The position numbers and the translations under genes are program-made. Under the pieces are notes generated by a model that ran no database searches, was not told the origin of the DNA, and saw only the letters and a list, made by a program, of their open reading frames with translations. Below, piece after piece: positions 1 through 64,000 of a DNA stretch of 64,000 bases (position 1 is the stretch's first letter; every line of letters begins with the position of its first letter). Source of the DNA: a virus; the IMG/VR virus record IMGVR_UViG_3300025914_000009, positions 60,984 to 124,983 of that record; one strand, 5' to 3'.

Positions 1-1
1 A

Positions 2-508
2 GTAGACTCCAACTACTTTGAATTCCATCTAAGAGCTGATATCTATAGAGGATGGTGGATATATGAACCTAATAGACAAGAAGCATGTCCATATTCACCA
101 ATAGTTACCTTTGAGAGATCCCCCCTTATGAAGCCTATAGAAAAACTATGCGTAATAGAATATGCCTATTATGCTGACAATGAAGAAATTGAGGGTGTAA
201 ATCCTCCACTGTGTCCTGTACCACAATATAAAACCAGTGTAATTTTTGTACAATTATTTAAAATGCCCATAAACAGGCTAGGGACTGTAAAAGGACAGAT
301 TATCTACCAGGCATTAGGAAGATATGTAATAGAACCTCCTATAACTGAGCAGTTTAGTATTAATGTAGGAGATGATTCAAACCTCGTGAGAACCAATTGT
401 ACTGCCGGTATTGCTACTATTTACCCCAAGAGGACTATGAGAAAAGTACTCTGGTGGATAAGACATCCATTTGGCCCATCTTATATCAGCAAAAAAATTG
501 TACCATAA
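2..508 (+). CDS. hypothetical protein, 5' end outside window
   Basis: The frame is open from the first bases of the window to a TAA at 506-508, giving 168 visible residues; a methionine at 128 is in frame, but the upstream codons read as ordinary protein (residues such as WWIYEP), so I treat the gene as truncated by the window edge. The product is soluble-looking and of mixed composition. I do not recognise the family. Confidence 0.6.
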   Translation, partial: VDSNYFEFHLRADIYRGWWIYEPNRQEACPYSPIVTFERSPLMKPIEKLCVIEYAYYADNEEIEGVNPPLCPVPQYKTSVIFVQLFKMPINRLGTVKGQIIYQALGRYVIEPPITEQFSINVGDDSNLVRTNCTAGIATIYPKRTMRKVLWWIRHPFGPSYISKKIVP

Positions 509-588
509 CTCTAGGGGAGCGAGAGGAGGGAATTGTTCATCCTTCAAAGGGTTAGCCCTCTATCACAAACTCCCCTATTCTTTAAATT

Positions 589-690
589 ATGAAACAAAAA
601 AGAAAACAACGCGAAGAGCCCCTATTTTGGGGTATCGTAGGAATATTACTAGCATTTTATATGATATATCAAACATATAATATGCGTTAA
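589..690 (+). CDS. 33-aa single-pass membrane protein
   Basis: A short gene starting MKQKRKQREE, a strongly basic N-terminus followed by one hydrophobic helix (about residues 13-27, FWGIVGILLAFYMIY). This charge pattern suggests one membrane span with the N-terminus inside. It is preceded by the A/T-rich TTTAAATT typical of starts here. Function unknown. Confidence 0.5.
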   Translation: MKQKRKQREEPLFWGIVGILLAFYMIYQTYNMR

Positions 691-693
691 AGA

Positions 694-893
694 TTGTCTG
701 CACTTGATGTTGAAAAATCCAAGTACCAGGGAATGATGTTCCCACAGCTCTGTGGAAGCTTAAGAGGGGGAAGGCAGACAAGAGTATAGACTTGTCCGTC
801 TGATAGTCCAGTTACATAAAAAGTGTTGTTCTGGTTGACATAACTATCAGGCTTTGTGCATCTCAACCATGGTTTGGTCTTAAGTGCACAGCC
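694..893 (+). ncRNA. three tandem stem-closed RNA units
   Basis: No gene fits here. Three successive segments are each closed by a perfect stem: TTGTCTGC/GCAGACAA (694-701 with 774-781), CTGATAGT/ACTATCAG (800-807 with 843-850) and TGTGCA/TGCACA (855-860 with 885-890). The first holds three inner hairpins (ACTTG/CAAGT, GGGAA/TTCCC, CCACAG/CTGTGG), so it could fold as a multibranched RNA. The tandem closed-stem layout resembles the array at 10.3-11.2 kb but lacks its ACAGCAAA motif. Strand is assumed from the neighbours. Confidence 0.4.
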
Positions 894-943
894 AATAGGT
901 GTCTTCTCCCTTTTTATTCAGTCATTTATTAAATCAACATAAA

Positions 944-1318
944 ATGAAGAAAAAAGACCAAACCAAAGAAGCAAGTGAGGGAATATCAATAATTGAGGTT
1001 CCCTTTACAGCACGAGAAAAGAAAGCTTTGGGTAAAATCCTCGAAACCCCTCACTGGGGAAGGAGGAAACTGAAGGACGAATTTATTGCCGACAATGGTA
1101 GGCTATCTGAAGAAGTAGATGCCTACATTATGGCTAATGGGAAGCGTAAGAGAGTTAATGAAGCAGTAAGTGATTCTGGATCAGCGAATGATCCTATAGG
1201 CTCTAAGGAGAATAAAAAGCTGAGTGAGCCTGTAAAAGCACCTACCTCTGAGCTCAGAATGCAAATCAAAGGTCTCAGAATAGAAGGTGATATTCTGGTT
1301 ATTGAGCTCAATAAGTAG
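944..1318 (+). CDS. hypothetical acidic/basic protein, 124 aa
   Basis: The ATG at 944 (MKKKDQTKEASEG) follows AATCAACATAAA, the usual start context here; an upstream in-frame start at 899 would lie in the RNA region and is less likely. The protein is rich in K and E, with a low-complexity middle (about residues 75-100) and a hydrophobic C-terminal strand (DILVIELNK). No family recognised. Confidence 0.6.
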   Translation: MKKKDQTKEASEGISIIEVPFTAREKKALGKILETPHWGRRKLKDEFIADNGRLSEEVDAYIMANGKRKRVNEAVSDSGSANDPIGSKENKKLSEPVKAPTSELRMQIKGLRIEGDILVIELNK

Positions 1319-1332
1319 TTTTAACTAATTCG

Positions 1333-1474
1333 GATCAGGAGTAGGACAAACTCCAGAGAGGGGGGCATTGATAATACCAACTTTGTCCACCTCTCAATTC
1401 ATTTCTGATTAGTAGCAACGATCAGAACCATCGGCAGAGCTGATGATATGGGCAAGAAACAAGCTAAACTGATC
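1333..1474 (+). ncRNA. structured intergenic RNA with pseudoknot potential
   Basis: Outer stem ATCAG/CTGAT (1334-1338 with 1405-1409) encloses GGACAAA/TTTGTCC (1344-1350 with 1382-1388). GAGAGG (1356-1361), inside that loop, pairs with CCTCTC (1390-1395) just outside it: an H-type pseudoknot. A second element is closed by GATCAG/CTGATC (1420-1425 with 1469-1474) with an inner CCATC/GATG-ATGG helix. The rest up to 1630 holds weaker hairpins (1608-1620 GACGT/ACGTC) and no gene. Confidence 0.35.
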
Positions 1475-1633
1475 CAAAATAGAGTACCTCTATAGAGCAG
1501 ATACACTTGAGGATCTAACTTCTGTATTTCTTCCCATATAAAGCCACACACCACATATTCAAAGTAGTGGGGCCAAAGATATTTAATTTTTCTACAGTAA
1601 GGGACGTCTGAAACGTCGATTTAACCAAGAAAG

Positions 1634-1660
1634 GAGGGGTGTTTCTACACTCCTCTTCTT
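1634..1660 (+). terminator. intrinsic terminator hairpin with TTCT loop
   Basis: GAGGGGTGT and ACACTCCTC form a 9-bp stem with one G-U pair around a TTCT loop, followed by a pyrimidine-rich TTCTTATTT. It closes the RNA-rich stretch before the gene at 1683. Confidence 0.6.
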
Positions 1661-1682
1661 ATTTAACTAAAAACATTAATAC

Positions 1683-1898
1683 ATGAAAAAGGAAAGATTT
1701 TTTAATATTGTTCATTGGGCATCATTCTGCTCTGTGGGACTTTTTGTGTGCTGGGCAATGATTATCTACTTCAGCCACTGGGATGAAGTTATGACTTCTA
1801 AAACACAGTTCATGTTGCAATGGAAGCCATTACTAGGCATATTCTTAAGCTTCGCATGTCAAATTGCTAGTAGTATACTATTAAACAGGGAAAAATGA
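1683..1898 (+). CDS. small membrane protein, two TM helices
   Basis: A 71-aa protein with hydrophobic segments at about residues 12-30 and 45-64 separated by a short polar loop. It overlaps the next gene by ATGA, so the two are translationally coupled. A two-helix membrane protein of this size could be holin-like, but the lysis genes sit elsewhere (49 kb), so I leave the function open. Confidence 0.6.
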   Translation: MKKERFFNIVHWASFCSVGLFVCWAMIIYFSHWDEVMTSKTQFMLQWKPLLGIFLSFACQIASSILLNREK

Positions 1899-2125
1899 AA
1901 CTAGAATTCCCTCTTACTGTAGCATACAATAAAGAAGACAAAAAGATTGGATGTGTCCTTTTGCAACCAGCAATGGGCGCCACACTTCCCTCAGGGGTAG
2001 TATCAAGCCTATTCGATACAGACAGTTGGGAATTAAGTCCTGTTAAATTAAAGCTGTATACCCTTCATAATCAAGAGCAGTTTGATCTCATGGTTAAAAT
2101 CACTAAAGAAGCCAGAAAATCATGA
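1895..2125 (+). CDS. hypothetical protein, 76 aa
   Basis: Coupled by ATGA overlaps to the genes before and after, which supports expression. The product has alternating hydrophobic strands (LEFPLTVAY, KLKLYTL) suggesting a small beta-rich domain. Family not recognised. Confidence 0.6.
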   Translation: MKLEFPLTVAYNKEDKKIGCVLLQPAMGATLPSGVVSSLFDTDSWELSPVKLKLYTLHNQEQFDLMVKITKEARKS

Positions 2126-2331
2126 ACAATCATTTGGAAGAAGTATGTCAAATGGGCCAAGGGGCTAAATGTTGTAAATTCTTAACATTAGGCCCTGAGG
2201 GGTTTGCTTGCGCAAAAACTGATCCAGCTTTGTATGCCGGGATTATTGCTACATGGCACCTTAGTCCACATGTTGCTCAAGGAGACAACTGTGAAGGAGC
2301 CCAAGGCTCTGTTTTAAACAAAAAAAGATAG
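2122..2331 (+). CDS. hypothetical Cys-containing protein, 69 aa
   Basis: Starts in an ATGA overlap. Five cysteines (CQMGQGAKCC, FACAKT, DNCEG) and two histidines suggest metal binding or a redox-active fold, but the spacing matches no finger I know. It lies directly before a vWA gene. Confidence 0.55.
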   Translation: MNNHLEEVCQMGQGAKCCKFLTLGPEGFACAKTDPALYAGIIATWHLSPHVAQGDNCEGAQGSVLNKKR

Positions 2332-2359
2332 TCTATTAATTCACATAAAATACACGAAA

Positions 2360-2992
2360 ATGGAAACAAACCAAGCAACACTTGCAGACCTTGCTAAGTA
2401 TGACATCTATGTAGTAGCAGACCGTTCAGGTTCAATGGGAAACACAGACATGCCAAATGGCAGAAGTCGTTGGAAAGCTGCTGAAGAAGGCACTATCGCA
2501 GTAGCTTCTAAAGCAATCCAGTATGATCAGGATGGTATTACTGTAGGCATATTTGGTGGAAACACTATCAAACTTATTGATAATGTGAAGGATACTGCTG
2601 CAATCCAGAAAATCTTCACAGAAAATGAGCCTGCTGCCGGCACTCCCACTGATCAGATGTTAAATCAGGTATTTGACAGGTACTTTGCTGCCAAAGCTGC
2701 AGGTAACAATCCTAAACCAATCTTACTGGCAGTAATTACCGACGGTGAGCCTAATGACAGAGGTGCTACTAAAAAGGCTATTGTTGAAGCTACCAAAAAG
2801 ATGGACAAAGATGAGGAAATTGCTATCTCTTTCCTGCAGATAGGAAATGATCCTTCTGCCGCCAGCTTTCTGGCTGAATTGGATGATGAACTGGTAGACA
2901 AAATGGGTGCTAAGTTCGACATTGTTGATACAAAGAAACTGGAAGATGTTGAAAACATCACAGAGACTCTGCTCGCAGCAATAAATGATTAG
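2360..2992 (+). CDS. von Willebrand factor A (vWA) domain protein
   Basis: A 210-aa protein that is essentially one vWA domain. The metal-ion-dependent adhesion site is intact: DRSGS at residues 21-25, a central G-T-P-T stretch (AAGTPTDQ) and TDGEPN as the last MIDAS loop. vWA folds mediate Mg-dependent protein-protein contacts and often partner with AAA ATPases or, as in Ro60, with an RNA-binding ring. There is no signal peptide, so it should be cytosolic. It is one of three vWA proteins in the window (with 7548 and 32417). Confidence 0.9.
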   Translation: METNQATLADLAKYDIYVVADRSGSMGNTDMPNGRSRWKAAEEGTIAVASKAIQYDQDGITVGIFGGNTIKLIDNVKDTAAIQKIFTENEPAAGTPTDQMLNQVFDRYFAAKAAGNNPKPILLAVITDGEPNDRGATKKAIVEATKKMDKDEEIAISFLQIGNDPSAASFLAELDDELVDKMGAKFDIVDTKKLEDVENITETLLAAIND

Positions 2993-3032
2993 TGATTCTT
3001 CCAAGCAGGTTAAGGATGAATAATTCTTAACT

Positions 3033-3209
3033 TTATCTCCTGCTCCCTGAGGGAAATGGGAGAGCTTAAGTCATTGAAGCTCATATACAACAATATCCCC
3101 ATAGCTTACCAGAGCCATTCCTGAAAGGAGATAAGGATCAAAATGCATACGAAGTTCACGTACTCCGTGGTATGCTAATACTTCACTTATTCTCTTGCTG
3201 GTACAAGAG
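3033..3209 (+). ncRNA. structured leader/intergenic RNA
   Basis: TTATCTCC (3033-3040) pairs perfectly with GGAGATAA (3127-3134), closing a 102-nt segment with inner hairpins (GCTCCC/GGGAGAGC). It is followed by GCATAC/GTATGC (3145-3150 with 3170-3175) and CTCTTG/CAAGAG (3192-3197 with 3204-3209). A second CAGGAGAT copy at 3211 could compete for the first strand, which would allow two alternative folds. No gene fits this 250-nt gap. Confidence 0.35.
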
Positions 3210-3246
3210 ACAGGAGATTATTTTCTAACACTAAAAATCATTTATT

Positions 3247-3363
3247 ATGGGATCTTTCTTATTTGGAGCAGTATGTGGTTTAGTTGTAGGAATGGTATTT
3301 GGCCACGGTATATGGACATGGATAAAAACCATAGCTGATAAAAATCAAACCAAAACTCCATAG
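3247..3363 (+). CDS. 38-aa membrane protein
   Basis: MGSFLFGAVCGLVVGMVFG begins a glycine-rich hydrophobic helix spanning about residues 3-25, followed by a polar tail. It resembles small phage inner-membrane proteins. It is followed 2 nt later by another small membrane protein. Confidence 0.5.
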   Translation: MGSFLFGAVCGLVVGMVFGHGIWTWIKTIADKNQTKTP

Positions 3364-3365
3364 TC

Positions 3366-3512
3366 ATGGCACTCTTAACTGGACTAATTCTCCTATTTGG
3401 TGCTGTTATAGGTTTTGTAGTAGCTTGGCATTGGCAAAGGGCAAAGTACGAGAAGGTTTTAAAGGTTTTAGGTAGTCAGATGCATGCTAGTAGCAATAGC
3501 ACACCGTCTTAA
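3366..3512 (+). CDS. 48-aa single-pass membrane protein
   Basis: One N-terminal TM helix (LTGLILLFGAVIGFVVAW), then a short basic cytosolic-type segment and a Ser-rich end. Tight spacing to its neighbours supports a polycistronic unit. Function unknown. Confidence 0.5.
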   Translation: MALLTGLILLFGAVIGFVVAWHWQRAKYEKVLKVLGSQMHASSNSTPS

Positions 3513-3517
3513 GATAT

Positions 3518-3730
3518 ATGGCTAAGCACAAGAATTACAGCGAAGAAGCAGTTGTAAGTCAACTGAATCAGAAGTCAGACATTCTGATCCCTAAGGATAC
3601 TAAGAAGATCCTCATGCTCTTTGGTAGTCAATCCAGAGGAGATGTGGGTATCAAATCCCGTGGGAAGATAGACTTCTTACATAAGTACCATGGATATGTA
3701 CGTCTGTGGGTAACCTCATTTAAAAACTAA
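3518..3730 (+). CDS. hypothetical protein, 70 aa
   Basis: Basic protein with a recurring small-phage-protein look: a helical N-terminus (NYSEEAVVSQLNQK), then GDVGIKSRGKIDFLHKYHG. I do not recognise a function. It sits in a run of closely packed genes. Confidence 0.55.
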   Translation: MAKHKNYSEEAVVSQLNQKSDILIPKDTKKILMLFGSQSRGDVGIKSRGKIDFLHKYHGYVRLWVTSFKN

Positions 3731-3733
3731 GTC

Positions 3734-4156
3734 ATGATCGACCACACAGCTATTTTAAGCGGAGCTTTATTCGATTACAATGATTGGGTAGTGAAGCAAA
3801 CCAATGTTTCTGTGGTTCCTGCTGAACTGAGAGGTATATTCTATAATAAGTTGATAACAAGACTTAAGGATGGATATGACTCAATTGACCTCAGAGCAGC
3901 AATTAAGCCCGATCATCTTGTTATATCCTTTACTTCCCGTGGGTACATTGCAAGCCTTTCTTTTGTTAATGAAAGACATGCTTATACAGCTTCCCTCAGG
4001 AATCAAATCTTGGATGGTCTTGAAAAGGCTCTAGTTGAAATAGATGTAACCAGTTTTCAGGACAAGTTTTCTTATGAGCTAAGTAAAGTGATTTTGGAAG
4101 CAAAAAAATGTTTCAATTATGGAAGACAACAAACCCCAAGGGGAGGATCAGAGTAA
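3734..4156 (+). CDS. hypothetical protein, 140 aa
   Basis: Soluble mixed alpha/beta protein; starts 3 nt after the previous stop and overlaps the next gene by 38 nt. The final residues (YGRQQTPRGGSE) are read from DNA that also encodes the next gene's N-terminus. Family unknown. Confidence 0.6.
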   Translation: MIDHTAILSGALFDYNDWVVKQTNVSVVPAELRGIFYNKLITRLKDGYDSIDLRAAIKPDHLVISFTSRGYIASLSFVNERHAYTASLRNQILDGLEKALVEIDVTSFQDKFSYELSKVILEAKKCFNYGRQQTPRGGSE

Positions 4157-4556
4157 AGAGGCTAAAAAGGTAGACGAAAGATACCAGAAGGGTCTCAGAA
4201 CTCTCACTGCCTTAATGGGAGGGCCTGATTGGGCAAAAGCAACAAAACTATCTAAGGCAGAAATGCCTGAGGTTCTTGCAAGAATTATCCAGAAGAAGAA
4301 AGAAGCTCTCATGGTAACCTTCGAACAAAGCTATGAGAAGATTGTAGAGAGAAAAAAGCATCTGGACAAAACTATTGCTGACAAGGAAAGAGAACTGCAG
4401 AAGATCATTACTGAAGAAAAGAAAGTCTTCAACAAGGAAGTAGATGTCCTTAGAACCCTCTTTACTAAAATTGATGAAATTGAAAAAGAGTATTTCGCAG
4501 ATTTGATGAGCGGAGATACTGAGTCAGAAGATTATACTGAACCTTCTAAAGAGTAG
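4119..4556 (+). CDS. coiled-coil protein, 145 aa
   Basis: Charged, highly helical protein. Residues about 60-125 form a continuous E/K-rich heptad stretch (KKHLDKTIADKERELQKI) consistent with a coiled coil. It starts inside the preceding gene. Likely an oligomerising or scaffold-like protein; function unknown. Confidence 0.6.
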   Translation: MEDNKPQGEDQSKEAKKVDERYQKGLRTLTALMGGPDWAKATKLSKAEMPEVLARIIQKKKEALMVTFEQSYEKIVERKKHLDKTIADKERELQKIITEEKKVFNKEVDVLRTLFTKIDEIEKEYFADLMSGDTESEDYTEPSKE

Positions 4557-4559
4557 CCT

Positions 4560-4826
4560 ATGCAACAAGGTAGCTTAATAATGCTGGCCAAACCTCTAAC
4601 AAAGAAGGACTATGAGTTGGCCAGAAAACTTGGCACCCCAATGCCTGCAAAGGATGTATTTTATACCATTTCGAGAGGGCCATTTTTGATCTATTGTCAT
4701 ATACAGAAAAAAAGTACTTTGACAATTCAAATTGAAGAATTGGGAACAGGTTTTTACGATCCATCGTTCTTTATTGAGGTACAGGCACCTATGAAAATTG
4801 ATCTAAATGAGATTTTAGTCATCTAA
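4560..4826 (+). CDS. small paralog family protein (MQxGSL type), copy 1
   Basis: 88 aa. It shares a plan with the genes at 4838 and 6660: an N-terminal MQQGSLI/MKKGSIV/MQKGSLV strand, a middle proline plus YTIS-like strand, an IEELG-type strand, and an F-E-V-Q-A-P then I-x-L-x-E-I-L ending. The pattern suggests a small all-beta barrel (SH3/KOW-like), but that is inference. Function unknown. Confidence 0.6.
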   Translation: MQQGSLIMLAKPLTKKDYELARKLGTPMPAKDVFYTISRGPFLIYCHIQKKSTLTIQIEELGTGFYDPSFFIEVQAPMKIDLNEILVI

Positions 4827-4837
4827 AACCATTTCGT

Positions 4838-5110
4838 ATGAAAAAGGGAAGTATCGTCGAACTAAAGGAAGACTTCTATTCAGGTACAGAAGAAATGCTA
4901 CTACTCTCTACTATGGGCTACCCTCTATTACTACATCATACTCCTTATGTACTCAGTAATGATCCTATTGAATACACTTGTGGAAGCTGTGGAAAAATCC
5001 ATGTAGCAATAGAATTAGAGGAATTTCCCGAACTAGCCTTCAATGGAGAACATTTTGAAGAAGTACTTGCACCCCAAGAGGTAGAACTTGCAGCATTATT
5101 AGATACTTAA
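4838..5110 (+). CDS. small paralog family protein, copy 2, with CxxC
   Basis: 90 aa and clearly related to the gene just before it (MKKGSIVEL at the start, FEEVLAPQEVELAALL at the end), so the pair is a tandem duplication. This copy also carries CGSCGKIH, a CxxC knuckle missing from the other copies, which may bind zinc. Confidence 0.6.
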   Translation: MKKGSIVELKEDFYSGTEEMLLLSTMGYPLLLHHTPYVLSNDPIEYTCGSCGKIHVAIELEEFPELAFNGEHFEEVLAPQEVELAALLDT

Positions 5111-5156
5111 ACACATTGACTCCAGGTACTATAGTCAAGTTAAGTGCAGAACACGG

Positions 5157-5191
5157 CGTAGAGCCAGTGTAATGCTGGTTCTACGTCTTTT
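5157..5191 (+). terminator. strong intrinsic terminator
   Basis: CGTAGAGCCAG (5157-5167) pairs with CTGGTTCTACG (5175-5185), 11 bp with one G-U, followed by TCTTTT. It separates the small-gene run from the NADAR operon. Confidence 0.75.
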
Positions 5192-5202
5192 AAAAGTGAG
5201 TT

Positions 5203-5751
5203 ATGGAATCATCCGATAAAGTAAAGGCGATTTATAATGTTACTGATACCCATATATATGGGTTCTTTAACGAATATAGGTACTTGTCCAACTTTCATTT
5301 ACATTCGATTGAATATGAAGGGATTCTGTATCCTTCGAATGAAAATGCTTACCAAGCAGCCAAGATTGACTATCAAGGGCATATGCAGCAAAAGTATCAA
5401 AGGATGAAGTTTGCTGAATTAACTCCAAGTCAAGCTAAAAGTGCTGGCCGCTCAGTGTCCTTAAGGGAAGACTGGTTACAAAAGATACCAAATGATCAGA
5501 TAGTATTTGATACATCTGGAGTCTTGATAGAGCAGGTAAGAGACAAGATAATGTATGACCTAAATGAAATCAAATTCTCCAATCCTCATCTCAGGAACCT
5601 TCTTCTGTCAACGGAGGATAAGTATCTTGAGGAAACCAATTGGTGGAGAGATGACTATTGGGGAGTACATAACGGTAAAGGTCTAAACAAACTTGGCAGA
5701 ATCCTGATGAAGATCAGAGATGAAGCTAAAGCTAAAAAGGAGGCAGCATGA
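5203..5751 (+). CDS. NADAR family protein (YbiA-like)
   Basis: 182 aa. Family signatures in order: GFFNEYRYLSNF (residues 20-31), YPSNENAYQAAK (43-54), KSAGRSV..REDW, LLSTEDKYLEE, DDYWG and GLNKLGRILMKIR. NADAR proteins bind and cleave ADP-ribose-linked substrates: YbiA/RibX-type act on riboflavin intermediates, and others remove ADP-ribose from DNA guanine in toxin-antitoxin systems. The glutamate in SNENAYQ is the expected catalytic residue. Coupled by ATGA to 5748. In this NAD-gene-rich phage a role in reversing host ADP-ribosylation is plausible, but not shown. Confidence 0.88.
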   Translation: MESSDKVKAIYNVTDTHIYGFFNEYRYLSNFHLHSIEYEGILYPSNENAYQAAKIDYQGHMQQKYQRMKFAELTPSQAKSAGRSVSLREDWLQKIPNDQIVFDTSGVLIEQVRDKIMYDLNEIKFSNPHLRNLLLSTEDKYLEETNWWRDDYWGVHNGKGLNKLGRILMKIRDEAKAKKEAA

Positions 5752-6068
5752 AAACTTTAACAGATGTCAGGAATTTCTTAAATGAGATTCCTGATGAAAA
5801 ATGGTGCATGAACAGCTTTGAAAATGCACAGGGTCAAAGATGTGCTTTAGGGCATATAAACCATGCACTTTGTGGAAATGCTGTACCATCCTTGCAGGAT
5901 TGCAGTGAAGGGACATATGGGCCTTCAATCTCACTCCTTCCTTCTGCAAGCTTTGCGCTGACAGTCGTAAAAGCCAATAATGGTCATTACACCTCAGCTA
6001 AAGGGAATACTCCGAGAGAAAGAGTAGTTAACCTCATTGATGAAGAACTAAAGAAGAAGAATACATGA
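5748..6068 (+). CDS. small phage protein with CALGH motif, copy 1
   Basis: 106 aa. It shares with 13933 a plan seen in many phage proteins: helix I-P-x-E-x-W, then C-A-L-G-H, then an N-N/N-D-G turn and T-P-x-x-R-V-x-x-L near the C-terminus. This resembles the DUF6197-type family (cysteine, asparagine and a final helix conserved). Biochemical role unknown. Start and stop overlap neighbours by ATGA. Confidence 0.6.
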   Translation: MKTLTDVRNFLNEIPDEKWCMNSFENAQGQRCALGHINHALCGNAVPSLQDCSEGTYGPSISLLPSASFALTVVKANNGHYTSAKGNTPRERVVNLIDEELKKKNT

Positions 6069-6640
6069 GTCTAAAATTCACCCGGTCAAAGACCGAAGAG
6101 CATTATTTTACTTCTGATTATCACTGGGGTCATACTAATGTCTTGAAATACGATGGTAGACCATTCGAAAGTATCGAAAATCATGACAAATATATTGTGG
6201 AATGCCACAACAGAGTTGTCAGACCAACAGACCATTTATGGTTCTTAGGTGACCTATCCCTTGGGGATCTAAAGGAGGCTGAACTCATGCTCAGAGATAT
6301 GAATGGGATTAAGCACTTCATCAAAGGCAACCATGATCATAATGAGACTATTGATATATACAAGAGATGTGGTATATATCATGGTGAACAGATCACCATT
6401 GTCATTGATGGGCAGAAGATCATTCTTAACCATTGCAGGATGTATGTATGGCCAAACTCCCATCATGGATCTTGGAATGTACATGGGCATTCACATGGTA
6501 CTCTTGACAATGCCCCCTGGGGGAAGAGTATGGACGTGTGCATCGCCATAAGGCATTATTACCCAATATCATACCCAGGGATAGGCACTATTATGACCAC
6601 CAAAGACATTTTGATAACTGATCACAGGAGAAAAGAGTAA
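6065..6640 (+). CDS. calcineurin-like metallophosphoesterase
   Basis: 191 aa. Metallophosphoesterase motifs are all present: SDYHWGH (D18, H20), LGDLS for the bridging metal Asp, KGNHDH, and HGHSHG near the C-terminus. Phage members of this group hydrolyse phosphodiesters of nucleic acids or 2'-3' cyclic nucleotides; the substrate cannot be read from the sequence. It is coupled by ATGA to 5748 and so shares an operon with the NADAR gene. Confidence 0.88.
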   Translation: MSLKFTRSKTEEHYFTSDYHWGHTNVLKYDGRPFESIENHDKYIVECHNRVVRPTDHLWFLGDLSLGDLKEAELMLRDMNGIKHFIKGNHDHNETIDIYKRCGIYHGEQITIVIDGQKIILNHCRMYVWPNSHHGSWNVHGHSHGTLDNAPWGKSMDVCIAIRHYYPISYPGIGTIMTTKDILITDHRRKE

Positions 6641-6659
6641 CTTGTTAAAAATCAGTGTT

Positions 6660-6920
6660 ATGCAAAAAGGATCTTTAGTAAAATATATAGGCGGCCAATG
6701 TGAATTTGGCAAGCTTGTATACCCTCTCTCTAAAGAAGAGGTATATACAATATCTGGTATATATCTCGGTCTCTTCTTAGGTCAAGCTAAGGGAGCAGTG
6801 ACTTTAGAAGAAGCTGATGGTTATGGATTCATAATGAATATGTTTGAAGAGATTCAACCACCTATAACTTCTGAAGAAATTTTGGAAGCCGTAGAAGAAA
6901 ATGTAGTTTTACAAGATTAA
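6660..6920 (+). CDS. small paralog family protein (MQKGSLV type), copy 3
   Basis: I chose the ATG at 6660, because from there the protein begins MQKGSLVKY exactly like copies at 4560 and 4838; an earlier TTG would add six residues. The ending FEEIQPPITSEEIL also matches the family. 86 aa, likely a small beta domain, function unknown. Confidence 0.6.
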   Translation: MQKGSLVKYIGGQCEFGKLVYPLSKEEVYTISGIYLGLFLGQAKGAVTLEEADGYGFIMNMFEEIQPPITSEEILEAVEENVVLQD

Positions 6921-6923
6921 ATT

Positions 6924-7499
6924 CTATCTGTAGAATCTGGACATATCCCTTTGTTTGGGAGATGACTGATAAGTACAAGATTCTCCATGATAGGTAAATG
7001 TGTAGCCTTTTGCAGATTTCCCTTTACCTGCAAGGATTCTATGAATAGTTGCTATGTGAAGAGAAAGTGCTTTGGCACAAGTCTTCATAGTTGGAAAAGT
7101 GGCAAAGAGAGACAAATCATGAATAAGATAAACATCAACTGACTTTACTCTTTTATGATGAGCTTCTCTGATCTTTTCGGCAGTTTTCTGAGAGCACTGA
7201 AAGTTTTCACCATTTGGTTCATAAATGTTGTAACCATATTCAGGAAGGTGAGAATTATGTTGTGAAATATAATAGACTTCTCTGGCTATCCTGTTCTCAA
7301 AAGTGCATTCTTCAAGTACATAGAAAGAAAATTTGTCTTTTCCATACTTGTTATAAGAACTTTGAAGATGGATAGAAAAATGGGTACCTTTACTCAACTG
7401 ACGAAAATGTGAATACTTTCTAGTCTTTGGAGATTTTGTAGAACCTATATAAACCTTATTGTTAACCAGGTTCTTTATTGCATATATGTAAGCTTTCAT
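6924..7499 (-). CDS. GIY-YIG homing endonuclease with NUMOD-type domain
   Basis: 191 aa, the only minus-strand gene in the left 47 kb. The N-terminus is a GIY-YIG nuclease domain (YIYAIKN..YIGST, with a conserved R-x-x-x-H stretch and NKYG). The C-terminal half (VYLIHDLSLFATFPTMKTCA then helix and KGYTF) is a NUMOD1/helix-turn-helix DNA-binding module. No intron is visible, so this is a free-standing homing endonuclease that has inserted between 6920 and the Ro60 gene; its orientation marks it as a recent mobile insertion. Confidence 0.88.
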   Translation of the reverse strand: MKAYIYAIKNLVNNKVYIGSTKSPKTRKYSHFRQLSKGTHFSIHLQSSYNKYGKDKFSFYVLEECTFENRIAREVYYISQHNSHLPEYGYNIYEPNGENFQCSQKTAEKIREAHHKRVKSVDVYLIHDLSLFATFPTMKTCAKALSLHIATIHRILAGKGKSAKGYTFTYHGESCTYQSSPKQRDMSRFYR

Positions 7500-7514
7500 A
7501 ACATGAAGTTACAC

Positions 7515-7564
7515 ATTTGACAGCAAAAAACCAAATATTTCGACAAGATGTTTGACAGCAAAAA
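7515..7564 (+). promoter_or_regulatory. duplicated TTTGACAGCAAAAA motif at the Ro60 start
   Basis: The 14-mer TTTGACAGCAAAAA occurs at 7516-7529 and again at 7551-7564, straddling the Ro60 start codon at 7548. It contains ACAGCAAA, the constant motif of the nine RNA units downstream. The first copy lies in a small hairpin (ATTTG 7515-7519 with CAAAT 7532-7536). I infer an RNA-level binding site, perhaps for autoregulation by Ro60. The TTGACA part could instead be a promoter hexamer. Confidence 0.4.
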
Positions 7565-9254
7565 GACACAGTTATTCTCCATGCCGGAGAAGAAGAAAAC
7601 GACATCTGACTCACCATTTGTGCAAGCAGGTCTCAAAAAGAAAGCTCAAGTCCTATCAGGAAATGGAGCTATCAAGTATTCTACAACAGGGAATGCTTTT
7701 GTAGACCAGTTTGGTAAGATGGGAGAGTACAAAAAGCCCAGATCTTTCTCTGATATAGAAAAAGATTGCGAAGCTCTATGGGCAATTGATCCTTTGAGGG
7801 CAATCAAGATGAGCTTTTACATACGTACAATTACCAGACCTACCGACTTATTAGGAAAAACTACTTCCATTACCCAGAGGGGTGCTGAGCTTAAGCATGA
7901 GGGTATAATGAGGCTTATATGGTTGGCTACTAAAGATCAGCAAGCTTTCATAAAGAATCTATGGGTTCTTCCAGTCCTCGGATCATGGAAAGATATTATT
8001 ACAATGCTTCAGTATGATCTTGTATATCATGGATGGGGAGGTAGAGTTTTACCATGGGTAAGATTTGGTGATCTACTATTATCTGCCCTTGGGGATAAGA
8101 ATACTTGTGAACTGGTAAAGAAATACATACCTAGTATCAAGACCAATTCAAAATGTACTACTGTAGAAGCACAGGCTGATACCATGATTGCCAAATGGCT
8201 TTGCGGACTTCTATATCCTGAATATGTAGATAGTCCTGATGAGGTGCATGGTAAGTTTCATAAAAAGTACAGGAAGATGAAAACCTCAGGTACTGCTCAT
8301 GAATGGCAAAAGCTTATTTCTCAGAAGAAATTCGATAGAATAGACTTTGGTAAGATTCATGGGCGTGCTTTATCACTCCTTGTAAGGAGTAAATTCCTGA
8401 AGCGTCAAGGCTTACAGGATAAATATGCGGCATGGGTTAAGAAGCCTACTACAGAGGTTAAATACACAGGATATGTCCATGAGCTGTTCTCAGAACTCTT
8501 CCGAGGAAGTATGAGTGCAAAATACCCAACCTTGGCAAGTGTTCCAGAACATATGAGAGATACTATCAACAAACAGTTTGTGACCCTGGTTAACAAAGGT
8601 AAATCAGAGGATCATACCACCTCTCTGATTGTTGTTAGAGATACCTCAGGCTCAATGATGTCCACAGCTACGGGCACTAACATGTCTTCCTATGGAATCT
8701 CAAAGGCATTAGGGTTATACTTTGCAGAGTTCTTGGAGGGCCCATTTGCAAACTCTTGGATAGAATTTAACAGCGGAGCCAAGATGCACCAATGGACAGG
8801 TAAGACCCCGATTGAAAAATGGTTCAATGACACAAGTTCTGTTGTGGGAGGTACTGATTTTCAATCAGTTGTGAAATTATTCTGCCAAATAAAGGCTCAG
8901 GGAGTTCCTGAATCTCAATTCCCCTCAGGGATTCTATGTATTTCGGATGGTGAGTTCAATCCTGCCATGGCAAGCAAGACCAATGTAGAAAGCATGCTAC
9001 TTACTCTAAGAAATGCTGGTTTCAGTGAGGATTATGTAAGTAACTTTGTTATTGTCTTCTGGAACATACCTAATCAGTATTATGGAGCCATGTCTAGAAC
9101 AAAGTTCGAAACATATGGAAGTATCTCAAATGTATTCTACTTTGGGAGTTATTCAGCCTCTATAGTAGCCTTCTTAACATCCAAAATTCGAACAGCTGCA
9201 GAGCTGGTAGATGTAGCTCTTGATCAGGAAGTATTAAACTTAGTAAAGCTTTAG
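7548..9254 (+). CDS. Ro60/TROVE-domain RNA-binding protein (Ro/SS-A homologue)
   Basis: 568 aa, the usual Ro60 length. Residues about 40-350 form the helical HEAT-like TROVE ring (DPLRAIKMSFYIRT, LPVLGSWKDI). From about 355 a vWA domain carries an intact MIDAS: DTSGS at 365-369, GGTDF, SDGEF. Ro60 rings clamp ends of misfolded RNA in the central hole and bind Y RNAs on the outer surface; bacterial Ro60 works with exonucleases in RNA decay. The stop codon lies at the start of the first Y-like RNA unit (9254), and eight more follow at 10.35 kb, so protein and RNA partners appear co-encoded. Confidence 0.92.
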   Translation: MFDSKKTQLFSMPEKKKTTSDSPFVQAGLKKKAQVLSGNGAIKYSTTGNAFVDQFGKMGEYKKPRSFSDIEKDCEALWAIDPLRAIKMSFYIRTITRPTDLLGKTTSITQRGAELKHEGIMRLIWLATKDQQAFIKNLWVLPVLGSWKDIITMLQYDLVYHGWGGRVLPWVRFGDLLLSALGDKNTCELVKKYIPSIKTNSKCTTVEAQADTMIAKWLCGLLYPEYVDSPDEVHGKFHKKYRKMKTSGTAHEWQKLISQKKFDRIDFGKIHGRALSLLVRSKFLKRQGLQDKYAAWVKKPTTEVKYTGYVHELFSELFRGSMSAKYPTLASVPEHMRDTINKQFVTLVNKGKSEDHTTSLIVVRDTSGSMMSTATGTNMSSYGISKALGLYFAEFLEGPFANSWIEFNSGAKMHQWTGKTPIEKWFNDTSSVVGGTDFQSVVKLFCQIKAQGVPESQFPSGILCISDGEFNPAMASKTNVESMLLTLRNAGFSEDYVSNFVIVFWNIPNQYYGAMSRTKFETYGSISNVFYFGSYSASIVAFLTSKIRTAAELVDVALDQEVLNLVKL

Positions 9255-9345
9255 GGGCAGCTACAGCAAACACTATATTATACAGATTAATGCTGAACAA
9301 AATCCTGAGTGTTCTGAAGTTTCCCAGACAGGTGAATGCTGTCCC
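9254..9345 (+). ncRNA. Y-like RNA unit 0, abutting the Ro60 stop codon
   Basis: GGGGCAGC (9254-9261) pairs with GCTGTCCC (9338-9345) with one G-U; it is followed directly by TACAGCAAA as in the main array. The 5' strand begins on the last base of the Ro60 stop codon. The interior is about 70 nt and I see no full tRNA-like domain in it. Position and motif tie it to the Ro60 gene. Confidence 0.6.
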
Positions 9346-9446
9346 GTATACTCTCTAAAAGCCTTTGGGTGAATGGATGGATTAAAAGGATTTAGAGGCA
9401 GGGGTGAAAATTGAGATCCCCTGTCTCTTTTTTTAAATTCTATATT

Positions 9447-10025
9447 ATGAAGCTATCTGAAAAGGGTAAAGATATCATTGAGGTCTTCATATTTAACATG
9501 AAATGGATCTTGCTTGCTTTCCTTATCAAATTAGGATGGGATCTTATGGTTCTAGCCTATTTTGTATACAGTCAGCCTGAACTCACTCAAGCCCAGCTGA
9601 TGCATTTCATTGAGGATGTGGATATTACAATGATTGCAATCCTTATAAAGATGATGATAGCAGGTGGTTATAACTCTTCTATATCCAAGAAACATGATTT
9701 TGATTCAGAGAATATTAGTAGTGGGCAGTTAAAGATTAAGATGGGTACATCTATCATAGGTATCTCTTCTGTTCATATGCTAAAAGTATTCATGGAGTCA
9801 GAGAATTTGACTGTGGAAGAAATATGGAAGAAAACTATTGTCCACTGTGCTTTTATTGTTGGAGGACTAGCACTATCTTTGATTGATTATTTACACTGTA
9901 AAACAGAATCTCATGAGACAATACCTACTTCTGGCTCTTTGCCTCATGTTAATAACATGGGGATGTCTGGAGAACACTCATTTCCACAGATACAAGAAAG
10001 CAAAGGTTTACACGGAGAGAAATGA
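9447..10025 (+). CDS. YqhA/UPF0114-like membrane protein
   Basis: 192 aa from the ATG at 9447 (a TTG at 9411 would add twelve residues in an A/T-rich leader). Hydrophobic segments at about 17-38, 55-75, 100-120 and 135-155. The stretch HFIEDVDITMIAILI and the later GQLKIKMGTSIIGISSVHMLKVF match the layout of the UPF0114 (YqhA) family (E-x-x-D then D-L-K-x-K). Inner membrane; family function unknown. Its C-terminal codons overlap the next gene in another frame. Confidence 0.6.
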   Translation: MKLSEKGKDIIEVFIFNMKWILLAFLIKLGWDLMVLAYFVYSQPELTQAQLMHFIEDVDITMIAILIKMMIAGGYNSSISKKHDFDSENISSGQLKIKMGTSIIGISSVHMLKVFMESENLTVEEIWKKTIVHCAFIVGGLALSLIDYLHCKTESHETIPTSGSLPHVNNMGMSGEHSFPQIQESKGLHGEK

Positions 10026-10341
10026 TGATGGATCAGTCTTTCTTTACTATTACATATTAGCTACCTCCAATAACTATGGAGGGTCAAGCTATTATTATTA
10101 CTCCAGTAGGACTGCTGTTACTACATTCTCCCCTGCGGGCTGGTCAAACTCATCAATTGACCCAGTGAGCAAATTTGAAAACCTCAAGGAGGAGGATAAG
10201 GAGGTTGATGTTGATCTTGATGAAGAAGTTAATGGAGATATGATGGAAGAGATGCAAGACGATCCTGATATTTCAGAGGTAGGAGATGACTCAGCAGGTG
10301 ATTCCTCTGGAGATTCATCAGGGGATGGTTCAGGTGACTAA
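9913..10341 (+). CDS. putative lipoprotein with acidic Ser/Gly/Asp tail
   Basis: Starting at the ATG at 9913, the protein begins with a lipoprotein signal (MRQYLLLALCLMLITWGC; Cys at 18). A Tyr/Ser-rich segment and a strongly acidic D/S/G repeat tail follow. The first 113 nt overlap the YqhA-like gene in the +1 frame, an arrangement reminiscent of embedded spanin lipoproteins, although the acidic tail is not spanin-like. Membrane-anchored, function unknown. Confidence 0.5.
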   Translation: MRQYLLLALCLMLITWGCLENTHFHRYKKAKVYTERNDDGSVFLYYYILATSNNYGGSSYYYYSSRTAVTTFSPAGWSNSSIDPVSKFENLKEEDKEVDVDLDEEVNGDMMEEMQDDPDISEVGDDSAGDSSGDSSGDGSGD

Positions 10342-10348
10342 TTTCAAA

Positions 10349-10407
10349 AGGGCACATACAGCAAACATTATAACAATTCACCTACATTTGAATTAAAAGT
10401 GTGCCCT
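10349..10407 (+). ncRNA. Y-like RNA unit 1 (minimal type)
   Basis: AGGGCACA (10349-10356) pairs with TGTGCCCT (10400-10407), 8 bp, followed by TACAGCAAA. At 59 nt it is the shortest form: closing stem, motif, A/T-rich loop with a weak TTCA/TGAA hairpin, and TTAAAAG before the 3' strand. GTTAA separates it from unit 2. Confidence 0.65.
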
Positions 10408-10411
10408 GTTA

Positions 10412-10531
10412 AGGTCTGCAACAGCAAATATATCCTTGTGGCACTGGGGGTCAGTGGTGGAAATCCACTCTGTGGGGAAACCCAAAGTAGCTTAGTACTT
10501 AGAGCACCAGTTGGAGAAAAAATGCAGACCT
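10412..10531 (+). ncRNA. Y-like RNA unit 2 with permuted tRNA-like domain
   Basis: Closing stem AGGTCTGCA/TGCAGACCT (9 bp), then ACAGCAAA. Inside, tRNA parts come in permuted order: anticodon-stem 3' strand ACTGG (10443-10447), variable GGGTC, T arm AGTGG-TGGAAAT-CCACT (10453-10469), acceptor 3' strand CTGTGGG, GAAA tetraloop (10477-10480), acceptor 5' strand CCCAAAG, TA, D arm (10490-10505), then CCAGT (10507-10511), which pairs with ACTGG. The acceptor stem is thus a capped hairpin, and the closing stem replaces the anticodon loop. One A-G mismatch in the acceptor. This is the clearest YrlA-like unit. Confidence 0.75.
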
Positions 10532-10535
10532 GTTA

Positions 10536-10649
10536 AGATACCTAACAGCAAACAATTTGATCCTCTTGTGGATTAGTAGCTTAATTGGTAAAGCGCCCAA
10601 TTGATAATTGGGAGATCCTAGTTCAATTCTAGGCTTTAAAGAGGTATCT
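10536..10649 (+). ncRNA. Y-like RNA unit 3 with tRNA-Ile(GAU)-like core
   Basis: Closing stem AGATACCT/AGGTATCT, then AACAGCAAA. The interior keeps normal tRNA order: D arm 10579-10594, anticodon arm CCCAA-TTGATAA-TTGGG (10596-10612; anticodon GAT), T arm CCTAG-TTCAATT-CTAGG (10617-10633). The expected acceptor strands (GGATTAG against CTTTAAA) do not pair, so the unit's own closing stem takes the acceptor position, with an extra ATCC/GGAT hairpin inserted before the D arm. A canonical aminoacylatable tRNA-Ile is unlikely. Confidence 0.65.
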
Positions 10650-10653
10650 GATA

Positions 10654-10842
10654 AGGGTTCTTACAGCAAATATTAGCAAATGGAAACCTTTGGTCGGAGG
10701 TTCAAATCCTCCCCTCCCAACCAGATTTGGTGTCACCCTAAGGTGTTCAGGACAGCCAAATCTGGTGACTAATCAACCTGACCATATCTGGTTGGGAGGT
10801 AGCTCAGTCTGGTTAGAGCAGAGGATGCAACAAAAGAACCCT
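10654..10842 (+). ncRNA. Y-like RNA unit 4: permuted tRNA with encoded CCA
   Basis: Closing stem AGGGTTCT/AGAACCCT, then TACAGCAAA. The 3' half of a tRNA comes first: T arm GGAGG-TTCAAAT-CCTCC (10696-10712), acceptor strand CCTCCCA (10713-10719), A73 and CCA (10721-10723). After a 69-nt hairpin-rich spacer comes the 5' half: TGGGAGG (10793-10799, perfect 7-bp match), TA, D arm GCTC..GAGC with GG in the loop, and GAGGA pairing partly with ACCTT (10686-10690). If the spacer were removed at CCA, a mature-looking acceptor end would result. Confidence 0.75.
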
Positions 10843-10846
10843 GATA

Positions 10847-10906
10847 AGGAGACTTACAGCAAAACAACTCAACTTTCAACCGTTTATTTGAAATAGAGAG
10901 TCTCCT
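10847..10906 (+). ncRNA. Y-like RNA unit 5 (minimal type)
   Basis: AGGAGACT/AGTCTCCT closes a 60-nt unit with TACAGCAAA directly after the 5' strand. The loop is A/T-rich with no stable inner domain. Same class as units 1 and 8. Confidence 0.65.
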
Positions 10907-10910
10907 GATA

Positions 10911-10999
10911 AAGTGCCACACAGCAAATATTAATTCTTTTTCAACAAAGACCGCCCCTGGATGGGAGGAAGCTAAAGAGGTTCGATTCCTCAGGCACTT
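10911..10999 (+). ncRNA. Y-like RNA unit 6 with T arm joined to the closing stem
   Basis: AAGTGCC (10911-10917) pairs perfectly with GGCACTT (10993-10999); CACAGCAAA follows the 5' strand. Directly before the 3' strand lies a T arm, AGAGG-TTCGATT-CCTCA (10976-10992), so here the closing stem is geometrically an acceptor stem stacked on the T arm as in a tRNA. The D-arm region is replaced by the motif and an A/T-rich stretch. Confidence 0.65.
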
Positions 11000-11003
11000 G
11001 ATA

Positions 11004-11150
11004 AGGTGAGCAGCAGCATTTAACTAAATAATGGCCCTAAGGTTGGGAAAACTGAAACAGTCATACCGATACTCTCATAGGTTAATACGAAAAGAGTAGT
11101 GTCAAAGGCCCCAAGGGGTACTGGCGGCTATACAAAGAATATGCTCATCT
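11004..11150 (+). ncRNA. Y-like RNA unit 7 (large, diverged motif)
   Basis: AGGTGAGCA/TGCTCATCT (9 bp with one G-U). The motif here reads GCAGCATTT, a variant of ACAGCAAA. The 130-nt interior has GGCC (11033 and 11107) and ACTG/CAGT (11052 and 11058) hairpin options but no tRNA-like loops that I can see. Confidence 0.55.
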
Positions 11151-11154
11151 GATA

Positions 11155-11214
11155 AGGTCACATACAGCAAAAAGCTAAAAGCAATCATCTTGTAAATGAT
11201 AAAAACTGTGACCT
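11155..11214 (+). ncRNA. Y-like RNA unit 8 (minimal type, last of array)
   Basis: AGGTCACA/TGTGACCT closes 60 nt with TACAGCAAA after the 5' strand and a small ATCAT/ATGAT hairpin inside. The trailing GATAAG is present but no further unit follows. Confidence 0.65.
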
Positions 11215-11251
11215 GATAAGTAGAGTCTGAAAACCTAAAACATTAATTACG

Positions 11252-11352
11252 TACCCCCACTACAGGTTGGACTATTTCTATTATCCTACGCCAAGTTCAT
11301 TGACATATGGTTGGTGAATTATCTCCTGTTTGATTTGATAGTAGTGGTGGTA
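11252..11352 (+). ncRNA. 101-nt structured RNA after the Y-like array
   Basis: TACCCCCACTAC (11252-11263) pairs with GTAGTGGTGGTA (11341-11352), 12 positions with one mismatch, enclosing CAGG/CCTG and CCAA/TTGG helices. It lacks ACAGCAAA, so it is a different element, possibly the leader of the gene at 11372. The gap 11215-11371 holds nothing else. Confidence 0.4.
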
Positions 11353-11371
11353 TGTCTAAAACCACATTAAC

Positions 11372-11749
11372 ATGACCCCTGAACAGGTAAGAGATCTATG
11401 TATCAATATAGACATGAAATGTCTTGGTAATGATTCGTTCTACCTAAGGATAGAAAGGGATAATGAGCAACCTGTCGATGGGAGAGTCTTTATTCAGGTT
11501 AATTACAGTGCTCCTTGCATAAAGACTGGTGAGTTGAGACAATGGAGTGGTAGAAAGTGGTATCTTTCCAGACACATGACTCAAGATGAAGTGATTAAGA
11601 CAGCATTTGCTGCTTTCAAGGCTGCAGTAGAACATGAGATTCTGGAAGGGTTTAGCGTAGGGGGAAAATTACTATTCAATCCTCATGTTGACTTTACAGA
11701 ATTATTATCTATCTCCCAGAGGGAGGTAAAAAGAACAGAACAAACTTAA
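11372..11749 (+). CDS. conserved phage hypothetical protein, 125 aa
   Basis: Contains GRVFIQVNYSAPC, TGELRQWSGRKWYLS, MTQDEVIKTAFAAFKAAVEHE and FNPHVDF, a layout I have seen in many tailed-phage genomes without a known function. The conserved tryptophans and EHE/NPH motifs suggest a compact alpha/beta domain. The start at 11372 follows CACATTAAC. Confidence 0.65.
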   Translation: MTPEQVRDLCINIDMKCLGNDSFYLRIERDNEQPVDGRVFIQVNYSAPCIKTGELRQWSGRKWYLSRHMTQDEVIKTAFAAFKAAVEHEILEGFSVGGKLLFNPHVDFTELLSISQREVKRTEQT

Positions 11750-11759
11750 AGATTTACTT

Positions 11760-12251
11760 ATGAAGCCGATGGTTATTACAGAAGACTTGGCAACAATTGG
11801 AATGAGAGTAATGAGAGGCCCTAGCTGGGCGTGAGGGGATCAGGATGGAGGGATAGGCGGTAAAGGAACCATTACTAAATTACTACAAAATGGTTGGGTA
11901 ATGGTAAAGTGGGATAATAGCACCTCTGATGCTCTATATAGAGTAGGACATGGTGGTGATTATGATCTTGTGATGTATGATCCCTTTACTAGCACTGGGA
12001 TTAATCTCGCAAACCCTTATTCCAAAAGAGTTAGCCAAGCAAACCAAGCTCTACAAAGCTTGTCGGAAAGTATTAAGAAAACCACTTCTTTAACAGAAAA
12101 ATCAAATACAAAACATGGAAACACAAACACAGGATCAGGCAGCAACAGACCAAACCCCATTAAAGTACGCCGCCCTATTAGCACAATCGAAGGATCAAAA
12201 AGACGAAGCAGAGCGCCAATTAAATGTGGAAGAGGCTCAGCAAGATCTTGA
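11760..12251 (+). pseudogene. MIB/HERC2-like domain gene with in-frame TGA
   Basis: From the ATG at 11760 the reading is MKPMVITEDLATIGMRVMRG-PSWA, then TGA (11832-11834), then GDQDGGIGGKGTI and GWVMVKWDN..YRVG..GDYDL. This is the MIB/HERC2 domain, whose consensus has W-K-W-G-D-Q-D-G-G; the stop sits exactly where the second tryptophan belongs (TGG to TGA). Either the gene is broken by one base change or the stop is read through. The downstream part is open to 12251 and its last 137 nt overlap the next gene in another frame. Confidence 0.7.
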
Positions 12252-12423
12252 TTCCGCGATCCTTAACCAGAAAAGATCCATTTCTGGAGCAACAAGAAGG
12301 CTGCAGGAAATTAAGGGAAGGTTCCCTCTGGACATTGATGCAATCATTGATGCACAGACAGAACTGAGAGATCTGCAATTAGGTCTTACTGACTTAAATG
12401 CCCTGAAAGTAGAGTTATTCTAA
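12115..12423 (+). CDS. coiled-coil hypothetical protein, 102 aa
   Basis: METQTQDQAATDQTP start, then long charged helices (DEAERQLNVEEAQQDLDSA and the LDIDAIIDAQTELRDLQ stretch) with heptad-like leucines. Starts inside the 3' end of the MIB/HERC2 frame. Ends just before a strong terminator. Function unknown. Confidence 0.6.
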   Translation: METQTQDQAATDQTPLKYAALLAQSKDQKDEAERQLNVEEAQQDLDSAILNQKRSISGATRRLQEIKGRFPLDIDAIIDAQTELRDLQLGLTDLNALKVELF

Positions 12424-12443
12424 GGTACACTATGTACTATTTT

Positions 12444-12483
12444 CTGGGAAGGAGAGCACACTTACTCTTTCCCAGTTTTTTTT
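12444..12483 (+). terminator. strong intrinsic terminator
   Basis: CTGGGAA..GAG pairs with CTC..TTCCCAG (12444-12475) around a short loop, followed by eight to nine Ts. Confidence 0.8.
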
Positions 12484-12496
12484 GTAAAGAAGGGAT

Positions 12497-12607
12497 ATGA
12501 GAGCAGCTAATATTCAACAGGGCCCCGAGGGAGAGAATGGAGGATGCTTAACATTGATTATCATTATCTTAATCATGATCCTTCTAAAAATATGTATTGG
12601 AAGATAG
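12497..12607 (+). CDS. 36-aa single-pass membrane protein
   Basis: Polar, Gly-rich N-terminus (MRAANIQQGPEGENGG) then one very hydrophobic Ile/Leu helix (CLTLIIIILIMILLKIC). Follows the terminator directly. Function unknown; the ORF is short, so confidence is moderate. Confidence 0.45.
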   Translation: MRAANIQQGPEGENGGCLTLIIIILIMILLKICIGR

Positions 12608-12666
12608 TTATGAAACAGGGTTAATTTTGAAGTCAACAAAAGGCTTAAACCACAAAATCCCTGAAT

Positions 12667-12900
12667 ATGGTAAAAGGAAGAAGATACAGGCTGGTTTATT
12701 CCAATAGGCCCCCTTTTGACACTAGACCATATGGTCTATATGTCTATACCAATAACTTCGAAGGTCTGGTAAGAGTGATATGCAGAACTGAGATTGAAGA
12801 GGCCCGAAAAAGAGTGAAGGCGAACAAAAGAGGAACCTTTTACAAGTATACTCCATCAAAAGAGTATATGCGTGCATTAAATAAATTTCATAGTCATTAA
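12667..12900 (+). CDS. basic hypothetical protein, 77 aa
   Basis: Arg/Lys/Tyr-rich (MVKGRRYRLVYSNRPP, EEARKRVKANKRG). Could bind nucleic acid by charge, but no motif is recognised. It lies 11 nt before the next gene. Confidence 0.55.
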   Translation: MVKGRRYRLVYSNRPPFDTRPYGLYVYTNNFEGLVRVICRTEIEEARKRVKANKRGTFYKYTPSKEYMRALNKFHSH

Positions 12901-12911
12901 AATTCAGACTC

Positions 12912-13703
12912 ATGTTAAAGTTAAACAAGTTACTGGCACTAGTAGAGTCCTCTACTCCTGTATTCAGAAAACTTATTGCAGAATACAAACTCTTTTTCGA
13001 AAAGAAACAAGGTGAATTTCAAGGTGTTCGAAAGACTTACACCCCAAGGGAAGGTACAAAGGATGAGCCTTCTATGCGACAGTTTAAACAAGTTGTTACT
13101 ACTATTCAGGAGAAGCTCAAATATATGGAACAAAACTCCTTTGAGCACCTAAATAATGTTATGTCTGTAGAAGCTACAAATGCTTCAGGTGCAGCAAAGG
13201 CAGAATTGGTAGTAAATGGTATCAGCTTTGGAAAGCTATCTACGCTAGAGCTTATGAAGCTTAAGTCTATTCTCGAAAAGGAGGGACTGGAAGCTATGTA
13301 TGCAACTATACCTGTAAGAAGTGATGCTGAGATATGGAACCCTACTATTGATCCTCTCTATCAAAATAGAGAGATCATGGAAACTCCAATGCAGACAGGT
13401 GTTAGTAAGAGTATTGAGAAAGAGGAGTATATTCTGGCAGATCCCAATCTAAAGAATATGGCAGACACTTCAAGATATACTCCGGTGAAATCTGTGAAGA
13501 ATACTATTGTTGATTTGGGAGATTATACACTGCAACACTTCTCAGGGGAATCTACTCATAAGTATAGAGCCAGCATACTTAAGAAAAGAAGTGATTTACT
13601 GGAAGCTATCAATGGTGCTATCAAAGAGGCTAATGATGTACCTGTAGTTCAATCAGAATTCAGTGCTTTCAAGTTATTTGATTATCTTCACGGCGAAGAT
13701 TAA
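12912..13703 (+). CDS. DUF7873-like phage protein, 263 aa
   Basis: The order of features matches a family widespread in large phages: LNKLLAL at the N-terminus, G-x-R-K-T-Y-T-P-R-E, a conserved NAS-AKAELVVNG strand, LELMKLKSILE helix, IWNP, and a C-terminal helix KKRSDLLEAINGAIKEAND. Length is normal for that family. It is usually a cytosolic phage protein of unknown function. Confidence 0.65.
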   Translation: MLKLNKLLALVESSTPVFRKLIAEYKLFFEKKQGEFQGVRKTYTPREGTKDEPSMRQFKQVVTTIQEKLKYMEQNSFEHLNNVMSVEATNASGAAKAELVVNGISFGKLSTLELMKLKSILEKEGLEAMYATIPVRSDAEIWNPTIDPLYQNREIMETPMQTGVSKSIEKEEYILADPNLKNMADTSRYTPVKSVKNTIVDLGDYTLQHFSGESTHKYRASILKKRSDLLEAINGAIKEANDVPVVQSEFSAFKLFDYLHGED

Positions 13704-13713
13704 ATTCTCTTTT

Positions 13714-13920
13714 ATGCCTAAATCTAAAAGGTTAAGACCTTCCAGTACCCCTGGGAGGCAAAAGAACTCCAACTGTCAGAAAAGTGTTGCTAAAAACTTT
13801 GTAACTTTGGACACCAAAGGGTTTAAAAAAGAACCCAATTTGTGGCTTCAAGGATGCATAGAGATTAGCAATATGAAGGGTAACTACCCTACGCAGGAGG
13901 TAATACAATCACGTAACTAA
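13714..13920 (+). CDS. doubtful small basic protein, 68 aa
   Basis: ATG at 13714 gives MPKSKRLRPSSTPGRQ and then a sequence with no clear fold. A TAACTTTG box inside it (13801-13808) and a GGGTTT/AACCC hairpin (about 13829-13846) hint that part of this stretch may be a promoter or RNA rather than protein. Kept at low confidence. Confidence 0.35.
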   Translation: MPKSKRLRPSSTPGRQKNSNCQKSVAKNFVTLDTKGFKKEPNLWLQGCIEISNMKGNYPTQEVIQSRN

Positions 13921-13932
13921 AAACATTGTGAG

Positions 13933-14406
13933 ATGGATGTACAATATTTTATAGATAAGTTTGGGGCTATTCCTGAAGAACAATGGACAACTGAGTGCTA
14001 TCAAGATAACCAAAACAGGAGATGTGCTCTTGGTCACTGCTCTCCAAATGTTATGAGTAAGTATAAAGATGAACGAGTGGAGAGCTTTGTTGAGATAGCA
14101 GAGAGTCAAGAGGAAGAAGGCAGAGTGCTTTTGCAGTTATTTTGGGATCATGAGCTCTGTGTTCCACCAGTGAATGATGGATACGAGATAAGGTACACAC
14201 AAGGTACCCCAAAGCAAAGAATCCTAGCTGCCCTAAGGGATATACAGAAGAAGGAACAGATGAAGACTGCTTCTATAATTCCTCTTTGCTCAGAGTGTGG
14301 CAAACCTATCACAGAATGTGATTGTGAAGAAGAGATTGACGAGGAAGAAGATTGGGGCGCAGGAGCTGCAGAAGAGGTAGATCATATAGTACTAGAAGTT
14401 ATTTAA
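13933..14406 (+). CDS. small phage protein with CALGH motif, copy 2
   Basis: 157 aa. Residues 1-110 resemble the gene at 5748 (IPEEQW, RCALGH, ND-G, YTQGTPKQRILAAL). A C-terminal extension adds a CSECGKPITECDC knuckle, a likely zinc ribbon, and an acidic tail (EEEIDEEED). The extension suggests fusion of the common phage domain with a metal-binding module. Function unknown. Confidence 0.6.
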   Translation: MDVQYFIDKFGAIPEEQWTTECYQDNQNRRCALGHCSPNVMSKYKDERVESFVEIAESQEEEGRVLLQLFWDHELCVPPVNDGYEIRYTQGTPKQRILAALRDIQKKEQMKTASIIPLCSECGKPITECDCEEEIDEEEDWGAGAAEEVDHIVLEVI

Positions 14407-14409
14407 ATA

Positions 14410-14482
14410 TTTGACCTAGACTTAGACTTAGACTTAAGCTCAAATCAGTCCCCAGACGATTTAGACTTAGACTTGTGTCAAA
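14410..14482 (+). repeat. TTAGAC hexamer repeats within a hairpin
   Basis: Two short runs of the hexamer TTAGAC (about 14418-14437 and 14461-14475) are flanked by TTTGAC (14410-14415) and GTCAAA (14477-14482), which pair. Repeats of this kind can be protein-binding iterons or replication slippage products; nothing decides which. Confidence 0.45.
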
Positions 14483-14590
14483 AGACTTAGGTTCAGAACA
14501 ACAAAATAAGATGTCAGGTAGTTAATTAAATCCATAGGTCGCAGGTTTGAATCCTGTCTCCGCCTCTGTTCCGTAGCATTTTTTGTTTAA

Positions 14591-14619
14591 ACGGCTGGTG
14601 TTTCTACATTAGCCTCATT
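14591..14619 (+). terminator. hairpin with TTCT loop inside the permuted RNA spacer
   Basis: GGCTGGTGT and ACATTAGCC pair (two G-U) around TTCT, followed by TCATTTT. The stem-loop core GTGTTTCTACA is the same as in the terminator at 1634, so a phage-typical terminator is likely. Confidence 0.5.
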
Positions 14620-14639
14620 TTAAACCAAATACTCATCAT

Positions 14640-14810
14640 ATGGCAGGAAAAGCTGGTGGTAAAGGTGGCAGAAAGATCGGAAGAAACAAGCGTAGAAATG
14701 AAAGAAAAGGTAGTCCAATCTCCCTTTTTGTTAGAGGAAAGATCACTGCGCACAAGTATTGGGAATTAACTGGGTTGTCTTCTCGTATTAAGCAGAGAGA
14801 AGCTGCCTAA
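14640..14810 (+). CDS. 56-aa highly basic Gly/Lys/Arg protein
   Basis: Begins MAGKAGGKGGRKIGRNKRR, a basic glycine-rich lead like those of small RNA-binding or ribosome-associated proteins and of many small Bacteroidetes-phage proteins, then a helical C-terminus (YWELTGLSSRIKQREAA). It lies between the two halves of the permuted tRNA-like RNA, so it would have to be translated from that precursor or from a separate transcript. RNA binding is inferred from charge only. Confidence 0.6.
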   Translation: MAGKAGGKGGRKIGRNKRRNERKGSPISLFVRGKITAHKYWELTGLSSRIKQREAA

Positions 14811-14968
14811 AGTATCTATTGTCCAATAATAGACAAGTCCAGAGAACTGAGTTTCTACTCCCTTCTCTGGCATTCAAGGCGGAGTAGTTCAGTTGACAGA
14901 ACAATGGAATAATATTAGCTTAAGGCTACTTGAAAACATCTTGACAGTGAAAAACTGTATTAATTACA

Positions 14969-15008
14969 GGGAGGGCGGATAGGATAGATTCCCCCCTCCC
15001 CTTTTTTT
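14969..15008 (+). terminator. strong intrinsic terminator
   Basis: GGGAGGG (14969-14975) pairs with CCCTCCC (14994-15000), followed by a seven-T run. It ends the permuted tRNA-like transcript before the next tRNA. Confidence 0.8.
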
Positions 15009-15025
15009 CTTCTTATCTATCACAA

Positions 15026-15119
15026 GGCGAAGTATGCAAATTGGTAAAGCAGTCCTCGTTGAGAGGATGGGACTAAATTCTGGGTAATGTCCATGGTAGT
15101 TCGAATCTATCCCTCGCCA
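15026..15119 (+). tRNA. class II-like tRNA, anticodon loop lacks U33
   Basis: Acceptor GGCGAAG/CCTCGCC (one A-C mismatch), D arm with GG, anticodon arm GTCCT-CGTTGAG-AGGAT, long variable arm (GGAC/GTCC, 15-nt loop) and T arm GGTAG-TTCGAAT-CTATC. A long variable arm points to Leu, Ser or Tyr, but positions 34-36 read TTG (Gln) and position 33 is G instead of U. Decoding is therefore doubtful and it may be another tRNA mimic. It ends 13 nt before the next start codon; no CCA is encoded. Confidence 0.6.
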
Positions 15120-15132
15120 CTAAAATTCTTTT

Positions 15133-15366
15133 ATGAAAAGACTTCTTTATTTATGTATCATTCTCCTATCCTTTGGGGGATGTGGTGAGAAAAAGCCTAT
15201 AAAGGGTGATTGGATCTGGGTTCATATTGATACAGATCTTAGTGAATTCAATGGTAAAATCATCTCACAAATGATTCCCGGAGATGGAGATCAGATAACT
15301 ATTGTTTTTACTGACACAACTAGAGTTACTCTTAAAGCCTGCTCTAATCTTAAACTCTACAAGTAA
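15133..15366 (+). CDS. small lipoprotein, 77 aa
   Basis: Signal peptide MKRLLYLCIILLSFGGC with a lipobox ending in Cys 17, then a short beta-rich domain (DWIWVHIDTD, DQITIVFTDTTRVTL). Probably exported and lipid-anchored, a type sometimes used for superinfection exclusion. Overlaps the next start by TAATG. Confidence 0.65.
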   Translation: MKRLLYLCIILLSFGGCGEKKPIKGDWIWVHIDTDLSEFNGKIISQMIPGDGDQITIVFTDTTRVTLKACSNLKLYK

Positions 15367-15863
15367 TGAAACCATATTTTGCTAAATATCTTCCTATAGA
15401 AGGAGAAATAAAAGAAGGGGATATAGTACTTATAAAGGGAATATTACAGTTCTACTTTGTTGATCGGGTGAAAGAAACCCCTAGTGAAAAGTATAAGCTC
15501 TTCCTCTGTGGTAGAGATATACAAATAGGAGACTATATTCATGGTTTGAGAGAAGGAGGATGGGATACTGAACATCAGGGAATTGCTTTGGAACAGGACA
15601 GAGGTTACTTTTTTATAGAAGGTATTATCGAAGGGGGGTTGCGCAAATTCAGACTTAGACAATGTTTCAAAGTAATAGGAGAAATATCTCCTGAAGCCAA
15701 AGTACAGGAAGGAGATGAGTTTGATTATGGAGAAGTATTAATAAGCTATTGTTGTGAGAAAGGAGATGAGTGTGATAAGCATTTTGGAGAGCAATTATGT
15801 TCAGCACCCCATGAAATACTAAATCTTATTAAGATTAAGTGTCCTTGGGGTCATTTTCATTAA
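15366..15863 (+). CDS. hypothetical protein, 165 aa
   Basis: Begins with a beta-rich IKEGDIVLIKG module; a Cys-rich end (SYCCEKGDECDKHFGEQLC) may bind metal. Not recognised. The TAATG junction couples it to the lipoprotein gene. Confidence 0.55.
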   Translation: MKPYFAKYLPIEGEIKEGDIVLIKGILQFYFVDRVKETPSEKYKLFLCGRDIQIGDYIHGLREGGWDTEHQGIALEQDRGYFFIEGIIEGGLRKFRLRQCFKVIGEISPEAKVQEGDEFDYGEVLISYCCEKGDECDKHFGEQLCSAPHEILNLIKIKCPWGHFH

Positions 15864-15874
15864 AAATTCATGCA

Positions 15875-16306
15875 ATGAAGACGTATAAAGGCTTGATTCT
15901 CAAGCGTTCAGATATCCCAGACAATGGGATATTTGTTTTTGGGGCCAATACTGAAGGTAGGCATAGCAAGGGAGCTGCTTTGGTGGCTTATAGGCACTTT
16001 GATGCAGAGTATCGTAATCCTCAAGGCCCCCAGGGAAGATCATATGCAATAATTACCAAAGACTTACGTAAAAAGGTTCATCCTTCTATTCCAAGGTTCT
16101 ATATAGAGTCAGAGATTAGAGCTTTGTATAAATTTGCAGAGCGCCATACTCATCTGGAGTTCTATATAGCTTATGGTACTGGAAAGAATTTGAATGCTTA
16201 TTCCCCTCAGGAAATGGCAGACATGTTCTCCAAATTCCCTATTCCTGAGAATGTAGTATTCAATGAGGAGTTCTCCAAATTGTTAACATTAAAAACTGCA
16301 GCATGA
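15875..16306 (+). CDS. macro-like phage protein (FVFGxNxxGRHxxGAA family)
   Basis: I chose the ATG at 15875 because the family starts about there. IFVFGANTEGRHSKGAALVA is the signature of a widespread phage and bacterial family that resembles macro/nucleotide-binding folds by its glycine pattern; C-terminal IAYGTGKNLNAYSPQEMADMF also fits. No enzymatic activity is established to my knowledge; ADP-ribose or NAD-derivative binding is only a guess, prompted by the NADAR and NAD genes nearby. Confidence 0.65.
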   Translation: MKTYKGLILKRSDIPDNGIFVFGANTEGRHSKGAALVAYRHFDAEYRNPQGPQGRSYAIITKDLRKKVHPSIPRFYIESEIRALYKFAERHTHLEFYIAYGTGKNLNAYSPQEMADMFSKFPIPENVVFNEEFSKLLTLKTAA

Positions 16307-16416
16307 GTGAAGAGATAAAGCCTGGTTGGCAAACCGCATTGTTCCTTATTTTCTTTGTATTATTGCAGTTGTTAGCTTTGCTCCCTATTTACTTAATTTT
16401 AAAAAGCTTACAATGA
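16303..16416 (+). CDS. 37-aa single-pass membrane protein
   Basis: Overlaps both neighbours by ATGA (16303 and 16413). One long hydrophobic helix (ALFLIFFVLLQLLALLPIYLI). The double coupling makes it credible despite its size. Confidence 0.6.
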   Translation: MSEEIKPGWQTALFLIFFVLLQLLALLPIYLILKSLQ

Positions 16417-16664
16417 GTGAACAACAAGAGAAAAAGACCACCCTTGGGGATCCTATGTATGTAGAGTCTCTAATGACCCCTGATGAGTGGTCAAGGAGAA
16501 GGAGGGAATACCCATCTACTAGCCACTTTCATTACCATGAGGTTAATAGATTGAAAACCAACTCATTCAAGTGGAGATTTGGTATGGGTGAACGCCTTAG
16601 CCCTACTGAGATTGGTAATATCAACATGAATCTTGATTATTTACGTAAAAAATTCAAAGTATGA
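16413..16664 (+). CDS. hypothetical protein, 83 aa
   Basis: MSEQQEKKTTLGDPMYVES start in an ATGA overlap; contains an aromatic, basic middle (HFHYHEVNRLKTNSFKWRF). Soluble, function unknown. Ends overlapping the next gene. Confidence 0.6.
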   Translation: MSEQQEKKTTLGDPMYVESLMTPDEWSRRRREYPSTSHFHYHEVNRLKTNSFKWRFGMGERLSPTEIGNINMNLDYLRKKFKV

Positions 16665-16861
16665 TAACACTTAACGTAGTATTAATAATGCTACTATGGT
16701 TAATATTAGGACTTTTCATCTGCCATAAAGCCAATTGGTTCAAACATTTTGGTAATGGTTATGATCCAGAGCCAGCTGCTTGTATATTTGCAGTATTATG
16801 TGCTCCAGTTGTATTCATAGTAAACTTTATAAACCGATTCTTCATCCAAAAATGGCACTAA
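16661..16861 (+). CDS. small membrane protein, two TM helices
   Basis: 66 aa with hydrophobic segments at about 1-21 and 40-58, separated by HKANWFKHFGNGYDPEP. ATGA-coupled on the left and TAATG on the right. Function unknown. Confidence 0.6.
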   Translation: MITLNVVLIMLLWLILGLFICHKANWFKHFGNGYDPEPAACIFAVLCAPVVFIVNFINRFFIQKWH

Positions 16862-17169
16862 TGAGAAAGAACAAAAAGCACCTTAGGTTTTATAATAGAT
16901 GTATAGAAGGACGTGACATGTGGAAGTTTACTAAGGAGGGTGGTATAAGTCCTCTTTATGGATTATGTCATGCAGTAGATTTAGGTCTGATTGATGAACA
17001 GACATTTGATCGTTTTCACCCAACTGAGGATGATATTAAGTGGCTCAACTGGGAGGGTTATAGCACAGCATTTTGGGGATTAGGTAAAGAAGATGCTGAG
17101 ATAATGGAATTTACTCCTTTAAGACAAACAATTGTACTTTTCATGGCTGCTATAAAAGGGGAGCTATAA
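16861..17169 (+). CDS. hypothetical protein, 102 aa
   Basis: I chose the ATG at 16861 (MRKNKKHLRFYNRC), which overlaps the previous stop. The protein has a helical, Trp-rich C-terminal half (DIKWLNWEGYSTAFWGLG). It may be a distant relative of the CALGH-type proteins but the motif is not intact (YGLCHAVD). Confidence 0.55.
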   Translation: MRKNKKHLRFYNRCIEGRDMWKFTKEGGISPLYGLCHAVDLGLIDEQTFDRFHPTEDDIKWLNWEGYSTAFWGLGKEDAEIMEFTPLRQTIVLFMAAIKGEL

Positions 17170-17180
17170 AAACACAACTT

Positions 17181-17606
17181 ATGAATCCAGAAATCAAAAA
17201 AAAGTGGCTAGAAGCTCTTAAAAGTGGTAGATATAAAAGGGTAAAGGGACAGCTAAAACACAGAGAAGGAGAGACTGTTAAACACTGTTGTCTTGGTGTC
17301 CTTTGTGAGCTTCATCATGAAATGACTGGTGAAGGAAATTGGGATAATAATAGCATGGAAGGATATTTCTCAAAAACTAACTCTATTGATAATAGTGCTC
17401 TTGTTCTCCCTGCGATAGTGAGAGATTGGGCAGGGTTAGATAGTCAAAATGCCCTTTTCGTACTAGATGATGATGAACTCAGGGAAAAGGCAAGGAAGAT
17501 GTCAAATGATTATATTCTGACAGAGGCTAGTCTTACTGAAATAAATGATCTGTCTGAAGAAAAAGACTTCTCTGATGTGATTCCTTTCATAGAAAAACTA
17601 TTCTAA
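17181..17606 (+). CDS. phage protein with CCLGVLC motif
   Basis: 141 aa. KKWLEALKSGRYKRVKGQL then HCCLGVLCEL and a C-terminal DFSDVIPFIEKLF helix. This is a phage family in which CLGVLC plays the role of CALGH in 5748 and 13933; the same N-terminal helix, Cys-Leu-Gly centre and D-F-x-x-V-I end are seen in many phages. Function unknown. Confidence 0.65.
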   Translation: MNPEIKKKWLEALKSGRYKRVKGQLKHREGETVKHCCLGVLCELHHEMTGEGNWDNNSMEGYFSKTNSIDNSALVLPAIVRDWAGLDSQNALFVLDDDELREKARKMSNDYILTEASLTEINDLSEEKDFSDVIPFIEKLF

Positions 17607-17607
17607 T

Positions 17608-18174
17608 ATGTATACAAATCATACAGGGGGAGCCAAAGGAGCAGATGCAACATGGAAGGAGCTAGGAAAACCCCATGGGGTGAATACGATAGACTGGAGA
17701 CCTCATCATGTGGCCAGAATAGCTCTTGGGGATGAAAAGTATAATCAAATGATTGAGGCAGTAAAGTCAGCAGCTGAGGTACTTAAGAGACCATGGCAGT
17801 TTCCTGGAGACACACTTGTTCACAGAAACTATCTTCAGCCCCTTAATGCTCAGGCCATCTATGCAGTTTCTTATATCATAGCCCCAGGGGAAATAGACTT
17901 CAAAGGCTTTGAGAACAAGACTGGTAAGGAGATAGTAGCTGGAGGTACTGGTTGGGCTGTAGAAATGGCTATTCAGATGAAGAAGCCTGTGTATGTCTAT
18001 GATATGAGTACTGATCATTGGTATAAATGGGATAGTGCATTTGGTAGATTCTTTGAGCTTCCTGAAGCTCCTACTCTTACAACAATCTTTGCTGGTATAG
18101 GATCAAGATTTCTAACCCCTAAGGGGTATTCTGCAATTGATGATGTATACAAAAAAACTTTCAAGTATGAATGA
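17608..18174 (+). CDS. SLOG-superfamily protein
   Basis: 188 aa. N-terminal TGGAKGADATWKELGK and central VAGGTGWAVEMAIQMKKPVYVYD match the Rossmann-like SLOG fold (SMF/DprA, LOG), which binds nucleotides or their derivatives. Some SLOG proteins act as sensors of NAD-derived signals in immunity. The arrangement (two glycine motifs and TTIFAGIGSR near the C-terminus) suggests an intact fold. The ligand is unknown. It overlaps 18167 by ATGA-like coupling. Confidence 0.75.
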   Translation: MYTNHTGGAKGADATWKELGKPHGVNTIDWRPHHVARIALGDEKYNQMIEAVKSAAEVLKRPWQFPGDTLVHRNYLQPLNAQAIYAVSYIIAPGEIDFKGFENKTGKEIVAGGTGWAVEMAIQMKKPVYVYDMSTDHWYKWDSAFGRFFELPEAPTLTTIFAGIGSRFLTPKGYSAIDDVYKKTFKYE

Positions 18175-18394
18175 AATATTTCTGATTCAGCGGATTTGGA
18201 TAGATTCTCTTGAAAATCAATCAAGCAATGCAGTAGGATATGAACCTATAGGATGGTTGCCCACTGAAAAAGAAGCTCAGGATTTTGTTTCCAAAGGTAG
18301 GATGTTCACTCGTGCAGATTGCTGGGCCATAGGTTATGTAGAGAAAGAGATGCCTCAATTCACCTATAAAAAGCTAACAAAGTGTACTACGTAA
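18167..18394 (+). CDS. hypothetical protein, 75 aa
   Basis: Starts inside the last codons of the SLOG gene. Aromatic, with W-L-P-T-E-K-E-A-Q-D-F and CWAIGY; probably a small alpha/beta domain. Function unknown. Confidence 0.55.
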   Translation: MNEIFLIQRIWIDSLENQSSNAVGYEPIGWLPTEKEAQDFVSKGRMFTRADCWAIGYVEKEMPQFTYKKLTKCTT

Positions 18395-19179
18395 TACAAG
18401 AAAACCTGTTCAGAGAATATGGTTTCAAAGCACTCATAAGTCATTTAAATAAAATGAGAGAGAGAAAGGGAGAAGGTTGTGAACCAATCTATGATCCTGA
18501 ACCTAATCATGAAATAGTTAAGTATATTCCCTTCTCTGAACACCTAGAGGTTAAAACCTCAAGAAAAGATGTATTCTTCTTTGGATCCACTAATGCTGGG
18601 CTAGTAGCCAGGAAGAAGTATGACTGGACTCCAGGTCATTTTATCAATGAGAACTTTACTATGGAGAAATACCTACCTGCCTTTGGAGAACACATGCTAA
18701 ATTCTGATGGGAAGATTATAGCAACTGACACTATTTTTACTGAGCCAGAGCATTTCTTTTGTAGACCCTTGGGGGATGGGAAAGAGTTCACAGGCCAATT
18801 ATTTAATATAAAGCAATGGTATGATTATGTATGGGATAATACCGATCTTTTAGAAAAGTGCCCAAATGTGCTTGTAGCTTCTCCAAAAACTACCCAACAG
18901 GAAATCAGGTGCTGGATGATTGATGGTGAACCAGTTACCATCAGTCAGTACAAAATAGGTTCTCGTGGTAACTACTTAAATATGGATCACAATGATGAAG
19001 CTATTATCTTTGCTCGTAAAATGGCTAAGATCTTCCAACCTGCCAGGGCTTTCTGCCTTGATATATGCCTCTATAATGATGAGTACTACATCGTGGAGTT
19101 GGGGTGTATTAACCACTGTGGCTTTTACGATGCTAATATGGGTAAACTTATTGATGCGCTTGAAAAAATGAAATTCTGA
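18382..19179 (+). CDS. ATP-grasp protein, R2K clade
   Basis: 265 aa from a GTG at 18382. The layout fits the R2K clade of ATP-grasp enzymes: VFFFGSTNAG, a lysine/EIRCWMIDGE strand (E-x-R motif), then FCLDICLYNDEYYIVELGCINHCGFYD with the metal-binding D and E-x-x-N region. R2K enzymes are predicted ligases that link amino groups to carboxylates, possibly modifying proteins. The partner substrate is unknown; the SLOG gene next door may form a functional pair. Confidence 0.75.
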   Translation: MYYVIQENLFREYGFKALISHLNKMRERKGEGCEPIYDPEPNHEIVKYIPFSEHLEVKTSRKDVFFFGSTNAGLVARKKYDWTPGHFINENFTMEKYLPAFGEHMLNSDGKIIATDTIFTEPEHFFCRPLGDGKEFTGQLFNIKQWYDYVWDNTDLLEKCPNVLVASPKTTQQEIRCWMIDGEPVTISQYKIGSRGNYLNMDHNDEAIIFARKMAKIFQPARAFCLDICLYNDEYYIVELGCINHCGFYDANMGKLIDALEKMKF

Positions 19180-19379
19180 TGAAAACAAAAAACTCCTATC
19201 TTGTTGAATATAAGATAGATAATGGTACACTTAGAAAAGAGGCTATAGATGTTGAGATAGAGGATGATATGTCAGCAGTCGATATAATGACATGTTTACA
19301 GAGAAAACTACACTATCAACCCGGAAATGTTTATATTTCACAAGTGTCATTACTTGCTTCTTTTCCAATTAACAAATAA
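19179..19379 (+). CDS. hypothetical protein, 66 aa
   Basis: Coupled to the ATP-grasp gene by TGATG. A small beta-rich product (YLVEYKIDN, IDVEIEDDM). A tiny acceptor protein for the ATP-grasp ligase would fit this position, but nothing in the sequence proves it. Confidence 0.55.
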   Translation: MKTKNSYLVEYKIDNGTLRKEAIDVEIEDDMSAVDIMTCLQRKLHYQPGNVYISQVSLLASFPINK

Positions 19380-19388
19380 AAATTATGT

Positions 19389-19805
19389 ATGACAGGAATT
19401 ATAATCGGGAGATTTCAAGTACCTTTCCTCCATCCAGGGCACCTTCACCTGATCGCAACCTCAATAAGGGAATGCGATGAGACAATCATTTTGCTGGGTA
19501 CCCCGGCTCCAACTGTTGAGTCTATAAATGATGAAAGAAATCCTTATGGACTCCCTTCCAGAATAAGGATGCTTCAACAGATCTTTCCTCAAGTGAAGAT
19601 CCAAGTTTTATATGATTCCCCTACTGATGAGTTTTGGTCAATGGATGTGGATCATATAGCATCCAAGTATAAAAATCCAATCCTTTATCACTCCAGGGAC
19701 AGCTTCAAAAATCACTATGTGGGGAAGATTCCCCTAAAGGAAGTAGAAGAGGTGCCTGGGTTTTCGGGCACCAAACTAAGACAGCATGGAAGTATTCAAA
19801 GTTAA
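19389..19805 (+). CDS. NMN adenylyltransferase-like nucleotidyltransferase
   Basis: 138 aa. IIGRFQVPFLHPGHLHLI carries the H-x-G-H motif of the nucleotidyltransferase fold, and FSGTKLRQ near the end matches the ISGTxIR substrate-binding motif. Similarity is to the NadM/NadR N-terminal domain that makes NAD from NMN and ATP; other cytidylyltransferases share these motifs, but the RFQ.P start is NadM-like. It could act with the NAMPT-like gene at 28863. The short length fits one domain without a Nudix part. Confidence 0.8.
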   Translation: MTGIIIGRFQVPFLHPGHLHLIATSIRECDETIILLGTPAPTVESINDERNPYGLPSRIRMLQQIFPQVKIQVLYDSPTDEFWSMDVDHIASKYKNPILYHSRDSFKNHYVGKIPLKEVEEVPGFSGTKLRQHGSIQS

Positions 19806-19851
19806 AGTACAGATAAAGTAGTTAGTGTTAAGGTTTGACAGCGAAATGGAA

Positions 19852-19952
19852 AGTCAGATAGCTCAGTTGGTTAGAGTACCTGCTAGGGCTTGATCGAAAG
19901 ATCAACGAAGCTGCCGCACAGGAGGTCAGGAGTTCGAATCTCCCTCTGACTT
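19852..19952 (+). tRNA. tRNA-like gene with hairpin insertion in the anticodon loop
   Basis: Acceptor AGTCAGA (19852-19858) with TCTGACT (19945-19951) is perfect; D arm GCTC..GAGT with GG; T arm AGGAG-TTCGAAT-CTCCC. Between CCTG (19879-19882) and CAGG (19919-19922) lie 36 nt instead of about 9, including a hairpin TTGATC-GAAA-GATCAA. If the extra 28 nt were removed the loop would read CTGCCGC (anticodon GCC). No CCA; ends 2 nt before a start codon. The motif TTTGACAGCGAAA, close to the Ro60-leader motif, lies upstream (19834-19846). Confidence 0.65.
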
Positions 19953-19953
19953 C

Positions 19954-20205
19954 ATGAAAAGAAGAAAGAAAGCTAGAGGTCTAAGGTACAAGTTAGATTA
20001 CATAGCCTTCTGGAAAACTAAAGGGATATATGGGCAAACTAGAATAGATCGCATGAGAGAAAGAAAAAGAAGAAGATTTGAAAAGTGGTTTGAAAGGAAG
20101 AAGCAGAGAAAATATGGCCCTTGGTGGCAGAATGGAAGAATGGTACAGTGGTGCGAATATCCAGAAGGTTCAATATGTGATTATCCTTGCAATGGTGATT
20201 GCTAG
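19954..20205 (+). CDS. very basic Arg/Trp-rich protein, 83 aa
   Basis: MKRRKKARGLRYKLDY start, then RMRERKRRRFEKWFERKKQ and a Cys-containing end (CEYPEGSICDYPCNGDC). The positive charge suggests RNA or DNA binding; the four cysteines may bind zinc. It is flanked on both sides by tRNA-like elements, so a tRNA-related role is possible. Confidence 0.55.
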   Translation: MKRRKKARGLRYKLDYIAFWKTKGIYGQTRIDRMRERKRRRFEKWFERKKQRKYGPWWQNGRMVQWCEYPEGSICDYPCNGDC

Positions 20206-20212
20206 GATTGAT

Positions 20213-20270
20213 AGGGGGATAGCTCAGTGGTAGAGCATTCTTGTCGGAAGTTCGATTCTTCCTCCCCCTA
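20213..20270 (+). ncRNA. tRNA-like element lacking an anticodon arm
   Basis: AGGGGGA/TCCCCCT acceptor stem (perfect), TA, D arm GCTC-AGTGGTA-GAGC, A26, then only eight bases (TTCTTGTC) before the T arm GGAAG-TTCGATT-CTTCC, and ACA at the 3' end. The anticodon stem-loop is absent, so it cannot decode. It ends 2 nt before the DNA polymerase start codon. It could be a processing signal for RNase P/Z or a tRNA mimic. Confidence 0.65.
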
Positions 20271-20272
20271 CA

Positions 20273-22285
20273 ATGGATGTAGAAATCTATGATATAGAAT
20301 GTTTAGCAGGAATGTTCCTGTATTGTGGGTTTAATCCCACAACTGAAACATGGGTAGAATTTGAGATTTCGGAGTACAGAAATGATCTTTTTGCGCTCTC
20401 AAAGCATCTACAGTCCCTAAGGGGTGTGTATGGCATATCCTATAATGGATTAAGCTATGATTGTCAGGTGCTGCAGTTTATTATGGATAATCATCAGAGA
20501 TGGATTGACTATGATAATATTAGAACCTTGAACATTATTAAAAAGTTCTCCAACAAGATTATTGACGATCAGAAGTATGATCTGTTTCCTCCCTATAGAG
20601 AAGAGGATATAGACAATACTCAGATAGATCTGCTAAAGATCCACCACTTCGACAATGAGAATAAGAGAACATCTTTGAAATGGCTAGAGTTCTCTATGGA
20701 CTTCTACAACGTGGAAGAGATGCCTTATCATCACACTCAGGAGAAATTCACTCCTGATGAGATACAGGAGATTAAGGATTATTGTAGAAATGACGTAGAG
20801 GCTACTTATGAATTTTGGAAGTACACCATTGGGGAAATTGAACATGACGAGTATAAAGGCAAGAACAAAGTACAGGACAGGCTTGATCTGATTGAGGAGA
20901 TGAAATTTCCTACCAAAGCTCTCTCATGGAGTGACGTTAAGATTGGTGATGAGATTAACAAGAAAGTGTATTGTGAGCTTACTAGCTTGACTACCAGACA
21001 GTTGTATGATCTTAAAAAGAAAAGGAAACCTACGAAGAGGTTCAATTATGGAGATTGTATACCAGATTATGTTACCTTTAGAACTAAACCCTTTCAGGAG
21101 TTCTTTGAGAAGATGAAAAAGGTGAGGGTAAATCTGGCTAAAAAAGAGGAATACCCTTTCAGTATCAATGGGTTACATCTGCTCATTGCTAAAGGAGGAA
21201 TCCATTCCAGCGAAAAGAATAGGATAGTAATACCCAAATGGAATGAGATTCTGATGGATGCAGATATTGGTTCTCAATACCCCTGGTCTATCATTAAGAG
21301 AAAGTTATTTCCTTCCCATTTGAGCACAGCATGGCTGGTAGGCTATGAGAGTACTTTTAAAAAGAGGATCAGCTATAAGAAGCTGGCTCAGAACCCAGAC
21401 ATTCCTAAGAGGGATAAAAGGAAATATAAAGGGCTCAGTGAGATGCTAAAGTTAGCCCTAAATGGAGGAGGTTTTGGTAAGACTAATGAGAAGAACTCAT
21501 GGCAGTACGATCCTTTCGTGCAATTTAGCTGTACCATAGGTAATCAGTTTGAGATCCTAATGCTTATTGAAGATCTGCTAATAGCTGGTATTCAGACTAT
21601 TAGTGCTAATACTGATGGTATAGTATGTTTATTTGACAAGAGTTTGGAAGAGACTTACTATAATACCTGCTACGCATGGGAAAAGAAGGTAGGAAACAAT
21701 GAACAGGGTAAGCTGGAGTATACTCAGTACAGTAAAATGATTCAGGCTACTGTGAATGACTATCTGGCTATAAAGCTTGATGGAGAGGTGAAGAAGAAAG
21801 GTGACTTCCTTACCAGTTTTCCGGTAGAGAAGAATAAGAGTAGAAAGATTATCAATCTCGCACTGGAGAAGTGGTTTGTTAATGGTATTAGAGCAGGCAT
21901 TACTATCAGACAGCATTTAAATATCTTTGATTTCTGTATAGGAGTAAAGGCTTCTAAACAATTCCATTATGAAACTATTGATAAAGAGGGGCAGAAAGAA
22001 GTGTTTGACAGAATGATAAGGTATTATGTGTCTACAGATGGAAAGAAGCTACTAAAGATCAAGAATGAGAACTCAGAAGCTGATGGTAATGATGTAACAC
22101 AATGTGAAGCAGGAGAGTGGAAGTGTACAGTGATAAACAAGGTAGATACCAATAAGCCTATAGCAGAGTATAATATCAACTATGATTATTATATAAACAA
22201 GGCTGAAGAGCGTATCTATGCAATTGAAAAAGGAAGGAAAAGAAAAGGTGGAAGACCAGATCCTAACCAAACAACATTATTTTGA
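20273..22285 (+). CDS. family B DNA polymerase
   Basis: 670 aa. Exonuclease motifs: YDIE (D7, E9), YNGLSYD, YCRNDVEAT. Polymerase motif A DADIGSQYP (D329), motif B KLALNGGGFGKT (K393) and motif C NTDGI (D448) are intact. The order exo then palm fits a replicative phage PolB. It carries out genome replication together with the helicase (25462) and primase (34759). The compact size and divergent motif A (SQYP for SLYP) are typical of phage enzymes. A glycosylase at 36552 may protect against uracil. Confidence 0.9.
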   Translation: MDVEIYDIECLAGMFLYCGFNPTTETWVEFEISEYRNDLFALSKHLQSLRGVYGISYNGLSYDCQVLQFIMDNHQRWIDYDNIRTLNIIKKFSNKIIDDQKYDLFPPYREEDIDNTQIDLLKIHHFDNENKRTSLKWLEFSMDFYNVEEMPYHHTQEKFTPDEIQEIKDYCRNDVEATYEFWKYTIGEIEHDEYKGKNKVQDRLDLIEEMKFPTKALSWSDVKIGDEINKKVYCELTSLTTRQLYDLKKKRKPTKRFNYGDCIPDYVTFRTKPFQEFFEKMKKVRVNLAKKEEYPFSINGLHLLIAKGGIHSSEKNRIVIPKWNEILMDADIGSQYPWSIIKRKLFPSHLSTAWLVGYESTFKKRISYKKLAQNPDIPKRDKRKYKGLSEMLKLALNGGGFGKTNEKNSWQYDPFVQFSCTIGNQFEILMLIEDLLIAGIQTISANTDGIVCLFDKSLEETYYNTCYAWEKKVGNNEQGKLEYTQYSKMIQATVNDYLAIKLDGEVKKKGDFLTSFPVEKNKSRKIINLALEKWFVNGIRAGITIRQHLNIFDFCIGVKASKQFHYETIDKEGQKEVFDRMIRYYVSTDGKKLLKIKNENSEADGNDVTQCEAGEWKCTVINKVDTNKPIAEYNINYDYYINKAEERIYAIEKGRKRKGGRPDPNQTTLF

Positions 22286-22308
22286 TAACAAAGAAGTGGA
22301 GGTTTTAA

Positions 22309-22662
22309 ATGAAAGAGTTTAGGTTTTACACAAAAGGGGAAGGACATGAGCAAACCTGGTGGATTGATCTATGTGCATACATTGCCCAAGGGGGTAACCC
22401 AGCTGATTTACAAATGGTAGCAGGGGCTGATGATTTTCTTGATATATTGAGCGGAGAAAACATGGAAGATGAAGTAAAACTCCAGATCTCTGAACAGAAA
22501 CAAAAAGGGTTCTATGAGCTCAAACGATGTGATGAGATACCTACTGTGTCTGGTAGGTACTATTTTGATGACATGTCAGACAATCTTATGTGGTTATGTC
22601 CAGTTATTATGTGGATATTTGAAGGAAGGTATCCAGAAACTATTTACTATAAACCAATCTGA
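22309..22662 (+). CDS. conserved phage protein (DUF6717-like), 117 aa
   Basis: Contains WWIDLCAYIAQGG, DLQMVAGADDFLDIL and a C-terminal SGRYYFDD. The M-V-A-G-A-D-D core resembles a small family found in phages and bacteria without a known function. Follows the DNA polymerase by 23 nt. Confidence 0.6.
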   Translation: MKEFRFYTKGEGHEQTWWIDLCAYIAQGGNPADLQMVAGADDFLDILSGENMEDEVKLQISEQKQKGFYELKRCDEIPTVSGRYYFDDMSDNLMWLCPVIMWIFEGRYPETIYYKPI

Positions 22663-22663
22663 T

Positions 22664-23122
22664 ATGAAGCCTCCATTCTATTCCTCGAAAGCATTTGTGA
22701 ATTTACCAGGTTGTAATTCCGATGCTTCGATTTTCTCCCAAATTGTCTTTTATTCAGATGATAGCTCAGGTTATGATGCTACTCTAAAGTTAAGAGACTG
22801 CGGGAACTCTATTCACTTCGCTGTTGGGTTAAACGATGAAGGGGATAGATCATATGAGAACAGCTTATTCAAAGTAGAAGCTCTTATTAAGGAGTTGGTA
22901 GCTTTCAGGGATGCTCTGGTTCAGGCTAAGAGCATTTATGATGAAAGAGCAAAGGTAGAAGAACTTGAGAGACAGCAATATATGAGTAAAAATGAAAATC
23001 ATGAAATGGATCCAAGGCATAGCCATCCTCCTGATATCAGCAGTGTTAATTATTCCACTGATAATTCTGTTAGAGGATTGGAGGACTTACAGGCAGCAGT
23101 CAATGTTGTACCAAATCTTTAG
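22664..23122 (+). CDS. hypothetical protein, 152 aa
   Basis: Start at 22664 (MKPPFYSSKAF) directly after the previous stop. Beta-rich N-terminal domain (YDATLKLRDCGNSIHFAVGL), then a helical linker (KVEALIKELVAFRDALVQ) and a His/Pro-rich tail. Probably a small cytosolic phage protein; function unknown. Confidence 0.6.
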   Translation: MKPPFYSSKAFVNLPGCNSDASIFSQIVFYSDDSSGYDATLKLRDCGNSIHFAVGLNDEGDRSYENSLFKVEALIKELVAFRDALVQAKSIYDERAKVEELERQQYMSKNENHEMDPRHSHPPDISSVNYSTDNSVRGLEDLQAAVNVVPNL

Positions 23123-23127
23123 TGATA

Positions 23128-23430
23128 ATGAAGACTACAACACAGATAGTAGACGAAGAGTTTGAGTATCTTAGAGACAAAGCATATTTGGAAGCTGAGA
23201 AATATGAAAGAGAAACCAGACTTATGCAGGAGATCTTCGAAGTGGAGCACGCAAGAGTGGTATTAGGAAAAGTGAGAAAAACTCGCAAAAATGTCCAATA
23301 TGCAACAGTCTCAACAAGAGCAAAACGCCCAAGGTTTATCCGTGTTCAATCTTACCATAGAAGGATTCAGGCAGCTACAGACTTATGGAATAGATCTAAA
23401 CCATCTATTCATACTGGAATGCCTTTCTGA
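23128..23430 (+). CDS. hypothetical protein, 100 aa, overlapping the next gene
   Basis: Helical, charged N-terminus (EEFEYLRDKAYLEAEKYERE). The last 140 nt overlap the gene at 23291 in another frame, and from that point on the translation (arginine-rich, low order) no longer looks conserved. The gene may have lost its original stop codon. Confidence 0.5.
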   Translation: MKTTTQIVDEEFEYLRDKAYLEAEKYERETRLMQEIFEVEHARVVLGKVRKTRKNVQYATVSTRAKRPRFIRVQSYHRRIQAATDLWNRSKPSIHTGMPF

Positions 23431-23962
23431 AGGCACTGATGTAGAAAAGCACATGAGTTCTTCTAAGGTAGCAGCATGGAAACAAAATTTGTATAGGAAA
23501 AGCCTCATAACTGAAAAAGGAGAGGTTACTGTCTTAGGTAAAGAATTACTTGTAGCATTATCTTCTGCCAGACCCCCGGGGGAAGTAGTGAGGAAGATTA
23601 GGAAGGAGGTAGATGAGTTATTCGAGTTGTGGTGGAAAGCTTATCCTCCTACTGATATGTTTGAATACAAAGGTAGATCATTCAGTGGCTCAAGGGGTTT
23701 GAGGCAGAAAAAGGAGGACTGTAAGAAGAAATTCAATGAGATCTTACTTGAGGGAGAGCATAGTGCTGAAGATCTTATAAGAGCTTTAGAGAGGGAAATC
23801 ACTTTGAAAAAGGAGCAATCTGTGAAAGACAATGAGAATAAGATGAAGTATATGCAGAATAGTGCAACATATCTTAACCAAAGAACATATGAGAATTTTA
23901 TGTACCCTAAGGAAGGTTTTGTGATTGCTAAAATCACATCACCTGGAGCAGTGGACATCTAA
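23291..23962 (+). CDS. replication-initiation-like protein with winged helix
   Basis: 223 aa. The N-terminal half looks like a winged-helix domain (HLFILECLSEG, WKQNLYRKSLIT, GEVTVLGKELL). The C-terminal half has WWKAYPPTDMF, QKKEDCKKKFNEIL and MKYMQNSATYLNQRTYE, a signature of phage replication organiser proteins of the DnaD/gp16 type. Position beside the polymerase and helicase supports a role in replisome loading. Confidence 0.65.
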   Translation: MSNMQQSQQEQNAQGLSVFNLTIEGFRQLQTYGIDLNHLFILECLSEGTDVEKHMSSSKVAAWKQNLYRKSLITEKGEVTVLGKELLVALSSARPPGEVVRKIRKEVDELFELWWKAYPPTDMFEYKGRSFSGSRGLRQKKEDCKKKFNEILLEGEHSAEDLIRALEREITLKKEQSVKDNENKMKYMQNSATYLNQRTYENFMYPKEGFVIAKITSPGAVDI

Positions 23963-23993
23963 ACTCAGCTGAAAAAGGGATAATAGTAAGCAT

Positions 23994-24104
23994 ACCAACC
24001 CAGTATCCCTGCGAGAGTATAGGCTCAACACCCCGGAGGACTGCTTATACTGAAATATTCCTCTCGTAAATGAGAGGTCACAGTCCTGCCTGCTGTAGGT
24101 TGGT
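23994..24104 (+). ncRNA. 111-nt multibranched RNA
   Basis: ACCAACC (23994-24000) pairs perfectly with GGTTGGT (24098-24104). Inside: CAGTAT/ATACTG, CCTCTC-GTAAAT-GAGAGG and GGACTG/CAGTCC. The 3' strand runs into TTTTTAA, so transcription may stop there. No gene and no known RNA family recognised. Confidence 0.5.
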
Positions 24105-24116
24105 TTTTAACTAATT

Positions 24117-24278
24117 AAGATCTAAGGAGGATCGGATATCAACACTAAGATCACACCTGTCCCACGCTCCAATGGCTTAGTAGGAGAAGAGTCATTGCCC
24201 TGCAAGTTACGTTCAGACTACTAGCTTGAGGCACGGATCAGGCTCAACCCTTTGAGATATCCCACCTCCTTAGGTCTT
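24117..24278 (+). ncRNA. 162-nt RNA with 14+7 bp closing stem and cloverleaf interior
   Basis: AAGATCTAAGGAGG (24117-24130) pairs with CCTCCTTAGGTCTT (24265-24278; one G-U), continued by GGATATC/GATATCC (24134-24140 with 24256-24262). The interior has three helices: ACTAAG/CTTAGT, AGTAG/CTACT and TTGAG/CTCAA. The 3' end runs into TTTAAATTTT. It stands beside 23994 in a 330-nt gap between replication genes. Family not recognised. Confidence 0.55.
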
Positions 24279-24291
24279 TAAATTTTGACCT

Positions 24292-24423
24292 ATGAAAGGA
24301 TTAGTTTTTATCTTAATGTTACTATTTTGCGCGGTAACATTTCTTCCATTACTAGCCTTAATCATAGATGGATGTAGTTATGGGGAAGACAGTCTTATTT
24401 ATAAAATGTATAAACAAATCTAA
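24292..24423 (+). CDS. 43-aa membrane protein
   Basis: N-terminal hydrophobic segment MKGLVFILMLLFCAVTFLPLL, then a short polar tail. It may be a TM anchor or signal-like peptide. It overlaps the next start (TAATG). Confidence 0.5.
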   Translation: MKGLVFILMLLFCAVTFLPLLALIIDGCSYGEDSLIYKMYKQI

Positions 24424-25106
24424 TGAGTAATCTTGTCATCATTGTCCCTTCAAGAGGAAGACCTAGCTTGATGAAAAGGTTTCTGGATAGCTGGAAACTG
24501 ACAACTCAGGGGAAATCTACCATAAGAATAGGGTTAGATGCTAATGACCCTAATCTAATGGATTACATTAAATCTGAACGAAATGTCTATAAGACAGTGT
24601 TTACCAGCCAATTAGAGTTAAATCAAAAGAATAATTTGCTAGCAATGAGTGAGATAGAAGATGGTGCTAATATAGTAGGTTTGTTGAGTGATGATTTTAT
24701 ATTCCATACACTGGGATGGGAAGATAAGATCATTGAATGGCAGGATCAGAATAAGGGAATATGTTATGGAAATGACCTTTTACAGGGGGCTGCTTTACCA
24801 ACAGCACCTTTTATTCATGAAGATATTATTCTCCCTCTGGGGTATACAGCTCCTCCCATTCTAAAGCATTATTATATTGATAACTACTGGCTTGAGTTAG
24901 GTTTACGTCTTGAGAAGATCAAATATCTTCCAGATATTGTAATAGAACATAGTCACTGGAGCAACAAAAAAGCAATTAAAGATCTAACTTACAGCCAGTC
25001 AGAGGCCCTAATGGGTGAAGATAAGAAAGCTTGGGATCACTACAGAGAAACTAAATTATCTAATGACGTACAAAAAATACAATTATGGCACAAAAAACTA
25101 AAGTAG
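24423..25106 (+). CDS. GT-A fold glycosyltransferase-like protein
   Basis: 227 aa. LVIIVPSRGRPSLMKRFLDSW opens as in family 2 glycosyltransferases, GLLSDDFIF supplies the DxD-like metal motif, and HSHW a C-terminal histidine motif. Phages use such enzymes to glucosylate DNA bases or surface proteins. Its position among replication genes favours a DNA-base or nucleotide-sugar role, but the acceptor cannot be read. Confidence 0.7.
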   Translation: MSNLVIIVPSRGRPSLMKRFLDSWKLTTQGKSTIRIGLDANDPNLMDYIKSERNVYKTVFTSQLELNQKNNLLAMSEIEDGANIVGLLSDDFIFHTLGWEDKIIEWQDQNKGICYGNDLLQGAALPTAPFIHEDIILPLGYTAPPILKHYYIDNYWLELGLRLEKIKYLPDIVIEHSHWSNKKAIKDLTYSQSEALMGEDKKAWDHYRETKLSNDVQKIQLWHKKLK

Positions 25107-25288
25107 AAGTGAAAGCAGGTTACAGCACTTGCACTCTATTATTTATCACTTTCCTGGTTCTCAAATTATGTGGAGTAATCAACTGGTCTTGGTGGTGGAT
25201 AACTGCACCAATATGGGGGCCTCTTGCAATCATTGCTCTGCTAATGCTTATTGGACTTATTGGTATGATAGTTACAAAGAAAATCTAA
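25085..25288 (+). CDS. small membrane protein, two TM helices
   Basis: 67 aa: a short basic lead, helix at 16-33 (CTLLFITFLVLKLCGVI), then W-rich turn and helix at 40-65. Overlaps the glycosyltransferase 3' end by 22 nt. Function unknown. Confidence 0.6.
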   Translation: MAQKTKVEVKAGYSTCTLLFITFLVLKLCGVINWSWWWITAPIWGPLAIIALLMLIGLIGMIVTKKI

Positions 25289-25289
25289 T

Positions 25290-25469
25290 ATGACAAATCT
25301 CGAAAAAGCAACCAGAGCTACTATCCTGCAGTTTGCTCTTGATAATATAGGGGCTACAGAGCTAAATCCTGTCAAGCAGGCAAGAGATCTGGGAGAGGCC
25401 CTCGAAGTAGAAATGGATGATGGAGTAAAGAAGATAGTAACAATCAATGTAACAGATTCAGATGAGTGA
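25290..25469 (+). CDS. hypothetical protein, 59 aa
   Basis: MTNLEKATRATILQFALDNIG then KQARDLGEALEVEMDDG. Small, acidic, helical. Overlaps the helicase start by 8 nt, which supports coupled expression. Confidence 0.5.
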   Translation: MTNLEKATRATILQFALDNIGATELNPVKQARDLGEALEVEMDDGVKKIVTINVTDSDE

Positions 25470-26544
25470 TTTTGATGACTTAGCAGGAGAAGTTCAGAGT
25501 GGCATGGATGGTGCCAATGCTGGTGTACCAATGGGGTTTCAGAGGCTGAACAATCACATAAGTATCAGAAAATCAACTAAGTATTTAATAGGAGGCTACA
25601 CTGGTAGTGGCAAAACTGCTCTACTGGATGATGCCTTTGTGTTAAATCCACTAGATTGGTACATTAGGAATTATAGTACTACGAGAATAAGACTGAAGTT
25701 AGTTTACTTTTCTATGGAGAGAAGAAAGAACTTCAAGTTGGCTAAGTGGATTTCCAGAAAGATATTCATGGATCATGGAGTACTTATTCCTGTGACCAGG
25801 TTAATGGGTTGGTGCCCAAGGGATCAGAGGCTAACTCCTGATGAGCATGATCTGTTCCTAATGCACAGAGAGTATATTGAGGCTCTTATGGAAGTGATTA
25901 TCATGATGGATTACCCAGAGAATCCCACAGGGATAAGGAAGTACATGAGGGAATTATATCTGAGGCACGGTAGGGAGGAACAGGTTACAGAGCATAAAAG
26001 GATATATATACCAAATGATCCTAATTTGATTATCATGAAGATCAAAGATCACTCTGGTCTGATAAAGAAAGAGAGTGGTCTTGCTACTAAAAAAGATGTG
26101 ATAGATAAAGCATCTGAAGATGATCGAATGGAAAGGGATTATTATGGGGGTTCTATAGTAGAGGTTTCTCAGTTCAATAGAGATATCTCAAGTCCCCTAA
26201 GGCTCAAATCAGGTGATGTAGAGCCAATGCTTGAGGATTTTAAGGACACTGGAGCTACTCAGGAGGATTCAGATGTGGTTTTATCACTATTTGATCCTAT
26301 GAGATATAAGGTTCCAGACCCCTCAGGGTATGATCTATCCTTACTCCGCTCCAGAGATGGAATGAAGATGTATAGATCCTTAAAAATCCTGAAGAATTCC
26401 TATGGCTCAGATGATATTAGGATAGGTCTTGCATTCCAACCTGTTGTAGGCATGTTTAAGGAAATGCCAAAGATAGGAGATATGACTCCAGAAGTCTATG
26501 AAACTATTTTGAACAATACGTTCTTTTTACCAGAAAACAGATAA
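25462..26544 (+). CDS. DnaB-type (SF4) replicative helicase-like ATPase
   Basis: 360 aa. Walker A GGYTGSGKTAL (about residues 44-54), a Walker-B-like stretch before DHSGLI, and a VVEVSQFNRDI-type strand (SIVEVSQFNRDIS) typical of the RecA fold of SF4 helicases, where Gln and Asn sense the nucleotide. The N-terminal DnaB domain is absent, as in several phage enzymes. It would unwind DNA ahead of PolB and interact with the primase at 34759. Confidence 0.75.
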   Translation: MSDFDDLAGEVQSGMDGANAGVPMGFQRLNNHISIRKSTKYLIGGYTGSGKTALLDDAFVLNPLDWYIRNYSTTRIRLKLVYFSMERRKNFKLAKWISRKIFMDHGVLIPVTRLMGWCPRDQRLTPDEHDLFLMHREYIEALMEVIIMMDYPENPTGIRKYMRELYLRHGREEQVTEHKRIYIPNDPNLIIMKIKDHSGLIKKESGLATKKDVIDKASEDDRMERDYYGGSIVEVSQFNRDISSPLRLKSGDVEPMLEDFKDTGATQEDSDVVLSLFDPMRYKVPDPSGYDLSLLRSRDGMKMYRSLKILKNSYGSDDIRIGLAFQPVVGMFKEMPKIGDMTPEVYETILNNTFFLPENR

Positions 26545-26545
26545 T

Positions 26546-27394
26546 ATGATTAAAACCATCAATTTGAACACAGGAGAGGGATATACTAAAACCGTATTCC
26601 CTGATTCTCAGCCTCATATTCACGTAGATGTAGCTTTGGAAGAGTACCTGGCCAGAGTAATAGTGTCTCTGGACTCCCCAGCAAAACTTCTTGAGCTATG
26701 TATGATATCTAGTGCTTTAGATCATCATAAGACTATCTCAAAGAGTGAGCTCCACATTACCTACTTATTGGGTGCCAGATCTGATAGAAATCATGATCTT
26801 CCCTTAGGGAGCAGCTTTGGTCTGAAAGTGATAGCAGATATCATTAATTCCCTTGAGTTCTTGGATGTATATCTCTATGATCCTCATTCAGATGTAGCCC
26901 CTGCTTTAATCAAAGGTTCAATTGTGGTTAATAATAGGGAGCTGGTGGAGGCTTATGATAAAAAGGATACAATTCTTATTGTTCCTGATGCAGGTGCTTC
27001 CAAAAAGGCACACAAATATGCTGAGTGGAATCCAAATATTAAAGAATCCATACAGTGTATAAAGCATAGAGACCTTTCTAATGGTAAAATAACTCTTGAA
27101 GTTCTTAACCCTGCAACATGTGCTGGGAGGCATTGTGTGATTATTGATGATATCTGTGATGGGGGTGGAACTTTCATTGCTATTGCTAAGCAGCTTAGAG
27201 ATCAGGGATGGAATCCTCTTTCTATGACTCTCATAGTTACTCATGGGATTTTCTCCAAAGGATTTGAGCCACTGGAAGAGTATTTTGATGAGATAATATG
27301 CTCAGACTCACTAGGAGTATGGATACATACAGGTAAAGTCAAAATAAAACAAATAGCTTATGACCCAGACAAATATGGAATTAATGCAGGATGA
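26546..27394 (+). CDS. PRPP synthetase-like enzyme (Prs or Adps)
   Basis: 282 aa. The PRPP-binding loop CVIIDDICDGGGTF and a second strand ILIVPDAGASKKA match Prs, as does LLGARSDR. Prs adds pyrophosphate to ribose 5-phosphate. A phage branch, Adps of the NARP1 pathway, instead pyrophosphorylates ADP-ribose, giving ADPR-PP for a NAMPT-like partner to make NAD. That partner is present four genes downstream (28863). Prs and Adps cannot be separated by eye. Confidence 0.82.
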   Translation: MIKTINLNTGEGYTKTVFPDSQPHIHVDVALEEYLARVIVSLDSPAKLLELCMISSALDHHKTISKSELHITYLLGARSDRNHDLPLGSSFGLKVIADIINSLEFLDVYLYDPHSDVAPALIKGSIVVNNRELVEAYDKKDTILIVPDAGASKKAHKYAEWNPNIKESIQCIKHRDLSNGKITLEVLNPATCAGRHCVIIDDICDGGGTFIAIAKQLRDQGWNPLSMTLIVTHGIFSKGFEPLEEYFDEIICSDSLGVWIHTGKVKIKQIAYDPDKYGINAG

Positions 27395-27803
27395 ATATCT
27401 AAGACCTGGGGCCTCTTATAGCAGACTCATAATGGAATATTACAAGCACAAGAGCCTCTGTGTAGGTTTTGACTTTGATGGTACTGTTCATGATTATCAT
27501 AATAATGGATCTACCTATCATCTTGTAATTCAATTACTAAGGGATTTAAAGGAAATAGGTTGCACTATTATCTGCTGGACTGCTTACAAGGATCATGCTT
27601 ATATAATGAGATTCCTTGAAGACAACAATATTCCTTTTGATGGAATAAATACAGATGGCATCAAACTCCCCTGGGAAAGCAGGAAACCATTCTTCAGTGC
27701 TCTTCTGGATGACAGGGCTGGTCTCATCCAGGTATATAATGACCTAAAAGACCTTGTGACAACAGTAAAAAGAGAAAAAAATGATAGACCAGAATGTGGT
27801 TGA
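27360..27803 (+). CDS. HAD-superfamily hydrolase
   Basis: 147 aa. VGFDFDGTVHDY is HAD motif I (D-x-D-G-T), CWTAYKDH supplies motif II (T), and LPWESRKPFFSALLDDRAG motif III/IV (K, D-D). Small phage HADs are often nucleotide phosphatases. Starts 35 nt inside the Prs-like gene; an ATG at 27375 is an alternative start. Operonic with the NAD genes. Confidence 0.75.
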   Translation: MTQTNMELMQDEYLRPGASYSRLIMEYYKHKSLCVGFDFDGTVHDYHNNGSTYHLVIQLLRDLKEIGCTIICWTAYKDHAYIMRFLEDNNIPFDGINTDGIKLPWESRKPFFSALLDDRAGLIQVYNDLKDLVTTVKREKNDRPECG

Positions 27804-28071
27804 TTACATGGTTGCTAACAATGGCAACTATAACTACCGTAAAGCAGCAGAAGAGTTAATGGAACTAGCTTTAGTCTTAATACAGACAAGTAACAAGAAA
27901 ATCTCAGGTGCTCCTGATGAACAAGAGATTATAGACGAGATAGGAGATGTGGAGATCAGGATGGAAGTATTAAGAAGGCTATTTCCAAAGGACAAAATTG
28001 AGAAAAGGATCGAGTTTAAGATGGATAAATTCCGAGGTTACATAACAACTAAAAAGTATTCTAAATTTTAA
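27781..28071 (+). CDS. MazG-like nucleotide pyrophosphohydrolase
   Basis: 96 aa, all helical. KAAEELMELALVLIQ and EIIDEIGDVEIRMEVLR give the E-E-x-x-E and E-x-x-D metal motif of all-alpha NTP pyrophosphatases, with RIEFKMDKFRGYI as the final helix. Such enzymes remove noncanonical NTPs or ppGpp. It lies between HAD and deoxyribosyltransferase genes, a nucleotide-metabolism context. Confidence 0.75.
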   Translation: MIDQNVVDYMVANNGNYNYRKAAEELMELALVLIQTSNKKISGAPDEQEIIDEIGDVEIRMEVLRRLFPKDKIEKRIEFKMDKFRGYITTKKYSKF

Positions 28072-28073
28072 TT

Positions 28074-28568
28074 ATGAAAGTAGTACAGGCACCACAAAGA
28101 GCAGACTGGTACATACCAGTCAGTATATTTTTGGCAGGATCAATTGAGATGGGACTAGCATCAGGATGGCAGGAAGAGGCAATTGAGTTATTTGAGAAAT
28201 TCATTCCAAAGAAGCTGAACAATAAGTATCAGATTCTCAATCCCCGAAGGGATGACTGGGACAATAGTTGGGATAACTCTTTTGAAGATCCAACATTTAG
28301 TCAGCAGGTAAACTGGGAGCTCAGAGGTCTTGAGAAGGCTGATATGAGACTCTTCTATTTTGATCCAGGAACAATCTCTCCCATCAGCCTACTTGAGTTA
28401 GGTAGATATGGATTCAGTGGAACGGTTGTAGTATGCCCTGAGGGGTATGAAAGGAAGGGAAATGTAGATATCTTCTGTGACAGAATGAGCATTATGCAAA
28501 AGGATACGCTTGAAGAAGCAGCAAAGTACATAATTAAACAAACTAAAAGCAGGGCAAGTTATGGGTAA
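28074..28568 (+). CDS. nucleoside 2-deoxyribosyltransferase-like protein
   Basis: 164 aa. IFLAGSIEMG, NPRRDDWDNSW and QVNWELRGLEKADMRLFYFDP..SPISLLELG correspond to the nucleoside 2-deoxyribosyltransferase-like family, including the catalytic-type glutamate (SLLELG). Members cleave or transfer glycosidic bonds of nucleosides or NMN-like compounds. In this operon a role in nucleotide or NAD-precursor salvage is plausible. Confidence 0.75.
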   Translation: MKVVQAPQRADWYIPVSIFLAGSIEMGLASGWQEEAIELFEKFIPKKLNNKYQILNPRRDDWDNSWDNSFEDPTFSQQVNWELRGLEKADMRLFYFDPGTISPISLLELGRYGFSGTVVVCPEGYERKGNVDIFCDRMSIMQKDTLEEAAKYIIKQTKSRASYG

Positions 28569-28860
28569 AACAGAAATCACACCTGGAGCCAAACTTAAAT
28601 GTATTTTCTCACAGAAGCTTCCTGGAAAAGAGTATGCTCCTGCATTGAAACAAGATCAAGAGTATGAATGTAAGAGTATCCATCTGGACTCTAAAGGTAA
28701 TCCTCACATTGATGTGGGTCTGCCTTTGGAGCTAAATTATGTAAAAAGTTATGCTACGGGAGAGGAACTTCCTGGTACAACTCATTGGTGTCACCCGAAC
28801 AGGTTTGTTGTAACTGAGCAACCTGCTCACAAATATGCTGATGGAGGTCAGTATTTTTAG
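28561..28860 (+). CDS. hypothetical protein, 99 aa
   Basis: Overlaps the previous gene by 8 nt. Beta-rich; EITPGAKLKCIFSQ and HWCHPNRFVV faintly resemble the small MQKGSLV-type proteins at 4560-6920. Function unknown; co-transcribed with the NAMPT-like gene. Confidence 0.55.
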   Translation: MGKTEITPGAKLKCIFSQKLPGKEYAPALKQDQEYECKSIHLDSKGNPHIDVGLPLELNYVKSYATGEELPGTTHWCHPNRFVVTEQPAHKYADGGQYF

Positions 28861-28862
28861 TT

Positions 28863-30428
28863 ATGAAAATCAATCCACTGAATCTGATAGATTTCTATAA
28901 GGCTGATCACAGGAGACAATATCCTAAGGATACTACTCTTGTTTTCTCCAATTTTACTCCACGGAAGAGCAGAATCCCTGGTGTTGATCATGTAGTATTC
29001 TTTGGTTTACAATACTTTATCAAAGAATATCTGATCAAACAGTGGAATGAAAACTTCTTCCAAAAACCACTAGATGATGTTGTTAAGTCTTTCAACCGTC
29101 GCAAGGATAGTTCACTTGGGCCCAATTCCATTGGTAGTGATCATATTGTTGCTCTTCATGAACTGGGGTATCTCCCTTTACAAATTATGGCTCTACCTGA
29201 AGGCTCGAAAGTCCCAATCAGAGTACCCCCTCTTATAATGTGGAATACCAGACCTGAGTTCTTCTGGTTGGTAAACTATCTAGAAACCTGTATGTCAGCC
29301 TCTTTATGGCAAGGTTCTACCTCTGCTACACTGGCTGCTGAATATAGGAAATTGCTCAATAGCTGGGCTCTTAAGACTGGTAGCCCTAAACAGATCAATG
29401 AGTTTGTGCAGTGGCAAGGCCATGACTTCTCCTTTAGAGGCATGAGCAGTATTGAATCTGCAGCAATCTCAGGAGCAGGACATCTTTTATCTTTCACAGG
29501 TACTGATACTGTCCCAGCCATAGATTTCCTTGAAGAGTACTACAATGCAGATGCAGATAGTGAGCTCATAGGTGGTTCTGTACCAGCAACCGAGCACTCT
29601 GTAATGTGTATGGGTATGCAGGGAGGCGAGTTTGAGACATTTAAGAGACTTATTACTGAAATATACCCCTCAGGGATAGTGAGTATAGTCTCCGACACAT
29701 GGGATCTCTGGACAGTTCTAACTGATTATTTACCAAGGCTTAAGGATGTAATTCTGGCAAGAGAAGGTAAGGTGGTTATCAGACCTGATTCAGGTGATCC
29801 TGTGGATATTATCTGTGGACTTCCTCCAGATTCAGCCAGTCTCCTAGGGAATGGTAAATGGCTACATACATACAAAGGTGGTGTAAAAGAGGGGAGTCCT
29901 CAACAGAAAGGTGTAATAGAACTCCTCTGGGACATCTTCGGAGGTAAAATCAATGAAAATGGATACAAAGAGCTTGACTCTCATATTGGCGCTATCTATG
30001 GGGATTCCATTAATTTGGATCGGGCTAACTCAATTTGTCAAAGATTGGAAGCTAAGGGCTTTGCTTCAACTAATATTGTTCTGGGTATCGGTAGTTATAC
30101 TTATCAGTATAATACTCGTGATACACAAGGCTGGGCTATGAAAGCTACCTATGGGGAGCTTCTCCCAACACCTTATCATAATGTCCCTGTAGAAAGAGAG
30201 ATCTTTAAGGATCCAATAACTGATGATGGAACTAAGAAGTCTGCTAAAGGTCTTATAGCTGTATATAAAGTATATGATGATCCAGAGTCAGATAATTATA
30301 GCTATCACATGACTGATCAGGCTACTTGGGATATGGTAAAAAATTGTGCTCTTAAGCCAGTCTTTATAGACGGAAAACTGATGATAGATGATAGTCTTGC
30401 TAATATTCGGGCAAGAGTAGCAATGTAA
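28863..30428 (+). CDS. nicotinamide phosphoribosyltransferase-like (NAMPT or Namat)
   Basis: 521 aa, close to NAMPT length. Start NPLNLIDFYKADHRRQYP and active-site landmarks are in place: D215 (GTDTV), H245 (ATEHSV), R307 and D309 (VIRPDSGDP), G380-D381 (YGDSI). NAMPT makes NMN from nicotinamide and PRPP. In phages with a Prs-like partner this fold also serves as Namat, joining nicotinamide to ADPR-PP to give NAD in one step (NARP1). The Prs-like gene at 26546 supports NARP1; the NadM-like gene at 19389 would support the two-step NARP2 route. Confidence 0.88.
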   Translation: MKINPLNLIDFYKADHRRQYPKDTTLVFSNFTPRKSRIPGVDHVVFFGLQYFIKEYLIKQWNENFFQKPLDDVVKSFNRRKDSSLGPNSIGSDHIVALHELGYLPLQIMALPEGSKVPIRVPPLIMWNTRPEFFWLVNYLETCMSASLWQGSTSATLAAEYRKLLNSWALKTGSPKQINEFVQWQGHDFSFRGMSSIESAAISGAGHLLSFTGTDTVPAIDFLEEYYNADADSELIGGSVPATEHSVMCMGMQGGEFETFKRLITEIYPSGIVSIVSDTWDLWTVLTDYLPRLKDVILAREGKVVIRPDSGDPVDIICGLPPDSASLLGNGKWLHTYKGGVKEGSPQQKGVIELLWDIFGGKINENGYKELDSHIGAIYGDSINLDRANSICQRLEAKGFASTNIVLGIGSYTYQYNTRDTQGWAMKATYGELLPTPYHNVPVEREIFKDPITDDGTKKSAKGLIAVYKVYDDPESDNYSYHMTDQATWDMVKNCALKPVFIDGKLMIDDSLANIRARVAM

Positions 30429-30457
30429 TCTATTAGTTAAAATTAAATTTTAATCAC

Positions 30458-31303
30458 ATGTTCAAATTACTAAGAAGAGTAGCTAACCCAATAGTAGCTA
30501 TTACTAAATCTGACGCTGCGATAGTTCGTGAAATTCACGATGATTTTGAAACAGCTTCTCAGAAAGCCTTAAATGAGGCTAAAAAGATCCTTGAGAGTTT
30601 GAATAATGCAGATGCTAAAGCTCAGGTAGATGCTTTAAAATCTGCAGGGTTTAATAATGTCCCTATAGTAAAGCAATGGCACGCAGAGGACTTGAAAAGG
30701 GCTGAGGCTGAGAAGAGAATTGCTGCTGTGGAAAAATATGCCATAAAATATCCTGGTCAGAAGTTCATCTTTATAGATCAGGTTAAGGCTATTTGCCAAA
30801 AGTACGGTCTTCTATGTGTTCCTGCATATAAATACAAAGGAGATGTTCCTCAAAAGAACATCTTGGAAATCAGCAAGTTCAAGGCTCTTCCAGAAGATAC
30901 TTATCTGGAACAAACTAATCGCTTTAGTGACAGAGTAGAGTTCGACTTTACTAAGAGGCACAACTTTGTTGATAGCAAACAAGCTCAAAAGATGAGAGAT
31001 GATGTCAACCGTAGAAACTCTTATCTACTGAATGACCAGAGCTTATGGCCTACTGGAACGGCTTTGCCTAGCTACCCTTCCTATACCTCTATGCCAACAT
31101 TCACCTCAGTCCCATTATTTATCTGTGCCCCTAAGGGAGATTTGATAGTGGATGATAATGACAAAGTGCACAATGGGGTCTTTATGAGTAGGGAGATCAA
31201 AGATCCTATTGTCCTGCACTATGTGGGTGATGGTTTCCTGATTGTCTCTAAATGGGGCCCTGAGGCTGAAGATAAAGATCTCGTGAATGAAAATATGAAC
31301 TAA
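30458..31303 (+). CDS. hypothetical protein, 281 aa
   Basis: Helical N-terminal half (ASQKALNEAKKILESLNNADAKAQV), then a conserved-looking KFIFIDQVKAICQKYGLL and a Pro/Ser-rich C-terminal beta domain (LFICAPKGDLIV). Family seen in Bacteroidetes phages next to replication genes, function unknown. TAATG junction to the next gene. Confidence 0.6.
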   Translation: MFKLLRRVANPIVAITKSDAAIVREIHDDFETASQKALNEAKKILESLNNADAKAQVDALKSAGFNNVPIVKQWHAEDLKRAEAEKRIAAVEKYAIKYPGQKFIFIDQVKAICQKYGLLCVPAYKYKGDVPQKNILEISKFKALPEDTYLEQTNRFSDRVEFDFTKRHNFVDSKQAQKMRDDVNRRNSYLLNDQSLWPTGTALPSYPSYTSMPTFTSVPLFICAPKGDLIVDDNDKVHNGVFMSREIKDPIVLHYVGDGFLIVSKWGPEAEDKDLVNENMN

Positions 31304-31542
31304 TGGGACTATTGGAAGCTCAGATAAAAGCTGCCTTGGCTATTCAAAGGACTGAGGCAGCTCTTTCAGAAGCAAGAGGTAATCTAGCTACGCATTTCCC
31401 TGCTGAAAGTAGAGAACATATGGATGCCTTTCTTGCCTATATAGATTCTCTAATCAGTATTTCCATATCCCTAGGGAGGGTAAAAGAACTTCACGAAAAC
31501 TGCCTAAAAGATGACCAAAGAAACACGCAAAAAGAGGGCTGA
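31303..31542 (+). CDS. helical hypothetical protein, 79 aa
   Basis: Starts on the preceding TAATG. Predicted to be nearly all helix (AQIKAALAIQRTEAALSEA; IDSLISISISLGRVKELHE). Function unknown. Confidence 0.55.
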   Translation: MGLLEAQIKAALAIQRTEAALSEARGNLATHFPAESREHMDAFLAYIDSLISISISLGRVKELHENCLKDDQRNTQKEG

Positions 31543-31699
31543 AATCCTCGAAAAGATTAGGAAATCTGAGGAAAAAGAGGTAAATTTGATACCTTTTTCA
31601 CCTCAATCTTCTAACCAATTCTTTCTGGGTTTCAAACTTAATAGTGACAAGGTAAATCAAATGTGGAGATGGGATACCCTCGAAGATGTTAAATTGTAA
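31511..31699 (+). CDS. hypothetical protein, 62 aa
   Basis: Overlaps the previous gene by 32 nt. Charged lead TKETRKKRAEILEKIRKSEEKE then NLIPFSPQSSNQFFLGF. Function unknown. Confidence 0.5.
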   Translation: MTKETRKKRAEILEKIRKSEEKEVNLIPFSPQSSNQFFLGFKLNSDKVNQMWRWDTLEDVKL

Positions 31700-31707
31700 A
31701 TTCATAT

Positions 31708-32403
31708 ATGGCTAACAAAACTATCAGAGATTATCACAAGATTTGCTTGGTAAGCCCCCCAGGGAAGGGTAAGACTTTCAGCTTTAGGAACATGAGTGAA
31801 TCTACTACAGGATTTGTGAATGCTGAGAATAAACCTTTGCCTATTGAGAGAACTTTCAAACACTATGCAAAGCCAAAGAAGTTTGCAGGAGCTTTAAAAG
31901 CTATTGAGGATTATGCAAAGAATCCAGAAATAGACTGCATAGTAGTAGATAGCATGTCTGAAATATTTAACATGTTACTTGAAGAGATGAGAGTTAACTT
32001 TAGGGGATTTGATGTATGGGATAATTATAATAGAGGTATTAGTAAACTTATGAACTTGGTCAAATCTGTGGAAAAGGAAATGTTCCTCACTGCTCACTAT
32101 GAAGTGATAAACATTGAGGGAGAACCTGAGAAAAGGATTAAGACTAAAGGTAAAGAGTGGGAAGGCATGATCGAGAAAGAGTTTACCATTGTCCTGTATG
32201 CTGATAGTAAGTTTGAAAATGATAAACCAAAGTACTTCTTCAAACTGGCTGCTGAAGGTACAAGCGCTAAGTGCCCTCCAGGGGTGTTTGGTACTGATGT
32301 GTTCAAAATACCTAATGATAGCAATGAAGTTCTGAAGAAAGTAGTCGAATTTGCAAAGAAGTCTGAGAGACAAGTAACTGATACAGAAGCTTTATTTAAT
32401 TAA
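31708..32403 (+). CDS. Sak4-like RecA-fold ATPase
   Basis: 231 aa. Walker A is SPPGKGKTFSF, Walker B is IDCIVVDSMSEIF, and KSVEKEMFLTAHYEVI is the sensor strand. Phage ATPases of this size with this motif order belong to the Sak4/AAA_24 group that works with single-strand DNA-binding proteins in annealing or recombination. A likely SSB (33830) lies two genes on. Confidence 0.75.
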   Translation: MANKTIRDYHKICLVSPPGKGKTFSFRNMSESTTGFVNAENKPLPIERTFKHYAKPKKFAGALKAIEDYAKNPEIDCIVVDSMSEIFNMLLEEMRVNFRGFDVWDNYNRGISKLMNLVKSVEKEMFLTAHYEVINIEGEPEKRIKTKGKEWEGMIEKEFTIVLYADSKFENDKPKYFFKLAAEGTSAKCPPGVFGTDVFKIPNDSNEVLKKVVEFAKKSERQVTDTEALFN

Positions 32404-32416
32404 TAAAAAGTAATAT

Positions 32417-33250
32417 ATGAGTAAGATCTTCGAAAAACTTTTAGAAGACTTCAAGAAAGCTAATTTGGCTGCTAAGGAAAAACTGGCAGCCAAATATGGC
32501 TTTTCTAGCACTAGTGAATATCTTAAATATCTGGAATCCCAGATTGCTGTAGATACAGCACTAGTTGAGGTGAAGACTACTACACCTAAAACAAAAAAGA
32601 AAACCAAGGTAGTAGAACGTATCACCGTACATAATGTACATATCCTTGATGCCTCAGGGAGTATGTCAGGCCCCAAGTTTAATGCAGCCCTCACAGGTAT
32701 AAATAAGGAAGTAGAAGAGATGAGAAAGGATAACTCTACTGACGTTACCCAAACTGTGGTACATTTCTCCGATCCTTATGATATCCAGACAGCTTTCTGG
32801 AAGACTCCTCTAGGGAAAGTAGGAACCTTTCATGCTGTGACAAGGGGTTCTACTGCACTCCTGCAGACTGTAGGTGAAACACTTACAAAGCTTCTCTCCG
32901 AGGCTAATGGTAAGGATAAAGTTCTAGTGAAGATCTTCACAGATGGTCAGGAGAACTCTACAGCAATGAACTCGCCATGGAGAAGCACTAAAGCAGTAGC
33001 AGATCTCATCAAAGAATGCGAGGCTAAAGGTTTCACTATTACCTTTGTTGGTACAGAGGAAGATGTAGCTTACGTCATAAGACTATTATCTGTTGACAAA
33101 ACCAATACCCTTTCTCATAAAAACACTGCAGAAAGCATTGGTGCTACTTATATGATGTCTACTGTGGCAACTGCTAAGTTCAGAAGTTCTGCTTCTCGCG
33201 GGGAAGATGTGAGCCGTGGATTCTATAGTAAGGAAACTGGTACATTATAA
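32417..33250 (+). CDS. vWA-domain protein with charged N-terminal extension
   Basis: 277 aa. Residues 1-65 form a Lys-rich lead, then a vWA domain with DASGS (D78), RGSTAL and FTDGQEN, so all three MIDAS loops are intact. Length and domain order resemble tellurite-resistance-type vWA proteins and the Ro60 C-terminus. It lies beside the RecA-fold ATPase, a common vWA partner. Cytosolic. Confidence 0.85.
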   Translation: MSKIFEKLLEDFKKANLAAKEKLAAKYGFSSTSEYLKYLESQIAVDTALVEVKTTTPKTKKKTKVVERITVHNVHILDASGSMSGPKFNAALTGINKEVEEMRKDNSTDVTQTVVHFSDPYDIQTAFWKTPLGKVGTFHAVTRGSTALLQTVGETLTKLLSEANGKDKVLVKIFTDGQENSTAMNSPWRSTKAVADLIKECEAKGFTITFVGTEEDVAYVIRLLSVDKTNTLSHKNTAESIGATYMMSTVATAKFRSSASRGEDVSRGFYSKETGTL

Positions 33251-33261
33251 ACTACACACAT

Positions 33262-33825
33262 ATGACAAAATTCAGAGATCTAAAAGTTGGTGAGAAACTG
33301 AGCGAAACTCAGTACTATTCAGTGGTTAAGATTGTGGGAGATAAGGTACAATTGAAAGCAGACAATGGAGAGGATATAGTTCTTAATAAAGGCTATGTAG
33401 AAAATCTCCTGACTTCCTCAACTCAGTTCGAAAGAGAGGAAGCCATAACTAAAACAGACGCAGCAGCCCTATTTCTGGCTTCCCCAGGGGTTGTTATGAC
33501 TGTTAATTTTAACACTCAGGTTAAGGAAAAAGATGCCATCGAGCAATTAAGAGACATCTATCCTAACAAAGGTGGGAAAATGACCAGTGAGGCAGATTAT
33601 ACAAAGAAAGTAAAAGAGATCATCTCTTCTGTAATCACTGGTAAAGAGAGAACAATGGTAGGAAGACACTATGGTTCTCAGAATGAGTTTGGAAGAGTTA
33701 GCTTCATTGATATGGAAGTTGATAAAGATCCTTCCAAACCTGACTATGATTCCAGAACAAGACAGGTTGACCCCCGCACAATTAACTGGATGATCATAAG
33801 AAGTGTTAAGTATAAAATAAAGTAA
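33262..33825 (+). CDS. hypothetical protein, 187 aa
   Basis: An SH3-like beta start (DLKVGEKLSETQYYSVVKI, DGEDIVLNKGYVENLL), then a helical middle and a C-terminal VSFIDMEV..RQVDPRTINWMII that is reminiscent of DNA-binding replication accessory proteins of phages. No firm family. It lies directly before the SSB candidate. Confidence 0.6.
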   Translation: MTKFRDLKVGEKLSETQYYSVVKIVGDKVQLKADNGEDIVLNKGYVENLLTSSTQFEREEAITKTDAAALFLASPGVVMTVNFNTQVKEKDAIEQLRDIYPNKGGKMTSEADYTKKVKEIISSVITGKERTMVGRHYGSQNEFGRVSFIDMEVDKDPSKPDYDSRTRQVDPRTINWMIIRSVKYKIK

Positions 33826-33829
33826 GCAT

Positions 33830-34687
33830 ATGAGTATCAAAGGTAAAGCAAGAGAGCAAAAGGAGTTTGTAAAGAAAACTGGGTTCTTTGAAGGAGAAGT
33901 GATAGCTATTAATCCTGACAGGGAAAAGCTGGAGAAGATTCTCAGTACAACACTGGAAAAAGATCCAGAATATTTAGGTAAGGAAGATAAAGATGGGAGA
34001 GAAATTGTGAAATTAAACATTGTGGCATGGATCAGGGATGTGAAAACAGGAGAACTTCGGAGTATCAGATTCTTTTTGAAAGATGTGGAGAAGGAAAATA
34101 AGGATAAGACCAAAAAGCAGTATATCAATGATGTTGGTATGACTACTTGGGCAGATGATCCCAAGAATCTTGCTGATTGGTTTACATCCAGGTCATATAG
34201 AGTGGCCCATGAAGGTGAAGAGGAATTATATAACTTTGCTATTACCTGGCTGAATAAGCTTGATACCAGAGATGCTGAGACAGTTTTAGCATTTGACTGG
34301 ACTAAACTGATGAGAGGAAATGTCAAGGAGATCGCAGACCAGATAAATGGTGAATATAGTGGTACAATATGCTGCCTGGTGACTATGAGGACTGTCGATA
34401 AGGAAGGTGCACCAATGGAGTATGAACAAGTGTATAATAAAGAGTTCCTGCCTGGTTATGCTATGAAGCAGATCAGATTGAGGAAGATTGATAATAGCTT
34501 CATAGAAGGAGCTAGAGGAACTGAGAAGAAGAAAAGAACCAAACTGCAGAAGTTTGTTCTAAACATTGTTGACCCTCAGTATGGAATAAAAGATCATTTT
34601 ACACTTGGAGAACTAACTCCATATGATTCTACTAAGAATATTACATCTGGAAATTCAGTGATCGCTGAAGACGATACAAGCTATTAG
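33830..34687 (+). CDS. putative single-stranded DNA-binding protein
   Basis: 285 aa. FFEGEVIAINPDREKLEKIL is a recurrent start of a large phage protein family found with recombination and replication genes and thought to bind ssDNA. A beta-rich core (VAWIRDVKTGELRSIRFFLKD) and an acidic C-terminal end (AEDDTSY) fit SSB behaviour. Followed by a terminator, so it closes this operon. Function is inferred. Confidence 0.55.
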   Translation: MSIKGKAREQKEFVKKTGFFEGEVIAINPDREKLEKILSTTLEKDPEYLGKEDKDGREIVKLNIVAWIRDVKTGELRSIRFFLKDVEKENKDKTKKQYINDVGMTTWADDPKNLADWFTSRSYRVAHEGEEELYNFAITWLNKLDTRDAETVLAFDWTKLMRGNVKEIADQINGEYSGTICCLVTMRTVDKEGAPMEYEQVYNKEFLPGYAMKQIRLRKIDNSFIEGARGTEKKKRTKLQKFVLNIVDPQYGIKDHFTLGELTPYDSTKNITSGNSVIAEDDTSY

Positions 34688-34715
34688 TTCATGATTCGGT
34701 TTTTTTTTCATTTTG

Positions 34716-34746
34716 ACCCTGCTATTCCTAGCGGGGTTTTTCTTTT
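34716..34746 (+). terminator. intrinsic terminator
   Basis: CCCTGCTA-TTCC-TAGCGGGG (34717-34736) with one mispaired/wobble position, then TTTTTCTTTTT. It stands immediately before the promoter of the primase gene. Confidence 0.75.
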
Positions 34747-34754
34747 TAACTTTG
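34747..34754 (+). promoter_or_regulatory. Bacteroidetes-type -7 box TAACTTTG
   Basis: Matches TAnnTTTG and lies 4 nt before the primase ATG (34759), right after a terminator. With a start site about 5-7 nt downstream the mRNA would have almost no leader. Confidence 0.65.
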
Positions 34755-34758
34755 TATC

Positions 34759-35757
34759 ATGATAAAAGGAGCTAAAAGAGTAGACCTCTCTATTGATACT
34801 ATCCTTGAGAAGGTGAGTGAGTATGAGATATACAGATACTATATTGGTCATGATTTTGTGCTAGGAAAGACATTCTGTTCCCCTTTTAGGAAGGAGAGCG
34901 ATCCTAGCTTCTCTGTAATAGTTTCTAAATCAGGGAGATTGCATCATCTTGATTATGGAGACTCTACAAAGAGGGGGGATTGTGTAGATCTTGTTAGGCA
35001 AATGTATATGGGTATTAGCTACTGGGCTGCCCTAAGGATGATTGCCAGAGACTTTGGACTACTCCAGTCCCATGGGGCTAAGAGAGAAAAAGTATCTGTG
35101 GCAGATCCACTGCCTAAAAAGGATTACCTTATTCAGGTTGTGACTAGAAGATTTGATAGTGCAGAGCTGGCTTACTGGGCATCCTACCACATTACTGAAA
35201 AGGAACTGGAACAGAATGATGTATATGCAGTTAAGAAGCTTTATCTGGATAGAGAAAGGATAATGATACCACCAACTGATATGGTATTTGGATATCTTAT
35301 GGGTGATAATAAGGACAAGTGGAAGATCTATAGGCCCCTTGGGGATAAGCGGAACAAATGGCTAACTAATGTACCTAATAGATACATTAATGGATTAGAT
35401 AGGATTATCAATAACTGTAAAGTTGGAGTAATAACCAAGTCTAAGAAGGATGAAATGGTTTTAGCTAAATTCCTACCCAATGTAGCTTCTGTGCAGAGTG
35501 AAAATGAGATAGCTATAACAAAAGAAAATATAGATCTTATTACTCAAAGATGTGGTAAAGTTTACCTTAATTTTGATAGTGATGATGTAGGTGTACAAGC
35601 ATGTAAGTACTACAATCAGTTTGGATTCAAGTGGATTAACTGTCCGAAAGGGTATACTACACCCGAGGGCAAAGCAATTAAGGACTTTGCGGATCTGGCA
35701 AAGTATCAAGGATTAGAAGTTGTTATCAATCATTTTAAGCAAAAAGGTGTTATATGA
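34759..35757 (+). CDS. DnaG-type primase
   Basis: 332 aa. A CHC2-like N-terminal module lacks most zinc ligands (CSPFRKESDPSFSV retained). The TOPRIM domain has VGVITKSKKDEMVLAKF in place of the usual E-G-x-x-D and LNFDSDDVGVQA for the D-x-D motif. It would make RNA primers for PolB together with the helicase at 25462. It is expressed from its own promoter. Confidence 0.8.
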   Translation: MIKGAKRVDLSIDTILEKVSEYEIYRYYIGHDFVLGKTFCSPFRKESDPSFSVIVSKSGRLHHLDYGDSTKRGDCVDLVRQMYMGISYWAALRMIARDFGLLQSHGAKREKVSVADPLPKKDYLIQVVTRRFDSAELAYWASYHITEKELEQNDVYAVKKLYLDRERIMIPPTDMVFGYLMGDNKDKWKIYRPLGDKRNKWLTNVPNRYINGLDRIINNCKVGVITKSKKDEMVLAKFLPNVASVQSENEIAITKENIDLITQRCGKVYLNFDSDDVGVQACKYYNQFGFKWINCPKGYTTPEGKAIKDFADLAKYQGLEVVINHFKQKGVI

Positions 35758-36359
35758 TTTCATATGGATCACAATTATCAACACTCAAGAGACAAACTAT
35801 TCAATATATACTTGAGAAGGTAAGAGAACCAGGATATAAGAATGATCCTGACCTCTTGAGGGTATGTCAATCTGGAGCTGTAATGGCTGTCTTAAATCTT
35901 GGCAATCTTCAAAAAGATGTGAGAAAGCTGGAAGAGTGTTCAATTGAAAGACTCTGCAATATTGCAGATAAAATACATTTCAAACCTGTTTATGAACCTG
36001 TAAAACCTGTTCTCCCGCACGAAGAGAAGAAAGAAACTATAACTACACAAACAGAAACTATGCCTTTCGAAATTAAACAGAACATCCCTTTGCCAGGAGT
36101 AATTATGGACAAAGCTCAGGTAGTACCTGTTGCCAAAAAGAGATGGAAAAAGACTAACTACAGAGAGCTTCCTCTCAAAGATATGAAAATAGGAGAGTGT
36201 ATCATCATATTCGATGATTGTAATGAACATACCATCTCTGGAAAACTGGCCAATGCTAAGAGTGGTGTAGAGAGATTTGTCAGTTTAATGGATACTAAAA
36301 AGAAGTTCAAAGTAGCCAAAACTGACGATTTTAAAATAGGTGTATGGAGAATAGATTAA
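35754..36359 (+). CDS. hypothetical protein, 201 aa
   Basis: ATGA-coupled to the primase. A helical N-terminal domain (SQLSTLKRQTIQYILEK, SVERLCNIAD-like) is followed by a Pro-rich linker and a small beta domain (LKDMKIGECIIIFDD, RFVSLMDTKKKFKV). It could be a helicase- or primase-accessory protein by position only. Confidence 0.6.
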   Translation: MISYGSQLSTLKRQTIQYILEKVREPGYKNDPDLLRVCQSGAVMAVLNLGNLQKDVRKLEECSIERLCNIADKIHFKPVYEPVKPVLPHEEKKETITTQTETMPFEIKQNIPLPGVIMDKAQVVPVAKKRWKKTNYRELPLKDMKIGECIIIFDDCNEHTISGKLANAKSGVERFVSLMDTKKKFKVAKTDDFKIGVWRID

Positions 36360-36547
36360 TCAAAAAAGAGTACCATACTTGTACTGAGAATGATCCATGG
36401 AAGGAAGGAATGGGGCCTTGTGAGCATCCTGATGCTAAAGAAATAGAGGAGGATTATGGGAAAGGAGGAGGAGTAGCAGATGGAGATTATGTGAGATATG
36501 AGTGCCCTAATTGCAAACTTAAATTTTGGGTTGAACTTCCAAATTAA
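36344..36547 (+). CDS. small zinc-ribbon protein, 67 aa
   Basis: MENRLIKKEYHTC then GPCEHPD and YECPNCKLKFWVELPN: a CxxC knuckle plus an earlier Cys/His pair, consistent with one zinc site. Overlaps the previous gene by 16 nt. Function unknown. Confidence 0.6.
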   Translation: MENRLIKKEYHTCTENDPWKEGMGPCEHPDAKEIEEDYGKGGGVADGDYVRYECPNCKLKFWVELPN

Positions 36548-36551
36548 CACT

Positions 36552-37358
36552 ATGGATTATGAAAAGATAGCACCACAACTGGGAGACTGGGCTCCAAAGT
36601 TCAAGGAGTTCATAGAATCCCCTGATTTCCAGGATATATATAAGTTCCTGAAGAAAGAGGGTAGAAAACCTCCAGAAGGTGAAGGGAAGATCATATGCCC
36701 GGAGCACTGTAATACCTTTAGAGCTTTCAGGGAATGTCCTTTCTCAAAACTCAGAGTAATCTTCATTCTTCAGGATCCCTATCCATGGGTTAAGGCTGAC
36801 AAAGAAGGTAAACTCATATATACAGCTGATGGTATGGCCATGAGCTGTAGTAATACTGGAGTATGCCAACCTTCTCTGGAACTATTCTATCAAGGTATGG
36901 AAGACAATCTTGGAGTTCCGGTTCCCAGACATCCTGATTTGTCCTATCTAGCCAATCAAGGAGTTCTTCTTCTCAATACCTCTCTTACCGTAGAGATGAA
37001 TAAACCATCTTCCCATGGGGGATTATGGGATAAGTTCATCTTGTATATGTTTGAAAATGTGATCAATTTTTATACAAAGGGACTTATATATGTTTCTTTT
37101 GGTAAGAATGCTCATATCATGGCCAAAACCATCGTTCCTTTCCTGCACTGGGGCTTTGAGATAGAACATCCGGCTGCTGCTGCACATAAAGGAAGAGAAT
37201 GGGAGCATGATAAGATCTTCACTAAGATCAATAAGATTCTGAAGGATTGCAATGAAGAACAAATAAATTGGGTTTATGGGGCAGATAATTCCATGGTGGA
37301 TGAGGGAGCACGCACAGTTCCCAAAACAGGAGTTGGAGGAAAGGTCAGAAAAGACTAA
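36552..37358 (+). CDS. uracil-DNA glycosylase (family 1 type)
   Basis: 268 aa from the ATG at 36552, 5 nt after the previous stop. ILQDPYPWVKADKEG carries the catalytic Asp (D75), LLLNTSLTVE the uracil-binding Asn strand, and EHPAAAAHKG (H206) the DNA-minor-groove motif (usually HPSPLS). Length and motif order fit family 1. The variant HPAAAA is unusual. It removes uracil from phage DNA. A 35-residue C-terminal tail overlaps the next gene in another frame. Confidence 0.85.
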   Translation: MDYEKIAPQLGDWAPKFKEFIESPDFQDIYKFLKKEGRKPPEGEGKIICPEHCNTFRAFRECPFSKLRVIFILQDPYPWVKADKEGKLIYTADGMAMSCSNTGVCQPSLELFYQGMEDNLGVPVPRHPDLSYLANQGVLLLNTSLTVEMNKPSSHGGLWDKFILYMFENVINFYTKGLIYVSFGKNAHIMAKTIVPFLHWGFEIEHPAAAAHKGREWEHDKIFTKINKILKDCNEEQINWVYGADNSMVDEGARTVPKTGVGGKVRKD

Positions 37359-37809
37359 ATACGTACAAAGAGATCTAGAAGACCAGATTGAAGAAGAGTA
37401 TGAAGCCCAAGGAAGGGAGTATCAAAGAACAGACATTAATTCTAATAATATGAGTACAAGTCGATTATTACCGACAATTGTAGTACAGGATGTACTAGAC
37501 CTTTTGAAAAAAGGCTACACAAGACTGGCAAAAGATGACACGGGTTATGGAAGCATTCAGTATCATTATAGCTTGAGTGTTGCCCAAGTAAAAGCTTTGT
37601 TTAAGCATCCTAAACTGAAGGCTAAGAAGACAATGCCTCCTATGGGGATAAATATTGTAGATAGAGAAGAACCTGCTCCAAATGTTGCAGAGGTTCTTTC
37701 TACCGGGGGCTTTGCTCCTACACAAGACGTAGTGATATCAGGTACTGAGGAACCAGCAGAGAGTTCTCCTGCTGAATTTATACTTCAGAGAAATCAATTA
37801 TTTAGCTAA
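37276..37809 (+). CDS. hypothetical protein, 177 aa
   Basis: The first in-frame ATG is inside the glycosylase gene (83-nt overlap); 37303 and 37450 (MSTSRLLPTIVVQDV) are alternatives, and 37450 gives the best-ordered protein. The core VVQDVLDLLKKGYTRLAKDD is helical, followed by SLSVAQVKALFKHPKLK and an acidic Pro-rich tail. It precedes the ubiquitin-like cassette. Function unknown. Confidence 0.55.
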   Translation: MGQIIPWWMREHAQFPKQELEERSEKTKYVQRDLEDQIEEEYEAQGREYQRTDINSNNMSTSRLLPTIVVQDVLDLLKKGYTRLAKDDTGYGSIQYHYSLSVAQVKALFKHPKLKAKKTMPPMGINIVDREEPAPNVAEVLSTGGFAPTQDVVISGTEEPAESSPAEFILQRNQLFS

Positions 37810-37829
37810 ACATTCAAAAAACAAGTAAT

Positions 37830-38363
37830 ATGGCACGTAGAATTATCACTTACAGCACTCTTGGTGACAACATGAAAGAAGTTTTCTCTGATGCGACAAC
37901 ATGGGGGGATCTTCAGCCTGACTTAACAAGAGCAGGTGTTCGATTTGAAGGTATGAAAGCAATGACCAATCCTGGTCAGGTAACTCTGGAAAGCCTGCAG
38001 GCTGAGCTCCCTGATGGAGAATTTCAGCTGTTCATCATGCCTCAGAAGGTTAAATCTGGATATGATCTTATAGAAGATCAAGACTTGATTGATGAAGAAG
38101 ATGGAGAATCATGGAATGAGACTGATTGGAATCTGGATTATGAGAATCCTGAAGAACACATCTTTAAATCTTATAAAGATTTAGCAATTGCACGGGCTAA
38201 GAAAGCCTTTGCACTTTTAGAAAAATCTATCGGTTATTTGACAGGCACAATAAATCGTCCTGTTGGTAAACCTGGTAATGCAATACCAGCTGAAGATCCT
38301 ATTCTGGCTTCATTGAGATCAGAGGCTGCCAAGTTGCAGAAGAACATGGAGATATTTGGATAA
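37830..38363 (+). CDS. putative ubiquitin-like beta-grasp protein
   Basis: 177 aa. Residues 1-75 look like a beta-grasp: RRIITYSTLGDNMKE, helix TTWGDLQPDLTRAG, then QVTLESLQAELP and FQLFIMPQKVKSG. The order strand-strand-helix-strand-strand is that of ubiquitin and MoaD/ThiS. A C-terminal helical domain (KSYKDLAIARAKKAFALLEKS) follows, without a terminal GG; conjugation would need internal cleavage, possibly by the JAB peptidase at 39434. Assignment rests on fold-like pattern and neighbours. Confidence 0.5.
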   Translation: MARRIITYSTLGDNMKEVFSDATTWGDLQPDLTRAGVRFEGMKAMTNPGQVTLESLQAELPDGEFQLFIMPQKVKSGYDLIEDQDLIDEEDGESWNETDWNLDYENPEEHIFKSYKDLAIARAKKAFALLEKSIGYLTGTINRPVGKPGNAIPAEDPILASLRSEAAKLQKNMEIFG

Positions 38364-38371
38364 TCTAAAAT

Positions 38372-38395
38372 AGAGGGCCTTCGGGCTCTCTTTTT
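38372..38395 (+). terminator. intrinsic terminator with TTCG loop
   Basis: AGAGGGCC-TTCG-GGCTCTCT (38372-38391), 8 bp with one G-U and an extra-stable tetraloop, then TTTTC. It lies between the Ubl and E2-like genes, so Ubl would be more abundant than the enzymes. Confidence 0.75.
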
Positions 38396-38403
38396 CTTTT
38401 GTT

Positions 38404-39588
38404 ATGACAGTAAAAGAAAAGATAGAAAAGCTAATTGAGGAATCGGTTGAAGGTACTGATTTTAATGTGGTAACAGAGATAAAGGCAATGCTAAACTCAC
38501 TCTATGGTGAGGAGCGCAATCAGATAGTTAAACCATCATATGAGACTATTAAGAATAGGGCTTCAGAAGTAGGAATTGATGTGAGCAATATTGGAACATT
38601 AGCAGGTTTGACTCCTAATCAACTTCGTACCTATCTAACAAATTATGTCCCAGATGGCTTAAGTTACCAGATCATTATTCATTTCCCTGAGATCACTATA
38701 ACAAATGGCTCTCAGGAACACCTGATTCGAGATATATATGTAAGACTCTTCCTGCGTCCTAATGGTACACTATTCTCAGCAATACAAGGTATGAGGACTA
38801 CTTTCACAGAAGCAGAACTTCTATCCCAATACGTTCATTCTCATCTCCCCAAGGCAGACTTTAACTCTATAATATTCAATAACTTCTGTACAGGGATAGG
38901 TGAGATCAACCAGGTTCTTGCTCTATTGAACTCGAAATTCACATCTGCCAACTTTATGATGCTCTTAATGCATATAAAGAATTTCCTGGAATGGGAGTCT
39001 AAAGAAGGTCATCCTTACATGCTGATAGAGAATATATTCAGAAGAGACACTCGCAGAGGTAGCTATAATGGCGTTGCAGACTATATAGTTATCAAGGCAG
39101 CAGACTTGATTATGACCTGCATAAGAAATAAACTGACAGTCTCTGAAATCATGAATAAGTTCACTTTTACAGTCAGTGAAAGGAATATAGTAGCTACAGC
39201 AACTCTGGATATGGAGAAATGGATGGCAAAAGAGATGGAAAATTGGGATGTAGAGACTCTGTTTGGACACAGCTGGACTCCAAGTAACTTTGTATCCCTG
39301 AGAGATAGTGAGGGGAGGTACCACAATCTTCCCGCAGGGGTAGGGAGGTTGGTATACCAACAAGGATCAATTTTGAATTTTAAGGATCGAAATATAGAAC
39401 TTCAAATAATCGAAAGATCACAAACACAAACATATGAAACGTTCGCAAACCCAAAAATTACAAAAGAGACTTGTAAAAAGCTCTCACGAATCCTCACCAA
39501 AACAGCGCTTACCTCTGCAGGAATTAGGTCAGGTAGTGCCCTTGTTTATAGCGCCGGAACTCCAAGCTCAAATCACATATCTGTGTAG
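38404..39588 (+). CDS. putative E2-like (UBC-fold) protein
   Basis: 394 aa. After a helical lead come YQIIIHFPEITITN, the DIYVRLFLRPNG strand, then SQYVHSHLP..FNNFCTGIGEI: the pattern of beta-meander, histidine motif (HSHL) and a cysteine following a glycine-poor turn (FCTG) seen in prokaryotic E2-like proteins (HPH..FCLG). The final 50 residues overlap the JAB gene by 155 nt out of frame and look like noise. With Ubl, JAB and E1 neighbours this is the likely conjugating enzyme; Cys assignment is inference. Confidence 0.45.
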   Translation: MTVKEKIEKLIEESVEGTDFNVVTEIKAMLNSLYGEERNQIVKPSYETIKNRASEVGIDVSNIGTLAGLTPNQLRTYLTNYVPDGLSYQIIIHFPEITITNGSQEHLIRDIYVRLFLRPNGTLFSAIQGMRTTFTEAELLSQYVHSHLPKADFNSIIFNNFCTGIGEINQVLALLNSKFTSANFMMLLMHIKNFLEWESKEGHPYMLIENIFRRDTRRGSYNGVADYIVIKAADLIMTCIRNKLTVSEIMNKFTFTVSERNIVATATLDMEKWMAKEMENWDVETLFGHSWTPSNFVSLRDSEGRYHNLPAGVGRLVYQQGSILNFKDRNIELQIIERSQTQTYETFANPKITKETCKKLSRILTKTALTSAGIRSGSALVYSAGTPSSNHISV

Positions 39589-40693
39589 GGAGATCTGGAC
39601 AGATGAATGGTCAGGTATGCTCTTTTATGAGACAGTAGGTAACTTTGGAGAAGAAAACTTCCAGATAAACGCTAAAGGGCTGTTCTTATTGGATATAGGT
39701 TCAGCAGCATATACAGAGTATGATCCCAGTGATCCTGACTTAATAAAGTTCCTGATGTCTAATCCTGATGCCTTGATGATGAAAAAGGGTCATATTCATT
39801 CTCATAATAATATGGATGTTTTCTTCTCAGGCACTGATAATGGTGAACTTGTTGATAACTGCGGATTCCATAACTTTTATGTATCTCTGATTGTCAATAA
39901 TAAAAATGAGATGTGTGCCAAGATTGCCTTTAAGGCAAAGACCACTTCAGAGAATCATATAACTGTCAGTTATCTGGATCAGGAGGGAAAAGAGAGACAG
40001 AAGAGGCTCATGAACAAGAAAGAGGATGAGTCTATATATGTATACAAATGTAAGATCTTTAAACCCACAGAGGCCGTGGAGGACTCTTTTAAGGGCCGAT
40101 TTCAAGAGCTCAGAGAAGCCAAACAGTCTAAGGAAAAGTCTCGAAAAGCTTTTGAAACGGCTTATAAAGAAGGAACCTATAAAGGATTTAATGTTGACCA
40201 AAGATGGAAGCAATCAGGATTATTTGATGACGTTAAAGGATCAAGTAATCTCCCTAAGGGAAAAGAAGGGACAAAGGGCTGGACGGACGATGAAACAGTG
40301 GGATCAGGAGGAAAGAGAGCTTCAGTGGTGGAGCGAGTTGGAAATATAAAAACTGACCCAAGGGTCTATAGTATGCTCACTAAGTTACTCAGTATGGACT
40401 TCATATATGAAGGAACCCTAAGTTCTATCATGAAAAAGCTGAATAATGAGTTCTTTCCTGAGGAGGAAGAGACTACTGCATACCGTACATCTTATCAGCT
40501 TCATCTATATTGTGATGCTATTGAGACAAGAGCAACAGAGTTCTATATTGACTCTTTCCCGGAGGATTGCCAAAAGTTGCTGAATTTTGATGCTACAATG
40601 CAGAAGTGTGTTGAGATCCTGGAGACATATGATGATGAGTATCCAGAGCTTGTGTCCCATCTGACAGAATCATTAAATCTTGAATTAAATTAA
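39434..40693 (+). CDS. JAB/JAMM metallopeptidase, extended
   Basis: 419 aa. ETVGNF supplies the glutamate, GHIHSHNNMDVFFSGTD the H-x-H and S-x(7)-D zinc motif of JAMM isopeptidases. The C-terminal 220 residues (coiled-coil like QELREAKQSKEKSRKAFE, then a domain to the end) are not recognised. In bacterial ubiquitin-like systems JAB enzymes release the modifier or trim its tail. It lies directly before the E1 gene. Confidence 0.85.
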   Translation: MKRSQTQKLQKRLVKSSHESSPKQRLPLQELGQVVPLFIAPELQAQITYLCREIWTDEWSGMLFYETVGNFGEENFQINAKGLFLLDIGSAAYTEYDPSDPDLIKFLMSNPDALMMKKGHIHSHNNMDVFFSGTDNGELVDNCGFHNFYVSLIVNNKNEMCAKIAFKAKTTSENHITVSYLDQEGKERQKRLMNKKEDESIYVYKCKIFKPTEAVEDSFKGRFQELREAKQSKEKSRKAFETAYKEGTYKGFNVDQRWKQSGLFDDVKGSSNLPKGKEGTKGWTDDETVGSGGKRASVVERVGNIKTDPRVYSMLTKLLSMDFIYEGTLSSIMKKLNNEFFPEEEETTAYRTSYQLHLYCDAIETRATEFYIDSFPEDCQKLLNFDATMQKCVEILETYDDEYPELVSHLTESLNLELN

Positions 40694-40694
40694 T

Positions 40695-41423
40695 ATGTTT
40701 AAAGTCGAAGAAGTTGAATCTCAATTTGGTAGGGTAAAGGGAGCCAGTTGGTTCCCTTTGCTCTATAAAAAAGATGTAATGGTATTAGGACTAGGAGGTA
40801 TAGGAAGCTGGACAGCTCTTCTTTTATCAAGAATTGGCTGCACTTTGCATTTATTTGATATGGATAGATATGAAACACATAATATGACTGGACAGATTGT
40901 AGGGACTAAACATATTGGGGATAATAAAGCAGTGGCAGTAAGTGATGTAATATCGGAGTTTTCTCCAAATTGTAAAGTCAATTCCTATCCCCAGAGGTAT
41001 GATGAGGACAGTTTTACTAATAACATAATGATCTGTGGGTTTGATAACATGGTGGCCAGAAAAGTAGCTTTTGCTAATTGGAAGAAGAGCCTGGAAGGAT
41101 TAAGTATGGAAGATAGAACAAAGTACTTCTTCCAGGATGGAAGATTACTAGCAGAGCAGCTTCAGATATTCAGTATTTCTGGAGACTATTTAGATGGTAT
41201 ACGTGAATATGAGAGAGACTGGCTCTTTAATGATAAAGAGGTAGAGGAGGCAGAATGTACCTTTAAGCAGACTTCTCACTGCGCTGCCATGATTGCATCC
41301 CACATGGTTGGATTTTTGACTAATTGGGTATCAAATGTGGACATGGTAAGTAAGGGATTTCCTGCCATAAAGCAGGTTCCTTTCAAGTATGAATACTTGA
41401 TACCCGCAAATCTCATATCATGA
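40695..41423 (+). CDS. E1/ThiF-like ubiquitin-activating enzyme
   Basis: 242 aa. GLGGIGSWTALLLSRIGC (from G32) is the ATP-binding Rossmann motif, LFDMDRYETHNMTGQ carries the R and N-Q residues that contact ATP, and KYFFQDGRL follows; CTFKQTSHCA supplies cysteine candidates for thioester formation. ThiF-type enzymes adenylate the C-terminus of a ubiquitin-like protein. The short form fits phage E1s. It is coupled by ATGA to 41420. Confidence 0.85.
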   Translation: MFKVEEVESQFGRVKGASWFPLLYKKDVMVLGLGGIGSWTALLLSRIGCTLHLFDMDRYETHNMTGQIVGTKHIGDNKAVAVSDVISEFSPNCKVNSYPQRYDEDSFTNNIMICGFDNMVARKVAFANWKKSLEGLSMEDRTKYFFQDGRLLAEQLQIFSISGDYLDGIREYERDWLFNDKEVEEAECTFKQTSHCAAMIASHMVGFLTNWVSNVDMVSKGFPAIKQVPFKYEYLIPANLIS

Positions 41424-42145
41424 CAACACTTGATTTCAAAGATAAATTGACTGAGAATACATTCAGTTATGGTAATGATTTTGTGTATGATGAAAATACA
41501 AAGAAGTCATTTAGTTTGTATTTTAGTCGTGATAGTATCAATTACCCTTATATACTAAAGGGCGGACAGTCTAATGAGGAGGAACTTGAAGTTTCGATCT
41601 ATAGTTACCAGCTAAGAAGTAGAGTACTGAATACCAAGAAGATAAAGGAGATCATGGACAGTTCCAGGCTTCCTCTTTTATTCAATATAAAGAGAAGAAA
41701 CTATCTTCTTGGTAAAGGGTTCCTGGCTGAATATATACACGGGGAAGAAATAAACAAGATTCTCTTTGTTGCCTGTGTAGATGGCTCTAAGAGCGTGAGT
41801 TCAATGGAGCAGGTTAAGTTCTTCGTGTCTAAAGATATTTATACTGATGAACATAAAGCACTTCAGCCTGCAATAAAGGATTTCATAGGAGCTCATCCTG
41901 GAGATGTGATTATATGTAAGAATGTTTTGGACTATGTAGGAGAGAAGATTGTTTTCCCTCGGGGGGTACTTATCTCTGAGCTGATAACATACAAAGATGC
42001 TATTGTAAGAGCTACAGTAGAAAGGGAGTTTGATCTAGAGGCTCCATTAGTAGTAGATGCTACTTTTCAAGATACGACTGCACCTATAACAATTCACGCT
42101 GGTTCTTATATTGCAACTGATAATAGTACTGTTTCACCTTGGTAA
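41420..42145 (+). CDS. hypothetical protein in the Ubl cassette, 241 aa
   Basis: Coupled to the E1 gene by ATGA, so probably part of the same pathway. Contains a central domain (ILFVACVDGSKSVSSMEQV, RNYLLGKGFLAEYIHGEE) and a beta-rich end (APITIHAGSYIA). I cannot assign it; a target, adaptor or second modifier are options. Confidence 0.55.
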   Translation: MTTLDFKDKLTENTFSYGNDFVYDENTKKSFSLYFSRDSINYPYILKGGQSNEEELEVSIYSYQLRSRVLNTKKIKEIMDSSRLPLLFNIKRRNYLLGKGFLAEYIHGEEINKILFVACVDGSKSVSSMEQVKFFVSKDIYTDEHKALQPAIKDFIGAHPGDVIICKNVLDYVGEKIVFPRGVLISELITYKDAIVRATVEREFDLEAPLVVDATFQDTTAPITIHAGSYIATDNSTVSPW

Positions 42146-42151
42146 TTTTTG

Positions 42152-42159
42152 TATCTTTG
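42152..42159 (+). promoter_or_regulatory. Bacteroidetes-type -7 box TATCTTTG
   Basis: Matches TAnnTTTG and lies 4 nt before the ATG at 42164. Transcription would start at or next to the start codon. Confidence 0.6.
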
Positions 42160-42163
42160 TTGA

Positions 42164-42556
42164 ATGACAAGGTCAAAATCATATTCAAGAAACAAAGGGC
42201 ATAATTGTGAAAGGGATTTCGCTAAGAAGTTTAGAGATTTAGGATTCGAGTTCTGCAAAACCTCAAGGCAGGCAAGTAGATTACTTGATGACAGTGGAAT
42301 TGACCTTAGCGGAATCCCTCTCAATGTCCAAATTAAGTCTGGCTACAAAAAGGCCAGACCAAAGGCTGATGAACTATTTAAAGGAATGAAAGAGGTTCTA
42401 TCCAAGAACTTCCCTCCGGGAGATGGTATACATAAATACCCAAAAGTACTCATCCACAAACTGGATGGTATGGCACAGGAAAACCAACTTGTGACAATGA
42501 CATGGGAAGATTGGGTAGAGTTCCTGAAAGCTTATAAACAGGTAAAAAATCTATAA
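42164..42556 (+). CDS. PD-(D/E)xK endonuclease, Holliday-junction-resolvase-like
   Basis: 130 aa. NKGHNCERDFAKKF gives the first glutamate, DDSGIDL the metal-binding Asp, and LNVQIKSG the Q/E-x-K motif, in the order of archaeal-type resolvases and related phage nucleases. It would cut branched DNA during recombination or packaging. Has its own promoter. Confidence 0.75.
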   Translation: MTRSKSYSRNKGHNCERDFAKKFRDLGFEFCKTSRQASRLLDDSGIDLSGIPLNVQIKSGYKKARPKADELFKGMKEVLSKNFPPGDGIHKYPKVLIHKLDGMAQENQLVTMTWEDWVEFLKAYKQVKNL

Positions 42557-42557
42557 A

Positions 42558-42953
42558 ATGGGGTATAAATTATTTCTGGATGATGATAGGAACCCAGTTC
42601 ATTGTGTGACCTGGATGCATACCAGAATAGGTAGGAAGAACTCTATCTACCTTCAGAATGAATGGGTTATATGTAGAAATTACATCTGTTTTGTGAATAC
42701 CATAGAGCAAATGGGACTCCCCGACTTTATATCATTTGACCATGATTTGAGTGATACTATCTGGAGCCCTGATGAGGTATATGAAGATTCAGAAAAGACA
42801 GGCTATGAATGTGCCAAGTGGCTGGTTAACTATTGTCTCGATCATAAGCTACCACTACCTGACTTTGCCGTACATTCCCTAAACCCCGGAGGGGCAGAAA
42901 GGATTATGGGCTACCTAAAGCAAGCTGAAATATGGACAAGAAAGCAAAACTAA
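42558..42953 (+). CDS. cyclic-phosphate-processing receiver-like (cREC) protein
   Basis: 131 aa. LFLDDDRNP at the N-terminus, then ISFDHDLSD, TGYECAKWLVNYC and FAVHSLNPGGAERI: the pattern of the cREC domain, a receiver-fold family with D-D-x-R and D-H-D-L motifs predicted to process cyclic phosphates of nucleic acid ends or nucleotides. It may relate to RNA repair, fitting the many RNA elements here. Confidence 0.7.
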   Translation: MGYKLFLDDDRNPVHCVTWMHTRIGRKNSIYLQNEWVICRNYICFVNTIEQMGLPDFISFDHDLSDTIWSPDEVYEDSEKTGYECAKWLVNYCLDHKLPLPDFAVHSLNPGGAERIMGYLKQAEIWTRKQN

Positions 42954-43027
42954 TCTGGTGGATACTCCTCATTCTTGAGCTAGGATTATATACCTTTGCT
43001 GTATGGTTAATACTCAATCTCAAATGA
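42932..43027 (+). CDS. 31-aa single-pass membrane protein
   Basis: MDKKAKLIWWILLILELGLY then FAVWLILNLK: one helix with a basic start. It overlaps the cREC gene by 22 nt and the exonuclease start by ATGA, which supports that it is translated. Confidence 0.5.
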   Translation: MDKKAKLIWWILLILELGLYTFAVWLILNLK

Positions 43028-44112
43028 CAGAAGCACAGTATAGAGCACTGGACATAGACTCCTATTCCTCAATTAAGGTCTTTATTGAGGACAGAAAGAA
43101 GTATTATAAAAAATTTGTACTCAAGGAATCTGTAAGAGATGGTGATACTCCAAGTACAACCTTTGGATCTTTGGTAGATTGTCTAATGTTCACACCCGAT
43201 GAATTTGATTCCAGATTTGCACTCTCAATTTCTGACACTCCTAAGGGACAATACGCAAAGCTGATAGATGAGCTAATGAATGTAACAGAAAGATCAGTAG
43301 GGGAGTCAGGTGAAGTTACCAGAGAAATAGAGGATATGCTTGAGGAGGCTTACAATAATGTGAAATATGATAGAAATGGAACAATTGTGGATTTTAAGCG
43401 TGACAGCTTTGAGGTAGTCAAACGTAAGTTTGTGGGATCTGATCTGGAAATTTACTACAAGCAACTCAGAGAAGCTCATGGTAAAGATGTGATTGAGCCA
43501 GTAATGGTAGATAATGCCTTAAACATTATTAATGAGTTGAGAACCAATAGCATCACAGCAGAGATCATAAATATGGTAACAAACTCTAATCTGACTGTGT
43601 ATAATCAGTTCCCTATCATAGGTAATCTGAAAGACTGTTTAGGAGAAGAAATCACAGAAGAAGAATCTAAAGCTAAGTGCTTGGTAGACAAGTTAATCAT
43701 AGATCATACAGCAAGAGAAATACATATATATGATCTTAAGACTGCATGGGATAATGAAGGGGAGTTCCTGAATAATTACTTCAAGTATAAGTACTATATT
43801 CAAGCCTCTCTATATTTCTACTTAGTCGTAGAGTGGAAGAAGAAACAACCAGAGATTAAAGACTATACAGTGAGATGGCCAGCTTTTATAGTAGCTGATA
43901 GTAACAATTATAAAAGCCCTCTGATATATGTGACTGATAATACAAACATGAATCAGGGAATGAGAGGCTTCATAATAAGAGGAAAGTACTATCCAGGTGT
44001 GATAAATGCAGTTAGAGATATGATTTGGCACAAAAGAACAGGAATATGGAACATTTCGAGAGAGAACTATAGGAACAATGGGATAGTGCCAGTTAGAATA
44101 TTTGAGAATTAA
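43024..44112 (+). CDS. PD-(D/E)xK exonuclease (RecB/Cas4-like)
   Basis: 362 aa. I use the ATG at 43024, in an ATGA overlap with the small gene before it. FGSLVDCLMFTPDEF and KCLVDKLIIDHTAREIHIYDLKTAWD supply H-type lead, Asp and D-x-K motifs of RecB-like nucleases (PD-D/ExK group, as in RecE and phage exodeoxyribonuclease VIII). QASLYFYLVVEW is the QhxxY motif. It would resect ends for the annealing/recombination genes. Confidence 0.8.
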   Translation: MTEAQYRALDIDSYSSIKVFIEDRKKYYKKFVLKESVRDGDTPSTTFGSLVDCLMFTPDEFDSRFALSISDTPKGQYAKLIDELMNVTERSVGESGEVTREIEDMLEEAYNNVKYDRNGTIVDFKRDSFEVVKRKFVGSDLEIYYKQLREAHGKDVIEPVMVDNALNIINELRTNSITAEIINMVTNSNLTVYNQFPIIGNLKDCLGEEITEEESKAKCLVDKLIIDHTAREIHIYDLKTAWDNEGEFLNNYFKYKYYIQASLYFYLVVEWKKKQPEIKDYTVRWPAFIVADSNNYKSPLIYVTDNTNMNQGMRGFIIRGKYYPGVINAVRDMIWHKRTGIWNISRENYRNNGIVPVRIFEN

Positions 44113-44122
44113 AGTCAAAAAG

Positions 44123-44674
44123 ATGATAACAGAAAAGGATAAGAAGAATTGTACCACCATATTTCTGCTACCTGGTATAGGGCATACCAGACAGAAGCTG
44201 CTTCCTTATGGGTTCCTAGCTGCTTATCTGGATGATGTTAACCATGAGGTTCATTATGAGGAAGCTATATATCTCCTATTTAAGCCTGAGGACATAGCAG
44301 CTTTCCAGAAGTTTTTAGAAGATGAGTATAAGAAACCAAGTTTGATACTGGAAGATTATGATTATAGAGGAGGATACGTTGTTATTGTGTACAAGATAGA
44401 TGAGAGGTATCTCCCTGAGTATGAGTTATTTTTACAAGGTAAATATTCCAAGTTCAGACCAGAGTATATTGCTCAGTTTCCAGAAGAGATAGTCACACAA
44501 TCCCCCTCGGGGCTAACAGTAAAGCATTCTCTTCACTATCATATCTTCAATAGAACTGATAGAATAAAGGACTATTGGGAGAAGAAGATTGGGGAAAAGA
44601 TTCCCGATGATATGGAACTATGGAGCTCTCCTGATATGGACAAGGAGGTACTTGATATTATATCATTTCATTAA
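44123..44674 (+). CDS. conserved Bacteroidetes-phage protein, 183 aa
   Basis: I chose ATG 44123 (MITEKDKK) over an upstream TTG. TIFLLPGIG, GFLAAYLDDV, YLLFKPEDIAAFQKFLEDE and ILEDYDYRGGYVVIVYK form a pattern recurring in Bacteroidetes phages with no known role. Soluble alpha/beta. Confidence 0.6.
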   Translation: MITEKDKKNCTTIFLLPGIGHTRQKLLPYGFLAAYLDDVNHEVHYEEAIYLLFKPEDIAAFQKFLEDEYKKPSLILEDYDYRGGYVVIVYKIDERYLPEYELFLQGKYSKFRPEYIAQFPEEIVTQSPSGLTVKHSLHYHIFNRTDRIKDYWEKKIGEKIPDDMELWSSPDMDKEVLDIISFH

Positions 44675-44687
44675 AAATTATCATAAT

Positions 44688-45059
44688 ATGGCAGTATTTC
44701 CAACACTTGATTTTGTACAAATAAAAGCGAGGTATCCAAAGGCACTGGCAAAGATTCAGAAGTGGGTATTTGAGCAACCAGAACTGCAGAGTGTTACTGA
44801 TGAGTTTGTTGATCCAAAGAACCCCGAGAAGTCAAAGGAGATGTTTGTAGGCTTAATGATCCAGATGGATCCCAGGAAGTTGTATGATATCTTTGATTCA
44901 TTTAACATCTTCATTTCAGTCTCAAAAGGAGAGCTAGATTCATTCAGGTCTCATGTGCTTGGAGAAGATCTCCATGGAGGAAACATTGGCTCTAGTAGGC
45001 ACGAGGCTGAGGTTTCAGCCTTTCATGATGCATTTGAATTACTTGAAAAACAATCGTAA
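44688..45059 (+). CDS. hypothetical protein, 123 aa
   Basis: ATG 44688 follows ATTATCATAAT. Contains helix-rich FPTLDFVQIKARYPKALAK and a C-terminal HEAEVSAFHDAFELLE motif common in small phage proteins. Function unknown. Confidence 0.55.
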   Translation: MAVFPTLDFVQIKARYPKALAKIQKWVFEQPELQSVTDEFVDPKNPEKSKEMFVGLMIQMDPRKLYDIFDSFNIFISVSKGELDSFRSHVLGEDLHGGNIGSSRHEAEVSAFHDAFELLEKQS

Positions 45060-45060
45060 T

Positions 45061-45402
45061 ATGAGTTACCTAGATCGAATGTATGAAGCTGAAGAGGCAA
45101 AGGAGAAAAAGGCTCTAAGATATAACCAGGGGAAACCACAATGGTCTATGGTTCACTTTAGATCACTAGAGCCTATGGTCAAAGTACTTATGTATGGTGC
45201 AAATAAATATGCGAGAGATAACTGGAAAAAAGGATTGAACAGACAAGAGATTCTGGACAGCATGCAGAGGCATCTGGCAGCCTTGATTGATGGTCAGGAG
45301 ATTGATCCTGAGAGCCAAGAACATCATATTGGCCACATCATGTGCAACTGCCTTTTCTATTCCTACTTTAATATTGTAGGTGGAGAATTATCTTCCAAAT
45401 AA
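45061..45402 (+). CDS. dATP/dGTP diphosphohydrolase-like protein
   Basis: 113 aa. ALRYNQGKPQWSMVHF, VLMYGANKYARDNWKKG, SMQRHLAALIDGQEID and HHIGHIMCNCLFYSYF match the phage domain annotated as dATP/dGTP diphosphohydrolase, including the conserved E/H residues of an all-alpha pyrophosphatase. It would adjust the dNTP pool or block base misincorporation. Confidence 0.75.
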   Translation: MSYLDRMYEAEEAKEKKALRYNQGKPQWSMVHFRSLEPMVKVLMYGANKYARDNWKKGLNRQEILDSMQRHLAALIDGQEIDPESQEHHIGHIMCNCLFYSYFNIVGGELSSK

Positions 45403-45463
45403 CTTGTCTGGTTATGGGTTTGTGAGGTATATTTGAAGTTTTCATCACTAAACCTTTTACACC

Positions 45464-45610
45464 ATGGCAGAATATAAACCTGCACTAAATGAGGCAGAAT
45501 ATATTAGAATAGAAGAGCTTATGAAAGAGCTCGTAAGTGTACAACTTAAGGAAGATCAATTGAAAAAAGAACTTCGAAAGTTGGTTTATAAGACGGAATA
45601 CCCAAGATAA
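45464..45610 (+). CDS. 48-aa helical protein
   Basis: MAEYKPALNEAEYIRIEELM then a lysine/glutamate helix (KEDQLKKELRKLVYK). Probably a short coiled coil. Followed by a terminator. Function unknown. Confidence 0.5.
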   Translation: MAEYKPALNEAEYIRIEELMKELVSVQLKEDQLKKELRKLVYKTEYPR

Positions 45611-45630
45611 TTGGGAAGTTGTGTTTGTGT

Positions 45631-45662
45631 GGGGCTGGATTTCTATCTGGCCCCATTTTTTT
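45631..45662 (+). terminator. intrinsic terminator with TTCT loop
   Basis: GGGGCTGGAT-TTCT-ATCTGGCCCC, 10 bp with two G-U pairs, then A and seven Ts. It insulates the recA transcript. Confidence 0.8.
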
Positions 45663-45664
45663 CG

Positions 45665-45672
45665 TAAATTTG
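45665..45672 (+). promoter_or_regulatory. Bacteroidetes-type -7 box TAAATTTG
   Basis: Matches TAnnTTTG, lies just after a terminator and 6 nt before the recA ATG (45679). A nearly leaderless recA message is implied. Confidence 0.65.
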
Positions 45673-45678
45673 TATACT

Positions 45679-46677
45679 ATGGCAGAACAGAATCTTCTCG
45701 AAAAAGAGATTGCTAAACTGGAGAAGGATTATGGAAAAGGTTCTATAATCTCAAGAAAATCAGGGGCAGTCGAAGCAATAAGTACTGGATCACTTAAGTT
45801 GGATTTAGCAACTGGGATTGGAGGACTCCCTCGGGGAAAAGTAGTAGAGTTAATGGGATGGGAATCCTCTGGCAAATCTACTGTAGCTCAAAAGGTTGTA
45901 GCTAATGCTCAAGCTAAAGGTCTTAAATGCTTATATATGGATGGAGAATTTAGTCTCGATCCTACATATGCTAAAGCATTGGGTATCAACATGGAAGAGC
46001 TTATGGTATATCAGATAGATGAAGGGGGAGGAGAGAAATGCTATAATGTGGCTGAGAGATTAATACGAACAGGAGAAATTGGGGTGGCAATCATTGATTC
46101 TCAGACTTCTATGCTGCCTAAAAAAGTAATGGAAGGTGAGGTTGGAGATAGTGCTATAGGTCTACACGCCAGGCTTATGAGTACTGCAGTACCAAAGATT
46201 ATGAATGCTGCTGCTATAGGTAACTGTCTGGTTATCTTTATATCCCAGTTCAGAGAGAAGATAGGTGTGATGTTTGGTAGTCCTGAGACTACAAATGGTG
46301 GTAATGCTTTGAAATTCTATGCTCACATGAGAATAGAAGTTCGTAAGAGCATTGTGAAAGAAGGAGATCTGGCTGTAGCCAATAAGACCAAATGTAAGAT
46401 TATAAAGAATAAACTGTCAGAGCCCTTTGGGACAGCAGAGTTTAATATAATCTTCGGAAAAGGCATTGATAGGTTAGGGGAGCTTATAGACCTGGCTGTA
46501 GACTATGAGGTTGTAAAGAAGGGAGGAGCATGGTTCAGCTATGGAGAGGGAGAGAATCTTGTTAAGGCCCAAGGGGAAGATAAATTCAGAGAGCTGCTAG
46601 AGGCAAACTCTGACTTTGCACAAGAGATTGAAAATCAAGTAATACAGAAAGTCAATGCTAACACCACAAGCACTTAG
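45679..46677 (+). CDS. RecA/UvsX-type recombinase
   Basis: 332 aa from the ATG at 45679, immediately after the promoter (a TTG-type start at 45619 would overlap the terminator). Walker A GWESSGKST (residues 60-68), Walker B VAIIDSQT, loop L2 with SPETTNGGNALKF, and FISQFREKIG correspond to bacterial RecA. Catalyses strand exchange for recombination-dependent replication with the nuclease and annealing genes nearby. Confidence 0.92.
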   Translation: MAEQNLLEKEIAKLEKDYGKGSIISRKSGAVEAISTGSLKLDLATGIGGLPRGKVVELMGWESSGKSTVAQKVVANAQAKGLKCLYMDGEFSLDPTYAKALGINMEELMVYQIDEGGGEKCYNVAERLIRTGEIGVAIIDSQTSMLPKKVMEGEVGDSAIGLHARLMSTAVPKIMNAAAIGNCLVIFISQFREKIGVMFGSPETTNGGNALKFYAHMRIEVRKSIVKEGDLAVANKTKCKIIKNKLSEPFGTAEFNIIFGKGIDRLGELIDLAVDYEVVKKGGAWFSYGEGENLVKAQGEDKFRELLEANSDFAQEIENQVIQKVNANTTST

Positions 46678-46885
46678 AGATAAAGGATTTGTATACCATG
46701 CTGCGGGAATATCTGGAGCTGATCAGTGGCAGGGAATGTCTCACTGGATAAATAAAGAAAGAGGTATTCACCTAAGGGGGAATGTTTCAACTGCTAAAGG
46801 TGGAACACTAACCCTATGGGATTATCCACAGATCCAAATTGATAACATAGAGGAGTTGGACTTCCTTTTAAAACTAGTGAAATGA
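46655..46885 (+). CDS. hypothetical protein, 76 aa
   Basis: Overlaps the recA end by 23 nt and the next gene by ATGA. RDKGFVYHAAGIS, GADQWQGMSHWINKERGI: a compact alpha/beta domain. Function unknown. Confidence 0.6.
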   Translation: MLTPQALRDKGFVYHAAGISGADQWQGMSHWINKERGIHLRGNVSTAKGGTLTLWDYPQIQIDNIEELDFLLKLVK

Positions 46886-47253
46886 AAAGAACGCCACTTA
46901 AAAGGAAAAATAGTAGGATGAAGAATAGCTCTTTGAGGAGAAAGAGAAAAATAGCAGAAGAGAAAATTGAAGAAGAGAGTTTGAGAATGAAGAACTTCTT
47001 CCAAGGTCTCTGGAACAAAATACCTGCTTCCCTGAGACACTGCTGGTCTTGTGATAAGCTTCTATATGAGCCTGTAAGAAGCTATTACTTTGATCATTTA
47101 ATCGAAAAGAGTAAGAAACCAGAACTAGCATATGACGAGTATAATATATTCTTATGCTGTCTGGAATGTCATGCCCTTAAAACAGATGGGCATCCTACAG
47201 AAGTACATCAAAAAGCTATAGAAGCTGCAAAAAGAAGATTTGGTTTAGTGTAA
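46882..47253 (+). CDS. HNH-type endonuclease
   Basis: 123 aa. Basic N-terminus, then CWSCDKLLYEPVRSYYFDHLIEKS, N..L and CCLECHALKTDG: two CxxC pairs bracketing the DH motif (FDHLI) of an HNH/zinc fold, and final HQKAIEAAKRRF. Similar to NinG/Rap-type or terminase-associated HNH proteins. The target is unknown. Confidence 0.7.
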   Translation: MKRTPLKRKNSRMKNSSLRRKRKIAEEKIEEESLRMKNFFQGLWNKIPASLRHCWSCDKLLYEPVRSYYFDHLIEKSKKPELAYDEYNIFLCCLECHALKTDGHPTEVHQKAIEAAKRRFGLV

Positions 47254-47259
47254 ATTTTC

Positions 47260-47267
47260 TATATTTG
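47260..47267 (+). promoter_or_regulatory. Bacteroidetes-type promoter, TTTG-N17-TATATTTG
   Basis: TATATTTG fits TAnnTTTG; a TTTG lies 20 nt upstream (spacing slightly short of the usual 19-21). It sits 4 nt before the ATG of the Acb2-like gene, which is therefore transcribed on its own. Confidence 0.65.
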
Positions 47268-47271
47268 CACT

Positions 47272-47535
47272 ATGGCAACACTCGAAACATTACAAGCACA
47301 GGGACATCCTGTTACTTTAAGCTATGGTCAGAAAGCTGTAGGTCTTACATTCAATCCTGGTAAAGATCCAGCAGTAGAGTTAGTAAAACAGAAATATGCT
47401 GATCTCATTGATCTACTAGATTCTATGAGGACTGCAGCAGAAGGATCAGAGAAGAAAAGAATGTATTCTGTAGCTATCACAGATGCCCAAGCAAGCCAGA
47501 TGTGGGCAGTAAAAGCAATAACCTGGCAATATTAA
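47272..47535 (+). CDS. Acb2/Tad1-hairpin-like protein (anti-CBASS candidate)
   Basis: 87 aa. VGLTFNPGKDPAVELVKQKY, ADLIDLLDSM and AITDAQASQMWAVKAITW form the helical-hairpin pattern of the Acb2/Tad1-hairpin family, whose phage members are hexameric sponges that sequester cyclic di/trinucleotides made by CBASS or the signal of Thoeris. Length and the final Q-M-W-A-V-K-A motif fit. Binding specificity cannot be read. Has its own promoter. Confidence 0.65.
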   Translation: MATLETLQAQGHPVTLSYGQKAVGLTFNPGKDPAVELVKQKYADLIDLLDSMRTAAEGSEKKRMYSVAITDAQASQMWAVKAITWQY

Positions 47536-47539
47536 AACT

Positions 47540-47902
47540 ATGTCTAACATTTTCTTCTATCAGAGAGAAGTAACGAGAAAAGTAAAAGTGGAAGATCCGA
47601 AAGAAGGAGAGCCCACAGAAAAAGATGTAACAGAAACTTATTGGGATTGTTTCAACTTGAACAAGGTAATTAGAGGTCATTGGACAAGCCCTGACACCTT
47701 CACAATATTGATGGATGATGGGCATGAGCAGACAGATTCAGTAGATAACCCTGTATTTGGGAAGAGTGGAAAGTTAGTGAAGATTGATAAAGTGAGACAG
47801 AGAGATTGGTATATGTCCCAAATACCTCTCAACAAGCAGGATGCACTGAGGTACAGAGCAACAGTGGAAGCAAGGGTACAGACAGGTTTTATGGAGGGTT
47901 AA
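47540..47902 (+). CDS. hypothetical protein, 120 aa
   Basis: Last plus-strand gene, 4 nt after the Acb2-like gene. Acidic charged lead (KVEDPKEGEPTEKDV) and a beta-rich core (TFTILMDDGHEQTD, GKLVKIDKVRQRDW). Function unknown; may be co-expressed as a partner. Confidence 0.6.
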   Translation: MSNIFFYQREVTRKVKVEDPKEGEPTEKDVTETYWDCFNLNKVIRGHWTSPDTFTILMDDGHEQTDSVDNPVFGKSGKLVKIDKVRQRDWYMSQIPLNKQDALRYRATVEARVQTGFMEG

Positions 47903-47910
47903 AATGAAAA

Positions 47911-47941
47911 AGAGGGGTACAAAACCCCTCTTTTTTTTTTC
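47911..47941. terminator. bidirectional terminator at the convergence point
   Basis: AGAGGGG..CCCCTCT (47911-47917 with 47925-47931) with a T run on the right and an A run on the left, so it ends transcription from both strands where the two gene blocks meet. Confidence 0.85.
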
Positions 47942-48070
47942 TTACTGTCCTCTACCACCAGTTTTATAACCGTAGGGATTTTTCCCTGTACCAGTTCCAC
48001 TTCCAGGCTTTTTAGGGCCCCTAGGGGGAACTGGGGTGGCAGACATCTTCTTCGCTTTCTTTTTGGCCAT
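47942..48070 (-). CDS. 42-aa Lys/Pro/Gly-rich protein
   Basis: MAKKKAKKMSATPVPPRGPKKPGSG and a GTGTGKNPYGYKTGGRGQ end; strongly basic and disordered-looking. Such short basic peptides are common beside phage structural genes. Function unknown. Confidence 0.5.
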   Translation of the reverse strand: MAKKKAKKMSATPVPPRGPKKPGSGTGTGKNPYGYKTGGRGQ

Positions 48071-48076
48071 TTTTCA

Positions 48077-48394
48077 TTAGGATTTAGGCTTGAATAATTG
48101 ATTTACACCATCTTCCAGCTCTTCAAGATCATCTTTAGAAATATCACTAGCCTCTACGATTACTCCTTGCTCCACTCCATTTTTGAATATCTCCTGTACA
48201 GTATTAAAAGCCTCATATTTCAGAGCTATACTAGAACCTTCTGCAGTATTCACTTCTCTTGTAAGGCAGTGGTATAAAGCAGCTAGTTGCTGACCTGTGA
48301 TTTCAAATACATCTGTTGGCTCCCACTTGTAATTTGCATTGGGATTAAAAACAGGCTTAGTTTTGGAAGCCTTCATTGCTGTTACTTTTGCCAT
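48077..48394 (-). CDS. hypothetical protein, 105 aa
   Basis: MAKVTAMKASKTKPVFNPNANYKWE lead, a helical core (ITGQQLAALYHCLTREV), acidic end. Begins with the same MAK-K-A style as its small neighbour. Function unknown. Confidence 0.6.
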   Translation of the reverse strand: MAKVTAMKASKTKPVFNPNANYKWEPTDVFEITGQQLAALYHCLTREVNTAEGSSIALKYEAFNTVQEIFKNGVEQGVIVEASDISKDDLEELEDGVNQLFKPKS

Positions 48395-48399
48395 TGGTT

Positions 48400-48681
48400 T
48401 TAGAAATTTATTAAATATGAAATATTGTTTCCTGCCTTCATGCTCTTTGAGAACTCAACGTGTATTCCCAGCATAGTATGAAACCTTTTTATAACATCAA
48501 AGATAGTAAGAAAGGTCAATGGAGTAGAAGGGCATATTCTTACCAGAACTCCATCTTCTTTTCTATATATCATCATGTCAGAATCAAAATCTACTGCCTC
48601 TATAAGACCCTCAAGGTAGTTTAAGTAGGTAGATTCATTATCTGGAATTACTGGTGGAAAGTTAAGTCTCTGAACTTGCAT
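48400..48681 (-). CDS. hypothetical protein, 93 aa
   Basis: VQRLNFPPVIPDNES start and TFLTIFDVIKRFHTMLG helix. Overlaps the upstream gene's stop by one base. Function unknown. Confidence 0.55.
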   Translation of the reverse strand: MQVQRLNFPPVIPDNESTYLNYLEGLIEAVDFDSDMMIYRKEDGVLVRICPSTPLTFLTIFDVIKRFHTMLGIHVEFSKSMKAGNNISYLINF

Positions 48682-49085
48682 TAGGACAAAGTTAGTAAAT
48701 ATTTTACTCTGTACCCAAGTCCACTTAAATCTGCTGCTTTATTTGATAAGGCCCACCACTTAGTTTCTTCCCCATACTCATAGAGCTCATCTGCAAACTT
48801 ACAGAGCTCATCAAGAAGTTTATCATGGTTTGCATTTTTATCTACAGGAATCTTAGGAGAGTCAGTAAATCTTTTAGGTCTTATATACCCAAGGAGGAGC
48901 TCTGAGATCTCATCCTTAAACTCTACGAGGCCCTTATAAAGCTTATCAAGAGCTTTATGCTCAGCGAATGAAGTGGTCTGTAGATGCTTGAAATGAGCCC
49001 AGTCATGGAAGTAAAATAACATCTGCATTGCCCTATCGGGCGTCATCTTCCCTCCTCCCTGAGGGGTAGGTAAATAACTTGCCAT
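48681..49085 (-). CDS. hypothetical protein, 134 aa
   Basis: All-helical look (RAMQMLFYFHDWAHFKHLQT, DKLYKGLVEFKDEISELLLG). A helical phage protein downstream of the spanin; function unknown. TAATG-type overlap with the spanin gene. Confidence 0.6.
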   Translation of the reverse strand: MASYLPTPQGGGKMTPDRAMQMLFYFHDWAHFKHLQTTSFAEHKALDKLYKGLVEFKDEISELLLGYIRPKRFTDSPKIPVDKNANHDKLLDELCKFADELYEYGEETKWWALSNKAADLSGLGYRVKYLLTLS

Positions 49086-49567
49086 TACTTATTGATTATT
49101 GCTTTAAAGATAGGTGGCCCAAGAAAGTATAGAATAATACCTACAAGCATTATCCATGCCCATAGAGGAGTCTTTTTCTTCACAACAGGAACATCTATAG
49201 TCTTTGTCTCCGAATGATATACTTGTGCGGTCTTTAATTTGACCAAACTATCTATCACTCTAACTAAGCTATCTGTCTTGCAATTCACAGTCAATCTACC
49301 TTTACTTATATCCACTTTAGCCTTTACTCTCCCTGAGGGAGATGTAGCTTCGTTATGATACTGAATATCTGGATAGGGGATACTATCATGTATTATAACA
49401 GCATCTGCAGGAACGACGTCTGTAACTGTTACATAAATAGTAGTATCTTTCACCACAATACTATCTTTTGTGACAATTTGTGGAGGAAATTTCTGAAGGC
49501 ATCTCTTCTGAGTAACACAAGATGCAAGAAACAGTATCAGGAGTCCTATTGTGATTATCCTTTTCAT
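49085..49567 (-). CDS. unimolecular spanin (u-spanin)
   Basis: 160 aa. Lipoprotein signal MKRIITIGLLILFLASC (Cys 17), a periplasmic beta-rich stretch (TKDSIVVKDTTIYVTVTDVV) and a C-terminal TM helix (LWAWIMLVGIILYFLGPP). An outer-membrane lipid anchor plus inner-membrane anchor in one chain defines u-spanins, which fuse the two membranes in the last lysis step. Adjacent to the holin candidate and 4 nt overlapped with it. Confidence 0.8.
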   Translation of the reverse strand: MKRIITIGLLILFLASCVTQKRCLQKFPPQIVTKDSIVVKDTTIYVTVTDVVPADAVIIHDSIPYPDIQYHNEATSPSGRVKAKVDISKGRLTVNCKTDSLVRVIDSLVKLKTAQVYHSETKTIDVPVVKKKTPLWAWIMLVGIILYFLGPPIFKAIINK

Positions 49568-49752
49568 TCTTTTTCCTTTTCTTTCTTACCTCTTAGTGCC
49601 TTCACTATGACTATGCTATAGTGAACAATTGCTAATATTGATACGATTGAGCTTAACACAACTCCGATTGGTGGTAGGCTTGCGACCATGTTTAATAATA
49701 GTGTTACGGGCCACAGAACAGCACTGAAAATTTTGTCTATTTCTGAAGACAT
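49564..49752 (-). CDS. holin candidate, two TM helices
   Basis: 62 aa: short lead, hydrophobic segments at about 10-28 and 30-50, then a basic tail (RGKKEKEKE). Class II holin-like topology, and overlap with the spanin gene supports a lysis role. No endolysin is in this window. Confidence 0.65.
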   Translation of the reverse strand: MSSEIDKIFSAVLWPVTLLLNMVASLPPIGVVLSSIVSILAIVHYSIVIVKALRGKKEKEKE

Positions 49753-49778
49753 TATTTTGACTTTTTAGGTTAACAAAA

Positions 49779-49802
49779 TTAGGGGGGTTACTGCCCCCCT
49801 AA
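49779..49802 (-). terminator. intrinsic terminator (minus strand)
   Basis: TTAGGGGGG/CCCCCCTAA hairpin; on the minus strand it is followed by TTTTG. It ends the transcript of the poly-Thr gene at 49811. Confidence 0.65.
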
Positions 49803-49810
49803 TAAGGTCA

Positions 49811-50305
49811 TTAAGTAGTAGTTGTAGTAGTTGTTGTGCTGGTTGTTGTAGTAGTAGTTGTTGGGCCTGCATGTGCTACTATTGTATACACATCGCCTGC
49901 TGCAGTGAATGTATAAGTCAATGTGCCTGTAGTGCCTGTCTGGTTGGACAGGATAGCTCCTGTAGTGTCGTCAACAACAATGAGGCTCTTAGTAGTATCA
50001 GTTCCTGTCACAGTTACTGTAACGCTCTGTCCACTTCCTGCAGCAAATGTACCTGAAGCACTTGTAAGAGTATCTTCTACAGTTGCTCCACCTACAGTTA
50101 GTACAAATTCCCCATTTGAAGCAGGTGCCAGATAGGCATAATTTGACATTGGGAGAGCACAACATTCATCGTTGGTGATTTCTTTCCAGAAATATCCTCT
50201 ACCTCCTTCAGGGGGAGCATATCTTAATATTAATGTTCCTGGAACCACCTGTCCAAGTTTGTCGAACTTGACAAAAGCCCTTAATCTAGGGTTTCGCTTT
50301 GCCAT
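49811..50305 (-). CDS. protein with poly-threonine C-terminus
   Basis: 164 aa: a small structural-type N-terminus (LRAFVKFDKLGQVVPGTLIL), an Ig-like threonine/glycine-rich beta domain, and a C-terminus of sixteen residues that are all Thr except one Ser. The DNA is an ACN triplet run. Poly-Thr tails recur in Bacteroidetes phages, and Thr clusters can be O-glycosylated by Bacteroidetes hosts. Three glycosyltransferase genes follow upstream on the same strand. Confidence 0.7.
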   Translation of the reverse strand: MAKRNPRLRAFVKFDKLGQVVPGTLILRYAPPEGGRGYFWKEITNDECCALPMSNYAYLAPASNGEFVLTVGGATVEDTLTSASGTFAAGSGQSVTVTVTGTDTTKSLIVVDDTTGAILSNQTGTTGTLTYTFTAAGDVYTIVAHAGPTTTTTTTSTTTTTTTT

Positions 50306-50317
50306 TTTGGGTAAAGT

Positions 50318-51382
50318 TTAAATGGTTATTGGCGGTATGGCCTTATATGGATCATACCCTACAACATACCTTGCAGGGTTAGCTTCTTGAATTTCTTTTA
50401 CATAGTTTTTAGAGCAATATTTCTCATCCACATCGGAAAGATCATCTTCAAAAGGAGTACCTTGATTATTTACATACTTAAGTTCCCTTTTATGAAACAA
50501 GATTGCATTATCATGATTTCTGCTGGTAGCCCCAGCATCATGGTAGATCTGAACCTGATCCCATTTCCCTATGGGATCTGTAGCCCAGCAGAAGTCCATT
50601 TCCCAGGGGCAGTTAGTTTTGTACCCTTTTGCCCATAGGTTAAACAAGATGCTCCACATATCAGCACACCATGACTGGAATCCCTTATCTTCATTCTCAA
50701 AGAATCTTCTATTCACACTCCTTAAATTAAGGAGAACTTTAATACATCCCTGGAAAACATCCATCCAGAACTGGGCATCAATTCCTTTAAGGAGGTATTG
50801 TGCTCCTCCTGAACCCTCTTCATTCTTCACAGCGTCCTCTCTAGTCAGACCAAATTCTCCCATCAGCTCGTCCAGAACATCTATCTGGTTGTATGCTTCC
50901 AATCTCTCTGGCAGAACGTCTTTTACCTTACTATCAAAATATGAAGCAGCTATATAGCTCTTAGTGTCACTTAAGTAGCAGGAATTATCATATAGGATAC
51001 TGTCAAGCTTTGGTTTTCTGGTGAAAATCACATCACTATCTATGTATAAGATAGCATCATTTACCAGATCAGGTCTCTCTGTAAAGTACTTATGAAGAAG
51101 CCATGGTCTTAGCAGAGGGATATAGTTCATTACTCTTATAAGACGAAGTAGTTCTCCAGTTTCATCTTCATAGAATTTAAAGCTGGCCTCTGGATAATCT
51201 GACTGTAATGCCTTCCATTCTTTCTCAAACATCTCTCCCCCATTTCTATCACTATGTTTCCAAATGAGAGCTGTGTATTGGCCCGAAAGTCCATGTTTTC
51301 TGAGATTATGGAGTTGAACTCTTAGCTGCCAGTTAAAATAGAGATCATTAGGCTGGCAGGTTATTATTCTTAATTTCTTCAT
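50318..51382 (-). CDS. glycosyltransferase (GT-A, nucleotide-sugar type)
   Basis: 354 aa. An ILYIDSDVIF strand carries the D-x-D metal motif, with YTALIWKHSD and W-rich HAGATSRNHDNAILFHKREL at the end. Resembles GT8/GT34-like phage glycosyltransferases. In the virion-gene block it probably modifies a surface protein or glycan. Overlaps the methyltransferase by 35 nt. Confidence 0.75.
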   Translation of the reverse strand: MKKLRIITCQPNDLYFNWQLRVQLHNLRKHGLSGQYTALIWKHSDRNGGEMFEKEWKALQSDYPEASFKFYEDETGELLRLIRVMNYIPLLRPWLLHKYFTERPDLVNDAILYIDSDVIFTRKPKLDSILYDNSCYLSDTKSYIAASYFDSKVKDVLPERLEAYNQIDVLDELMGEFGLTREDAVKNEEGSGGAQYLLKGIDAQFWMDVFQGCIKVLLNLRSVNRRFFENEDKGFQSWCADMWSILFNLWAKGYKTNCPWEMDFCWATDPIGKWDQVQIYHDAGATSRNHDNAILFHKRELKYVNNQGTPFEDDLSDVDEKYCSKNYVKEIQEANPARYVVGYDPYKAIPPITI

Positions 51383-52076
51383 TCATCTTGGTTTTAAAGT
51401 CTTCTACTGATATAAGATTTAATATCTCATATCTGTCATTGTCAAGAGCTTCATAGTCTATTTCCTCTACAGGGAAATTCAGTGGCCTTGCTGGGATATT
51501 AGGATGAATTACTCCTACTCCCCAGTCAGTATCTATTGTATAAGTCAGATAAGGTAGCTCGATTCTGGCTTTTATAAAGGCTTTATATACATCCCCATTC
51601 CAGTTTCCATGCTTATCTCCAATTGTAGAGTGCTGTAGGGTAGGAGGGTTACAGTCATGCAGAACTATAGTTCCCCCAGGGGATAAGTGTTTAAGGGCAT
51701 TTTCAATATCTCTGCTTACCTGGGTCGCTTCATGAAGACCGTCTATAAATATGATATCCCACTTTTCATCTTCATCTATCTTGGAGAAGAAGTAGTCTGA
51801 AGTACACTTATGAATATCACATCCTCCATCTGACACTAGTATGGAGTTTGGAGGCATTGATTGTTGAAACTCATTCTTACATGGATTAGGGTCTGTGGCA
51901 GTCTTATCCTCACATTTAACCTGATCAAATGACCAGCCTTTGTAGTAACCTATCTCTAAATACGACTTGTAGTTATGCTTCTGTATGAAGCTATTGATTA
52001 TATCCCATCTGTTCATATCAAACTTTGGTTTTTTTGTCAGTTTAGATGATATGTATCTATGTAGTTTGCTTATCAT
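51348..52076 (-). CDS. class I SAM-dependent methyltransferase
   Basis: 242 aa. YLEIGYYKGWS is motif I, DIIFIDGLHEATQVSRDIENAL and GGTIVLHDCNPP the motif IV region of the Methyltransf_24-type fold. Such enzymes methylate sugars in surface polysaccharide genes. It lies between two glycosyltransferases, suggesting an O-methylated glycan on the virion. Confidence 0.78.
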   Translation of the reverse strand: MISKLHRYISSKLTKKPKFDMNRWDIINSFIQKHNYKSYLEIGYYKGWSFDQVKCEDKTATDPNPCKNEFQQSMPPNSILVSDGGCDIHKCTSDYFFSKIDEDEKWDIIFIDGLHEATQVSRDIENALKHLSPGGTIVLHDCNPPTLQHSTIGDKHGNWNGDVYKAFIKARIELPYLTYTIDTDWGVGVIHPNIPARPLNFPVEEIDYEALDNDRYEILNLISVEDFKTKMNEEIKNNNLPA

Positions 52077-52077
52077 C

Positions 52078-52731
52078 TTACAAAGATAGCGAATCTACAA
52101 ATCTCTTTGTGGTGGAAAATTCTGAGCTTGAGTGGGTTATGATATATAGTTCTTCCTCACTTAAGTTTTCATAATCCAAATACCAGGGAATATGTCTGGC
52201 AGTACAGTCTCCTGCGATCCTTATAGCCTCATAAGTAAAGCACTGACCGACTATAATAGTAGAGAAAGTTGTATCAACATCTGCCTTAAACACCTCAGGC
52301 TCAAGCTCTTGTCTCCAGAACTTCTGCTCTTCTCCCTTTACATAAGATCCATATATAGTTGAAGGAAGATCATCTATCCTGAGTGCTAGTCCAGCTTTTA
52401 CTTTTTGGTATTTCTCAGCCGTAGAGCACATCTTTTCTACAAACCCCCTAGGGGTGTTAGGGTTAAGCTCAATATCAGCATCGGAATAAGCTACCCACCC
52501 TTGGAATTTATTGATGTAGTCACTGTTATAGATAGCAAGTTGTCCAAGGTTTCTACCTAATAGTTCAACTTTGTAAGGGCAACTATTGTACCATTCCAGC
52601 AAAGGAGGGTAGGTTGAGTTATTGTCAAGGATGTGAATGTTGCTATAGCCCAGCTTTGAAAGATCGTCTGCCAGTTTTTTAGTCGTGCTTAACCTATTAA
52701 AATTATTTATTATAATTGGTATATCACTCAC
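52078..52731 (-). CDS. glycosyltransferase, family 2-like
   Basis: I start this gene at a GTG at 52731 (V-S-D-I-P-I-I-I-N-N-F-N-R-L), where it overlaps the stop of the next gene upstream (TAGTG). An upstream ATG would translate DNA that encodes another gene's poly-Thr tail. VAYSDADIELNP is the D-x-D motif; DNNSTYPPLLEW is typical of GT2. Completes the glycan cluster. Confidence 0.75.
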   Translation of the reverse strand: MSDIPIIINNFNRLSTTKKLADDLSKLGYSNIHILDNNSTYPPLLEWYNSCPYKVELLGRNLGQLAIYNSDYINKFQGWVAYSDADIELNPNTPRGFVEKMCSTAEKYQKVKAGLALRIDDLPSTIYGSYVKGEEQKFWRQELEPEVFKADVDTTFSTIIVGQCFTYEAIRIAGDCTARHIPWYLDYENLSEEELYIITHSSSEFSTTKRFVDSLSL

Positions 52732-52889
52732 TATGTTGTAGTTGTTGTGGTAGTAGTAGAAGTAGTTAGGGTTGGAAGCACTGCTCCAACATAACACAGG
52801 AATCTATGTATTATCCTAAAGCGTCTATCTATTTCCTGTCTGGACATAGTGCTTAGAGGCTCATATTGGCAGATGTTACTTGTTGACAT
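52731..52889 (-). CDS. 52-aa protein with poly-threonine tail
   Basis: MSTSNICQYEPLSTMSRQEI then IHRFLCYVGAVLPTL and an end of TTSTTTTTTTT before TAG. The same kind of tail ends the gene at 49811, and here too the ACN codons form a repeat. The small size and shared tail suggest a targeting or glycosylation tag. Start 52889 overlaps the next gene's 3' end. Confidence 0.6.
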   Translation of the reverse strand: MSTSNICQYEPLSTMSRQEIDRRFRIIHRFLCYVGAVLPTLTTSTTTTTTTT

Positions 52890-53631
52890 AGACTAAATCA
52901 TAATATTTTTGAACTTCTTCTTTCTTCCATGGTGTTAGAATCTGGTCTCCATGATCTCTTGAAAAGTTCCTATAGTTACTAAAGTTGTTTGGATGCCCCG
53001 CATTCCCTGAGGTCTTGAAGGTAGGAATGTCTGTATCGCCCCAGTTATAAATCAATGTAGGAGCACCAGAGTCATCCACACGTATCTTTTGCTCATATAC
53101 AAGAGGATTAACCCATTGGAGGTGTTGATCCGTAGTACCTTGGCTGTACCCATATTTTTGTATGTGTTCTGCTGCAACAAAGATTGATGGTTCCAAAGTG
53201 TTACTCATTAACTCTATCCCTCCAGGGTGTCTGTAATAAGACTTTGAAGGTTTATATGCGACTTTCCCTTCATCAATTCCTCTACGGAGACCTTTTATCC
53301 CCTCTGATATATGATTGGGAAGGAAAATATCATCATCATCCCAATGTATAATTACCTGTGTATCAGGAGAAACATATTTCAAAGCATCATTATATATATC
53401 TCCCAGGTTATTATAGGGCTCATTAGTCCTATTACAATTAGACTGATTTATAAGAGTAACTAACTTATTTGGTTTCTCTGTTGAGAAGTTGAATAGACTT
53501 TGAGAAACAGGTGAGTTATTATAGATAAGAAGCTCATGTATACCTTCATAGTCTTGTTCGAGGAACAATCTTATGCTTCTCTCCATTAGCTTATGTCTAC
53601 CACAGGTAGCAGCAATTGCACATACTTTCAT
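52876..53631 (-). CDS. family 2 glycosyltransferase
   Basis: 251 aa. MKVCAIAATCGRHKLMERS start, LLIYNNSP strand and VIIHWDDDDIF (D-D-D metal motif) are the GT2 signature. Third glycosyltransferase in a row; with the methyltransferase it forms a virion-glycan module. Stop overlaps the poly-Thr gene. Confidence 0.82.
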   Translation of the reverse strand: MKVCAIAATCGRHKLMERSIRLFLEQDYEGIHELLIYNNSPVSQSLFNFSTEKPNKLVTLINQSNCNRTNEPYNNLGDIYNDALKYVSPDTQVIIHWDDDDIFLPNHISEGIKGLRRGIDEGKVAYKPSKSYYRHPGGIELMSNTLEPSIFVAAEHIQKYGYSQGTTDQHLQWVNPLVYEQKIRVDDSGAPTLIYNWGDTDIPTFKTSGNAGHPNNFSNYRNFSRDHGDQILTPWKKEEVQKYYDLVYVNK

Positions 53632-53966
53632 TATGGTTTTTTGAATATGTGATTATAGAATACATTGAATGTCAGCATAATAATAAGTCCAATGATTAGA
53701 AAATCAAGGTACGAGTTGAACATTGGGCCATATTTATGATAAGCTATTGCCCCGAGGGATATAGAAGTCCACATAAGACTCTTAGCCAAATGCCATGCAT
53801 CTACAGGATAGCTAAATATCCTCTTGGCATACTTCCAGCTTTCCCATCTATACCAGAATCTTGGATTCCAGTTTCTGAATATAGAATTAGAAAAGTGCCC
53901 TTCATCTACACTATCCATGAAGGCATTACAGAGTCCTGCCAAAAAGAAGAAAAACAGACTTATCAT
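53631..53966 (-). CDS. membrane protein with several TM segments
   Basis: 111 aa. Hydrophobic N-terminus (MISLFFFFLAGLCNAFMDS), aromatic middle (WNPRFWYRWESWKYAK) and two C-terminal helices. May anchor or export the glycan-modified proteins; function unknown. Confidence 0.55.
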   Translation of the reverse strand: MISLFFFFLAGLCNAFMDSVDEGHFSNSIFRNWNPRFWYRWESWKYAKRIFSYPVDAWHLAKSLMWTSISLGAIAYHKYGPMFNSYLDFLIIGLIIMLTFNVFYNHIFKKP

Positions 53967-54175
53967 TATTGTCCCCCTTTACGAGTCCAGAAGTATATCC
54001 ATCCACCAACTACACCTAATCCACATACTACTGCAGCAACATCCCAGAACTTCCACCAGAAAGAGTGGTTTGCATAGTCACTAAGCCCAGGGAATATTAC
54101 AGCTCCGAAGATACCAACTAGTGCAGTAGCTACATAGAGCCAGTCTTTCAAGTACTCTTTAGAAAAAATTGACAT
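53966..54175 (-). CDS. small membrane protein, two TM helices
   Basis: 69 aa; helices at about 10-30 and 44-62. Overlaps the previous gene by one base. Holin-like topology, but the function is not shown. Confidence 0.55.
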   Translation of the reverse strand: MSIFSKEYLKDWLYVATALVGIFGAVIFPGLSDYANHSFWWKFWDVAAVVCGLGVVGGWIYFWTRKGGQ

Positions 54176-54196
54176 AAATTATAGTTTTTTGTAAAA

Positions 54197-54433
54197 TTAA
54201 GGTTTTTTATCATCTGCTGGAGGAACTTCCCCCATAAAAAATATACCAATAGCCTTCACAAAGAGTGTAAGGCCAGGAAGAATGACAAGGCTAATATCAT
54301 TTTTTAGATCAGGAGATATACCCTTCATTAGGGTTACAAGAGGTATTGCTCCCATAAAAAGGAAAATTAATGCTGTCTCAAGTCTCCTGAACCATAAAGG
54401 AGCAGGTTTATTCATATTATCATTGATTGCCAT
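54197..54433 (-). CDS. small membrane protein, holin-like
   Basis: 78 aa with segments ALIFLFMGAIPLVTL and LVILPGLTLFVKAIGIFFM; acidic-basic ends (PPADDKKP). The pattern fits class II holins, so there are two holin candidates in the block. Confidence 0.55.
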   Translation of the reverse strand: MAINDNMNKPAPLWFRRLETALIFLFMGAIPLVTLMKGISPDLKNDISLVILPGLTLFVKAIGIFFMGEVPPADDKKP

Positions 54434-54435
54434 AT

Positions 54436-57400
54436 CTACTTAATTGCACGTACTTTAAATGTCCCAGAGGCAGGGTCTTGTGCCCCTGAGGAATAATTAT
54501 TAAACCTTACAGTGACAGTGTTTGCACTGCTTACCCATGCACTAAATGAACTATTAGCAAGGGTTGAACCATTGGGAACCCCAAGCACTATTAAATCTCC
54601 ATCCACTGCTCCTGTAAGTGTAATAGTAAGGTCGCTACTACTTTGAGCACTTGTGCTTGGAAAATCAAGCGTAGCACTTGCAGTGGTTATAGGCACTCTT
54701 TCTACTAAACCGGGATTTGCGGATGCTGTATCAATAACTAGGTTAAACTGACTGGATGTACTAGTAATTATAGGTACACTATCTTTATTAATAGTCATAG
54801 CCCCACCTACCTGTAGTGTATGTCCATTATCTGTACCAGGTCTAAGTATGAAGTTTCCACTTGTTAATTTGAAGGTTCCGTAGGTAGGGGTATTGTTTAT
54901 CACACTACCACCAAATTCGATATCACCAGCTGTGGCAGTTAATCGCATACCACCAGTGCCACCATTACTCCATATATGAAAACAATCTGCTTTTTGTCCA
55001 AATAATGTAAATGCTGCATCAGTATGCATTATAAAAGATGTATGTACTGTAGTACCAAATCTGAGTTGCGCAGATGATGAAGTGGACGAACTATCATTCT
55101 GTATGTTCAAAGCCACGGCTCCCTTATATTTCATTCGCATATCAAGGTGAAATCCATTATATACTGTAGTCCCGATTCCAAAGAATGGATCATTAGCAGT
55201 ATTAATAGAGTCTCTTAACGCAAATTGATTTCCTATTAATATTGCCCCCGCATTTTTAATAGTAGTTATCGAAGAACCAGCAATCTTGAGTGCCCCATTG
55301 TATGTTTCTGATCCAATAATCACTGGTGAAACAAGGGTATCAGGTGTTCTTATTTTGCCTAAATTTGTGGTAATTAAATCAACTATATTATTAACATGTT
55401 TAATGTCGAATTTTTTATTATCAATTGCGTCATAAACAGAGAATGCATTTTTAGTATATCCTGACCCTGTAACAGTTACAGAATCGCCTACTATGCGCCA
55501 GTACATGTATTCCGGGCTCTTTGTACTACCTGTATAACCCCAATAATTATTTTGCTGGAATACGGTATTTGTGCAATTAACCACTATTATCGAATCGGAA
55601 TTACCGCCTATATCATTACCTGTAAGATGAATATTATCGCAACTCTCCATGTATACTTCACTCTTTATATTATTGCGAATAATATTTCCTATTATATTTT
55701 CCCCGTTTGAAACACCACTTAAAAATAATCCCGTGACTCTACTATGGGCAACAGTGTTACCAGATATTACATTATGACCGTTATTAGTTCCTCCAACAAT
55801 CATAATTCCATAGTCTGCCTCTGTTACCTTGTTTGATTGTATCGTATTATTCCCACCTGCCTTATAATAAGCTATATGTACCGAGTGACATGTATTATGG
55901 TTGATATCATTAAACTCAGCTCTTACATCTGCCATTATGCCACCATACGAACTATCAATAAAATTACTAGTAGCCTCATTTGCTATGGCAGCATACGCAT
56001 ATCCAGTATGTTTAAAATGTACCCCATAACCAGACACCCCATATATATGTATATTATTAATATAATTACCTAAACATGAATCTAATAATATACCATCTTG
56101 AGCTGTAGCTCCTGCTGTTGTATCCTGATTATAATTACCCTTGATTGAGAAATTTAAAAATGAACAATAACTACCCCCTAAAGACCACAATCCCTGTAAA
56201 ACAGGTTGATTCTGTGTAGTCTTTAAAACAGTCGCATTACCATCACCAATTATCATAATGCTGTCCTTCAACTGAATAGTGGAATTTAACAAATAATTAC
56301 CATGCGGGAAATATATTGTTTTACAACCACTATTAATCAATCCCTGGACTGTACTACTAACATCAGTGGTTCCAGTAGTATCGACTCCTGTTACTGTACA
56401 CCAACTTGCTGCTGGCCCTAATATACCAAAGGGTATTTTTTTATACAATAAATCAGATGAATCATGTACCAGTAAATTTTGCCCAGCTCTTAGTGATGTT
56501 AGCCATGGCAAGCTGTCCTTAGCCTGTGTCACCGCTCCTGTGATCTGTATTTTATGACCATTATCTGCAGTGGATCCAAAGAGCCAATGGCCACTATTGG
56601 TAATTCTTCCATGTTCGTTCGAGCCATTTAGTGTAGTTGATTTACCAAAACTAATTTGTCCCAGCTCAGAGACTATTCCTAAATAGTTCTGACCATCAAT
56701 CATAACACCACCATTGGGTGCAAATGGAGCTGAACCTGATCCTCCTATAAATGCTTGAAAAACTGCTCCCGCATCATTAGTAAATCTGAATCCGCTCAGA
56801 GATGTTGCACCTCTGTTAAGGGCGTTAGGTGCTAATAAAGTGCCGCTTTGTTTAATAATGTCTATTGGATAAACAGGGGCCCTGTTATTGATACCAAGTC
56901 GCATATTAGCCACATCATAAACTGTACTATCACTGAGATATATGTAACTTCCCGTTTTGTTGCTATTTGTTGTAGCCCCTAACTTAAGACTGGCTCCTGC
57001 TGTCTGACTTCCGTATAAAACTGGTGTGATGAGGGTATCTGGAATACGTACTAATCCTAAGTTGGTAGTAGTTAAATCGACAATATTATTAGTATGAGCA
57101 ATACTAAACGTTTTATTGTTGATAACATCATATATCGAAAACCCATTTTGTACATATCCTGATCCAGTTATAGTTGGAGCTTGCCCAACTGTCCTCCATC
57201 GGGGAAACTGATCTGGTGGCCCAGGTCTACCTGTATTTACATTCCATATTTTGTTGTTATATAAATTTGTGTTTGTACAGTTGATAAAAACGAGACTATC
57301 GACACCTAGGTCATTATTATCAAACCAGAGATTGTCTGAATTTTGTGCATATACATCATATACCGTATTGTTTCTTATAATGTTATGCCCAATCTGCTGT

Positions 57401-58401
57401 CCGTTTGTAACCCCATCACAAATTAGACCTGCGAAAAAGTTGTGGGCTATCAGGTTATCAGTCATTTCAGTATGGGCATCATTAAAGTCACCAGGAGGTA
57501 CAGCAGCATAACCAGATAAATACACCCCCACTGATCCTTTTGTTATATTATTATTATGTGCAATAACATTTCCTGAATTGATTTTCAGTCCAGTATCACA
57601 ATAGGCAATTGTGTTGCCTGTTATTTTATTAAATTCTGCAATATCAGCGTAAAATGCAACTTTACAACTATCAGCATAACATCCTAAGATAGTGCTTGCT
57701 TCAGTTGATACCTTATCTCTAAAAGCGTGAACCCCATATCCACCAATCTTGAAAAAATAAACATTGTTCAAATAAGCCCCTCTGCAGGTATCTAATCGTA
57801 TACCCTCCTGAGAAGCAGAATCTTTTACACCTGATATTGTAAAGTTTAAAAATGTGGCCCATTGGCCTGCTGTAGAGCCAGATCTAAACCCCTTGATATT
57901 TTTGTTTATCTGAATAACACTTGATTTACCATCACCAATTATGGTGATACTATCCGTCAGCTGAACAGTATTATTAAGCAAGTATTTCCCCTTAGGGAAG
58001 TAGATAACTTTACACCCGCTGTTTATCTTGGATTGAACAATAGCACTTGCATCTATGATTCCAGTAGTATCTGCACCAGCTTCTTTAATATTACACCAGT
58101 TTACAGGGTGGATATCATGAACAGAGGTTATCATCTCTAACCATCTATGCCCTCCTGGAATTGTATCTCTTATCCAAACTTTATTATTGAACCAATCGTA
58201 AACAAGTGCACCTAATGTATCTTTACCTCCATTTAGAGCATTCGTTGTATCACTCACCCTTGGGATATATAGATTCCAGGGTACATTTAACCTTGGATCA
58301 GTAGGTGTAAATGTGCCATTAGTTCTTGGCAAGAATGTCTGCCCACTAGCCCCTAGGGAAATGAGAAGTATAGATGCTAGTATAAATTTTAGGAGCTTCA
58401 T
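54436..58401 (-). CDS. beta-helix tailspike/fibre with duplicated domain
   Basis: 1321 aa. An N-terminal signal-like segment (MKLLKFILASILLISLGASG) is unusual for a virion protein. Two right-handed beta-helix modules repeat: INSGCKVIYFPKGKYLLNN / DSITIIGDGKSSV in the first and INSGCKTIYFPHGNYLLNS / DSIMIIGDGNATV in the second, each with a pectate-lyase-type rung array and the same VDLITTNLG strand. The C-terminus ends in a Ser/Thr-rich trimer-type domain (FNNYSSGAQD). The tailspike probably binds or degrades host glycans. Confidence 0.85.
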   Translation of the reverse strand: MKLLKFILASILLISLGASGQTFLPRTNGTFTPTDPRLNVPWNLYIPRVSDTTNALNGGKDTLGALVYDWFNNKVWIRDTIPGGHRWLEMITSVHDIHPVNWCNIKEAGADTTGIIDASAIVQSKINSGCKVIYFPKGKYLLNNTVQLTDSITIIGDGKSSVIQINKNIKGFRSGSTAGQWATFLNFTISGVKDSASQEGIRLDTCRGAYLNNVYFFKIGGYGVHAFRDKVSTEASTILGCYADSCKVAFYADIAEFNKITGNTIAYCDTGLKINSGNVIAHNNNITKGSVGVYLSGYAAVPPGDFNDAHTEMTDNLIAHNFFAGLICDGVTNGQQIGHNIIRNNTVYDVYAQNSDNLWFDNNDLGVDSLVFINCTNTNLYNNKIWNVNTGRPGPPDQFPRWRTVGQAPTITGSGYVQNGFSIYDVINNKTFSIAHTNNIVDLTTTNLGLVRIPDTLITPVLYGSQTAGASLKLGATTNSNKTGSYIYLSDSTVYDVANMRLGINNRAPVYPIDIIKQSGTLLAPNALNRGATSLSGFRFTNDAGAVFQAFIGGSGSAPFAPNGGVMIDGQNYLGIVSELGQISFGKSTTLNGSNEHGRITNSGHWLFGSTADNGHKIQITGAVTQAKDSLPWLTSLRAGQNLLVHDSSDLLYKKIPFGILGPAASWCTVTGVDTTGTTDVSSTVQGLINSGCKTIYFPHGNYLLNSTIQLKDSIMIIGDGNATVLKTTQNQPVLQGLWSLGGSYCSFLNFSIKGNYNQDTTAGATAQDGILLDSCLGNYINNIHIYGVSGYGVHFKHTGYAYAAIANEATSNFIDSSYGGIMADVRAEFNDINHNTCHSVHIAYYKAGGNNTIQSNKVTEADYGIMIVGGTNNGHNVISGNTVAHSRVTGLFLSGVSNGENIIGNIIRNNIKSEVYMESCDNIHLTGNDIGGNSDSIIVVNCTNTVFQQNNYWGYTGSTKSPEYMYWRIVGDSVTVTGSGYTKNAFSVYDAIDNKKFDIKHVNNIVDLITTNLGKIRTPDTLVSPVIIGSETYNGALKIAGSSITTIKNAGAILIGNQFALRDSINTANDPFFGIGTTVYNGFHLDMRMKYKGAVALNIQNDSSSTSSSAQLRFGTTVHTSFIMHTDAAFTLFGQKADCFHIWSNGGTGGMRLTATAGDIEFGGSVINNTPTYGTFKLTSGNFILRPGTDNGHTLQVGGAMTINKDSVPIITSTSSQFNLVIDTASANPGLVERVPITTASATLDFPSTSAQSSSDLTITLTGAVDGDLIVLGVPNGSTLANSSFSAWVSSANTVTVRFNNYSSGAQDPASGTFKVRAIK

Positions 58402-58403
58402 TT

Positions 58404-58841
58404 CTAAACTTTTGGAAATAAATATAAATGATAGTCTGCTGTGTTAGCATTAAACCCTGGCATAAGGATCTTAAACCCTCCTCCAGATACATAATCCCAT
58501 TCCTGGTTACCTACCTCATTGTAGATGAACCTGTTAAGATCATTAAAGAAGACTTCGAAGTTCACTCCTATCATAGAAGGAATATTACATGTAACACCAT
58601 CCCCTGAGAAATTAGAACTTATGATAGGAATTACAGAAGGGGGGAACTTCACCGAGCTATTTATATAACCTACTAGCTTGGTTACTAATGTATTAAGAGT
58701 ATCTCCAGGGTTTATTCCCGGAGGGTTAATGCTGCTACCTGAGTAGTATACACACCCCCCAGGGAGCCTAAACTGACACCCTGTGGTAGATGTAGAGACA
58801 CTGCAGGGTCTGCAGCTATTTCCTGGAACGGACATTGACAT
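58404..58841 (-). CDS. hypothetical virion protein, 145 aa
   Basis: Start at 58841 (MSMSVPGNSCRPC), 6 nt after a TAnnTTTG box; an upstream TTG start is in frame. Cys-rich lead (CRPCSVSTSTTGCQ), then NPPGINPGDTLNTLVTKLVGYI and a beta-rich end. Its TSTTG stretch recalls the poly-Thr proteins. Located next to the tailspike, so probably structural. Confidence 0.55.
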   Translation of the reverse strand: MSMSVPGNSCRPCSVSTSTTGCQFRLPGGCVYYSGSSINPPGINPGDTLNTLVTKLVGYINSSVKFPPSVIPIISSNFSGDGVTCNIPSMIGVNFEVFFNDLNRFIYNEVGNQEWDYVSGGGFKILMPGFNANTADYHLYLFPKV

Positions 58842-58847
58842 GGCCCA

Positions 58848-58855
58848 CAAATTTA
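58848..58855 (-). promoter_or_regulatory. Bacteroidetes-type -7 box TAAATTTG (minus strand)
   Basis: TAAATTTG on the minus strand, 6 nt before the ATG at 58841: same spacing as the plus-strand examples. It would start the tailspike/glycan/lysis transcript. Confidence 0.6.
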
Positions 58856-58911
58856 CTTATTAATCTGGTACATAAGGTTTTACATATGAAATATACTGCT
58901 TAATATAGCAT

Positions 58912-61900
58912 TTATCTCACCGATCCGTAGTTAGTATTCATTCTGATCCCATATTCCTTGGCTATATCATTATTAAAGATTGCCAGATAAGTGATTAACT
59001 CTTTGAAGAAAGGCAGACCTCTTGCTACATATTTGAGTGGATGTTGCCTTGCAGCTTGCTCATCATTTCCAGTTACTTCATAGAAGAGCTTTTTGATGAC
59101 TGAGGTGAAGAATCTTTCCGCTTCCACTAATATACCTACTGCAGGGAATACTGATCCATTCAGGATATTGGTAAAAGATGAGGGTGTGTACATGAAAGTC
59201 AACTCATCTGTCAGCTTATCTAGCCCCCTTAGAGCCCATCTATAGGCACCTTTTTGCTCATCATCATCATCTTTATCTGGAGCACTTAGCCTCATAGCTA
59301 TTAGGAGACCCATTAATCCAGCAGCCAGCATAAGCTCCTTCATCTCAGATCTTACACCTTTAATATACATGTCCACAAATTCAGCCTCATTCATCTCCAG
59401 ATCCTGCATTTCTTCAGCAAAAGCTTCTCTTTTCTTGGCATATTCCTTCTTTGCTACCTCTATCAGGGGCTCCGAGTTATTACCCAGAAGCTTAGTTAGA
59501 TTTGTTATGCTACTAAGTCCCATATGCCTAACTCCATTAAAGAGCATCCTAATTCTTCCATATTCATACTTATCAGTTCCAGGTGCATACTTCAGAGACC
59601 CAAATCTTACGTCAAACATTCTGGGAATCCAGTTCTTAAACATAAAGAAAGACTGCCATGTAATATACCTCTTATATAAAGATAAATCCTCATGTGAAGT
59701 ATTACCCAGAGCATCCTTAATGATCTCTAAGATCTGTTGTCTCAGATTAATGACGGCATCTCCATTTCTGTCAATATTAGGTAGCTCTATCTGATCATTT
59801 ACTACCTGAGCATAGTTTATAAGGGCCTGGGGGGACTTCTGCAGTTCTTCAACTCTCTTTTCCAGTCTTTCCTCAAAGGCTTTTGAATCAGCATATGTTC
59901 CAGCAAACTTATTAGCATGCCCAAGTTCCTTTCTTGCTACATCCCTGATATTCACCAGTTTACCATCCTGAACTATTGTATTTTTGATCATACTAAGAGC
60001 TATGATACTGTTTACCCAGTTATCTGAACCTCTCTGTAGATAAAAGAGATGGTCAGATGATAGGTATTCTACAGCCTTAGATACTGACATCTTTCTTATC
60101 ATATGCCCAGTTCTATCTTCCAGATAGGGATGTATGAAGGAAATTAACCCTGCAAGTTTCTTGTCCTCATTCGATCCATAGAACTTACCTGAAACGTACT
60201 TCAGCTCAGCCTCCAGAAGATCTTTCTTGTTAAAATACAGACCCTGGTTTATAGCAGCATTGGCAGTACCACCAAATAGCTGTGCTAAAGATGTCATCAC
60301 ATTCACCCCAAGGGTTTTAGTAACAAAGTATCTATTCATTGCCCCAACAGCCTTTATTCCAGAGATCTTAATATCCTCTTTCTCAGGCACAGTGATTATC
60401 TCTGAGCCAAAGAGCTTGTTTATTTTCTCAACTGCAGACTTATAGGGAATAGTAAGCACTACATCAAACTCATCCGACTTAGCTTTTCCATAATATACAG
60501 CATCCAAGTGCTGCTTTATATAGTCAGCGTTAACTTCATTTGAGATGAGAATAGGCTTGTTTGTAGAGCGTTCTTTCTTTAACTTACCTGTAGTAGTGCT
60601 CTCATAGGCTTTTCTACCAAGTTCTGTATAGTAGAGCATTCTGGCAAGACCTTCTGACTCAGTTCTAAGTTTATATTTCAGGATCTCTGCATCCCAAAGG
60701 GCAAGTACTTTGAATACATCCATGGACTTCTCGGAGTAATCCTTAAAGTAATTACCATCAGCATCTTGTACCCATTCGCCCAAGTCAGTCACATAGTTTG
60801 CATGGATTTCATCCAATGGTTTACCTGTAATTGGGTCTATCTTTCCAAACTCCTGATCCTCAGCCTCTATTCTAATACCTCCAAACAAAGCTCTAAATTT
60901 ATTCCCTGCAGGGGCAGATGAAAGCTTTTCCAATAAGCTTCTTCTTACATTAGGAAACCAACTCCATCCATTATGTTCATGGAGCATTCCAAGATTCCAT
61001 GATTCCTTCAATCTGTCTCTATAATACTTATAGAACTCACGTAGAGCTTCTACCTTCTCAATTTCCTGATACGCAGCAGATTTCCACTTATCTTTTAAAG
61101 GGAAATTCTGCAATGCCCAGTTATAACTTCCTACACCTTTCTTAAAGTCTATATGGAAAGTATCTACAAAGTTCTGCAGGTTCTGCTGTACAAGTATCTT
61201 ATTTTCAGCATCATCTGCTACTATTCTGGCAGTTTTAGCATCATCAATTCTTCTTTGGTGTTCTGCAGCAAACCATTTATTATACTCATCTATATCAATA
61301 TTTGCCTTAACCCACTTCTGATCTCTGTTCTCTTGGGCCTTTTTTAAGTCATCATAGAACTTTCTGTCAATCTCCTGGATCATCTTTCCTGTCCATCTCC
61401 CCTTACTATCATATTGGAAGACTTTCTTATATAATTCTTCTACTGGTCTACCTGCTCTCCATTCGTCCACTTTCTTTTCAATCTTCTGCAGCTCATCAAG
61501 TCTATCAAGAAACTCAAGCTTGAAACCATTATTTATTCTCTTCACAAGTGCCCATAGCTCAGCTCCTGCCTTAATAGAAGATTGTGAAAGGGAACGCACC
61601 ATTCTTCTGTACCAAGTGAGTTTCTTCTCTGGGGTAAATTCGTCCTTAATGCCCACTTTGGCAGCAAACTTCTTAGTTCTGAATTGAACAGCAGTCTTCC
61701 AGTAATCTTTGATAAGATCAGATGCATCGTCTGAGATATCTCTGGCTTCCTTTATAATGTCCTGAGAATCAACAGTTCCGTCATCAAAGGTAGCCTTATA
61801 GATATCATAGAGATCTTTATAGATTTCAATCTCATCTTTGTCAGACATTATCTCATCTGCAATCTTATTAAGCTCAGCTATGGTAGCCTTCTCTGGGTCA

Positions 61901-64000
61901 GTGTTAGCTATCTTTTCCTTTAGTGAAATACTCCTTTCCTTAGCTCTTTTGATGATAGTCTTGGCAGAAGATACAATACCCTTACCATCCTTCTTTATCT
62001 GCAACTTTCTTATAGCTCCTACTAACTCAGCTACCCTTGCAGCCCTATCTTGTCTTTGATCTGGTGGGACTCTTTCTGAAGCAATCCTTTGGGATAGAGC
62101 TCTCAGTTTTCGAATAAGCTCATCAAATTGCTCATTTTCAGTCACTTCTGATTCTGAAGAGATTGGTATAAGAGATTCATCCTGGATTAATGCCACATTC
62201 ACATTACCTATGCTCAGCTTGCTTAACTTCATATCTGAAATACCTGGAGCTACTCTTTGGTATTCAGCTTTGATAGGGATAGCTCTTGTTTGTCTGAAAT
62301 CACCTCTTGATACACCATATCCTGTTTGTAAAATCTTTCTAAGTGCTTCTATTTCAAGGTTATAGGCTTCTTGTGTATAAACAGGTATATCAGATGTGGT
62401 CTTTGCCAGCTGAGGCACTTTGAACTGAAACAGATCTACTCTTCCCTGAGGGGTAATAGCGATCAGGTCAGCTCTACCTGCAGTATTTATTCCATCATAC
62501 AGGTTTACTGAATGAACAAACTCAGTTCCTGGCTCATAGCTATTTAGCCTATCTTTTATGTTAGACTCAAGGGTCAAATAGAAGCTATTATCAGAAGGAT
62601 CTACTGCTGAAGGATTGACTTGATTTAAAGGATTTACTCTTACTTTGTGATCATCATCAATGTATCTATTAAGGATATCTTTAATATCTACTTGTATCTT
62701 ACTCTCAGTCTCTTGCTTGAATCCTCTCATAGCTTTATCAGCTCTTTCAGCTCCAACTCTTCTTTTCAGGAACTCTAGTATCTCTTTCTGTACAGTTTTT
62801 CTGATCTTATTTCCATTAATCTCAAACTCATCACCTTTTTTTGTAATATTAGTGTTTTTGTCAGTTATCTTCTGAGCAATATTCTCTTCTCCAAGTTGAG
62901 CAAATGGGCTACCCTCAAGTTCTTCTACTGTTCCAAAATCATCTCCTTTGAGTACCTTTTCAGCTACCTGTTCAAACGGGTTGAATTGAGCTTTTAAGAA
63001 TAGTCCCTTTAGGAAGTCAATAATCTTCTGCCACCAGTTTCTTGTCTGGTCTAATAGCTCTGGCTTCTCATTAATACCTTCATTTTTATTAATCACGGTT
63101 TGAGCAAGAACCTTACCAATGGCTTCTTTCTTGATTTTTGCTATATCAGGCTTCCCTTCTTTTGTCTGATAGAAAGGATTATTCTGATACTCAGAGAACA
63201 CCTGGTCTGTAAGATTGTATCTTCCTATTCTATCCATCATTTGCTTGAACAGAGCAGGATTCTTTTGCTCAATAAGCTCTACAGCCATGTGCATAGCTTC
63301 TTCAGGAAGAGCTACATCTTCCTTCCCCTGAACAACCTGAATAAGACCATTAAGAGGATCAGCCAAACCATTAACCCCAAGGGATTGCCCATCATAGGTA
63401 ATTTTTGCAAGTGATTGAACTTCAACTCCTATCCTATCGAGAAACTCCCTAACCTTCTTCATGGTGGCAGGAGAAGCCTGAGAAGGATTTATATTCTTTC
63501 TTACAGGCTCATCTGAAGTATAATAGTCCATTTTCTTCATCTGATCATTTGACTGATCTGACTCATCAAAGTAGTTATCAATAGCTTCCTGGTTCCATGC
63601 TCCGCCATTCTTTTGAAGAGCTTCTATGACCTTCAGGGATTTAGAGTGAGTAAGTACAGCTGGCTTTTTATCCGACTTCTGAATCTCATCCATGGCCTGC
63701 AATAGCCTGCTCTTGAATTGATTGAATGATTCCCCCCCAGGGACTTTGATATCAGGATTACTTAAGTAGTATCTTTCATCAAATTCACCCTCAGGGCGAG
63801 ATGAGAACTTGCCTAAGTCCCAGGCTTCCAACCCTTTATGCTCAATAATAGGGATTTTGAGATCTTTACTAATGACCTGAGATGTCTGTAAAGCCCTTTT
63901 AGTGGGAGAGGTGTATACCACTTCCACACCTTCAGGTCTTAAATCTCTTTCCAGAGCTTCTTTGGTTTCTCTATACCCCTCGGGGGTAATGGTTTCACCA
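58912..64000 (-). CDS. giant multidomain protein: histidine phosphatase + nuclease + long helical part (truncated by window)
   Basis: Over 1690 aa visible; the frame stays open to the window edge and begins G-E-T, the end of a histidine-phosphatase RHGET motif, with VVYTSPTKRALQTSQ and VPGGES following. Around residues 430-500 lies a PD-(D/E)xK-type stretch (GRADLIAITPQGRVDLFQFK). The remaining 1100 residues are helical (coiled-coil KEKIANTDPEKATIAEL), with a C-terminal TM segment (LAAGLMGLLIAMRLS). Fused enzymes in a giant phage protein suggest an ejected virion polyprotein; this is inference. Confidence 0.8.
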   Translation of the reverse strand, partial: GETITPEGYRETKEALERDLRPEGVEVVYTSPTKRALQTSQVISKDLKIPIIEHKGLEAWDLGKFSSRPEGEFDERYYLSNPDIKVPGGESFNQFKSRLLQAMDEIQKSDKKPAVLTHSKSLKVIEALQKNGGAWNQEAIDNYFDESDQSNDQMKKMDYYTSDEPVRKNINPSQASPATMKKVREFLDRIGVEVQSLAKITYDGQSLGVNGLADPLNGLIQVVQGKEDVALPEEAMHMAVELIEQKNPALFKQMMDRIGRYNLTDQVFSEYQNNPFYQTKEGKPDIAKIKKEAIGKVLAQTVINKNEGINEKPELLDQTRNWWQKIIDFLKGLFLKAQFNPFEQVAEKVLKGDDFGTVEELEGSPFAQLGEENIAQKITDKNTNITKKGDEFEINGNKIRKTVQKEILEFLKRRVGAERADKAMRGFKQETESKIQVDIKDILNRYIDDDHKVRVNPLNQVNPSAVDPSDNSFYLTLESNIKDRLNSYEPGTEFVHSVNLYDGINTAGRADLIAITPQGRVDLFQFKVPQLAKTTSDIPVYTQEAYNLEIEALRKILQTGYGVSRGDFRQTRAIPIKAEYQRVAPGISDMKLSKLSIGNVNVALIQDESLIPISSESEVTENEQFDELIRKLRALSQRIASERVPPDQRQDRAARVAELVGAIRKLQIKKDGKGIVSSAKTIIKRAKERSISLKEKIANTDPEKATIAELNKIADEIMSDKDEIEIYKDLYDIYKATFDDGTVDSQDIIKEARDISDDASDLIKDYWKTAVQFRTKKFAAKVGIKDEFTPEKKLTWYRRMVRSLSQSSIKAGAELWALVKRINNGFKLEFLDRLDELQKIEKKVDEWRAGRPVEELYKKVFQYDSKGRWTGKMIQEIDRKFYDDLKKAQENRDQKWVKANIDIDEYNKWFAAEHQRRIDDAKTARIVADDAENKILVQQNLQNFVDTFHIDFKKGVGSYNWALQNFPLKDKWKSAAYQEIEKVEALREFYKYYRDRLKESWNLGMLHEHNGWSWFPNVRRSLLEKLSSAPAGNKFRALFGGIRIEAEDQEFGKIDPITGKPLDEIHANYVTDLGEWVQDADGNYFKDYSEKSMDVFKVLALWDAEILKYKLRTESEGLARMLYYTELGRKAYESTTTGKLKKERSTNKPILISNEVNADYIKQHLDAVYYGKAKSDEFDVVLTIPYKSAVEKINKLFGSEIITVPEKEDIKISGIKAVGAMNRYFVTKTLGVNVMTSLAQLFGGTANAAINQGLYFNKKDLLEAELKYVSGKFYGSNEDKKLAGLISFIHPYLEDRTGHMIRKMSVSKAVEYLSSDHLFYLQRGSDNWVNSIIALSMIKNTIVQDGKLVNIRDVARKELGHANKFAGTYADSKAFEERLEKRVEELQKSPQALINYAQVVNDQIELPNIDRNGDAVINLRQQILEIIKDALGNTSHEDLSLYKRYITWQSFFMFKNWIPRMFDVRFGSLKYAPGTDKYEYGRIRMLFNGVRHMGLSSITNLTKLLGNNSEPLIEVAKKEYAKKREAFAEEMQDLEMNEAEFVDMYIKGVRSEMKELMLAAGLMGLLIAMRLSAPDKDDDDEQKGAYRWALRGLDKLTDELTFMYTPSSFTNILNGSVFPAVGILVEAERFFTSVIKKLFYEVTGNDEQAARQHPLKYVARGLPFFKELITYLAIFNNDIAKEYGIRMNTNYGSVR

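Follow-up and report, generated by a model that had tools for sequence, protein, structure and literature searches.

A putative phage-encoded ubiquitin-like conjugation cassette in the replication module of crAss-like viruses

The window, a stretch of 64,000 nucleotides, belongs to a 125-kb viral contig that is kin to crAss-like phages (Steigviridae) and to Flavobacterium phage Fpv1. A comparison of its first 25 kb with phage records at the DNA level returned no match. Between positions 37830 and 42145 the plus strand carries genes for a ubiquitin-like protein (Ubl), an E2-like protein, a JAB/JAMM peptidase and an E1/ThiF enzyme, followed by a fifth gene, denoted X. All five open reading frames named in the initial annotation are present, and X overlaps the E1 gene at an ATGA, as had been described. 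The E2-like and JAB frames overlap by at most 155 nt, and an overlap is found in 70 of 70 comparable loci. The features are:

34759-35757, plus strand: DNA primase, homologue of an annotated crAss-like primase; marks the replication module
36498-37358, plus strand: uracil-DNA glycosylase (NCBIfam, 8e-39, below the curated cut-off of the family)
37830-38363, plus strand: Ubl precursor, 177 aa (AF2 model, VIA-align; phrog_15560, 2.4e-8)
38058-38060, plus strand: codon of Ubl Gly77, predicted site of processing and activation, in K-S-G ahead of a variable tail; invariant
38404-39588, plus strand: E2-like protein, 394 aa (AF2 and VIA-align; phrog_15310, 1e-13)
38836-38844, plus strand: codons of E2 H145-S146-H147, motif Y-x-H-S-H (S146 and H147 in 67/67, H145 in 64/67)
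38887-38889, plus strand: codon of E2 Cys162, predicted catalytic residue (C-x-G); invariant in 67/67
39434-40693, plus strand: JAB/JAMM peptidase, 419 aa, with a long C-terminal region (phrog_16107, 3.7e-21)
40695-41423, plus strand: E1/ThiF-like enzyme, 242 aa (Pfam ThiF, 2.7e-17; phrog_15670, 3.3e-55)
41420-42145, plus strand: X, 241 aa, fast-evolving, ATGA-coupled to E1; follows E1 in relatives

For comparison we used 80 related viral loci, namely contigs with enough upstream sequence. Of these, 79 carry all four genes in the arrangement seen here, and a primase gene lies upstream of the cassette in all 80, in agreement with the phage replication region proposed as its setting. A gene for uracil-DNA glycosylase is usually found nearby; it lies upstream of the cassette here and in Fpv1, and downstream of X in Steigviridae. 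All five genes are under purifying selection (dN/dS 0.11-0.30 versus the closest relatives), which together with the recurrent gene order argues against a chance pattern. The E1 and the JAB protein each match 74 phage records with an identical breakdown by organism. A search for a bacterial source of the E1 returned two contigs from bacterial MAGs and nothing else; both are probably carried-over viral DNA. Across 57 to 67 divergent homologues per protein, the expected catalytic residues are invariant.

The Ubl precursor consists of a beta-grasp domain (residues 1-75), the sequence K-S-Gly77, and a tail of 100 residues. In the AF2 model the pLDDT is mostly above 90 over residues 1-70, with strands and helix in the order b-b-a-b-b, and a stretch of low confidence at about residues 78-110 corresponds to the linker past Gly77. 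The top 50 structures in VIA-align are all ubiquitin-like beta-grasp folds (Z 8-9), so that the suspected beta-grasp protein is modelled with high confidence as a ubiquitin fold. Single-sequence searches of Pfam and NCBIfam did not detect it. In the 66 homologues no column other than Gly77 is invariant, and all of them extend 63-217 residues beyond it. A C-terminal motif is kept in 30 of 89 tails, and the tail may therefore be more than a mere propeptide. Scattered Pfam and NCBIfam matches of Ubl and E2-like sequences (L7/L12, Rif1_N and others), each confined to one or a few members, were taken as chance or tail matches.

The E2-like protein is modelled with a UBC-like fold at about residues 15-210, followed by a C-terminal extension (mean pLDDT 88, pTM 0.75). 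When VIA-align was applied to the Foldseek candidate list, ranks 1-18 were all UBC-, UEV- or RWD-type structures with modest Z values of 4.5-6.0, some of them RWD-like domains within larger complexes, and the first other fold followed at Z 4.2. Foldseek alone found no match for this model in the PDB, and support for the UBC fold is therefore moderate. Neither the single sequence nor the family members belong to a Pfam or NCBIfam family. The E2-type pattern H-S-H ... C-x-G noted earlier holds throughout the family, save for a Phe at H145 in three of the 67 members. We regard the protein, with moderate confidence, as having a UBC fold with a predicted catalytic cysteine. Models devoid of beta-grasp and UBC folds, the outcome named in advance as contrary to the reading, did not arise.

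The E1 had been called clear from its sequence, and the Pfam ThiF match agrees. Its key residues (GxGGIGS, D55, D57, N63, K78, D117, R122 and C188) are invariant in all 59 aligned sequences, and the predicted catalytic C188 sits in C-x-x-K-Q-T. Searches of the PDB with the E1 profile match UBA5, MccB, ThiF, UBA6 and Cap2. Many prokaryotic pairs of E1-like and Ubl proteins serve in sulfur transfer, the best NCBIfam matches of the phage E1 are ThiF and MoeB enzymes, and some of these Ubls occur together with JAB-type proteins (PMC1779556). The phage Ubl might accordingly be a sulfur carrier, whose E1-made thiocarboxylate donates sulfur for a tRNA, nucleotide or cofactor, as in ThiS, MoaD and CysO; the JAB protein would then only process the Ubl, and the E2-like protein would assist without conjugating anything. 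We consider this combination distinctly improbable, because a UBC-like protein with an invariant cysteine occurs in 79 of the 80 loci, and no gene for a sulfurtransferase, a rhodanese, or thiamine or molybdopterin synthesis was recognised among the neighbours scanned with Pfam and NCBIfam. Moreover, C188 is the only invariant cysteine among the 59 E1 sequences, so the usual zinc-binding CxxC pairs are absent.

The JAB/JAMM peptidase, likewise described as clear, scores below the Pfam cut-off in the window copy, yet it has the exact H-x-H-x7-S-x2-D motif and an upstream Glu. Prok-JAB matches 55 of the 57 family members at E values of 0.1 or lower, the best being 1.1e-6. E58, H122, H124, S132 and D135, which make up the JAMM set, are invariant in all 57. 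In both JAB and E2, codons for catalytic His are broken up by introns and homing-type reading frames, which fits expectation for sites under strong conservation. In a reading modelled on lambda I and K, the peptidase would merely cleave a Ubl fusion during maturation, with the E1 and the E2-like protein as inactive relics. Lambda-type phages do pair a JAB with a Ubl in which a Gly junction leads into a C-terminal domain (PMC1779556). Here, however, the active sites of E1 and E2 are invariant in all aligned members, degenerate copies are lacking among the aligned E1 (59) and JAMM (57) homologues, and the neighbours are replication genes rather than tail genes. Such a role is very hard to credit.

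The cassette probably encodes a reversible ubiquitin-like conjugation cycle. The predicted folds (strong for the Ubl, moderate for the E2), the conservation of the active sites, the constant gene set and purifying selection are observed, and the chemical steps are all inferred. JAB would cut the pro-Ubl after Gly77 and free the tail; the E1 would adenylate Gly77 with ATP and hold the Ubl as a thioester on Cys188; the Ubl would be handed on to Cys162 of the E2-like protein, which would join it to amino groups of target proteins, and JAB would take it off again. No E3 was recognised. The most likely targets are proteins at work while the phage genome is replicated, such as X, components of the phage replisome, or factors of the host, its defence proteins among them; replication-linked targets are favoured because the cassette always lies in the replication module.

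Gene X might be a substrate or an adaptor of the conjugation cycle. It has no Pfam or PADLOC family. As a special case of conjugation rather than an alternative to it, a single phage protein, for which X is a candidate, might receive most of the Ubl and be primed or blocked by it in a manner like that of CBASS or Bil. Type II CBASS Cap2 offers a bacterial precedent; X is directly coupled to E1 by ATGA, and in relatives X retains its position. Against this, X evolves fast (dN/dS about 0.2 versus the closest relatives), has almost no invariant residues and no invariant lysine, and in the remoter loci of the comparison no X was detected downstream of E1. We hold so narrow a conjugation to be possible but rather doubtful.

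Another special case differs in its target: the cassette could inactivate host immune proteins or compete with Ubl-type defences of the host. Bacterial Ubl systems of like design do serve in anti-phage defence, and the phage E1 matches PADLOC E1-E2 models. The fixed place in the replication block of distant phages is, however, unlike that of typical, variable counter-defence genes, and the Ubl, the E2-like protein and X have no PADLOC match. A role in counter-defence is thus unlikely, though by no means negligible.

For the conjugation cycle itself we tentatively propose, at somewhat less than even confidence, that a complete Ubl conjugation pathway belongs to the core of genome replication throughout one clade of crAss-like phages, by which the virus tags and untags its own or host replication proteins, and that the released Ubl tail has a second role. 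If so, a core replication pathway would serve the virus and not host defence, and bacterial Ubl systems, lately described mainly as anti-phage defence, would gain a use on the side of the virus. The relatives widen the pool of sequences in which the origin of E1-E2-Ubl systems can be sought. In some people crAss-like phages are the dominant part of the virome, and much of their gene content is unexplained; here a connected pathway is assigned to four genes that databases hold as unknown or as thiamine biosynthesis. The cassette is also present in the cultured phages crAss001 and DAC15, and since both are already grown in the laboratory, the system is testable. For co-cultures with crAss001 and DAC15, proteome data obtained after trypsin digestion are publicly available (PXD057336, PMC12118408).

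Public annotation of the crAss001 type names single domains only: the cassette E1 appears as 'thiamine biosynthesis protein ThiF' and the JAB as 'contains metalloprotease domain', while Ubl and E2 carry the label 'hypothetical protein', and no pathway is recognised in the set. The open-access literature that we searched, which lies outside most subscription journals, holds no account of such a phage set and no paper on phage ubiquitin-like systems with PRTRC. The ubiquitin and ThiF terms searched are absent from Yutin 2021 and from a 2023 review of Crassvirales.

Among known systems, the tail assembly proteins I (Ubl) and K (JAB plus NlpC) of lambda and T1, with a Gly junction followed by a C-terminal domain (PMC1779556), resemble the phage set in that a phage Ubl with a conserved Gly before another domain is paired with a JAB; they lack E1 and E2 and lie beside tail genes, whereas the set described here lies in the replication module. 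Type II CBASS (Cap2/Cap3) and other E1-E2/JAB defence pairs share the JAB peptidase and the E2, and the E1 adenylation domain is related to PADLOC E1-E2 (2.1e-12) and to Cap2 in the PDB (1.2e-8). In contrast to the E2-E1 fusion of Cap2, the phage E1 and E2 are on separate reading frames, accompanied by a dedicated Ubl; no cGAS-like nucleotidyltransferase was recognised among the neighbours scanned with Pfam and NCBIfam. The anti-phage operon BilABCD likewise encodes Ubl, E2, JAB-type DUB and E1 on four individual genes arranged as here, but it is carried by the host. In PADLOC, the Ubl, E2 and JAB of the window match no model whatever, and Bil models are not among the best 25 of the 32 matches of its E1; BilD matches the E1 of only one relative (4e-5).

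The nearest relatives are the plasmid PRTRC cassettes, although the phage set falls outside PRTRC itself. The PRTRC (ParB-related, ThiF-related) cassette corresponds to type 6d among the operons of Iyer et al. 2006 (PMC1779556). Both reside on mobile elements, have separate genes for C (Ubl), B (E2), A (JAB) and ThiF that follow one another in this relative order, and encode a Ubl that ends in Lys-Gly or Lys-Ser-Gly. The likeness to PRTRC proposed earlier is substantiated by detectable homology of the E1 to PRTRC ThiF (hhalign E=2.4e-15, 187 columns) and of the JAB to protein A (E=1.1e-5, JAMM region only). Between the E2-like protein and protein B, an alignment of 35 columns with the Cys aligned reaches E=0.063, which is suggestive only, because two control pairs, each sharing one profile with this pair, reach 0.38 and 0.24. 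The PRTRC_B model matches none of the 67 E2-like members, and the phage Ubl profile has no hhalign match to protein C, although the phage Ubl has a beta-grasp fold with a Gly where that domain ends. PRTRC family models score far below cut-off on the phage proteins (24.5 bits for E1 against PRTRC_ThiF, cut-off 144.75); NCBIfam searches of 36498-44112 (nine of ten proteins, plus the whole set) gave PRTRC matches to ThiF and A only, both below cut-off, and found no ParB-related protein and no PRTRC E or F. The phage set further differs in its obligate long Ubl tail, in the extra gene X, and in the histidines of its E2: H-S-H stands upstream of the Cys, and the His that PRTRC B conserves downstream occupies another place. 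In plasmid PRTRC loci, the Ubl extends past the Gly in five of six loci with JAB and in none of six without (Fisher p=0.015), an association that fits a trimming role of JAB.

All five reading frames proposed in the initial annotation were confirmed in the window, which comprises bases 60984-124983 of a viral record with a total of 124,983 bases:

37830-38363, + strand: ubiquitin-like protein (Ubl)
38404-39588, + strand: E2-like protein
39434-40693, + strand: JAB peptidase
40695-41423, + strand: E1/ThiF
41420-42145, + strand: additional gene, coupled to E1 by ATGA

Standard family searches of the cassette proteins recognised E1 alone (Pfam ThiF, 2.7e-17). Ubl, E2, JAB and E1 all match PHROGs families, each without assigned function, and public annotations of relatives provide names solely for ThiF/E1 and a metalloprotease domain. 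None of the genes is a spurious reading frame, since comparison with the closest IMG/VR relatives (loci L011 and L018) yields dN/dS values of 0.11-0.30 for every gene, indicating purifying selection.

The predicted structure of Ubl is confident over residues 1-75, with a b-b-a-b-b topology and low confidence directly after Gly77; all 50 of its top-ranking VIA-align matches belong to the ubiquitin-like domains with a beta-grasp fold (Z 8-9). The E2-like model (mean pLDDT 88) retrieves UBC, UEV or RWD-type domains in all of its best 18 VIA-align matches, including three Mediator subunits that we take to be RWD-like. Top matches are the TSG101 UEV domain (Z 6.0 over 129 residues), UBE2L6 (5.9) and UbcH5c (5.4), with the first clearly unrelated fold at Z 4.2; values below 8 may reflect a common arrangement, and for E2 it is the consistency of the list that counts. 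Because Foldseek alone gave no match for this model in the PDB, the E2 assignment, which we hold with moderate confidence, leans on the fold ranking together with an invariant cysteine and its position.

In alignments of 57-67 divergent members per protein, the invariant residues coincide with those expected for catalysis and are lost in no aligned member. These are Gly77 as the sole invariant residue of Ubl (66/66, preceded by Ser in 62); Cys162, His147, Tyr143, Gly164 and others in E2 (67/67); E58, H122, H124, S132 and D135 in JAB (57/57); and the nucleotide-loop glycines, D55, D57, N63, K78, D117, R122 and C188 in E1 (59/59). C188 is the only invariant cysteine of E1, so that the zinc site present in ThiF/MoeB is absent from this enzyme. 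Several relatives have a JAB gene broken at the G-L-I-H/S-H-N codons, at or beside the catalytic histidine (insertions of this type in JAB or E2 genes: L003, L062, L073), and locus L059 has an E2 gene broken at Y-M-H/S-H. The interruptions are group I introns recognised by Rfam (L031, 4151-4363; L046, 3555-3814; L059, 2207-2438) and homing-endonuclease-like reading frames. Such elements tend to occupy strongly conserved sites, and their targeting of the JAB and E2 histidines thus supports the importance of these residues.

Every phage Ubl continues for 63-217 residues beyond Gly77, so that a protease is needed to free the glycine, and JAB is the obvious candidate. Two further observations fit this role. 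In phage cr106 (L007, 4363-5566; likewise in L061) an HNH endonuclease gene breaks the Ubl gene directly after K-I-K-S-G, leaving domain and tail as two separate reading frames. Among plasmid PRTRC loci, protein C extends past its final Lys-Gly in 5 of the 6 that have JAB and in 0 of the 6 that lack it (p=0.015, for a small sample of mutually related loci, L111-L122), which suggests that JAB trims the PRTRC Ubl as well. In the Ubl of locus L095, taken as crAss001, the tail is preceded by K-K-I-K-S-G. The tail ends in an S-x-x-E-I-D-x-M-F-type motif in 30 of 89 Ubl reading frames (for example L002, 4540-5280) versus 1 of 1577 others, possibly a docking motif.

Relatives of the cassette proteins occur in the crAss-like family Steigviridae, with the cultured members crAss001, DAC15, DAC17 and the PhiCrAssBcn series, and in Fpv1-group phages of Flavobacterium psychrophilum. 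Scanning viral contigs with E1 gave 88 loci. In 80 of these the sequence extends 4 kb or more upstream of E1, and 79 of the 80 have the order Ubl, E2, JAB, E1; the sole exception, L037, is missing a recognised E2 and retains the other three genes. Overlap between the E2 and JAB frames was seen in every comparable locus (70 of 70). In all loci compared, the cassette genes share one strand and follow the primase; the uracil-DNA glycosylase gene, where recognised, precedes the cassette in the window and the Fpv1 group and follows it in Steigviridae. Also adjoining the replication genes is a protein with a cyclic-phosphate processing Receiver domain (42558-42953; Pfam cREC_REC, 7e-21). Elsewhere in the window, a tRNA-Gln (anticodon ttg; 15026-15120) is unusually long at 95 bases and possibly carries an insertion. 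Named phage records matched by E1 and by JAB number 74 each, with identical breakdown by organism, versus 109 with a DAC15-like primase; among these records, Cellulophaga phages have the primase and no E1 match. The cassette is therefore a trait of one clade and not common to all crAss-like phages. Across 84,980 bacterial and archaeal species, a scan by short conserved patterns, which could miss distant relatives, matched two MAG contigs. On the best reading, the genes would carry out a predicted cycle of reversible Ubl conjugation used during replication. As replication-module genes of crAss-like phages are transcribed early or in the middle phase (2023 review, PMC10136315), the cassette probably acts early in infection.

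No description of a phage carrying a complete set of this kind was found in the literature searched. The gene order of BilABCD, Ubl-E2-JAB-E1, is the same as that of the phage cassette; among the PADLOC matches listed for the window proteins, there is none to Bil. Lambda-type phages pair a Ubl with JAB for the assembly of their tails and have neither E1 nor E2 (PMC1779556). The plasmid PRTRC cassettes, described as operon type 6d (PMC1779556), have the same relative order, namely C (Ubl), F, B (E2), A (JAB) and ThiF (E1). A PRTRC-like set on a Phocaeicola massiliensis plasmid (L111, 2846-5774) comprises a Ubl ending in Lys-Gly, an F-like protein, an E2-like protein and ThiF, with no JAB recognised. 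Phage E1 and JAB are detectably homologous to PRTRC ThiF (2.4e-15) and protein A (1.1e-5), whereas the match of E2 to protein B is marginal (0.063, aligned at the cysteine), Ubl has no profile match to protein C, and PRTRC ParB, E and F were not recognised among the proteins scanned in and around the phage cassette. By the PRTRC family's own features the phage cassette is therefore not a member, yet it would work like PRTRC-type systems.
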